From Candidatus Roizmanbacteria bacterium (GTDB taxonomy: Bacteria > Patescibacteriota > Microgenomatia > UBA1406 > GWC2-37-13): DNA of 33,944 nt. The stretch covers positions 1-33,944 of the forward strand of contig JAPLYQ010000142.1 of NCBI GenBank assembly GCA_026395475.1, written 5' to 3'. Both the position numbers and the translations under genes were made by a program. A model generated the notes under the pieces. The model saw nothing but the letters and a program-made list of their open reading frames with translations, did not search any database and was not told the DNA's origin. Below, one piece after another: positions 1 to 33,944 of the stretch (positions are counted from its first letter, which is position 1; each line of letters opens with the position of its first letter).

Positions 1-88
1 CAAACAATGAATATATTGGCACATTTGGCCTATTATCAAATTTTGGGCAAGCCGTAAAATCAACTGTACCTTTAGAATTACTATCCAT
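1..88 (-). CDS. 5' end of a divergent minus-strand ORF, truncated by the window edge (MDSNSKGTVDFTACPKFDNRPNVPIYSLF...)
   Basis: Reverse complement of 1..88 is open from an ATG (complement of CAT at 86-88) to the window edge; divergent from the terminase operon. Confidence 0.4.
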   Translation of the reverse strand, partial: MDSNSKGTVDFTACPKFDNRPNVPIYSLF

Positions 89-122
89 ACAAATTCCCTA
101 ACTAATAACTGTGAAATATTAA

Positions 123-152
123 TTGCCTTAAGGCACGTCTATACCTTATAAT
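123..152 (+). promoter_or_regulatory. Putative promoter upstream of the terminase genes, overlapping a 12-bp perfect palindrome
   Basis: TTGCCT (123-128), 18-nt spacer, TATAAT (147-152). Palindrome TGCCTTAAGGCA at 124-135. The -35 is only a partial consensus match. Confidence 0.4.
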
Positions 153-186
153 ATAGCATACCTGAATAACTTACTCAATATGCAAT

Positions 187-849
187 ATGAATCAAAATTC
201 TGATGAAAATCAACAACTTAATGTTGACAAAATCGAAAGGAACAAATTTATACTTGCCCTTAATGAAAGTGCGGTAGAAAGTCGCTTACAAAAGGTGTTA
301 GGAGTTAACCCAAAAATCTGGAATGACCTAAAAGATCAAGGAATACTTCCCCGAACTGGAACTTACGGTGAGTTTTTAACTAAAGTATTTAACCATTATC
401 GCCAACAAAATGAGGTTGCACTTGCTAAAGTTAAATCTAAAGCGGAAGAAATGGCCGCAAAGCGTACTTACAGAAGTTCAGATACAGAAAGTGGACTTCC
501 CAGAGTTGTAGAAGCAGAGAAAATATCTAAAATACGTTTGGATTCTGCTCGTGAACGACAAATACACTTACAAAATCTACAAACAAGAAACGAATTAATT
601 AGTAAGAGTGAGTTATACACCCTAATAGCCCCAATGGTAGGTAATATGGTCAACATACTTCGCAGTGCAGCGGATGACGACCCAAAAGTACAACCTACAA
701 TTGATAAATGTTTTGCAAGTTTACATGAAGTTGGTCTTCAACTACTTGCGCAGGTTAACCGTGACAGCGATAGTTACGTTGAAGAAATGATGAACAACCC
801 AGTTGACTTAGATGATATTATCAATAACGCCCAATTGGAGATAGAATGA
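187..849 (+). CDS. Terminase small subunit, Nu1-like
   Basis: 220 aa ORF immediately before a GpA-like large terminase with ATGA overlap (846-849); general Nu1-like layout. Mainly positional. Confidence 0.55.
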   Translation: MNQNSDENQQLNVDKIERNKFILALNESAVESRLQKVLGVNPKIWNDLKDQGILPRTGTYGEFLTKVFNHYRQQNEVALAKVKSKAEEMAAKRTYRSSDTESGLPRVVEAEKISKIRLDSARERQIHLQNLQTRNELISKSELYTLIAPMVGNMVNILRSAADDDPKVQPTIDKCFASLHEVGLQLLAQVNRDSDSYVEEMMNNPVDLDDIINNAQLEIE

Positions 850-2816
850 GGCGTACACTTGAAAATATAAGCGAAAGAAGACTCGTTGGAGAGTTATTTA
901 ACTTATTTCAACCTCCTATACGTATAAGTACAATGGACTGGGCAAGGAAATACCGTAACATAACCAGTAAGGAAACTAGTTTTGGTATAGGACAGTTCGA
1001 CCCAATGTTAACTCCCTACATGGAATATGTATATGAGTGCTTAGATAATCCCTATATTCCAACTATAATTTCACAAAAAAGTGCACGTATAGCTTGGACA
1101 GAAACGATAAACAACTACCGAGGCAAGAAAATACACACAAATCCAAGCCCAATGTTACTTGGATTTGCTACAGGAGCGGCTTGTAAGAACTTTGGGAAGA
1201 TAAAATGGGCTAATTTCCTTGCCAACATACCAGTTCTTAAAAATATAGTTAATGCAGGTGTAGCAAAGAACAAACAAAGCTTTTTCGAGTACGATTTTCC
1301 TAATGGAAGTTTACGTTTAGTTACATTGGGTAGTATTAGTTCACAGAAAAGTGATAATTTTCCTTACATTGAGATTGAAGAGCCTGATGATGCGCCAAAT
1401 GATGTAAGCGGGCAAGGAGATACTCTTGCTAACTTAAAGCAAAGACAAAAAACAGTTCCAACTACACTTAAAAAGTTAATTTTTGGAGGTACTCCAACAA
1501 ATAAGGACTTCAGTAGGGTTGAAGCTGCAATTAAAGCAAGTAATCAAATGGTCTTTAAAGCAGAATGTCATCACTGTAAAGAGTTAATTGCAATGGATGG
1601 AAACGCCTTCAATAACATACAGTACAGTGACTACCAAGACCGTAAAATACATGATATTTATGGTAAATGTGACCCTGAAACTGCAATGTTCATTTGCCCA
1701 AACTGTCAAGTTGAATGGACTTTTGAGCAAAAGAACTTAAATATAATTGCAGGCAAGAAGTTTGGATTTACAGATCACACTGGAACATTTAGTAAAGGAT
1801 GGCACGCTAAGAAACCTGAAATAACTGAAGCTTTTGGCTTCATATTTAGCGAGTTATTAAGTCCATTTCCTCCAAGTAACTTTGTAGAGTTAACAAAACT
1901 GAAAATACTTGCAGACTTAGACAAAGCACGTGGTAAAGAAGGTTTAATGAAGTCTTACTACAATAACAATCGTGGCGAACCTTACGCAAGTGGTTTCTCG
2001 GCGATGGAAGTAGAAGATATGGTTAAACTTCGTAGTAACTATCCGCAAGATGTAATTCCAATGGAAGGACTTGTACTTACAGCAGGGGTAGACGTACAAC
2101 ATAATAGGTTTGCTATTATTCTTCTTGCTTGGGGACGTAATGGTAATGTATACTTAATAACTTGGAAAGAGATTTTTGGTAATGTATTTAACCCGCAAGA
2201 CCCTGTGTGGGATGAATTAACTAACTTTTGCTTATCAAATATTGAGCATGTAACTGGAAAAACATTACCTATTAGTGCAGTAAGTATAGACTCAGGTGAT
2301 GGTAATACAGTTGAACTTGTTTACCGTTGGGTTAACCAAATGAACTTACGCCTTGAGTTTAATGGTAATGTACGCGCAACTAAAGGGGTAAAGGAACTTA
2401 AATTCAGTCATGATGACGTATATAAAGAACCTGCAATACCTGACCCAGTTTCATATAAACAAGTTAGGCGTTCTCTAGCTGAACGTATGGGTGTTACCTT
2501 GTATCAACTTGGAGCGCATAGAGCGCATGATGAAGTATTAAGAAGAATATCTCTTAATACAGTTGAAGAAGCTACTCATGATGTATTCTACTTCAACGAA
2601 CAAAGTTATGGGGGTTTCGAGGAACAAATACTTTCTTGCAGAAAGTTAATTGACACGACTGGAAATACCCAGAAAGAAGTTTACCAGCTTGTAAGTGGTA
2701 AACGTAAGGAGGCTATGGATGGCTGTAAGAACGCCTTTCATGCTGCATACGCTATTGGAGTTAGAGAGTTTTCTAATGATCGTTGGAAAGCTATAGAAGA
2801 TTATTTACTTAAGTAG
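846..2816 (+). CDS. Terminase large subunit, GpA (lambda) family
   Basis: 656 aa; SQKSARIAWTE (lambda-like deviant Walker A KSARVGYSK), YIEIEEPDDAP...GQGDTLANLKQR Walker B region, zinc ribbon CHHC...CPNC, GVDVQHNRF nuclease-type motif. Confidence 0.92.
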   Translation: MRRTLENISERRLVGELFNLFQPPIRISTMDWARKYRNITSKETSFGIGQFDPMLTPYMEYVYECLDNPYIPTIISQKSARIAWTETINNYRGKKIHTNPSPMLLGFATGAACKNFGKIKWANFLANIPVLKNIVNAGVAKNKQSFFEYDFPNGSLRLVTLGSISSQKSDNFPYIEIEEPDDAPNDVSGQGDTLANLKQRQKTVPTTLKKLIFGGTPTNKDFSRVEAAIKASNQMVFKAECHHCKELIAMDGNAFNNIQYSDYQDRKIHDIYGKCDPETAMFICPNCQVEWTFEQKNLNIIAGKKFGFTDHTGTFSKGWHAKKPEITEAFGFIFSELLSPFPPSNFVELTKLKILADLDKARGKEGLMKSYYNNNRGEPYASGFSAMEVEDMVKLRSNYPQDVIPMEGLVLTAGVDVQHNRFAIILLAWGRNGNVYLITWKEIFGNVFNPQDPVWDELTNFCLSNIEHVTGKTLPISAVSIDSGDGNTVELVYRWVNQMNLRLEFNGNVRATKGVKELKFSHDDVYKEPAIPDPVSYKQVRRSLAERMGVTLYQLGAHRAHDEVLRRISLNTVEEATHDVFYFNEQSYGGFEEQILSCRKLIDTTGNTQKEVYQLVSGKRKEAMDGCKNAFHAAYAIGVREFSNDRWKAIEDYLLK

Positions 2817-2824
2817 GAACTATT

Positions 2825-3253
2825 ATGTTACCGCAGGATTTTATAAAACAATTTGTTACCTGTTCACTTGTCCCCTATTGGAATGAGAATAAAGAACTTG
2901 CAATAGGGTATAATAATATTCTTAATGTAACAAGTGCAACTGTATGGCTAAAAGAACAAGCTGAAGCAGACTTAGATCAACGTATTAGACAAACTACAAT
3001 GTTATTACGTGCTAAATTATCTGTAGGACATATGTTAACTTTTAACCAAACTACTGCACTTGTTAGTTTATTTCTTGATATTGGTTATGAAAATATTCGC
3101 AAGACAAAGTTTATCGCCTATCTTGAAGCTAAGAACTGGGTAATGGTTACTTCGTCTTTTATGTTATTTAATAAAAACAGGCTTAATACAGTTAGCGTTA
3201 AGAAAACCGCAAGACGTAAAGCTGAACAAGTGTTATTTAATACTAAGGATTAA
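2825..3253 (+). CDS. GH24 (T4-type) lysozyme-like protein, predicted catalytically inactive
   Basis: 142 aa; SLVPYWNENKELAIGYNNI, QAEADLDQRI, LTFNQTTALVSLFLDIGYENIRKTKFIAYLEAKNW and RRKAEQVLF follow GH24 pattern (PY.D..G..TIG.GH; LT.NQ.DALVSF.FNIG...F..S.LL..LN; RR..E..LF). Catalytic E/D/T positions are V11/N20/A26. Confidence 0.6.
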   Translation: MLPQDFIKQFVTCSLVPYWNENKELAIGYNNILNVTSATVWLKEQAEADLDQRIRQTTMLLRAKLSVGHMLTFNQTTALVSLFLDIGYENIRKTKFIAYLEAKNWVMVTSSFMLFNKNRLNTVSVKKTARRKAEQVLFNTKD

Positions 3254-3255
3254 TT

Positions 3256-3546
3256 ATGTTATCTTTTGCTGAAGCTTCTGCACAATTAGCTACAATTAAT
3301 GCCGCAATAAGTGAATATTATGCTGGAACTCGTAGACGTTCTCTTATAGTTGGTGGGCACGAATTTAACCGGCAAGTAACTTATGCAGATATAAGTATCA
3401 CAGCCTTACTGCAAGAACGTACTCGTTTGCAAGCTATAGTTGATGCTTACTCTCCACCAGCACAAGTGCTATTTAAAGGGAATACAAGTTTTCCTTTACA
3501 AGTTACAAAGAAACCTACAAGCAACCGATTTAATGGAGGGTATTAA
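3256..3546 (+). CDS. Small head-completion protein, gpW-like by size and position
   Basis: 96 aa ORF directly before the portal; helical N-terminus and short basic/beta segment as in gpW-type proteins. Confidence 0.45.
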   Translation: MLSFAEASAQLATINAAISEYYAGTRRRSLIVGGHEFNRQVTYADISITALLQERTRLQAIVDAYSPPAQVLFKGNTSFPLQVTKKPTSNRFNGGY

Positions 3547-5060
3547 TGAACGGTAATATTATAGGAACTGATACTGATACAGGCATAGCGAATCAAGCTA
3601 CAAGCGTGTACGGAGCAAGTTGGAACGCCTTACATACCCCTGCGTATGATTCTGCAAGTATGGATTTTAAAAACAGTCAGCGTGAAGCTTATGTAGCTGA
3701 TGCAGACTTGCTTGCAATTAACGAATTATTACTAATTCAAAGCCGTAGTAGAAATGTAAGTAGAAATAATCCAATTGTAACTTCAGCAGAAGATAAATAT
3801 GTTGCAAAATTAGGCTCAATTAAAGTTAACTTTAAAAATCCTGATGGTACAGAACATAAATTAATGCAGGAACTTTGGGATGAATTTGCAGATGACCCGA
3901 ACTTAGATGGAAAAGGAAACTTATGTACTAATCAAGCTGTATGGAATCATGACCGCTTTCAAAGTGGAGAAGCTATCATACGAATGATTATTAAGCAAAA
4001 AGATAACTCTAATAGGATTCCTTTAAAGTTACAAAGCATAGAAAGTGAATATCTTGATGTTACCTACATGGGCTTCAGTGACCCTGAACTAAGCCAACTT
4101 CCTTTTGGAACTACCCGTTACGGTATTACTTTTGATGACTACAATAAACCAATTTTTTATAATTTCTGGTCAGACCGTCATTATGGTATTCGTAATGTAA
4201 ATACAACTCCTTGGCAACACGTCAAAGTTCCAGCAGAAGATGTTTGTCACATTTTTGAACGTAGAAGAAGTAATCAATGGCGTGGAACTCCAGTTGTATC
4301 GTCACTTTTGTCCACAATATACGAGATAACTGATTTAACTGATGCAACTGTAGCAAAACAACTTGCAGCAGCAGCTATAAGTTGGATAGTTGAGCAACCT
4401 GATGGTTCACCTCTGAATGCACCTGGAAGTATACGAACCGCAGGCAATACAATGCCAACTGACCTAGAGCGAAAGTTATTTTTTGTAGCTAATGGCGGAC
4501 AAGTACAATATACAAACCCTGGAGAGAAGTTTCAGTTAGTTCAAAGCTCAGATATTGGAAATAACTTAACAAGTTTACTAAAGCATCAGCTTCAAACCAT
4601 AGCTGCGGGGTACGGTATACCTTATTATATGTTAACTGGGGATACAGAAGGTTTGAATTTCTCTTCAATCCAAGGTATTCTTCTGGAGTTTCGTAATCGC
4701 TTAGAATATATCCATCATTATATTAACTTGCCTGATGGGCTTGATCGTATAGTTAAACGATTCACCGCTATCGCTAATATAATGTACCCAGAAACAGTAA
4801 CAGCAAAACCTAGTTACCAGTTTCCTAAAAATTACGGTGTTGATATGCTTAAGGATTATCAAGGTAATGTTCTTGGTATGCAAAGCGGGCAAACTACACT
4901 TAAACGTGTTATGGATGAAAACCATCTAACTGAAGAAGAAGTACTACAAGATCAAGCACTAAAAGAGAAGTTAGGGCTTGTAGGGTTAACTGACTTGCCT
5001 ACTAGTGCGAACATGACTCAAAATAACAACACACCTCAAAGAGATACTACAAGTAATTAA
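3546..5060 (+). CDS. Portal protein, lambda gpB family
   Basis: 504 aa; SRNVSRNNPIVTSAEDKYVAKLGS and QAVWNHDRFQSGEAIIRM...LKLQSIESEYLD are typical of lambda-type portals; correct position. Confidence 0.9.
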   Translation: MNGNIIGTDTDTGIANQATSVYGASWNALHTPAYDSASMDFKNSQREAYVADADLLAINELLLIQSRSRNVSRNNPIVTSAEDKYVAKLGSIKVNFKNPDGTEHKLMQELWDEFADDPNLDGKGNLCTNQAVWNHDRFQSGEAIIRMIIKQKDNSNRIPLKLQSIESEYLDVTYMGFSDPELSQLPFGTTRYGITFDDYNKPIFYNFWSDRHYGIRNVNTTPWQHVKVPAEDVCHIFERRRSNQWRGTPVVSSLLSTIYEITDLTDATVAKQLAAAAISWIVEQPDGSPLNAPGSIRTAGNTMPTDLERKLFFVANGGQVQYTNPGEKFQLVQSSDIGNNLTSLLKHQLQTIAAGYGIPYYMLTGDTEGLNFSSIQGILLEFRNRLEYIHHYINLPDGLDRIVKRFTAIANIMYPETVTAKPSYQFPKNYGVDMLKDYQGNVLGMQSGQTTLKRVMDENHLTEEEVLQDQALKEKLGLVGLTDLPTSANMTQNNNTPQRDTTSN

Positions 5061-5073
5061 TTACAAAGAAGTA

Positions 5074-5102
5074 TTGACATTGAGAAAAATAAAGCTTATA
5101 CT
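5074..5102 (+). promoter_or_regulatory. Sigma70-type promoter upstream of the protease/scaffold gene
   Basis: TTGACA (5074-5079), 17-nt spacer, TATACT (5097-5102), in a 92-nt intergenic gap. Confidence 0.65.
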
Positions 5103-5120
5103 TTCCAATAGGGTGAGAGA

Positions 5121-5142
5121 ACCTTAACTTATAAAATAAGGT
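5121..5142 (+). promoter_or_regulatory. Hairpin ACCTTA-N10-TAAGGT in the leader of the protease gene
   Basis: Perfect 6-bp inverted repeat; the 3' arm contains the AAGG that would act as Shine-Dalgarno for ATG 5153. Confidence 0.4.
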
Positions 5143-5152
5143 AACAAAAACA

Positions 5153-6505
5153 ATGGATTACAGGTTAATACTAGCTAGGTGTTTAAATGAACCTTTGAAT
5201 ATTGAGTATTCAAAACTAGATGTACTCACCAACGAAGTTTTTATCAAGATGATGGTTAACTCAGAGTTAATCGACCGTTCTCAACCTACGCCTGAAAGTA
5301 AAGTATCATCTGATTTGCATATTCCAGACAATACAGTTGTAATTCCTGTACATGGAAGCCTTGTTAATAAGAACGGTGCAGGAAGTTCTGGTATATCTAG
5401 TTATTCAAGCATTAGACGTCAAATCATAAGTGCAATAGATGAAGGCGCAAAGAATATTGTGTTTGATATTGCTTCTGGCGGTGGTGAAAGTGCAGGTAAC
5501 TTTGCTTTAACTGATTTAATCCACAGTTTGCCTTCAAAATACGGCATCACAACTTATGGTTTTACTGATTCTACTGCTGCAAGTGCGGCTTATGCAATCT
5601 TATCAGCTACACAAAATACATACGCAGTTGATACTGCCACAGTAGGCAGTATTGGAACTATAATGTCCCTAGTAGACGTTACTGAAGCTGACAAGAAAGC
5701 AGGAGTTTCTTACAAGATACTTCGTAGTAAGGACAACAAAGCTACATATAATCCGCATGAGAAAATATCTGCTAAAGTTATTTCTGATGCAACTACACTG
5801 TTAAAAGTGTGGGATGATAAATTTAACAATATTGTTAACAAGTACAGACCTATGTTAAGTTTGGAAACAATTACCTCTTTAGATGGTAAAACTGTTCCCG
5901 CACTTGAAGGGCAGAAAATTGGACTTGTAGATAATATTGTTAGTTCGATTGAAGATGTATTTGCAGTTATTAACTCTGGAAGTGCATCGACAAAAGCAAC
6001 AAAAATCGTAGATGCTATGTCTACAATATCTTCCATCACAACTATAGGTACAAATATGGCATTATCATTAGAGGAAGCCTTAAATAAAGTTGTAGACTTG
6101 CAATCCAAGTTAGACAGCGAAGTAGCTTCTAAGCAATTAGATATTAAACAGGCCGTTGCCGAGGATAGAACTCGCGGTTTGAAGATATTTGAAGCTAGAA
6201 GTGCTTTTGGAGTTTCAGAAAAGATGGCTCTTAACGCATACGCTAAAGGTTACTCTTTAGATATGGTTACAGAAATGTTTACTGAAATTAAAGCTAACCA
6301 AGACGCATCTACAGTAGTTAACACAACTAGTCCATCTCCAACTGGAGGTGTCGGAAGTGCTGACCAAATTTCAATCGCAAACATTTATGCTTTAGGAGCA
6401 AGCCAAGCTAAGACAGAAGATCGTGTAGCTGGTGGAGCTTTAAGCATGGACGATATACTCAAAGCAATGGGTGATATTGGCGCAGAACAACTTGGAGGTA
6501 ACTAA
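5153..6505 (+). CDS. Head maturation protease, S49/ClpP-like, with scaffold-like C-terminal region (lambda gpC/Nu3 arrangement)
   Basis: 450 aa; VIPVHGSLV, IVFDIASGGGESAGNF, STAASAAYAILSAT, TATVGSIGTIM motifs; coiled, Asp/Glu-rich C-terminus. Confidence 0.88.
   Translation: MDYRLILARCLNEPLNIEYSKLDVLTNEVFIKMMVNSELIDRSQPTPESKVSSDLHIPDNTVVIPVHGSLVNKNGAGSSGISSYSSIRRQIISAIDEGAKNIVFDIASGGGESAGNFALTDLIHSLPSKYGITTYGFTDSTAASAAYAILSATQNTYAVDTATVGSIGTIMSLVDVTEADKKAGVSYKILRSKDNKATYNPHEKISAKVISDATTLLKVWDDKFNNIVNKYRPMLSLETITSLDGKTVPALEGQKIGLVDNIVSSIEDVFAVINSGSASTKATKIVDAMSTISSITTIGTNMALSLEEALNKVVDLQSKLDSEVASKQLDIKQAVAEDRTRGLKIFEARSAFGVSEKMALNAYAKGYSLDMVTEMFTEIKANQDASTVVNTTSPSPTGGVGSADQISIANIYALGASQAKTEDRVAGGALSMDDILKAMGDIGAEQLGGN
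6056..6505 (+). CDS. Candidate internal in-frame start producing a scaffold (Nu3-like) protein
   Basis: ATG at 6056 (M302 of the protease ORF, MALSLEEALNKVVDLQSKLDSEV...), preceded by TAGGTA; falls at the protease-scaffold domain boundary as in lambda C/Nu3. Confidence 0.45.
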   Translation: MALSLEEALNKVVDLQSKLDSEVASKQLDIKQAVAEDRTRGLKIFEARSAFGVSEKMALNAYAKGYSLDMVTEMFTEIKANQDASTVVNTTSPSPTGGVGSADQISIANIYALGASQAKTEDRVAGGALSMDDILKAMGDIGAEQLGGN

Positions 6506-7944
6506 TGGGACAGATTATTAACAGTACAACAACTGTAGGTAATACTATCTATGTAAACCCTAATGCTGGCCCTACAGGTTTATCTCCTTTAGGTGGCGCA
6601 CAACGGTTTCCAGATAAACGCTACAGTTGGTTTAAACGCGACAACGCAACTTCAGATTATAAAACAAGACGTATTGTTCTTGCTGCTGGACAAGTATTGA
6701 AACGCGGAACTTGGCTACAATCAACTCCACAAGGTACTATGATTGCTCATGGTGCATTTTTACAAAACTCAACTGTTTTGTTAAGTGGTACTGGTATGTC
6801 TGCTGGAGATACTTTAAAAATTGGCAACATTACTTACACTGCTGCCCAATCTTTAACTCCACTTCAAGTTGCTCAAGCATGGCGAGCTTACAGTGTTAAC
6901 AATACTGAAGGGTATCCTGCTTCAAGTGCAGCTCAAAATACTGCCAGTTTAGCAGCTTTAGCACCTACTTTAGGTTCTTTTAGTGCATGGGTTCCTGGAT
7001 GGAACTATACTATTGACGAAAACTCAATACAGCAATATGCTCTAGGTACTCCTACAACAGGTACAGCAGGTTTAGCGGCCAATACTGTAGTTGGTATTGC
7101 CTTAATTGCCCAAAGTTCGAGTTATATATCTGCTGTAGGTGCTTTTGCTAACGCAGTATATACTGCTGCAAGTACAAGTACACTAACTGTTAATACTTTC
7201 TACGATAGTATTCCGGGTCAAGCAACTATTCAAGCAACTGGTTCTTTAACTTCTACACAAACCGCAGTTATTGGTGGTATTACCTTTACTGCTGCTGTAG
7301 GCGGTGCAACTGCTGCACAAGTGTTATCAGCTATTTCCTTGATTCCCTCTGGAGCATTATCAACTGCCTCAACTTTAACCAATGGTTTAGTTACTGTTAC
7401 TGCAAGTACAGGTGCAGTTACCTTAAATGCAACTAGCGCTTCTTTGGGTACTTTAACTGGTACAAATGCTGGTTGGACTTTCCAAATTGGTTTTGGTAGT
7501 TCTGTACTTACAGCTATCTCTACTCCAGTTAATAGTACAAATGGTATTTTGTCTGCTTCAGGTAATTTAACTTTTAACGTAGGTCAATCTAACACTGTTG
7601 CTACGGTTGCAGGTTTATTACTTATGGATACTAACGCTAGTACAGGTGCAGTTACTACTCAAATGTTTATTGATGGCGACTTCTGGGCTGAAGGTATACA
7701 GTGGGATAATCACCCATTACCTTCAACTGTAAACGTACCAATCCCAGGTGGTGCAGGTTATACAGGGCAAAACAACGGTTATGACTATGTAGTCAATGGT
7801 GATGGTACTGTAACTGCATGTACTCCTTACTGGACTGGCGTTAACACTTTATTAGATGCACAGAAATTTCTTGAGAACACCGCAGGTAATACTTTCTTTA
7901 CTTTGGGTTCTTGGCAATCGAAAGCTGGCGAAATCGAACCTTAA
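6505..7944 (+). CDS. Head decoration-like protein with inserted beta-rich modules
   Basis: 479 aa between protease/scaffold and major capsid; N-terminal YKTRRIVLAAGQVLKRGTWL and C-terminal VAGLLLMDTNASTGAVTTQMFIDGDFW resemble gpD-type proteins; the middle holds modules such as GMSAGDTLKIGNITYTA and TQTAVIGGITFTAAVGGATAAQVLSAI. Confidence 0.65.
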   Translation: MGQIINSTTTVGNTIYVNPNAGPTGLSPLGGAQRFPDKRYSWFKRDNATSDYKTRRIVLAAGQVLKRGTWLQSTPQGTMIAHGAFLQNSTVLLSGTGMSAGDTLKIGNITYTAAQSLTPLQVAQAWRAYSVNNTEGYPASSAAQNTASLAALAPTLGSFSAWVPGWNYTIDENSIQQYALGTPTTGTAGLAANTVVGIALIAQSSSYISAVGAFANAVYTAASTSTLTVNTFYDSIPGQATIQATGSLTSTQTAVIGGITFTAAVGGATAAQVLSAISLIPSGALSTASTLTNGLVTVTASTGAVTLNATSASLGTLTGTNAGWTFQIGFGSSVLTAISTPVNSTNGILSASGNLTFNVGQSNTVATVAGLLLMDTNASTGAVTTQMFIDGDFWAEGIQWDNHPLPSTVNVPIPGGAGYTGQNNGYDYVVNGDGTVTACTPYWTGVNTLLDAQKFLENTAGNTFFTLGSWQSKAGEIEP

Positions 7945-7970
7945 TATTAACTTAAATAGGACTTATACTT

Positions 7971-9311
7971 ATGTCAAATCCAACACCTATAACTGGGGTT
8001 AATATTTTACCAGGCCCTTCTGGCAATTCCTTTCAAACTCCTTATGGCCCACAGAAGCGAATTGAAGGCTATATTAAAGGTACGCAACAACGTAGACCTT
8101 TAGCTTTCAAACCTTTCTTCAGTGATGTTAATACAACTTGGGGCGATACAGTTAACATAGATATCGAAGCCAACAAACGTAACTTAATGGGTCAATACGT
8201 TGACCCTGATGTTGATGTATACCGTGTGCAATTACCTACAATGGGTACAAAAGAGTTTGCATTTGGCTATTCTAAAGAAGCAGTTGGTTCTCCTAACTAC
8301 AGTGAAATTTCACAACGTATGTTAGCTGAACAACCAGGAGCAGTTACTTTAGACTCTGCACGTTTCTCACGTGCTATTGCTGAAAATATGCAAACTCAGT
8401 TTTCATTAGCTTATGAGCGATTTGAAAACTTGTATGAGTTAGCTCGGGCAAATATCTTATTGTACGGTACTTGGAGTACAACTGCACAAGGTGCTAATAC
8501 AGGGCAACATCGTGCAGTTAACTGGTCTATTGATCGTGATGTTTTAGTTAACGGAAGTGCAAATAACCAAACTGCACGGGATGCTAATTATGACTCTGTA
8601 ATTGGTAAAAACGGTGATCGTATTCCTCAAGTGGATTTAACTACACTTTGGGCAAATACAACTAGTGCGGTTGGTGGTGGTGCAAGTTGGGATGGTTATG
8701 ATAACACTTCAGGCACTCCTTCAGCTATTAGTGGAGCTAACATTAAATCTGTAGTTTCTCCAGTTGCACAGTTAAATCGTATGTTAGAAATTGCTGCGTT
8801 TCGTGCTGGTACTGAAGCAATCTTTATGTCTGACGATGCCTATGCTTGGTTAGTTAAAGATGTAAATACTAACTTTTCAACTGCGGCAAACGCTTTGTAC
8901 ACAACTGTAAATGATCGCAGAATTGAGCTTGACATTATGCCTTATGTTAAACAAATTGAAGGTCTAGTATTTAGACGTATGTGGAACGCTGATGGCGTAC
9001 CTAATGTGCCTATCTATACTTACAATGGACAATACCACGACCGTATGACTGGACTTAAAGCGTCTTTCATGCCTAATGGTTATGTGTTACTTGTACCTCC
9101 TTCAAGTTACGGTTCAATTCGTTACGGTAAAATTCACCATATTAAAGCTCGATGGGCTGCACAACAGTTCTGGGTTAACATGTGGATGAACCAACGTACT
9201 GGTATTGAGCAATACGAGATTCATACTAACTTTGTGGTTTACCACACTGACCCAAACAGTATTATTGCTTGGAAAGTATGTAGTACAGCTCCAACTACTA
9301 TCTTCTATTAA
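7971..9311 (+). CDS. Major capsid protein, lambda gpE-like
   Basis: 446 aa; position, abundant-protein composition, C-terminal NQRTGIEQYEIHTNFVVYHTDPNSIIAWKV typical of E-type capsid proteins. Confidence 0.8.
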   Translation: MSNPTPITGVNILPGPSGNSFQTPYGPQKRIEGYIKGTQQRRPLAFKPFFSDVNTTWGDTVNIDIEANKRNLMGQYVDPDVDVYRVQLPTMGTKEFAFGYSKEAVGSPNYSEISQRMLAEQPGAVTLDSARFSRAIAENMQTQFSLAYERFENLYELARANILLYGTWSTTAQGANTGQHRAVNWSIDRDVLVNGSANNQTARDANYDSVIGKNGDRIPQVDLTTLWANTTSAVGGGASWDGYDNTSGTPSAISGANIKSVVSPVAQLNRMLEIAAFRAGTEAIFMSDDAYAWLVKDVNTNFSTAANALYTTVNDRRIELDIMPYVKQIEGLVFRRMWNADGVPNVPIYTYNGQYHDRMTGLKASFMPNGYVLLVPPSSYGSIRYGKIHHIKARWAAQQFWVNMWMNQRTGIEQYEIHTNFVVYHTDPNSIIAWKVCSTAPTTIFY

Positions 9312-9333
9312 TAGTAGCTGGTAAGTTAAATAT

Positions 9334-9355
9334 TCCCCGATGTAAAAGTCGGGGA
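9334..9355 (+). terminator. Terminator-like hairpin after the major capsid gene
   Basis: TCCCCGA-TGTAAAAG-TCGGGGA: perfect 7-bp stem, 8-nt loop, 23 nt after the capsid stop; only a short T stretch follows. Confidence 0.55.
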
Positions 9356-9368
9356 GTTTAAGGAGAGT

Positions 9369-10055
9369 ATGAGTAATTTTAAAATTGATACTTCAGAGTT
9401 AGAAACATTAGCTTCTTGGTTTGCAAGAGATACTAATGCAGCTAAGTATGCTCCAGATATTATAAGTTCAATTTCAAAATTTCAAAATACACTTGAAAGC
9501 AGAGTTGCAGACGTATTCACTGCTAAAGTTAAACTTAGTTCAGTTAAAATAGGTGGAAACTCAGTTATAGGTGGGAAGGGTATTAACTCTTTAAACTTTA
9601 CACTTGAGTATAAGAATAAGCCTCTTAGGTTAGATCAGTTTAAGTTTAATACAGTTACTAGTAGTGCGCTTTCCACAGCACCTCTTAGGATACCTTCTGC
9701 TGACCCGTTAGGTTTTGTAAAGTGGACACAAGGACATTACAGTAAACAAGTTAATGTTGAAGTTGTACGCGGACGTGTAAATAATGGAAAGTATAAAAAC
9801 CAAAGTCAACCTGCTTTTAGGGTTAAAAATGGTAATAGTATCCGCTTAAGAGCTAGGAAAACTGAAAATACATGGAATACTTACCCAACTAAAGGTACTT
9901 TAGGAGATAGAGCTAACACTACACTTGCTCTTTTTGGGCCTCCCCTCGCTATACAAGCAAACACAGTATTTGATAAAGATAAAACGGTAATAAAAGCATG
10001 GGCTAAAATGCAAGATGAAATTGCAACCACACTAACTAAAAGTTACTTAACATGA
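9369..10055 (+). CDS. Minor tail/head-tail protein, possibly gpZ-like
   Basis: 228 aa in the lambda FI/FII/Z/U interval; general similarity in layout only. Confidence 0.4.
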   Translation: MSNFKIDTSELETLASWFARDTNAAKYAPDIISSISKFQNTLESRVADVFTAKVKLSSVKIGGNSVIGGKGINSLNFTLEYKNKPLRLDQFKFNTVTSSALSTAPLRIPSADPLGFVKWTQGHYSKQVNVEVVRGRVNNGKYKNQSQPAFRVKNGNSIRLRARKTENTWNTYPTKGTLGDRANTTLALFGPPLAIQANTVFDKDKTVIKAWAKMQDEIATTLTKSYLT

Positions 10056-10432
10056 GTTTTTTTGAATCTGATACAGAAATACAAAAAGATTTACAAACTA
10101 TAGGAGTTGAGATAGATTTCTCTACTTACAGTATAGATTTCTATTGTGTAGATGCTTATTTTCCATTTAATTCAATTAAAGCTATTCCTGGTTTCAGTAC
10201 AGTACGTCTGCAAGATGTAAGTTCTTTTCGCTCTGTAATAGAAGAACAAGATTTTAACTTCTATGCAAGTATGCGAGATATAATTACCCATAAGTTAGCT
10301 GCTGATCTAATGTTCCGTATGACAGATACTATTAATAATTATTACTTCTTAATTATGCAGAAACCTGTACCTTCGATGGATGGTTGGGCAAGAATAGCTT
10401 GCAATTTAGTTAAAATTGAGGTATTATTATGA
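10052..10432 (+). CDS. Head-tail connector or tail completion protein
   Basis: 126 aa, translationally coupled (ATGA) to neighbours, position only. Confidence 0.35.
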   Translation: MSFFESDTEIQKDLQTIGVEIDFSTYSIDFYCVDAYFPFNSIKAIPGFSTVRLQDVSSFRSVIEEQDFNFYASMRDIITHKLAADLMFRMTDTINNYYFLIMQKPVPSMDGWARIACNLVKIEVLL

Positions 10433-10857
10433 TAGATACTGATGGACTTATTCAACTTATTATTAATGGAACTTCTCTAACTGCAAATCAAGTAGTTAGG
10501 GCAAAGGAAACAGAAGATAACCTACAAAATCAAGCCGAGATACCAATGGTTTATGTTGGGTTTGCTACAATAGATTCTATCTATCCTGAAAAACCTCTAG
10601 CTACTAGTATGTTTAATGTGCATGGAGAAGATTTAACCCAAAGTTTTGACATAACAATGGTTTGTAAGGAAACTGCTCTTGTAAATCTTTGGACTTCTGT
10701 TTACAGCAGTTTAATTGGACAAAATCCAAGTGCAGATGAACGTCCACGTACAGGATTAACTTATGTACAAGGCGGAAAAGTAGCTATAACTAATGGGAAG
10801 ATATGGCACATGGATAGGTGGAGAATAGGATTTCCAACTTTATTTTGTAAATTTTAA
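10429..10857 (+). CDS. Tail terminator-like protein (gpU position)
   Basis: 142 aa immediately upstream of the major tail protein region; position only. Confidence 0.4.
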   Translation: MIDTDGLIQLIINGTSLTANQVVRAKETEDNLQNQAEIPMVYVGFATIDSIYPEKPLATSMFNVHGEDLTQSFDITMVCKETALVNLWTSVYSSLIGQNPSADERPRTGLTYVQGGKVAITNGKIWHMDRWRIGFPTLFCKF

Positions 10858-10869
10858 CTGGAGAACATA

Positions 10870-11016
10870 ATGGCGATTGTAGTTATAGAAAATAACATAG
10901 CTACTGTTTATGATAGAGCTTCTGAGGCAGAAGCTCTTGATTTAACAGATAGTGAATTTGTAGTTGAGCCAATTAGCGAAGTAGAACTTCCTAATGAAGC
11001 TATTATAGGAGACTAA
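10870..11016 (+). CDS. Small acidic ORF missed by the ORF track (48 aa)
   Basis: MAIVVIENNIATVYDRASEAEALDLTDSEFVVEPISEVELPNEAIIGD; preceded by CTGGAGAACATA (SD GGAG), stop overlaps spacing to the next gene's ATG at 11018. Confidence 0.6.
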   Translation: MAIVVIENNIATVYDRASEAEALDLTDSEFVVEPISEVELPNEAIIGD

Positions 11017-11017
11017 T

Positions 11018-12772
11018 ATGCCACAGCCTTTTACTAAGTTTCATGAAAAGAATCAGATTGTTTACTTTGGACAACAAGCAGTTTTAGGTGTTCCTGTTAC
11101 AGATGCTTCTTTTGCTGAGATAGCTATTGCAGGTACACTTGCAGGAACTACAGGAAATACTTACGTGTTAACTTTTGGGACTACTAATACTGTAGTTGCC
11201 ACTTGTACGTTAACAGGGACTAATTTACCTGTAATAACGGCTGCAAATATTATCACAGCTTTAACGCAGTATATTTTAACAGGGGTAACTAACTATGTAG
11301 CAGGCATTGTTATCTCTGCTACTGGAACTGGAGCTTCCAAGTACCAATTCACATCTTTATCTACAAGCTCCAATGTATTAGGTATTCGTGATTTGACTGG
11401 TGCAGCAATCTCTACTACCCAAGCAGGATTAGTTGTTGCTACAGGTGTTGCTACAGGTATGACTTTATCAGGCTATACTTCAGGAGCTTTAACTCCAAAT
11501 GGTTCTCTTGCGCTTACAAGCATTGAAGGTTCTCCAACTAGAGATACACAAGCAATTACGTATATCGCTGGTGCTTTAGAAAGACGAGAGTACACTTTCC
11601 AAAAAGACGTATATATTGAACTAACCTGTGAAACTCCAATGCAAGTAATTGGGGCAAATACAATTACCAGCATTGCAACGGCTTTAACAAGTACTCATGG
11701 TATTGGTACTAGTACAGCTTTAGGTACTTTTGGTATCTTTGAAGCTTGTGGTGGCTACATAACTATCTACACAAGTGCTGTTGGTTCTATTTATCCTAAT
11801 GGTTTTATCCAAGTAGATAATACGCAACAAAGTACAACTTATTTAACAGGGGATTATCATATTTCTTCTGTAGATGATACTACTTATGATAAACTTTGGA
11901 AGTTTTATGACTTACAAGGTATGTTTGATGTAAGTGCAAGCATAGGGGATATGCCTAGCTTTAAGTTTGACTTTAAAGGAAACGTAAGCAATCCTATTAA
12001 TACTAAAGTACCTGCAATGACTCCTAACTGGGGACAGCAATACTTGAGTGTTGCTCCACCGATTCTTCCTGCAACTTTGAATTTAGCACAATTAGTACCT
12101 TTAGCTGACACTTATAACGCAGCTACGCTGTTTGCGGCTGTAACTTATACTTTACCTACAGATGCTTCTGGCTCCTCTGGAGCTAGTAATATGCTTACAA
12201 TTACTCTAAATAGTGGTACTCATGGAGTTACTCCAGGCGATATCCGTATGGTTGCTATTGGTGTGGCGGGTTCTGGTGCAGTTGCAGAAGCAGGTGTAAA
12301 TGCTAGCATTTACAATAATACTTTTGTAGCTACAGCTATTAGTACAACTGCTTTAGTTGTTAGCTTACCAAGTATACCTTCAGCTATACCAACTACAGCT
12401 AGTGTTGCCGTAGGTGCTACAGCAGCAATTCCATTTAACTTTGGTACATTATCAGCTCCTAATTTCTTGGGCTTTGACTACACTAGATACTTAACTGGAA
12501 ATTTAATTGGTTTTTCTAAGAAAGCAACTCCAGGTGATGTTACAATTTCAGTATTGCAAGATCAAGCTGGTACAACTAACTGGGATCCAGATCGTTCAGT
12601 AACTAACTTCTACGGAGCGCAAATTCGCTGGGGAACTGGAAACAACAATTATATTACTTTAATGTGGAACGCATTGCAAGTTTCTAATGTTAAAAAAGCA
12701 ACTATTGGAGAGTTTTCTGCTAGAGAAGTTACACTACGTAACACAGGTAAAAGTTTTATTATTTATTCTTAA
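11018..12772 (+). CDS. Major tail (tube) protein with inserted beta-rich domains
   Basis: 584 aa; position directly before the G/GT chaperones; C-terminal IRWGTGNNNYITLMWNALQVSNVKKATIGEFSAREVTL. Confidence 0.65.
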   Translation: MPQPFTKFHEKNQIVYFGQQAVLGVPVTDASFAEIAIAGTLAGTTGNTYVLTFGTTNTVVATCTLTGTNLPVITAANIITALTQYILTGVTNYVAGIVISATGTGASKYQFTSLSTSSNVLGIRDLTGAAISTTQAGLVVATGVATGMTLSGYTSGALTPNGSLALTSIEGSPTRDTQAITYIAGALERREYTFQKDVYIELTCETPMQVIGANTITSIATALTSTHGIGTSTALGTFGIFEACGGYITIYTSAVGSIYPNGFIQVDNTQQSTTYLTGDYHISSVDDTTYDKLWKFYDLQGMFDVSASIGDMPSFKFDFKGNVSNPINTKVPAMTPNWGQQYLSVAPPILPATLNLAQLVPLADTYNAATLFAAVTYTLPTDASGSSGASNMLTITLNSGTHGVTPGDIRMVAIGVAGSGAVAEAGVNASIYNNTFVATAISTTALVVSLPSIPSAIPTTASVAVGATAAIPFNFGTLSAPNFLGFDYTRYLTGNLIGFSKKATPGDVTISVLQDQAGTTNWDPDRSVTNFYGAQIRWGTGNNNYITLMWNALQVSNVKKATIGEFSAREVTLRNTGKSFIIYS

Positions 12773-12777
12773 CACTT

Positions 12778-12803
12778 ATGGGCTGGAAACGGCCCATTTC
12801 TTT
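12778..12803 (+). terminator. Intrinsic terminator-like hairpin after the major tail gene
   Basis: ATGGGC-TGGAAACG-GCCCAT (12778-12797), perfect 6-bp stem (7 with one wobble), followed by TTCTTT. Confidence 0.6.
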
Positions 12804-12825
12804 AACGCCACTCGAGGACAAGACT

Positions 12826-13392
12826 ATGGCAACTTTACTACAAATTAAAAGCCAAAAAGCATTTACTGAAACAAATATCACAGTTCCTAATGTTAAAACT
12901 CCTTTAACTTTAGGTTGTAAATTATATTCAAATACAGAATTAACTAAACTTCGTATTGATTATTTTGCGCTTCATGAAGATGATAAGCAAAATCGTTTAC
13001 AGGCACAGTTAGATAATTTATTTGAAACTGGAGATAAAACTTCAGACCAATTCTATACAGAAAAAGCTAGTTTAACTAAAGCTTTAGCTGAGTGCGTACT
13101 AGAGAAAGAAAAACGAGTTGCTTCTTGGTACAAACAACAAGTTACACATTTATTAAATGCAACTGTTCAGTATACAGACGATGATGGCAAGATAATTGAC
13201 ATTACTGTAGCTGATACTAGAACGGCACAACCTGTTGAATCCCTTTGGGCAGATTCGGAGGAATGTCTAGTCGTCCTCCTAGGCTTATACTTCGACTTTC
13301 CTGGTCTTGGGGATTCACTTATTAATACAATAAGTGAACAAGTATTTCGTTTAAGTAAAGAAACAAGCCCAACTGCCAAAACAAAAAACTAA
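12826..13392 (+). CDS. Tail assembly chaperone (lambda gpG-like)
   Basis: ORF track starts at 12778, but that ATG lies in the terminator stem; ATG 12826 (MATLLQIKSQKAFTETNITV) has an SD-like GAGGA upstream. Ends in an A_AAA_AAC heptamer directly before TAA. Confidence 0.75.
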   Translation: MATLLQIKSQKAFTETNITVPNVKTPLTLGCKLYSNTELTKLRIDYFALHEDDKQNRLQAQLDNLFETGDKTSDQFYTEKASLTKALAECVLEKEKRVASWYKQQVTHLLNATVQYTDDDGKIIDITVADTRTAQPVESLWADSEECLVVLLGLYFDFPGLGDSLINTISEQVFRLSKETSPTAKTKN

Positions 13393-13760
13393 TAGAAGCT
13401 GGTGAAACTCTAGGAAAGGCTATCGTTTTAGTTGCTGGTACAGAAGAAACGAGAGAAAAACGTAAAGTTGAGGATGAATACTTTACAGCCTTTCCTCACT
13501 TAGCTAATGGTAGAGATAAGATACAAAAGCAGGAAGAAGATACAACTTTTGTTATTCACCTTTGGGAAGAGCATGTTGAAATTTACTCTATGTTTGACTT
13601 ACTGCGCGATTATATAGTTGATTATAGATTGGATACACTCTTACTAGTTGAACTTGTAAAAGAAAAACAATTATCTTTAACACAGACTTTAAACGATATA
13701 CCCTACATACTTACAGGCTATTTTAATATAGTATACCCAAAAGCTACTGGAGGCAGTAAT
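12826..13760 (+). CDS. Frameshifted tail assembly chaperone (lambda gpG-T-like), -1 frameshift at 13383-13389
   Basis: After A_AAA_AAC the -1 frame is open from CTA 13389 to TAA 13758-13760 (LIEAGETLGKAIVLVAGTEETREKRKVEDEYFTAFPHLANGRDKIQKQEEDTTFVIHLWEEHVEIYSMFDLLRDYIVDYRLDTLLLVELVKEKQLSLTQTLNDIPYILTGYFNIVYPKSYWRQ); stop overlaps the tape measure ATG (TAATG). Confidence 0.85.
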
Positions 13761-16700
13761 GGCTAACAAGAATTTAGTTATTAAAATTGATGTTGATGGT
13801 AACGGAGTTACTTCAGCCTTCAAAGTAATGCAAGAAGAAGCGGGTAAAGTTAAAAAAGCAGTAGAAACAATAGGTTCAACTCAAGCTATAGAACTATTAA
13901 AGAAAAGCATTAATTCTATAGCTCCTGCCTTACAACAACAAAATAAATACTTACAAGAATTTCAAGCTAAACTTGACAAGTTAAATGCAAGTACTATGCC
14001 TGAAATTCTTAAACCTTCTTCAGCCGCTAGAAGTGCATCAGCTTATGATAAGAAGTTATCCCCTTTACTAGGACAAATTCAAGAAGCTATTGCACAACTA
14101 AATCTTTTAGATAGAAAACTTGCTAACACTATAGGGCTTAAGTTAGGTAAAGATTTTACAGGTGGAGCTAATCTTAAGCAAACTTTAATTACACAAAATG
14201 CTGGGAGTGCTTCTGGAGAACAAGCAGATGCTTGGATAGCTGCTGCTAAGAAACAGCAAGAAGACCGTTTGAAAGAGATAAGTCTTTTAAACAGAACTTT
14301 AGGTAATGCTGAAACTAAAGGCTTAGAAGAATGGAATAAGCAAAGTGTCCTTAGAGATGAAAATTTTGCTAAAAACTTACAAAAGTTTGAAGCAGAACAA
14401 ATAGCTAAACGCGCTAAACAACAACAAGAACTTGCAGCTTTTCACCAGCAAGCAAACGCTAATATAGTTGCAACTGGCATAGACCCAGCAGGATTACAAC
14501 ATCGACAAAGACAGTCTGATATTGAGGAAGCTTTTAGGCGTGCAGATGAACGTAATGCTCAAGTTGAACGTAGGCTTCAAGCTCAATCAGAAGCTAGACA
14601 AAATCGTATAATTTCTGCAAGAACTGCTCTACAAGGTACAGGACAAGATACACAACAAATTCAACTTGAAGTTGCAAGGGACAATGCAATTCGTATTGAT
14701 GGAGAGCGTAGTTATCGTGCAAGACGCGCAGAATATGCCCTACAGTCCTTCAATGCTGAGCGAAGATTAGAAGAACAACTTGCATCTATACGCACTCAAG
14801 CTGCAAGTGGAACTTTACGCGCACCACAAGCTACAACACAAAGAAATGCCGCAATGGCTTCTTATAGAGAAGCACTTGGAAATCTTCCAGATTTAAATGA
14901 ACCAATACGTCAACATCAAAGTTTATTCTTACGTGTAGGTGCGTTAACGGCTGCCTACCGTATATTAAATACAGCTATTAGCACAGTTACTTCGGGTATC
15001 ACGAGTATACCTAAAGTTGGTATTGAGCTTGATGCAGCTAGAGCAAGTTTAGAAGCTACTATGGGAAGTGTAGCTGGAGCTGAAAGTGCTTTAAAAGCTT
15101 TAAATGCCGAAGCTAATAGAACTGGCATTAACATAAGTACCCTCAGACAAAACTTTGCAGGTTTTCAAGCCTCTACAAGTTTAGCTGGAGCTTCACTTGA
15201 GTCAACTTGGGGTATGTTTACTAACTTAAATACAGTTATAACAGGATTACATCTTACAGCCGATAAAGCTAATGGTGTTTTCTTAGCTATGGCACAGATA
15301 TTTAACAAAGGCCGTGTTCAAAGTGAGGAGTTAGTTAAACAATTAGGTAACTTATTACCAGGTGCGTTTGCAAGTTTTGCTGCAAGTATGGATATACTTC
15401 CTTCTGAGCTATCCAGACGTATGAAAGCTGGTATGGTAATGGCAAATGATGTAGGTAAAAATGGTAAAACCGTTATGGAAAATTTCATACAGTTTTACAC
15501 TACTAAATTTGCTCCTGCGTTTGCGGTAGCTTCTCAAGGTGTAAATGCTAACTTTGAACGTATGGATACAAGCTTTACGCATTTAGGCGAAGCTATTTAT
15601 GCAAGGATGCAACCTAGTTTACTTTCTGTAATTAAAACTATAACTTCTGTTACTGATTCTATCACGGGGTTAGTTAATGGAACAAACCAAATGAGTGATG
15701 CGATGTCGGCTACACTTGCGGCTGCTTCTGTTGTCGCAACTACAGGTTTGGTTGGATTAGCTTTACAAATAGGTTCTACTACAGTTGTTGCTAAAGGGTT
15801 ACAAGTCGTACTTAGTTCTTTTAGTCCCTTAGCAGCAGGTATAACTTTGGTAGCTACTGCATTTGGTCTTATAGCTACTAAAGCTATGGAAGCTAGTAAA
15901 AATGTAAGTGCAGTTGGAGCTGCATATGAAGCGCAAAAAGCAGCCGAAGATAAGATACGTGCTGAAGCAGAAGCTAGGAAGACTCCTACAACTTTAGACG
16001 TTGCTTTGGAGAACGACCCTGCATACGCAACTTACAACAAGCAACTAAACGACCTTAAAAAACAACGAAACAACTCTACAGAAAAAGTTAAAAGTTATTC
16101 TCAAAGTAATCCTTTACTTGAGTCTGCTAAATTACTTCCTGAATTTTTACTAAATAGAGCTGAGAATGTATCAAATAAATTTGGAGAACCTGCTGCCAAC
16201 TTTATTACAGGAATTGGTAATTTAACTATACCTTCCATGAAACAAAAGCATCTAAAAGAACTTGCTGATAATGATAAAGACTTAGAAGTTAAAATAACAG
16301 CCGACCGTGATAAAGCGGCAAAGAGAGTTGCAGAAGAATTTGCAGAAACTGAAAAAGAACGTAAAAAAACTTTAGATACGCAACAACAAGCTGCTTTAGA
16401 TGAAGCAAACTTAATCTTAAAAAAGACAGAAGTATTAGAAGCTCCTCCTAAAAGTGCTGAAGAAGCTAGACTAAAAGCTATTGCAAAATATGCTAAAGAT
16501 TGGAAAGATGAACTTAAAGCGGCTAAAGAAAAAGTAGCTTTACATAAGGAATTTGAAGCACGTAAAGCTAAGGCTACGGCAGAAGGGATTCCTTTTGGAG
16601 AAAAATGGAATGAACTTCCTGAAACACACCAAGCTAATCTACAAACAATAGCTAATATTGAGCAAGGTAGACAACCTTTTATTGATTCTAAAGTTAAGGA

Positions 16701-18321
16701 AGTTACAGATAGTCTTGCTTCTAAAGCTAAAATAGCTACTTCTCAAGAAGCCCGAGTTGACTTTAAAGAGAATGAGCGTGATATAAGAAGTTTAGGTAAA
16801 ACTACAAAAGAACAATTAAGTTCTCTTGATACCTTGTACAAAGATAACAAATTAAGTATTTACACTTATTATGCCGATACTTTAAACATTCAACTGCAAG
16901 CACTTGACAAGAAGAAAGCTTTGTATGAGCAAGAACGTCAAGTTGCATTTAAAGCAAATAATGATGTTAAAGCTGCGGACTTGCTAGGAAGAATATCTGA
17001 TATTGAAGCTGAAAAAGAAACAGCTAAAGAAAATATTATCCAGAAGAAAACAGCAGACCTTGACGCTTACAACCAACAATTACAGCAAGTATTAGCTGAG
17101 GAGCAAAAACTTAAAGGTAACTTGGTAGAAAGTGCATTAACTACTTACAAAGAAGCTCATAAAGATTTCTTGGAAAAAGCACAGTTAACTGCAAACTACC
17201 AAGGTAATGACCCTGAAATGTTAAAAGCTAAAGCTCAAGCATTAGCTGGAATAGGTGCAGTTAAAACTGGGGAAACTCATGCAGGATATAATGCAAGTTT
17301 ATCTGAAATTGAGAAAAGTTCTAACTTGATAATGAAACAACACACTGAACGTAGACAAACTATTGATTCAATGCGTGAAAGTGGAGCTTATTCTCCTATG
17401 TTTGCTCAAATGCAGTTAATGAAAGAGAACAAACAAGTAATAGAAGATTATACCAGAGAACTCGAGAAAGCACAAGAAGAACAAGATAAACTTATAGCAA
17501 AAGGTGAAAAGCCAGCTGAGCAAGATCAACTTAGGATGCAGACACTTAAGAGCCAACTTACCATGCTTAAAAAGGAATCTCAAAGCATGTCTGATACCAT
17601 CGTAAATAATATGGGGAAAGCCTTTGATTCTTCGTTTGCCAACTTGATTACTGGGGCCAGTGGTGGTAGAATGGCGTTTAGACAATTTGCAATCTCAGTT
17701 GAACAAGACCTTGCTAATATTGCAGCAGCAGAAATACGAAGTGCAATATTTAACTCTTTAGGGTTAACTTCTGCAACTGGAGTTGGTGGCGGAGGATTAC
17801 TTAAAATGTTAGGAGGTGCTTTTACCTCTGTACTTGGTGGTGTTATGGGAAGTGGTTTAGGTATGTCTGGAAGTGCATCTCAAAATGCAGCTTTATCTAA
17901 AAGTATACTAGCAACTAAAACGACAGGCACTATGTTTGCTAACGGAGGTATGTTGAAAAGTTCTGACTTATCCCAATACTCAGGTTCACTTGTCAGTTCC
18001 CCAACACTTTTTAAATTTGCCAATGGAAGTAATACTGGTTTAATGGGGGAAGCTGGAGCAGAGTTTATTCTACCTGCTGCTAAGATGGCAAATGGTAAAA
18101 TGGGTGTTCGTGCCGTAGGCGGAAATACTGGAAGTAATGTTGCAATTAAAAATATTAACATTACAGTACAGCAAGCAGCTAATGCAACTCCAGCTCAGCA
18201 AGGCGAAGTTATAGCAACACACATGCGTAAGCATTTAGTTACCTTAATACAGCAGCAAACAGCTAATAATTTACGAAGTGGTAATTTACTTAATCCAACT
18301 CAAATGCAAGTAGGTTTATAA
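13759..18321 (+). CDS. Tape measure protein
   Basis: 1520 aa, coiled-coil rich, central tape-measure-like segment (LRQNFAGFQASTSLAGASLESTWGMFTNLNTVITGLHLT...LLPGAFASFAASM), Gly-rich hydrophobic C-terminal region; GGAGG SD. Confidence 0.92.
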   Translation: MANKNLVIKIDVDGNGVTSAFKVMQEEAGKVKKAVETIGSTQAIELLKKSINSIAPALQQQNKYLQEFQAKLDKLNASTMPEILKPSSAARSASAYDKKLSPLLGQIQEAIAQLNLLDRKLANTIGLKLGKDFTGGANLKQTLITQNAGSASGEQADAWIAAAKKQQEDRLKEISLLNRTLGNAETKGLEEWNKQSVLRDENFAKNLQKFEAEQIAKRAKQQQELAAFHQQANANIVATGIDPAGLQHRQRQSDIEEAFRRADERNAQVERRLQAQSEARQNRIISARTALQGTGQDTQQIQLEVARDNAIRIDGERSYRARRAEYALQSFNAERRLEEQLASIRTQAASGTLRAPQATTQRNAAMASYREALGNLPDLNEPIRQHQSLFLRVGALTAAYRILNTAISTVTSGITSIPKVGIELDAARASLEATMGSVAGAESALKALNAEANRTGINISTLRQNFAGFQASTSLAGASLESTWGMFTNLNTVITGLHLTADKANGVFLAMAQIFNKGRVQSEELVKQLGNLLPGAFASFAASMDILPSELSRRMKAGMVMANDVGKNGKTVMENFIQFYTTKFAPAFAVASQGVNANFERMDTSFTHLGEAIYARMQPSLLSVIKTITSVTDSITGLVNGTNQMSDAMSATLAAASVVATTGLVGLALQIGSTTVVAKGLQVVLSSFSPLAAGITLVATAFGLIATKAMEASKNVSAVGAAYEAQKAAEDKIRAEAEARKTPTTLDVALENDPAYATYNKQLNDLKKQRNNSTEKVKSYSQSNPLLESAKLLPEFLLNRAENVSNKFGEPAANFITGIGNLTIPSMKQKHLKELADNDKDLEVKITADRDKAAKRVAEEFAETEKERKKTLDTQQQAALDEANLILKKTEVLEAPPKSAEEARLKAIAKYAKDWKDELKAAKEKVALHKEFEARKAKATAEGIPFGEKWNELPETHQANLQTIANIEQGRQPFIDSKVKEVTDSLASKAKIATSQEARVDFKENERDIRSLGKTTKEQLSSLDTLYKDNKLSIYTYYADTLNIQLQALDKKKALYEQERQVAFKANNDVKAADLLGRISDIEAEKETAKENIIQKKTADLDAYNQQLQQVLAEEQKLKGNLVESALTTYKEAHKDFLEKAQLTANYQGNDPEMLKAKAQALAGIGAVKTGETHAGYNASLSEIEKSSNLIMKQHTERRQTIDSMRESGAYSPMFAQMQLMKENKQVIEDYTRELEKAQEEQDKLIAKGEKPAEQDQLRMQTLKSQLTMLKKESQSMSDTIVNNMGKAFDSSFANLITGASGGRMAFRQFAISVEQDLANIAAAEIRSAIFNSLGLTSATGVGGGGLLKMLGGAFTSVLGGVMGSGLGMSGSASQNAALSKSILATKTTGTMFANGGMLKSSDLSQYSGSLVSSPTLFKFANGSNTGLMGEAGAEFILPAAKMANGKMGVRAVGGNTGSNVAIKNINITVQQAANATPAQQGEVIATHMRKHLVTLIQQQTANNLRSGNLLNPTQMQVGL

Positions 18322-18758
18322 TGACGGTAACAGTATACTCTCTTGATGCTACAGTTACAAGTATAATTCCAACTGGAGTTACTGTAGTACCTAAGAATCT
18401 TTCTCAATGGATAAGTATAGACCAAGGTTCTGCCAGTAACCCAACTGAACGTACTATAATATCTCAATATGGGGATGGTTACAAGCAAATAGCGGAAGAT
18501 GGGGTTAATGCTAGAATATCTAAGTGGGATTTAGTGTTTGTACCTTTACAAGATGGGGTACCTGTAGGTACACAATATAAAACAGATATGTTTAATTTTA
18601 TTGCTGCTGTAGGAACTAATATCTGGTTCTATTGGACTCCTTTAGGAGAAACAACTCCTAAGAAATGGCTACGAGTTAAAGATACATTCAAACCTACCCC
18701 TTTAAATGCAAGTACGTGGCAAGTAGCCTTCAGTGTTGAACAATACTTTGGAAATTAA
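18321..18758 (+). CDS. Minor tail protein, lambda gpM-like
   Basis: 145 aa; YGDGYKQIAEDGVNARISKWDLVFVPLQ...WFYWTPLGE...FSVEQYF matches gpM pattern; directly after tape measure. Confidence 0.75.
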   Translation: MTVTVYSLDATVTSIIPTGVTVVPKNLSQWISIDQGSASNPTERTIISQYGDGYKQIAEDGVNARISKWDLVFVPLQDGVPVGTQYKTDMFNFIAAVGTNIWFYWTPLGETTPKKWLRVKDTFKPTPLNASTWQVAFSVEQYFGN

Positions 18759-18761
18759 CTT

Positions 18762-21700
18762 ATGAGTACCATTCCTTATACACCTAAATTACGCGGTGGA
18801 GTAGATAAAACTGGATTAACTTCAGATGAAATTGATGCTAATTTTGCTGGTTCTGCTAGTGTAGCTAATCAAGCTGCTGCTCTAGCTGACCAAGCAAGTA
18901 TAGATTCTACTACGGCCCTTTCTACAGCTAATTCAGCATTAACCTCTGCTTCTTCAGCAAGTACAAATGCAAGCAGTGCTGTAACCGCTGCTTCAACTGC
19001 TCTAAGCAATTCAACGACAGCTATAAATACTGCCAATACTGCTAAGAATACTGCTGATACAGCAAACACAAATGCTGCAAATGCAGTTACAACTGCTAAC
19101 TCAGCTAACACCTCTGCAAATACAGCAGTTACAACTGCTAACAACGCAAGTACAAAGGCAGATACAGCTACAAGTGTTGCAAATACCTCTAATACTAATG
19201 CAAATAATGCTGTAAATACTGCTAATACAGCTAGTACAAATGCTACAACTGCGTTAGCGCAGTCTAACAATGCCATAGATATAGTTAATTCCAGTACCTT
19301 AGTTAATGCTATTGTGAAAGATTCTAACAATAATGTAGCCATGAGTAATGTAAATTTAGGTGTAACCACAATTACTTCAGTCGCAGGCACAACAATATTA
19401 ACAGCATCATCGACACATTATCAACGCATTACAGGAAATTTAGCCCAAACAATTAAGTTGCCAGGCCAAACAACAATTCCAGTTGGCACTGCTTTTATTA
19501 TTGATAATGACTCTACTGGTAGTGTAAGCATTGTTGATAGTGCAAGTAATGTGCTGGGCGTAGCATCCGCAGGTAGTCTTGTGTTTGTTTATTCAACATC
19601 AAACGCAGCAGAAAATGGCAACTGGTCAATTTATAATTATTTGCCAAACCAAACATTTGTTAAAGATGGTATTTTGCGAGTTATTAATGGCGAGGCAGCG
19701 TGGGATTCTACGGCTTTACCCTCAAAATTAAACGGACTAGCAGGTAAAAATTTATTTAACATCAATGACACTAACTGTGTTGTTGGTAGTTATGTTAATT
19801 GGACAGCCGGAGTATTGACAATAAATGGATCTTACAATACTACGGGGTTTATCCCTGTAATGGCAGGCACAACCTATACTTTATCTTTTAAAAATCAAAT
19901 TGCATGGTACACATCATCAGGTACTTATATATCTGGTGATAGTAGTGCAACAGCACAACAAACAGCTCCAGCAGGTGCAGCTTATTTAAGATGTTCAGTT
20001 AATGTTGCTTATTGGACGTATTTTCAAGTCGAAATGGGATCGTCTGCAACATTATTTGAAACTTATGGCTCTTATTTAGATAAAGCATGGATTAAAGAGG
20101 CTTATCTTCCTCTAAGTAAAACAGCATTTGGGGATAGCGGTAAAAACAAATTTAATTTAGCGACAGTTACAGCAGGTTATATTGATAGCACAGGCGTGTA
20201 TTTTCCAAGCAGTACTTACAGTTTTTCTGTACCTATTCCTATTTTGGCGAGTACGGCTTATATAGCAAATCAAAACATGCGCTATATAGCATTTTATGAT
20301 GTTAACAAAGTGTATATTTCGGGAACAATAAATGTAACAAGTATTACAACACCCTCTAACGCAGCTTATACGGTAGTGTCTGTTGCAACTGCGGGACTAT
20401 CTATATTTCAACTTGAAATAGGAGCAATTCCAACCACGTATGCTTCATTTTATTATGGTATAGCTGCATCGGCTTTATTAAATTACACGCCGCCATCCGT
20501 GGGCACGGTTAGTACATCCTCGCTTATTGATAAAGCTGTAACTCCTACTAAAGCAAGCTTCTTTGGGGCAAGTAAAAATTTATTTGACTATACAAAAGTT
20601 ACCAGCGGGTTCTATGTTAGCAATACTGGCAGCGTAAATGCTAATGCAACTTATGGATATTCAGATTTTATCCCTGTGGTTGCGGGGAGCTCTTATATAA
20701 TATCAAGCAATCAAATTAGATTTAGTTGTTACTATGCGGCTGATAAAACAACAGTAATTTCGGGAGGTATTTCATCTAATACATTGGCTCCATTTAAAGT
20801 TCCAGCAGGAGCGGCCTACGTTATTATATCGGTTAACGCTTCTGTGTTGTCGATAACTCAGTTAGAGCTAGGCACAGTTGCTACTAGCTATGCAAGTTAT
20901 CAGCCAAGCTTTGATCCTCAGTACTTGTACTCTGGCCGGGGACAGACAGTTGATGATATTATCATCCCATCAAATATATATTGTTTAGTTGGAGCCTCTA
21001 CTGTAGGCACTATTGAGCAGAGTAACATTTACTTTGCATCAGTATGCCGCGGTTATATTGACGATAAATTATTATTAACAACATCGACTTACGGTAAAAA
21101 CTATAAAGAGTGCTGGCGAATTGAGGCGGGTAATACTTCTGATGCTAGATATAACATAACTAGCGGATCTTTTGCGCTAAATATACAAGCACAAAACAGA
21201 CAGTTAAATCCGTTAGTTAATGCTACAACAACGATTAATCTAGTTAGTAAAGCATCAACAACAGCAGTTAGATTGTTAGCGTTTGGTGACTCTATGACAC
21301 GTGACGGAGCTTATGTTAATCAAGTATTAACTAAGTTGCCTAATATTATTACTCAAGGGATAAGACATTATTCGCCAGATTACTCTGTTAACTTGAACCG
21401 CGAAGGTCGAGGCGGTTGGACACTCAGTAATTATATAAACAACTATATGAGGGCGGACGGATCAGACTCCCCTTTTATGTTCCCATCCGCGTTAGCTAGT
21501 AATGTGTACCTAGGCAATACACAATTCTGGAAGCATGTTGTTAATGCGGACGGGCCATCATCTAATGACGATTTTGCTGGGTTTGAAAAGATAGCAATGG
21601 GCTGGACAGGCTCTAGTTATATCTATGATACAAACGGTTATCCTATATCTCCAGCAACTGGAAGTATTGTTTATGACCCAACATTAACTACAGGAACTAA

Positions 21701-22286
21701 TTTTCAAAGGTGGACGGGTTCGGCATGGGTAACAGACTCTACTCAATCTTATGGCTGGTCTTTTAACTTTGCAAAGTATTTAGTCCGTTATTCTATGGCC
21801 TTCCCTGATGGTAATCCTACTCATTTTAGTATTTTGATGGGGGCTAATGATGTAGGTAGTGGCTTTGCAAGCAATGGGGATTTTGCAACTTTTGTATCTA
21901 ATCTTGAAACTATAATAACTAGCGTGGCAAGCGCTGTTGTGGGCATTAAATTTATCATTAACTTATGCCCAGTTGGAGCTGCACAAGATGGTTGGGCAGG
22001 CACAACAACACAAAATTCAGAGCAGTACAGACAAAATATTCAAAAACTAGCTAGATATCTGATTACAACGTATGACAACAGCACATCTCTAGCGCGTAAT
22101 ATTTATATAAGTGATATGCAGGCTTTCTTAGACCCCGTTAATGGGTTTGATTATGTTTCAGTCCCTGCTAATATTTATATGGGTACAAACATAAGCAGAG
22201 TTAATAACACAGTCCATCCCAATGTTACTTGCGGGTATTTACAAATGGGTGATGCGCTGGCTGCTGTTGTACAGGCCACCAGATAA
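18762..22286 (+). CDS. Tail fiber-like protein with Ala/Thr/Asn-rich coiled stalk, three repeated beta modules and C-terminal SGNH/GDSL hydrolase domain
   Basis: 1174 aa; LRGGVDKTGLTSDEIDANF N-terminus; heptad-like TANTANTAxN repeats; KNLFN/KNKFN/KNLFD modules; LLAFGDSMTRDG (block I), GRGGWT (II), GANDVG (III), NTVHPN (V). Confidence 0.8.
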   Translation: MSTIPYTPKLRGGVDKTGLTSDEIDANFAGSASVANQAAALADQASIDSTTALSTANSALTSASSASTNASSAVTAASTALSNSTTAINTANTAKNTADTANTNAANAVTTANSANTSANTAVTTANNASTKADTATSVANTSNTNANNAVNTANTASTNATTALAQSNNAIDIVNSSTLVNAIVKDSNNNVAMSNVNLGVTTITSVAGTTILTASSTHYQRITGNLAQTIKLPGQTTIPVGTAFIIDNDSTGSVSIVDSASNVLGVASAGSLVFVYSTSNAAENGNWSIYNYLPNQTFVKDGILRVINGEAAWDSTALPSKLNGLAGKNLFNINDTNCVVGSYVNWTAGVLTINGSYNTTGFIPVMAGTTYTLSFKNQIAWYTSSGTYISGDSSATAQQTAPAGAAYLRCSVNVAYWTYFQVEMGSSATLFETYGSYLDKAWIKEAYLPLSKTAFGDSGKNKFNLATVTAGYIDSTGVYFPSSTYSFSVPIPILASTAYIANQNMRYIAFYDVNKVYISGTINVTSITTPSNAAYTVVSVATAGLSIFQLEIGAIPTTYASFYYGIAASALLNYTPPSVGTVSTSSLIDKAVTPTKASFFGASKNLFDYTKVTSGFYVSNTGSVNANATYGYSDFIPVVAGSSYIISSNQIRFSCYYAADKTTVISGGISSNTLAPFKVPAGAAYVIISVNASVLSITQLELGTVATSYASYQPSFDPQYLYSGRGQTVDDIIIPSNIYCLVGASTVGTIEQSNIYFASVCRGYIDDKLLLTTSTYGKNYKECWRIEAGNTSDARYNITSGSFALNIQAQNRQLNPLVNATTTINLVSKASTTAVRLLAFGDSMTRDGAYVNQVLTKLPNIITQGIRHYSPDYSVNLNREGRGGWTLSNYINNYMRADGSDSPFMFPSALASNVYLGNTQFWKHVVNADGPSSNDDFAGFEKIAMGWTGSSYIYDTNGYPISPATGSIVYDPTLTTGTNFQRWTGSAWVTDSTQSYGWSFNFAKYLVRYSMAFPDGNPTHFSILMGANDVGSGFASNGDFATFVSNLETIITSVASAVVGIKFIINLCPVGAAQDGWAGTTTQNSEQYRQNIQKLARYLITTYDNSTSLARNIYISDMQAFLDPVNGFDYVSVPANIYMGTNISRVNNTVHPNVTCGYLQMGDALAAVVQATR

Positions 22287-22384
22287 TGTTTGGATTTACT
22301 TCTCTTTCTCAAGCACCTTTTTCAAGTACATGGAAAGGTGCTTATAGCTATACTAAAGTATTTTTAATTACCTTACAGATATAA
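22286..22384 (+). CDS. Very small ORF (32 aa) following the fiber gene
   Basis: MFGFTSLSQAPFSSTWKGAYSYTKVFLITLQI; start overlaps the fiber stop (TAATG). FGFTSLSQAPFSS resembles the N-termini of short tail-associated phage proteins. Confidence 0.35.
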   Translation: MFGFTSLSQAPFSSTWKGAYSYTKVFLITLQI

Positions 22385-22413
22385 TTCTTAGAACAATATC
22401 GGGAGTATAAGAT

Positions 22414-23007
22414 ATGGCCCCTAATTTACATACACAAGGAAATAGGTTAAACCCAGACTCTTATGTGGAGTTACTTATTTTAGATGCAAGTATGCTTAAC
22501 AGTAAAATGCCTTCTGGTACAGACTATAATACATTTAACCAAAACTCAGACAATAAATACTATCTAACAAATTCACCTCCCGAGAATGGAAGCAGCGGTA
22601 TTATGTTTAATGGTAAACTATACTTGTCCTTTCCTTACGAATTAGGCAATATCGACACCCACGGAGATGGAACTGCAAATAGTAAACCTACTCTAAGTGT
22701 AAGTAATACTAATCAATTCTTTTTAGCCGCTGTAATAAGCTTAGGAGACCTTGTAGGAGTTCAAGTTACAAGAATACGTACCTTTTACACTTATTGTGAT
22801 AATGGAGATACTCCTGACACTACACAAATATATCCCCTTGAAACTTGGGTAATAACACGCAAAGAAGCTCAAACTAAAAGTGCAATTCAATGGACTTTAA
22901 GTTCTTTCTTAGACCGTCCAGGACTTAAGCTTCCACGCTTACAAATATTTACAGATTCAGTTGCAGGTCATGTAGGATTCCCAGGCGTAAGTAGGATTTT
23001 GATGTGA
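22414..23007 (+). CDS. Minor tail protein, lambda gpL-like
   Basis: 197 aa between gpM/fiber and gpK; position and SD CGGGAG. Confidence 0.6.
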   Translation: MAPNLHTQGNRLNPDSYVELLILDASMLNSKMPSGTDYNTFNQNSDNKYYLTNSPPENGSSGIMFNGKLYLSFPYELGNIDTHGDGTANSKPTLSVSNTNQFFLAAVISLGDLVGVQVTRIRTFYTYCDNGDTPDTTQIYPLETWVITRKEAQTKSAIQWTLSSFLDRPGLKLPRLQIFTDSVAGHVGFPGVSRILM

Positions 23008-23726
23008 TAAAAAATATTGACTTTTTTCAGCAGCATGTGCTACAATGTTACCCACAAGAAGCAGTTTGTACTGTAAAAAATGGTATAGCTGTTGCCCGAG
23101 AGAATATACATCCAGACCCAGTTAACAACTTTGCACTAAGTAAAGAGGTTAGCTTAGAGGTGCAAATTAACAGGGAAAGTATATTACATTCACACACATT
23201 TATACCGAGAACAACTGAAGATGCTAGAGTTCCTTCTTATGAAGATATGGTTGGCAGAAAAAGTACCAATATACCTTGGGGAATTGTCCATTGTGATGGT
23301 ACGAATGTTTCTGATATACTTTGTTTTGGTCACATTAACAATGAACCATTGCTAGGTAGATATTATTTACATAATGTCTTTGACTGTTTTACACTTGCAA
23401 GGGATTTTCTTTATAAGGAATATAACTACGATGTAGGGCTACATCCTAGACCCTCTAACTGGGTAGAATGGAATCCGTATTATATAGAACAAACTTGGGA
23501 TACCTTGCCTTTTTATTCAATTCTAGTTAATCAGTTACAATATGGGGATATCTTATTATTCAATATTGGGAGTAATATAGTTAACCATATTGGGATTTAC
23601 ACAGAAGATAATAAATTCATACACCATTTACATCAAAGATTAAGTTGTGAAGACAATCTTAGTAAATGGAATAAGCAATTTAAACGTGCTATTAGGTATA
23701 AACATGGAAACACAGTGTACAGTTAG
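23004..23726 (+). CDS. Tail tip assembly protein gpK-like (JAB/Mov34 N-terminus, NlpC/P60 C-terminus)
   Basis: 240 aa; LHSHTFIPRTTEDARVPSYEDM (JAMM-like), DCFTLARDF Cys motif, NHIGIY His motif. Confidence 0.82.
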   Translation: MIKNIDFFQQHVLQCYPQEAVCTVKNGIAVARENIHPDPVNNFALSKEVSLEVQINRESILHSHTFIPRTTEDARVPSYEDMVGRKSTNIPWGIVHCDGTNVSDILCFGHINNEPLLGRYYLHNVFDCFTLARDFLYKEYNYDVGLHPRPSNWVEWNPYYIEQTWDTLPFYSILVNQLQYGDILLFNIGSNIVNHIGIYTEDNKFIHHLHQRLSCEDNLSKWNKQFKRAIRYKHGNTVYS

Positions 23727-24426
23727 ATTATATGGGGAATTAGCTGAACAGTTCGGGGATAAAGAACATACTATGCTTGCAAAAGATATGGTAGATGTTG
23801 TGCGTGGACTTATATCTAACTTTGGAGTTCAATTCAAACATGTATTTGCTAATGGAGTTTATCAAATAGTTCTAGGAGAGAAACACGAAGATTACGTAAC
23901 TGAAAAAGATAAACTTCTTTCTGAAAAGTTAATACAATTCCCAATTAAAGAACAATATGTACATATTTTTCCTGCGGTGCAAGGAGCTGGAGGTGGTGGA
24001 AACCAAATCCTCTTTGGTTTTGCCTTAGTAGCACTTGCGTTTGTAACTGCTGGAGCAAGTTTAGCTGTTGAAGGTGCTTTTGTTACAGCTACTTTAGCTG
24101 ATGCTGGTTCTATGGCAGTAGCTACATTTGAAGTTATGTCAAGTTCTACTGTACTATCTTCTTTAGCTATAGCAGGAGCCTTATCTATGGTTGGAGGAAT
24201 TATGTCCTTATTTGTTCCTGTTCCTAAGATGAATTATAGTGTGGCACAAAGACAAAGTTTTATCTTCGGGGGCCCCGTTAACAACACACACCAAGGTGGA
24301 GCAGTTCCAATTATCTATGGGGAGTGTATGACAGGAAGTACAGTTATCTCTGCAAGTATTCAAACAGCCAATGTAAATTGGAACATGTTAACTTATGAAC
24401 AGGTAATGTCTGGTGTCCAATATTAA
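23704..24426 (+). CDS. Tail assembly protein gpI-like
   Basis: ORF track start 23647 lies deep in gpK; ATG 23704 (METQCTVRLYGELAEQFGDKEHTM) gives the usual gpI start; C-terminal PIIYGECMTGSTVISASIQTA. Confidence 0.75.
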   Translation: METQCTVRLYGELAEQFGDKEHTMLAKDMVDVVRGLISNFGVQFKHVFANGVYQIVLGEKHEDYVTEKDKLLSEKLIQFPIKEQYVHIFPAVQGAGGGGNQILFGFALVALAFVTAGASLAVEGAFVTATLADAGSMAVATFEVMSSSTVLSSLAIAGALSMVGGIMSLFVPVPKMNYSVAQRQSFIFGGPVNNTHQGGAVPIIYGECMTGSTVISASIQTANVNWNMLTYEQVMSGVQY

Positions 24427-27400
24427 ACGATTTACAGCAACTAATAACCCAAACAAGTATTTCTCAGAGAACTGGGACGATACAATAACTGTACAAGAGT
24501 TACCAGAACATATTCAAGGAGCTGGGTGCTTTGGTAAAGGTACACTTGTACTTACAGCACATGGGTATAAAGCAATTGACCAGCTTACACTTATGGATAA
24601 AATTCTAAGTTATGATAGAGCGGGTGTAATTGAGTTTGCTAGGATTGCACAAATACATAAGCATACTAAAAAAGAGTTTAGTGATGATTTATACTTTATA
24701 AGTCGCAACACTGGGGTTATTTGGCCTAAAGGTATAACAGGGAATCATGCAGTCTATGATAAAGTTACAAATAACCATAAGCCAATTAGGGATTTTGCAG
24801 TTGGGGACGTTCTTGTCGATAATTTTAACAATGAAATTCCTATAACTGAAATAACTATTGTTCCTTATGAAGAATTAGCAGAAGATTTTTGTGTTTATAA
24901 CTTAACAGTTGGTTTAGCACATACCTATATTTGTGGCAATCCTAAAGCATGGATACGGGTACACAATGGAGGCCCAGGTAAAAGTGGAGTTGTTCCGCAA
25001 GGAGTTGAAGCTCCTAACACACTTCAAAGTAGTTCTGTAGCTTACGTGCTTGACCTTATATCGCATGGCCCTATAGTTGGTATTGCGGGAGGTACAGATA
25101 TACAAAAAGGCATTTATTTCAATAATACTCCTCTTAAAAGTCCTCAGGGACAATCTAATTTCACAGGCTACTTCCTCGAAAGCGGGGTATATACACCAGT
25201 TACACCTCATATTGCAGCAACTACAGGGACTCCAGACCAACCAGTTTTATCTGGCTTTTCAGATGTTGAAACTACAGTTTATGCAGAAAATCGTGTAATT
25301 AGTTACAGTTCTCCAGTTATAGTTACTATTCCAGATACAGGTAAACAAGCTGTCAGAATTACACTTAATTTTGCTAATGGTCTTTGGAGTCAGGACTTTA
25401 AAACAGGGGACATTAATGGAGCTTCTGTTAATTTTACTATATACACAAAATCTGCTACAAGTTCTATATGGACTCCCGCAGCTACAGGGCCATTAAAGGG
25501 TAAAACAACTTCTGCCTATATGGTGGATTACCTTGTATCGGCTCCTAATGAATGTTTAGCACAACCTAACTTAGGATGGGCTATTAAAATAGTACGTCAC
25601 GACTTAGACGATGAAATTGGTTCTCACACAAGATCAACTACAGCTTTTTATCTATTTAGCGTAGTTGAAATAGCTTATTTAACTGAAACTTATCCTAATA
25701 TGGCTGTAGTAGGGCTACAAGTACCGGCTATTGCTGTTAATAATAGTATACCTACCCGAGGTTATCTTGTTACAGGTTTAATAGTACAAGTTCCATCTAA
25801 CTATGATACAGTTCAGCGCTTATACAATGGAAGCAGAAGTATTGCTAGTTTTGGTATTGATGGGAGTACACATACTTATGATGGCGGTATTAATACTGGC
25901 ACTACGCAAGGTTACTGGGACAAGAGTTTTAAGTGGGCGTGGACAGATAACCCTGCATGGATATTATACAATCTTGTAACTAACAATGAGTATGGTCTTG
26001 GAGATTACCTAGGGGTAACTGTAGATGTGGATGTTTGGTCTTTCTATGAAGCTTCTTTGTTTAATGATTGTACTTCTTGGAGCCCAGTTACACAACAATA
26101 TAGTAAGAAATTAATAGCTAATGGAAGTTCAAGTTCTTTAGCTGTCACTAGTATAGGTGTATACGGAACATCTACTGCTCCAGTAACAACGGCTTATGTT
26201 GTAGTACCAGGACACTCTATTAACGTAGGAGATAATATTACTACGTCTGGGGTTACAGGTACATACGCTTCGTTACTAAATGGAACTTTTGGTGTAGCTA
26301 GTGTTATAGATAGAAACAATATAACTATTAATATTCCAAGCACAACAGTTACAACAACAGTAACAAACAGCGGAATTACCTTAATAGATAACTCAACGGC
26401 TGGTTTTGAGCATAGATTTATCTTCAACATGCCAATAACTGCACAACAAGATGCGTGGCAGTTACTTCAAGCTATTGCTGGTAGTATGTGGGGTATTTTA
26501 ACAACTGTAAATGGCAAGATAACCCTATTACAAGATAGACCTAAAACAGTTTCTCGTATATTTAATACTAGCAATGTGATAAATGGATTATTCACCTACT
26601 CGGGTACGGAAATAACTACGCGTACAACTGCAATTAATGTAACTTTTAATGATAAGAATAACTTATATCAACCAAAAACTATAAGTGAATGGGACAATAC
26701 TAATGTTGCTTTATACGGGTATATTCCTAACGATATAGTTGCAGTTGGATGTGTAGATGAAAGTCAAGCACGTAGACAAGCCAAATTTGCACTTAATACT
26801 GCCCTTTACCAACCTGAAATATGTGTATTTGGTCTTGGACTTAATATTATTGACCTAAGTATTGGTGATCGTATAGGTACGCAAGATAACTTTAAAGTAC
26901 GTCCTGCCTCACAATTCATAAGTGGTCGTGTTGTAAGTGCTTCAGGCATAGGTACAAATACAGTTACTTTCTCTTTAGATCGGACAATTACCTTACTTAA
27001 AGGAACTTATGCATTTGGTGTAGCTGCTCCTGATGGTTACGGTGTATTACAACCCGATGGAAGCACTGCTATAGAATCCTACATCTTTAATGGAACTATA
27101 ACAACGCCTACTTCCTCAACTGTAAGTAGTGATACCTCTGTTGTAATTGTACATTTTGATTCTCCATTACCTACATGTTCAACTAACTATGTTAACATTG
27201 AATTTTATTCTTACTGTGAGGCAAGCGGTGACCATATAGACTGGTGGACAGTACAATCTATAAGTGAATCAGCGAAAGGACAATATAACTTAACTTGTAT
27301 TAGCTATAACCCAGATAAATGGGGGCAGATAGAAAATGATTTGCATTTTACCCCTATACTTCCTCCAAGCGGGCTTTTACAAAACCAATTACCTAAACCA

Positions 27401-29845
27401 GGAACTATAAGTTTCTTACCAGTATTTTCAAATAATACAACTTCAGTTGCTAACTCATTATACGTATCTTGGGAATGGGACGGTACAGCTATAAAAGATC
27501 AAGTTACTTTTAACTTAAGCTGGAAAGTGGATTATGAAAACTGGGTAACGATTAAAAATATTGCGTTACCAACTTACCAGATTAAAAATGCAATTCCAGG
27601 TATCTACACAGTTGTTGTAACTGCGGTAAATATTGCAGGTATTAATTCCCCACAAGCACAGAACAGTTACAATTACTATACAACCTCAACAAATCTTAAC
27701 CCAATTACGGTTGATGCTGGAAGTTTAACTGCTACTAATGCAAATGTAAATGGAACTTCTATAACTAAACCTGCTACTATTATAGGAACAGCAATAACTG
27801 TGCAGTCTATCGTGTCAGGTTCGCTTTATGTTATTGATAGTATTGGTTCAACGGGAAATACAACTGACTTTACCGTATTAGGTGCAAGTGCAAATACAAT
27901 AGGAACTCAATTTACTGCAACAAGCACTTATTCAGGAACTACAAATGGAACTATACGTCCTGTCACAGCTAATACCTCTACATGGGGAGATTCCTTTTGT
28001 TCTGGAACTGTAGGTTATAACTCACCTATCGCAGTGCAGTTTATTCCGAACGCGGCTACTGGAGAGTTTATTGTAGGTTTTGATACTCACACTAATGCTA
28101 GAACTAAAGCTAATTTTCTACTTGGCCTTTATTGCAATGCAGGCGTGCTTTACACAATTGAAAATGGTACCGTACACCCAAGTTCAGGAAATTATGGAAC
28201 CTATACAACTTTAGATGTATTAGAAGTTGTGTATAACGGTACAAGTATTGACTTTAGAAAAAATGGAGTTTCCTTCAGGAATCTTTCTTACACATTAACA
28301 GGAGTAAATGTACTTTACTTTAAGTCTATTTATTTAACACCAGGAATAGGTTTATCTAACCTAATACTGGGTACTTATGTAACTTCTTCTGAGTCTTCAA
28401 TACTTCCACCAACTAACTTAAGAGTTACTGGAACAACCGGAACAACTTTTGCCGAAAAAGACTTACATATTTCTTGGACAGAGAACCCTGCCAATTCTAC
28501 AGCTACAATAAAATCGTTTAATACTGGTGCAGGTTTAGGTTTACCAAATACAAACCAATTGCCATTAACAAGCACTACAGGACTTGTTTCTGGAGAAACT
28601 GTACAAGGGAATGGAGTACCTTTAAACACTACAATACTAAGTATTGCGAGTGGCGTAGTTACTCTTAGTAATAATTTAACTGTACAAGCTAGCGGAGATT
28701 ACTCGTTCAGTGTTCCAGTTAGTTCCTTATATGCTTATGTATTACGTATAATGGACTCTGGTAATATTAATATCTTAAAAGAGTTTGTAGTTTTCCCTGA
28801 TACAACTAATGTCGGAGGCACATTTGTTTACACTTATGGACAAAATACAGTAGACTATACTACACCAAGTAGGAATGTAAATGTACGTGTGTATGCTCAA
28901 GATACTTTAGGAAATATAAGTTCAACATATATCTATGCTACTTTTTCAAATGCTCAAGCTGGAGGAGTTACTTCTTTTGAGATATTAACTTTATTAGACG
29001 GGGTGTCTATAAACATAACTCCTAACTCAACAGATAATGATGTAGCAGGGTTTAAAGTTTATAGAAACTTAACTTCTTCTTTCACAAAAGATAGTTCTAC
29101 AGAAATATATGATGGTACAAGTCCTAATGTTACTTTAACAACTCCAGATAATAGCAATACTTATTATTATTCAGTTGCAGAATATGACTCTTTTGATAAA
29201 ACTGGTTTAGCTTTTGCTTCTGAGCAAAGTGCAATTAGTATTGGTACAACTGCAATCCAGTGGGGCTTAAAAGATATTGTATTTACACAAAATACAAGTA
29301 CAAATGTTATTAGTTGGACATCTGGGACTATATATAAAAATGGAGATGCTTACAGTATAAGTTCTGGTACTGCTACTTGGACAACAGGCATTTTATACAT
29401 CTACTACACTGGAAGCGGAAGTACATTAAGTACCACAACTGCTACGGCTACGGCTGTGGGAATAGGAAATTACCCTCTTGCAACTTATGATAGTACAAAC
29501 CATTTACGCGGGGGAGATGGAAGTGCATTTATATCTGGTAGCCAGATACTTGCTGCTACAGTAGGTACAAGTCAATTAATTGCGGGGGCTGTAACTGCTG
29601 ATAAGATACTTGCAGGTGAAGTAACAGCAGATAAACTATACTCGGACGTATTACAATCTACAAGCTATAATGCAACAGCTAAAACAGGTTGGAAAGCTGA
29701 TAGAAGTGGAAATATAATTAGTTATGGGGCTTTAACTATTGCAAGTTCAGGTACAGGTAATGCACGTATGGAAAATAATGGGGACAGTATCAAGATATAT
29801 GATAGTGCTGGAACTATACGTATTAAAATAGGTAATTTAGCATGA
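24413..29845 (+). CDS. Tip attachment/central fiber protein gpJ-like with N-terminal Hint domain, FN3-like and inserted beta modules
   Basis: 1810 aa; VLDLISHGPIVGIAGG, SPVIVTIPDTGKQAVRITLNF, VVGLQVPAIAVNNSIPTRGYLVTGLIVQVPSNYD, WAWTDNPAWILYNLVTNNEYGLGDYLG match the lambda gpJ core; GTG start. Confidence 0.9.
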   Translation: MSNIKRFTATNNPNKYFSENWDDTITVQELPEHIQGAGCFGKGTLVLTAHGYKAIDQLTLMDKILSYDRAGVIEFARIAQIHKHTKKEFSDDLYFISRNTGVIWPKGITGNHAVYDKVTNNHKPIRDFAVGDVLVDNFNNEIPITEITIVPYEELAEDFCVYNLTVGLAHTYICGNPKAWIRVHNGGPGKSGVVPQGVEAPNTLQSSSVAYVLDLISHGPIVGIAGGTDIQKGIYFNNTPLKSPQGQSNFTGYFLESGVYTPVTPHIAATTGTPDQPVLSGFSDVETTVYAENRVISYSSPVIVTIPDTGKQAVRITLNFANGLWSQDFKTGDINGASVNFTIYTKSATSSIWTPAATGPLKGKTTSAYMVDYLVSAPNECLAQPNLGWAIKIVRHDLDDEIGSHTRSTTAFYLFSVVEIAYLTETYPNMAVVGLQVPAIAVNNSIPTRGYLVTGLIVQVPSNYDTVQRLYNGSRSIASFGIDGSTHTYDGGINTGTTQGYWDKSFKWAWTDNPAWILYNLVTNNEYGLGDYLGVTVDVDVWSFYEASLFNDCTSWSPVTQQYSKKLIANGSSSSLAVTSIGVYGTSTAPVTTAYVVVPGHSINVGDNITTSGVTGTYASLLNGTFGVASVIDRNNITINIPSTTVTTTVTNSGITLIDNSTAGFEHRFIFNMPITAQQDAWQLLQAIAGSMWGILTTVNGKITLLQDRPKTVSRIFNTSNVINGLFTYSGTEITTRTTAINVTFNDKNNLYQPKTISEWDNTNVALYGYIPNDIVAVGCVDESQARRQAKFALNTALYQPEICVFGLGLNIIDLSIGDRIGTQDNFKVRPASQFISGRVVSASGIGTNTVTFSLDRTITLLKGTYAFGVAAPDGYGVLQPDGSTAIESYIFNGTITTPTSSTVSSDTSVVIVHFDSPLPTCSTNYVNIEFYSYCEASGDHIDWWTVQSISESAKGQYNLTCISYNPDKWGQIENDLHFTPILPPSGLLQNQLPKPGTISFLPVFSNNTTSVANSLYVSWEWDGTAIKDQVTFNLSWKVDYENWVTIKNIALPTYQIKNAIPGIYTVVVTAVNIAGINSPQAQNSYNYYTTSTNLNPITVDAGSLTATNANVNGTSITKPATIIGTAITVQSIVSGSLYVIDSIGSTGNTTDFTVLGASANTIGTQFTATSTYSGTTNGTIRPVTANTSTWGDSFCSGTVGYNSPIAVQFIPNAATGEFIVGFDTHTNARTKANFLLGLYCNAGVLYTIENGTVHPSSGNYGTYTTLDVLEVVYNGTSIDFRKNGVSFRNLSYTLTGVNVLYFKSIYLTPGIGLSNLILGTYVTSSESSILPPTNLRVTGTTGTTFAEKDLHISWTENPANSTATIKSFNTGAGLGLPNTNQLPLTSTTGLVSGETVQGNGVPLNTTILSIASGVVTLSNNLTVQASGDYSFSVPVSSLYAYVLRIMDSGNINILKEFVVFPDTTNVGGTFVYTYGQNTVDYTTPSRNVNVRVYAQDTLGNISSTYIYATFSNAQAGGVTSFEILTLLDGVSINITPNSTDNDVAGFKVYRNLTSSFTKDSSTEIYDGTSPNVTLTTPDNSNTYYYSVAEYDSFDKTGLAFASEQSAISIGTTAIQWGLKDIVFTQNTSTNVISWTSGTIYKNGDAYSISSGTATWTTGILYIYYTGSGSTLSTTTATATAVGIGNYPLATYDSTNHLRGGDGSAFISGSQILAATVGTSQLIAGAVTADKILAGEVTADKLYSDVLQSTSYNATAKTGWKADRSGNIISYGALTIASSGTGNARMENNGDSIKIYDSAGTIRIKIGNLA
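24527..24967 (+). other. Hint (intein/BIL-like) domain within gpJ, C39-N185
   Basis: CFGKGTLVLTAHGYKAIDQL (block A), ITGNHAVYD (block B, TxxH), VYNLTVGLAHTYICGNPKAWIRVHN|GG (blocks F/G). No endonuclease insert (147 aa). Confidence 0.82.
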
Positions 29846-30441
29846 CATATGGCTTTCAAATGTTTAATGCAGACGGTGTTAAGACTTTTGATAATAATGA
29901 CCGTATAATTAAACTAGTAGATACTTTAGCTTTCTATAGTACAGCTAGTTTTAATGCAAACATTTATGATGAACTAGAGCCTGCTGCTTACTCAGGTTTA
30001 ACTATAGCTACGGATACAAGTTATGATTTGCCAAATCTCATATCACTAGGAGGGCCAATTTATGTCGCAAAACCTTTGCTCTATCAACGATATTCTTTAG
30101 ATATTTCAGCATATAATAACCCAGATCAAGATATCATAGGTATAGTTAAAGATGATAGTAATTACGTATACTCTTATACAATAACAGCAGATTCAGCAGG
30201 GACAAATACTTGCTGGATTCCTGATAGACCTTCTAGCTTTTGTGTAACAAGCACAGACGGGAATACCTTATATTTATACTTAGGAGGTTCCTTGGTAATT
30301 CCGTATCAATTAACACCTGCTACAAATACAACTTTACCTTCTGACTCTCTTGCAGCAGATATATACCAAACATGGAGTAGTGGTACACATTCTCGTTACA
30401 TTAATGCTCCTTCAGTAACTATAAATCTATACGAATACTAA
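29842..30441 (+). CDS. DUF6453-like tail-associated protein, copy 1
   Basis: 199 aa; MTYGFQMFNADGVKTFDNNDRI N-terminus; ATGA overlap with gpJ. Confidence 0.5.
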   Translation: MTYGFQMFNADGVKTFDNNDRIIKLVDTLAFYSTASFNANIYDELEPAAYSGLTIATDTSYDLPNLISLGGPIYVAKPLLYQRYSLDISAYNNPDQDIIGIVKDDSNYVYSYTITADSAGTNTCWIPDRPSSFCVTSTDGNTLYLYLGGSLVIPYQLTPATNTTLPSDSLAADIYQTWSSGTHSRYINAPSVTINLYEY

Positions 30442-31106
30442 TGACATACGGAATACAGTTCTATAATGAAAATGGTAAACTTATATTTACAGAAAATCCT
30501 GTAATGTATGCTATTAAGTATCCTTCGCTCGGTACTTCAGGCACAGTTTCTAAAGCTACTTTACTTTCTGAGGCTATAAGTGCAAGTTCTGTAGGTATTC
30601 CAGGTATCTGGGGAATACGTGCTAATAGTTCTGGGGCTTCAGTTTATTTTAACTTAAATGATAATACTTATTATGCTAGTGACCATGCTACTGGAGGCAA
30701 ATTAGATTTAATCTTAATGCAAACGTCTACCAATCTACCTGCACCAACTTCAGGATATGGTATGTATATTAAGCATACAAGTACAAGCGATACTTTATTT
30801 TACTCAGATAGCTTATACCCAACAGAAGGATTTATTGGTGTTGTAGAGTATGGACTAACTTCAACTACCTATACAGACAGTATTATTAACGCGCGTTCAG
30901 AACTTAAAAGATATATTTTGCTTCCCTCATTAAGTGTAGCTGTGTACAATAGAACTTTATCAGGAGATACAAATGTACGTATGGTCACTTTTACAGATAA
31001 CGGCTCTACTTTTACGCTAGGACTTGAACAGATTGCTATTGCAGCGGGCGGAAGTTATAACTATACGACTACAAGACCTGTGTTTATAAATATCGTACAG
31101 GTTTAA
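30441..31106 (+). CDS. DUF6453-like tail-associated protein, copy 2
   Basis: 221 aa; MTYGIQFYNENGKLIFTENPVM N-terminus similar to the preceding gene; TAATG overlap. Confidence 0.5.
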   Translation: MTYGIQFYNENGKLIFTENPVMYAIKYPSLGTSGTVSKATLLSEAISASSVGIPGIWGIRANSSGASVYFNLNDNTYYASDHATGGKLDLILMQTSTNLPAPTSGYGMYIKHTSTSDTLFYSDSLYPTEGFIGVVEYGLTSTTYTDSIINARSELKRYILLPSLSVAVYNRTLSGDTNVRMVTFTDNGSTFTLGLEQIAIAAGGSYNYTTTRPVFINIVQV

Positions 31107-31118
31107 GTTAATAATTAC

Positions 31119-31147
31119 TTGACAAAACTCGGTATTTATGTTATAAG
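31119..31147 (+). promoter_or_regulatory. Sigma70-type promoter upstream of the distal/lysis gene block
   Basis: TTGACA (31119-31124), 17-nt spacer, TATAAG (31142-31147). Confidence 0.65.
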
Positions 31148-31152
31148 TAACT

Positions 31153-31190
31153 TGTCCTTTAATAAGGACATTATCTTATTATGTAATAAG
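31153..31190 (+). promoter_or_regulatory. Two tandem leader hairpins
   Basis: TGTCCTT-TAAT-AAGGACA (31153-31170) and CTTATTA-TG-TAATAAG (31175-31190), both perfect 7-bp arms. Confidence 0.5.
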
Positions 31191-31212
31191 GTTCTTCAAC
31201 CAGGAGATATTT

Positions 31213-31737
31213 ATGGCAGTAGAATCAAGTACAACTTCAGGTTCTGGAGTTGATTTAAATTCATTTGTAGCTGCTGCCTTAACTACTACTGTAACTATGG
31301 CTAAAGATGCTGCTGCAAGTAATGCAGTTGCCTTAATGCAACAACTTAATACTGTCAATACTAACTTGATGGAAACTAAGTTTGAACTTGCACAAGTTGT
31401 TAATAATGACGGAGATAAAACTCGTGCTGTTATTGCATCTTTAGCAGAAAGATTACCTACTGCAAGAGAATTAGACTTAGAACGTCAACTTGGGGTTGCT
31501 CAAGCCGCTAACCGCGAAACTACTTTAATGGGTGCGGTTCGTCAAGGCAATGTTGATGTTGTTAATAACATTAATGTTAATCAACAACAACAGCAACAAC
31601 AACAAGTTATCTCAAGTTTAACAGGTCAGTTACAACAATTGCTTGCTGAACAACGTGTTACCCAAGGTATCTTGAATATTGGGGGTGGTAGTGTGAGTGG
31701 CAATAGTCAAACTGCTGCAAATACCCGTGTTTCCTGA
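31213..31737 (+). CDS. Conserved-type phage protein of unknown function with poly-Gln tract and C-terminal ANTRVS
   Basis: 174 aa; DKTRAVIASL...RELDLERQLGVAQAANRE...NVNQQQQQQQQ...ILNIGGGSVSGNSQTAANTRVS; SD AGGAG. Confidence 0.6.
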   Translation: MAVESSTTSGSGVDLNSFVAAALTTTVTMAKDAAASNAVALMQQLNTVNTNLMETKFELAQVVNNDGDKTRAVIASLAERLPTARELDLERQLGVAQAANRETTLMGAVRQGNVDVVNNINVNQQQQQQQQVISSLTGQLQQLLAEQRVTQGILNIGGGSVSGNSQTAANTRVS

Positions 31738-31768
31738 TTGCTTGGAAGCAGACTAAAGGAATAAGTAA

Positions 31769-32206
31769 ATGAATCTTTCACTTGAGCAAATTGAACGTCA
31801 ACTACAAGAACTTCGTAACAACAAAGCTCCTGTCAACCTTCCATACATGCCGAATACACAAGTATTGCCTACTGAAATTGTAGAACAGCCTGTTTTGTCG
31901 GTGGAGGAGCTTAAAAATTTAATTCGTGAAGTAGTTGTACAAGAAATTTCTCTTGTGAAAGATTCTCTTATACCTATACAACAGGAAATAACTGTAGGTA
32001 AAGAAACAAACCCTAAATTAACTATGTTGGAAGCTATCGGACTTAGTTTAACTCCTGAAGAGCAAACTTGGCTGTTCCATATAGATAAACTTCAACATAT
32101 ACAAGATCATTTACCAATTTTCTTCCAAACTGAAGATGGTAAACTAGCAATACAATCATTTTTAATATATTATCAAGGTCAATTTAATGCAAACACCAGT
32201 GATTAA
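31769..32206 (+). CDS. Hypothetical protein
   Basis: 145 aa ORF with SD AAAGGAATAAG; coiled/acidic. Confidence 0.55.
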   Translation: MNLSLEQIERQLQELRNNKAPVNLPYMPNTQVLPTEIVEQPVLSVEELKNLIREVVVQEISLVKDSLIPIQQEITVGKETNPKLTMLEAIGLSLTPEEQTWLFHIDKLQHIQDHLPIFFQTEDGKLAIQSFLIYYQGQFNANTSD

Positions 32207-32441
32207 GGTAAAACACGTACTTATTATAAGTCAAGAAGCTGTAGATGCCTTATTTAAGATAGTTCAAGACGCTGTAAGCGCAACTTATCTTACAAAAGAG
32301 GAAGAAACTGTTGCAGTAGCTAAAGCAAAAGCAGATTTTGAGTCAATGCTTAACTTAATTGTACATAAATCGTTCAAAGCAGGACGCAAGATAGGTAAGA
32401 AACTGGGTACAAGTACATCTAAAGATGTAGCAATTTTATAA
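32187..32441 (+). CDS. Hypothetical protein
   Basis: 84 aa ORF overlapping the preceding stop; basic C-terminus. Confidence 0.5.
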   Translation: MQTPVIKVKHVLIISQEAVDALFKIVQDAVSATYLTKEEETVAVAKAKADFESMLNLIVHKSFKAGRKIGKKLGTSTSKDVAIL

Positions 32442-32450
32442 GGAGTAATT

Positions 32451-32711
32451 ATGTCTGAAAACACAGATTCAACTTCAACTTTATTTCTTGCTGGGGCTAG
32501 ACCTGCTGCAATGTGGGTAGGAGTTATTAGTTTACTGTACAGTGGAATTGGGATAAGTTTACTTTCATGGATTGCTTTGATCTTTGGACTTCCAACTGTC
32601 CCTGCATTTTCCGATGCAACTGCGGAGAATATTCTTTACGGGTTGCTTGGTCTTGGAGGTATGCGTACAGTTGAAAAACTTAAATCTGTACAAACTAATA
32701 AAATAGGCTAG
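32451..32711 (+). CDS. Holin, 3TM type
   Basis: 86 aa; ARPAAMWVGVISLLYSGIG...ENILYGLLGLGGMRTVEKLKSV typical of 3TM phage holins; adjacent to endolysin. Confidence 0.75.
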   Translation: MSENTDSTSTLFLAGARPAAMWVGVISLLYSGIGISLLSWIALIFGLPTVPAFSDATAENILYGLLGLGGMRTVEKLKSVQTNKIG

Positions 32712-32733
32712 TTCACATTAACTGGAGATAATT

Positions 32734-33306
32734 ATGCTAATTACGTCTGAACAACTGCATGAAATGATACCACATTCAACAGATAAGTTGATTTTACGTT
32801 ATCTTACACCTTTAAATAACGCAATGGAACAGTTCCAAATAAATACACCATTACGTATTGCAGCTTTTATAGCTCAAGTTGCACATGAAAGTTGTAGTTT
32901 AGTGTATTCTGAGGAGATTGCAAGTGGAAGTGCTTATGAAAAACGTGGTGACTTAGGTAATTTATTGCCAGAAGCACTTGCAGTTGCTCATGCTAACCAT
33001 AGTACAACTGGAAGATTCTACAAAGGGCGCAGTTTATTGCAAATTACAGGTTATAGTAACTACTTAGCGTGTAGTAAAGGTATTGATGTTGACTGTGTAA
33101 CTAATCCTAGAATACTTTCTGAGCCTGAATATGCTGCAAAGAGTGCTGCATGGTTTTGGAACATTCATAACTTAAATATCCTTGCGGATGTTGAGATGTT
33201 CGACAAGATAACACATGTAATTAATGGAGGTTACAATGGAAAAGCTGAACGAGATACAAATTATCGTCGTTGTAAGGAAGTCTTAGGTTGTAATGCGAAG
33301 AAATAA
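32734..33306 (+). CDS. Endolysin, GH19 (chitinase class I-like) family
   Basis: 190 aa; RIAAFIAQVAHESCSLVYSEE, RFYKGRSLLQITGYSNY, AAWFWNIHNLN, ITHVINGGYNGKAER. Confidence 0.85.
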   Translation: MLITSEQLHEMIPHSTDKLILRYLTPLNNAMEQFQINTPLRIAAFIAQVAHESCSLVYSEEIASGSAYEKRGDLGNLLPEALAVAHANHSTTGRFYKGRSLLQITGYSNYLACSKGIDVDCVTNPRILSEPEYAAKSAAWFWNIHNLNILADVEMFDKITHVINGGYNGKAERDTNYRRCKEVLGCNAKK

Positions 33307-33715
33307 ACTTACCAAACCAATAGGTAAGTACAACATACTATATGATTTGTGTGAAACTGTACTTACTGAGTTTGAGGCAACAGGCAAGAAATTCCCCGTT
33401 ACTAAGTATACTCCAGCTAAAATATCGGCTGGAGTTGTTTACTTTATCAGATTTACATTTACTGATGGAACAATATTATACAAACTTGGCTACACTTCGC
33501 GTACAGTATACATAAGAATGGAAACCTTAGGTATTCCATATGGAACTAAGACACGTGTACTTGCTGCATTACCTTTTAGTTCTGTACAAACTGCGTATAA
33601 AGCTGAACAGTTACTTCATGAGAAGTTTATTAAGTACAAGTACAGCGGGAAAGGTAGACTTGCTAATGGTAACAGTGAACTTTATATTTGTGACTTGTTA
33701 CAGTTACAAGCGTAG
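33293..33715 (+). CDS. Small GIY-YIG-like (T5orf172/MUG113-type) protein
   Basis: 140 aa; GVVYFIRFTFTDGTILYKLGYTSRTVYIRMETL, KAEQLLHEKFIKYKYSGKGRLANGNSELY. Confidence 0.6.
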   Translation: MRRNKLTKPIGKYNILYDLCETVLTEFEATGKKFPVTKYTPAKISAGVVYFIRFTFTDGTILYKLGYTSRTVYIRMETLGIPYGTKTRVLAALPFSSVQTAYKAEQLLHEKFIKYKYSGKGRLANGNSELYICDLLQLQA

Positions 33716-33803
33716 CTTATACCCACTCACCCCTTCCTTACCCGCCCAACTAACCCCTTCCTTACCAAAATTCCTAATCCTATCCACCTCCCTCCCCTTT
33801 TCA
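33716..33803 (+). terminator. C-rich, almost G-free tract after the last late gene; candidate Rho utilisation (rut) region
   Basis: 88 nt with one G (33744) and about 43 C by hand count, starting right after the stop at 33715. Confidence 0.4.
33729..33766 (+). repeat. 14-bp direct repeat ACCCCTTCCTTACC, two copies
   Basis: 33729-33742 and 33753-33766, 24-nt period. Confidence 0.8.
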
Positions 33804-33832
33804 GGATAAAACTTCACTTCTCAGGATAAAAC
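33801..33832 (+). repeat. 12-bp direct repeat TCAGGATAAAAC, two copies
   Basis: 33801-33812 and 33821-33832, exactly 20-nt period. Confidence 0.85.
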
Positions 33833-33944
33833 CCCACCTTTTTATACCCTAAGTCATTGAAAAACCACACATTTGCACACTATGATATGTACAGGCAAAA
33901 TCAAAAGACGAAAATCCGCGTGGGTGTGCGCGTGATAAAATGCT

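Follow-up and report, generated by a model that had tools for sequence, protein, structure and literature searches.

Why would a phage keep, between the genes for its large terminase and its portal protein, a lysozyme-like gene in which the catalytic residues have been replaced? The gene lies on a contig of 33,944 nucleotides, the whole of which was analysed and is called the window here. An earlier note had described it as an intact ORF packed tightly between TerL and a gpW-size ORF, and both the coordinates and the Shine-Dalgarno sequence agree with this: the 142-codon frame is unbroken, opens with ATG, has a good AGGA Shine-Dalgarno in AAGTAGGAACTATTATG, and is separated by 8 bases from the TerL stop and by 2 bases from the gpW-like ORF. 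The genes concerned are:

846 to 2816, forward strand: large terminase (TerL) of the gpA type (GpA_ATPase 2e-40, GpA_nuclease 1.3e-46)
2825 to 3253, forward strand: predicted GH24-fold pseudoenzyme of 142 aa (PF00959, AlphaFold, Foldseek, V11/N20/A26)
3256 to 3546, forward strand: gpW-like head-tail adaptor (phrog_75 at only 1.3e-3; a syntenic homologue lies immediately 5' of the portal gene in relatives)
3546 to 5060, forward strand: portal protein of the lambda family (Phage_portal_2 3.9e-55)

The predicted fold of the window protein is that of GH24 lysozymes. The PF00959 Phage_lysozyme profile is covered completely (positions 1-125 of 125) by residues 8-134, at 3.9e-11 and with a score of 43.8 bits where the cut-off is 22.3 bits; PF00959 also matches 7/7 members of the family alignment, and in the PDB a profile built from these seven hits GH24 lysozymes at 1e-19. 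The lysozyme fold proposed from the sequence was checked with AlphaFold and Foldseek and stands, since the best PDB matches to the model (pLDDT 85, pTM 0.82) are all GH24 structures, with endolysins at E 7e-8 and the SpmX muramidase domain at TM 0.85. The later GH24 signatures that had been noted are there as well, A46, S81, R130, R131, E134, L137 and F138 all being kept. The likeness to T4 lysozyme holds for the GH24 fold but not for T4 lysozyme as the nearest relative, as GH24 proteins of the P22/AbLys/SpmX type are closer by profile. Compared with GH24 phage endolysins (P22 lysozyme, AbLys1, PHAb10/11, 6et6; PF00959), the fold is the same over its full length and R130, E134, L137 and F138 are shared, but the catalytic Glu, Asp/Cys and Thr and the cleft Asn are replaced, and the gene lies outside the lysis cassette. 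Two narrower identities were rejected. An SpmX-type localization factor does not fit a protein of 142 aa that is a GH24 domain only, with neither the proline-rich region nor the two C-terminal transmembrane segments and with no match to NF051871. The gene transfer agent endolysin BgtA (NF058676) is the best NCBIfam profile for the window protein and for three relatives (L064, L072, L135), all of which fall far below its 315-bit cut-off. PADLOC gave no match for the 142-aa protein.

Used directly as a query of IMG/VR, the window protein retrieved no relatives; these came through TerL, which gave 17 and then 43 loci, and through a later portal-based scan that added L135. A homologue sits at the junction on nine IMG/VR contigs (L003/L021, L004/L022, L005/L065, L006, L008/L072, L016, L064, L066, L009/L074). 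L064 and L066 appear to come from one virus, so these represent eight distinct viruses; with the window there are nine distinct carriers, eight of them with an intact frame, all known from metagenomic contigs of which several are short. In every carrier the gene is found between TerL and gpW/portal, and its start codon overlaps the TerL stop or lies close to it. The ninth frame, in L009/L074, is broken, and sequencing errors are likely there because the portal and protease frames of that contig are broken too. Another GH24 gene, situated near a P2-type head completion gene in LR797314 (L002), has the Glu and was set aside as an ordinary lysozyme. No phage lysozyme pseudoenzyme was found in the literature searched, which left most subscription papers outside.

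The active site was compared between the eight alignable junction copies, the window protein included, and 31 ordinary GH24 proteins taken from phage records and IMG/VR. Its three catalytic positions are encoded at:

2855 to 2857, forward strand: V11 codon, at the position of the catalytic Glu (T4 E11), a column with E in 31/31 ordinary GH24 proteins
2882 to 2884, forward strand: N20 codon, at the position of the catalytic Asp/Cys (D20), placed by the alignment
2900 to 2902, forward strand: A26 codon, at the position of the catalytic Thr (T26), a column with T in 31/31 ordinary GH24 proteins

The assignment of V11, N20 and A26 to the catalytic Glu, Asp and Thr positions was therefore right. 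In the eight junction proteins the Glu column reads V/I/L/N/N/A/T/Y (Glu in 0/8) and the Thr column A/A/A/F/Y/A/A/V (Thr in 0/8). The cleft Asn of YNxG, which contacts the substrate, is present in 31/31 ordinary proteins and 0/8 junction proteins, being D in the window protein, while R130 and E134 are kept in 8/8. The remaining carrier, L009/L074, read by eye, has Arg at the Glu position, so that a search for close junction homologues with an intact catalytic Glu ended at 0 of 9 carriers. As to whether V, N and A are themselves conserved, the loss of Glu and Thr is general and Asn takes the Asp/Cys position in 7/8, but the residue at position 11 varies.

The general-acid Glu is invariant in the lysozyme superfamily, whose most conserved element is the beta-hairpin (T4 17-32) (PMC2976769). 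From these columns we infer that the window protein lacks muramidase activity. A muramidase working through other residues is conceivable in view of L064, which has a Glu one residue past the usual position; against this, no acidic residue of the cleft is conserved among carriers, the general acid of the superfamily is always this Glu (PMC2976769), and one relative, L135, has no cleft at all. We consider continued catalysis very improbable.

Nor does lysis appear to depend on this protein. The window was said to have an endolysin of its own, and it does, with a holin gene 5' of it:

32451 to 32711, forward strand: holin of the phage's lysis cassette (phrog_3427 1.6e-13)
32734 to 33306, forward strand: GH19 endolysin (PF00182 1.4e-9; phrog_181 4.3e-50)

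The record of L064 has a GH108 endolysin with a GTA-type holin, and no carrier record searched has a second GH24. With unrelated endolysins in these two carriers, lysis is probably independent of the pseudo-lysozyme; the evidence comes from the window and L064, the other carrier contigs being too short to tell. The 3' end of the GH19 gene is overlapped by a T5orf172/GIY-YIG-like ORF (33293-33715).

Is the gene simply on its way out? A single branch, with support of 100/99 (95/91 with L135 included), divides the junction proteins from 22 ordinary GH24 proteins. In the TerL tree an 11-member clade (99/97) unites the nine carriers with L135, which retains the helical lobe only, and L077, in which the gene is cleanly absent and TerL-gpW-portal are kept. 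Two changes suffice to explain this distribution on the TerL tree, counted without a root, and the simplest reading is one gain and one loss. Judged by these trees, the junction proteins have a single origin and are inherited vertically. Purifying selection was tested in three close pairs, in two of which dS is near saturation so that the values are rough, and dN/dS came to 0.29 (0.18-0.49), 0.18 (0.08-0.31) and 0.16 (0.00-0.36), with bootstrap intervals in brackets; the range of 0.16-0.29 indicates that the gene is under such selection. TerL gives 0.03-0.07, and the pseudo-lysozyme gene evolves several times faster. Between ordinary GH24 proteins and the junction proteins, mean identity drops most, from 0.59 to 0.42, over residues 11-42, the region of the cleft, and only from 0.51 to 0.46 over the C-terminal helix. 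R130, E134 and an LF close to the C-terminal end are conserved in the family; since residues conserved family-wide belong mostly to the GH24 core, no new binding surface could be singled out.

Fast evolution, the broken frame of L009/L074, the deletion in L135 and the loss in L077 would all suit a former lysozyme gene that is being lost. Decay is nevertheless improbable, given that eight frames are intact and full-length among phages whose TerL identity goes as low as about 58%, that dN/dS is far below 1, that core residues are retained, and that the breaks in L009/L074 are likely to be sequence errors. The view that repurposing is likelier than decay is upheld by the fold, the absence of the Glu in nine carriers, the single clade, vertical inheritance and dN/dS below 1.

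L135 also argues against decay and bears on which part of the protein matters. Sister to the window group in the TerL tree (94/89), it has at its junction a 109-aa ORF (L135:4865-5194) with its own ribosome-binding site that matches PF00959 at positions 61-125 only, the catalytic beta-lobe having been deleted. The gap from TerL to this ORF is only ~65 bases, too short for the missing lobe to be hidden upstream. AlphaFold, run with the family alignment, predicts for the remnant a compact helical fold (pLDDT 88.5, pTM 0.83) whose nearest structures are still GH24 enzymes, through their helical lobes. The part retained corresponds in the window to:

3017 to 3241, forward strand: C-terminal helical lobe, residues 65-139, the part retained alone in L135

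If the part kept is the useful part, the cleft is not needed for function; the lobe-deleted form is known from this one contig.

What the gene does can be approached through what else occupies its place. In relatives without it the gpW-like ORF often follows TerL directly, and several have HNH endonucleases, a PAPS-reductase/SspD-like ORF, zinc-ribbon ORFs or small holin-like membrane ORFs there. HNH ORFs stand next to TerL in L069 (phrog_59 2.5e-31), L011 and L076, along with small membrane ORFs and zinc-ribbon ORFs that have PINLWSLP as their C-terminal end; PAPS-reductase-like ORFs occur at L071:9349-10179, which matches PADLOC SspD at 3.2e-7, and at L145:4216-5055. In L145, a more distant relative, the junction also holds a membrane ORF of 56 aa that resembles a holin, and a lysozyme of the T4 type in which E/D/T are intact (L145:5052-5682, between TerL and the gpW-like ORF), and membrane ORFs similar to those of L145 recur there in the sister group. 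In Arthrobacter cluster AT phages an endolysin is located between terminase and protease (PMC5513430). Going by this gene content, the TerL-gpW junction is an accessory, sometimes a lysis, locus, which makes descent of the pseudo-lysozyme from a lysis gene plausible.

The same survey makes it harder to argue from the gene's position that it serves packaging. The earlier note favoured a structural or packaging role, in which the pseudo-lysozyme would bind TerL, gpW or the portal and serve packaging, head completion or head-tail joining. Its constant place between TerL and gpW/portal, with a start that overlaps or nearly touches the TerL stop, and its vertical co-inheritance with TerL are what such a role would lead one to expect. 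That the junction of relatives holds accessory genes or nothing, that L077 lost the gene and retains TerL-gpW-portal, and that its rate of evolution is several times that of TerL speak against it. Position by itself is no proof of packaging, and we regard a virion or packaging component as possible but doubtful. The fuller version, a lysozyme turned into a dedicated non-enzymatic packaging or head-completion part and shrunk to its helical lobe in one member, is unlikely; if true, it would make these proteins a new family of morphogenesis proteins with a lysozyme fold.

The L145 arrangement, at exactly the same junction, and the similar membrane ORFs of the sister group lend some weight to a different role, in which a non-cutting relic of a lysis cassette would bind holin, endolysin or peptidoglycan and tune the timing of lysis. 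The L145 lysozyme, however, belongs to a different GH24 subfamily with a very long branch in the tree and may be an independent insertion, and the holin assignments of the small junction ORFs are weak (phrog_297 0.02-0.1). The residue that contacts the substrate was lost together with the catalytic ones, and a regulator would have no constant partner among carriers whose lysis enzymes differ in family (GH19, GH108). Such a regulator, too, we regard as possible but doubtful.

We favour instead a retained GH24 pseudoenzyme, a non-enzymatic protein-binding module exapted from a lysis gene, and put the probability of this reading at roughly two in three. In the forebear of a group of lambda-like phages, an ordinary phage lysozyme gene would have entered the TerL-gpW junction, or stayed at it, and there have lost the catalytic Glu and Thr and the substrate-contacting Asn. 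The dead form would then have passed down vertically while unrelated endolysins carried out lysis (GH19 in the window, GH108 in its relative). Late in infection it would most likely serve as a non-enzymatic binder of protein, its conserved helical lobe maintaining the fold and offering a useful surface as the old glycan cleft drifts, to the point of deletion in one phage. Protein binding through the helical lobe is probably the mode of action, and the junction suggests an origin from a lysis cassette. An accessory target would agree with the fast evolution, with the missing gene in L077 and with a junction that is itself accessory, and co-inheritance with TerL fits virion assembly; we slightly prefer an accessory role, in which a host factor or lysis control would be the target.

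The closest parallel is SpmX of Caulobacter and relatives (6h9d), in which a GH24 domain has been retained as a protein-binding module: in Caulobacter this domain has PopZ and DivJ as its binding partners and showed no detectable activity (PMC5347347). SpmX differs in keeping the Glu (E19), in having proline-rich and transmembrane parts, and in being a host polarity protein rather than the product of a phage gene.

Lysozyme is among the most studied of enzyme folds, and active copies abound in phages. Alpha-lactalbumin and the lysozyme-like sperm proteins reuse a lysozyme fold without lysozyme activity, although these are GH22 proteins of animals with an unrelated origin. A clade in which the enzyme would have been silenced once and then kept, with one descendant that has shed the active-site lobe, offers a natural experiment on the passage from enzyme fold to binding protein. 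A GH24 annotation in a phage should be taken to mean an endolysin only once the Glu has been checked.

The host of the phage is a separate matter. The window comes from a MAG of 1.18 Mb, where it is number 154 of the 159 contigs, and neither the TerL nor the pseudo-lysozyme gene was found in 84 other genomes of the MAG's order; TerL scans of genome contigs gave no match and hence no named host or prophage. The GC content of the window (0.36-0.38) is similar to that of three host pieces (0.34-0.38), so a foreign phage could have ended up in the MAG when contigs were binned by composition, and the window is possibly a phage contig mis-binned in this small-genome MAG. Elsewhere in the window, the gene for a gpJ-like tail tip protein (24413-29845) encodes a HINT-type domain at residues 45-185 (PT-HINT 2.3e-6), which starts after GCFGKGT, ends in VHNGG and probably represents a self-processing insertion, either intein-like or of the BIL type.

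Follow-up and report, generated by a model that had tools for sequence, protein, structure and literature searches.

Replication enzymes and secreted toxins are the usual setting in which inteins and BIL domains are discussed, and most of the described A-type BILs belong to variable proteins that are secreted or toxin-like. HINT domains occur in toxins (PMC3482391). In A-type BILs, which lack a nucleophile at the +1 position, an N-terminal thioester is formed, Asn cyclisation frees the C-side, and an amine can then attack the thioester; cleavage products predominate (PMC4031507). The ciliate domain BUBL1 BIL2 attaches ubiquitin-like domains to lysines in an ATP-independent reaction (PMC8616854).

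The window analyzed here (positions 1-33944, 33,944 nucleotides) makes up one complete contig from a draft genome of 1.18 Mb. It carries a head and tail module of the lambda type and has no tRNA gene. The tetranucleotide correlation of the window with the host is 0.74 (six host stretches were sampled, of which two read N and four were used), compared to 0.96 within the host. Because of this departure, the contig is likely a mis-binned free phage. A 140-aa ORF about 3.4 kb after gpJ (33293-33715, + strand) contains a T5orf172 (GIY-YIG-like) domain (PF10544, E=3.8e-7) and is a possible free-standing nuclease. The features of the tail region are listed below, where 26/26 refers to the distinct Hint domains of the family described further on.

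22414-23007, + strand: gpL-like minor tail protein
23004-23726, + strand: gpK-like protein, NlpC/P60 plus a JAMM/JAB motif, HSHT...PSYED (23187-23246)
23647-24426, + strand: gpI, tail assembly protein
24413-29845, + strand: 1810-aa ORF of gpJ, the tail tip / host specificity protein; it starts with GTG, and its first 14 bases overlap the end of gpI
24413-24526, + strand: gpJ residues 1-38, N-terminal segment; its last residues, IQGAG, are a conserved gpJ motif
24527-24967, + strand: mini-Hint / BIL-like domain, C39-N185, 147 aa, no endonuclease
24527-24529, + strand: Cys1 (C39), codon TGC, predicted nucleophile of the N-S acyl shift, invariant in 26/26
24737-24748, + strand: block B, TGNH, with T109 and H112 invariant in 26/26
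24962-24967, + strand: block G, H184-N185, predicted Asn cyclisation site (N185 codon AAT, 24965-24967)
24968-24988, + strand: GGPGKSG, Gly+1 and the residues in which the glycine-rich gpJ motif continues
25007-25030, + strand: EAPNTLQS, conserved motif of gpJ at the opening of the hub domain

Outside the Hint domain, the ORF is a lambda-type gpJ, as shown by its homology (phrog_31 central tail fiber J, E=1e-124; GpJ FNIII-A; lambda_TipJ) and by the gene order L-K-I-J. The Pfam model PT-HINT (PF07591) matches residues 45-185, narrowly missing its cutoff of 27.7 bits when the whole ORF is searched (26.4 bits, E=8.9e-6) and exceeding it on the first 296 residues (30.1 bits). A profile built from 19 related sequences matches the BIL domain 2lwy among solved structures (E=6.5e-22) and, from about the HN onward, solved gpJ proteins. 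The AlphaFold2 model has a pLDDT of ~90-97 across the Hint domain, which falls to <50 in the glycine linker behind the Hint and in parts of the gpJ N-terminal segment ahead of it. The top Foldseek matches are Tetrahymena BUBL1 BIL2 (6y75, 6tmm; E 3e-11 to 2e-10) and the Clostridium thermocellum BIL 2lwy (target TM 0.89, 1.8 Å), with many inteins next. The sequence-only reading had placed a complete mini-Hint domain at C39-N185 of this gpJ; since the Pfam, BIL-profile and fold matches agree and gpJ accounts for the remainder of the ORF, the domain is confirmed and is not a chance motif. The same reading had carried the feature on to position 25050, which lies about 80 bases beyond the Hint, inside gpJ.

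The domain has the characters of an A-type BIL such as CthBIL4 (PDB 2lwy): a Hint fold, Cys1, a C-terminal His-Asn (block G), no Cys, Ser or Thr at +1, small size and no homing endonuclease. The proposed assignment as BIL-type rather than canonical intein thus holds, both at the +1 position, which is Gly as the sequence-only reading stated, and in the nearest solved folds. In contrast to described A-type BILs, the Hint-gpJ domains (129-155 aa) are found in a structural protein of phages, at a single conserved position, and mostly have Gly on both sides. The ciliate BUBL BIL2 splices without a canonical +1 nucleophile, which is likewise lacking here; however, it adjoins ubiquitin-like domains in one polyprotein, whereas the ubiquitin-like gpI is encoded by a separate gene. 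As with the class 1 mini-inteins of phage genes (terminase, RNR, helicase), a conserved site is restored on removal and horizontal exchange is apparent, but the +1 nucleophile is missing, the host is a tail hub protein, and the insertion falls in a glycine linker instead of an active site. PT-HINT of polymorphic toxins is the nearest Pfam model, although gpJ hub domains, not a toxin, lie C-terminal to the Hint.

The insertion point is the same in all 26 distinct Hint-gpJ proteins, within a glycine motif I-x-G-[AS]-G-G(G) that is unbroken in gpJ proteins without a Hint (starts such as MSQLIQIEGAGGGGSKAPRQPVESPDSLRS and MEDLRIQGSGGGSKPEKAHTPVEAPNTLQS). In the window, the motif is split into ...ELPEHIQGAG, the Hint domain (C39...N185) and GGPGKSGVVPQGVEAPNTLQS, and excision of C39-N185 in silico restores it as IQGAG|GGPGKSG. 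No Hint is present at 93 of the 121 distinct gpJ junctions sampled, most of which show an unbroken I.G[AS]GGG, GAKGG or GKGGG. Intact empty sites are also found in the nearest Hint-less clade (L226, L229, L199 and L205), which is nested beside the window's own group. The cassette thus shows the precise insertion at a conserved host site, with empty sites in homologs, of a class 1 intein. The 38 residues before the Hint had been regarded as an extra leader peptide. Because removal of the Hint restores the conserved motif, they are better read as gpJ's own N-terminus, ending in IQGAG; the companion proposal, that gpJ resumes straight after the HN, agrees with GGPGKSG as the continuation of the motif. 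In another Hint-gpJ (L149:5168-6061), VKGSKG occurs twice, once ahead of the Hint and once about 10 residues past the HN (HN|QGTGARHPRVKGSKGDDKGGGG), which looks like a duplication of the junction.

Hint-gpJ fusions were found in several divergent phage lineages by DNA-pattern scans of IMG/VR, a first set of which required HNGG followed by a gpJ motif, while a second used gpJ or alignment peptides and did not require HNGG. At least 30 contigs, near-duplicates included, carry both Hint and gpJ among the best 80 of the 211 that passed one scan. At a 90% identity threshold there are 26 distinct Hints, 24 of which match PF07591 (E<=0.001). The catalytic residues (Cys1, the block B T and H, and the last Asn), which had been described as intact in the window, are invariant: C39, F40, H84, T109, H112, N163 and N185 (window numbering) are the same in 26/26, against a mean conservation of 0.51 over the columns. 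The final Asn is preceded by His in 24 sequences and by Ser in two, and the residue before Cys1 is Gly (23/26) or Ser (3/26). The +1 residue is Gly in 22 sequences, a share inflated by the origin of most of the 26 Hints in scans demanding HNGG, Lys in three and Gln in one; Cys, Ser and Thr are found in none. Since the first scans had demanded HNGG, a reverse scan was run for HN[C/S/T]G before an EAP run; its four matches, within the scope of EAP-type gpJ, include none with a Hint or gpJ. A +1 Cys, Ser or Thr is also absent from the Hint-gpJ sequences of the HNGG-free scans (L012, L146-149, L160, L220 and L221), so that its absence from the family rests on about eight such sequences together with the dedicated EAP-type scan. 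A canonical class 1 intein is rejected on these grounds: the +1 residue is Gly in the window and not Cys, Ser or Thr in any of the 26 distinct Hints.

On a gpJ tree of 119 rows, from whose alignment the Hint was left out, Hint presence requires seven changes, of which at least three are forced by well-supported branches. Most dN/dS values for the Hint fall within 0.08-0.16, near those of the gpJ sequence, and the domain is under purifying selection. Two near-identical gpJ genes (L121 and L115) are mostly 93-100% identical in flanking windows and 63-80% over most of the Hint, whereas L121 and L116/L120 are 85-100% identical in the Hint and mostly 58-83% outside. The simplest reading of these sequences is an exchange of the Hint cassette at its own borders, although the L121 pattern could be an assembly chimera of a metagenome-assembled contig. 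Movement of the cassette between phages by recombination at the DNA level is the best reading.

We consider it probable, from the intact catalytic residues and the insertion site, that this A-type-BIL-like cassette removes itself from gpJ. All residues for the thioester, Asn cyclisation and amine-attack steps of A-type BILs are present. C39 would form a thioester with the preceding Gly, and cyclisation of N185 would cut the chain between N185 and G186. The gpJ fragment would then expose an unhindered Gly amine, which could attack the thioester and rejoin IQGAG to GGPGKSG, with no +1 side-chain nucleophile; Gly at both junctions should be favorable for such aminolysis. Alternatively, the thioester would be hydrolyzed, leaving a gpJ that starts at GG. 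Either way, the mature gpJ would lack the Hint. A cleaved gpJ would be like the natural J proteins with the start M-G-K-G-G-G (lambda type), and a ligated one like those with M..I.GSGGGG, a start of many Hint-less relatives; since both kinds exist, the sequence fits cleavage and splicing alike. Given self-removal, there is a slight lean to cleavage, which would dominate with about an even chance; substantial ligation is a little less expected, and some other outcome is unlikely. The activity, its products and any role in the timing of tail assembly are what we infer from sequence, and tail-tip proteins in nature may be self-trimmed or self-spliced before the tail is built.

The two ways of self-removal can be weighed separately as sub-cases. 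The first is a maturation by cleavage only, in which the Hint would cut itself off, the N-terminal segment would be discarded and a lambda-type gpJ would start from the glycines, possibly as a timing step in assembly. This is a serious possibility, somewhat short of even. The +1 residue is not a nucleophile, as in BILs in which cleavage products prevail (PMC4031507), and many natural gpJ proteins begin at the same point (MGKGGG..., MGGKSGGG...). However, the segment before the Hint keeps I.G[AS]GGG and, in the window phage's clade, a motif like [KR]YYxEDYxDT of related Hint-gpJ proteins, which NKYFSENWDDT (24452-24484, within gpJ residues 1-38) resembles. A throw-away sequence should drift, and this conservation therefore speaks against discard, unless the segment is needed as an N-extein or free peptide.

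The second is true splicing by Gly aminolysis, which would restore the ancestral gpJ N-terminus and make the cassette a mobile mini-intein, neutral to its host protein. It is plausible, although we hold it to be somewhat unlikely. Excision gives back the empty-site sequence, the residues at -1 (Gly in 23, Ser in three) and +1 (mostly Gly) would be the least hindered partners, and the cassette is apparently swapped between phages, as expected of a selfish or mobile element. Yet the cassette (129-155 aa) has no endonuclease, the +1 residue has apparently never turned into Cys, Ser or Thr, which would splice better, and long-term conservation without homing suggests a use.

The genes next to gpJ bear on a further set of proposals. 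The gpI family is ubiquitin-like, and it has been proposed that the JAMM domain of gpK cuts gpI after the C-terminal glycine of the ubiquitin-like domain (PMC1779556). The window's gpI contains a QGAGGGG motif (23980-24000) that resembles the gpJ insertion site, a likeness that should be taken as resemblance only. A local [VI]xG[AS]GGG is thus common to gpI, after the ubiquitin-like domain, and the gpJ Hint site (24512-24526 plus 24968-24976), and is shared in many other Hint-gpJ loci; it could be a common gpK recognition or cleavage site. A JAMM motif lies upstream in most Hint-gpJ loci with enough flank. In some (L147, L160, L167, L173, L120 and L109) it is in a small stand-alone ORF of 123-131 aa, not in a JAMM-NlpC fusion, and two of these loci (L160 and L167) seemingly have two gpI-like genes in tandem. 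It is conceivable, although quite unlikely, that Gly-to-Gly ligation or activated-peptide transfer is naturally tuned in these proteins, such that a Gly-flanked BIL splices efficiently and gpI and gpK help to time the joining of gpJ to the tail tip.

An inactive leftover or a purely structural domain, which would stay on mature gpJ and decorate the tail tip at the N-terminus, is improbable. The N-termini of gpJ proteins do tolerate added domains, and phage Jersey gp32 has a conserved extra N-terminal domain (PMC13243795), but the invariant residues of the Hint are the catalytic ones, and the exact splice-like site recurs. Most doubtful of all is a transfer of activated peptide as in the ciliate BUBL proteins, in which the Hint thioester would attach the N-terminal segment to another tail amine (e.g. 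Lys) beside gpI and gpK: BUBL1 BIL2 is the best fold match, the gpI glycine motif and the JAMM motifs are as described above, and +1 is Lys in 3/26, but the gpJ segment is short and not ubiquitin-like, fold rank by itself is weak evidence, and the gpI/JAMM neighborhood is unspecific because it is also standard in Hint-less lambda-type phages (PMC1779556).

Such fusions are numerous in metagenomic phages. Among 50,697 records of cultured phages, tblastn with five Hint-containing gpJ N-termini and the window's Hint alone as queries found no Hint and gpJ within one record at the sensitivity used; one of the queries (L132) matched 1491 records, none covering 80% of it. A scan of prokaryote genome contigs gave four gpJ loci, none matched across the whole Hint, and in 57 genomes (the window's own and its relatives) six matches lie in genomes other than that of the window, covering the Hint part of the profile and not gpJ. 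No description of a Hint in gpJ or the tail tip was found in the literature; in the phage studies consulted, the Hint domains or inteins are those of terminase, RNR or helicase. The sequence-only reading had called for a search of gpJ homologs for Hints at the same position, which are present, and had tied novelty to whether such fusions were already catalogued: they do exist in number, while a published description was not found. The best match in a viral fold library, an uncharacterized 'Putative gp62' of an uncultured virus, may be a Hint-gpJ already in the databases without remark. BIL domains themselves are known; what is new is a BIL-like domain at a fixed, glycine-flanked site of a virion hub protein.

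Several phage lineages thus have a small domain of a self-processing type at a single position in a central virion protein, with its catalytic residues invariant. If active, it would represent autoprocessing of a tail hub protein and provide a natural series of Gly-flanked BILs for the study of nucleophile-free splicing, and the gpJ N-termini predicted from the genomes of these phages would be wrong. It also touches the old question of what part the ubiquitin-like gpI, the JAMM protein gpK paired with it and the G[AS]GG motif common to gpI and gpJ play in tail assembly.

Hint domains were also observed in other proteins. In a related small-genome bacterium (L251, G050:C3:165712-166173), a BIL-like one lies in a 2184-aa open frame with the glycine-rich flanks GAKGGSGG|C...VHN|QKGGG, and the sequence after it gives the impression of alpha-2-macroglobulin. 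Two ORFs of ~195 aa in relatives of the window's genome (L253 and L252) end soon past the Hint (HNWK and HNAAIDSK, respectively), which puts these Hint domains near the terminus of small proteins.
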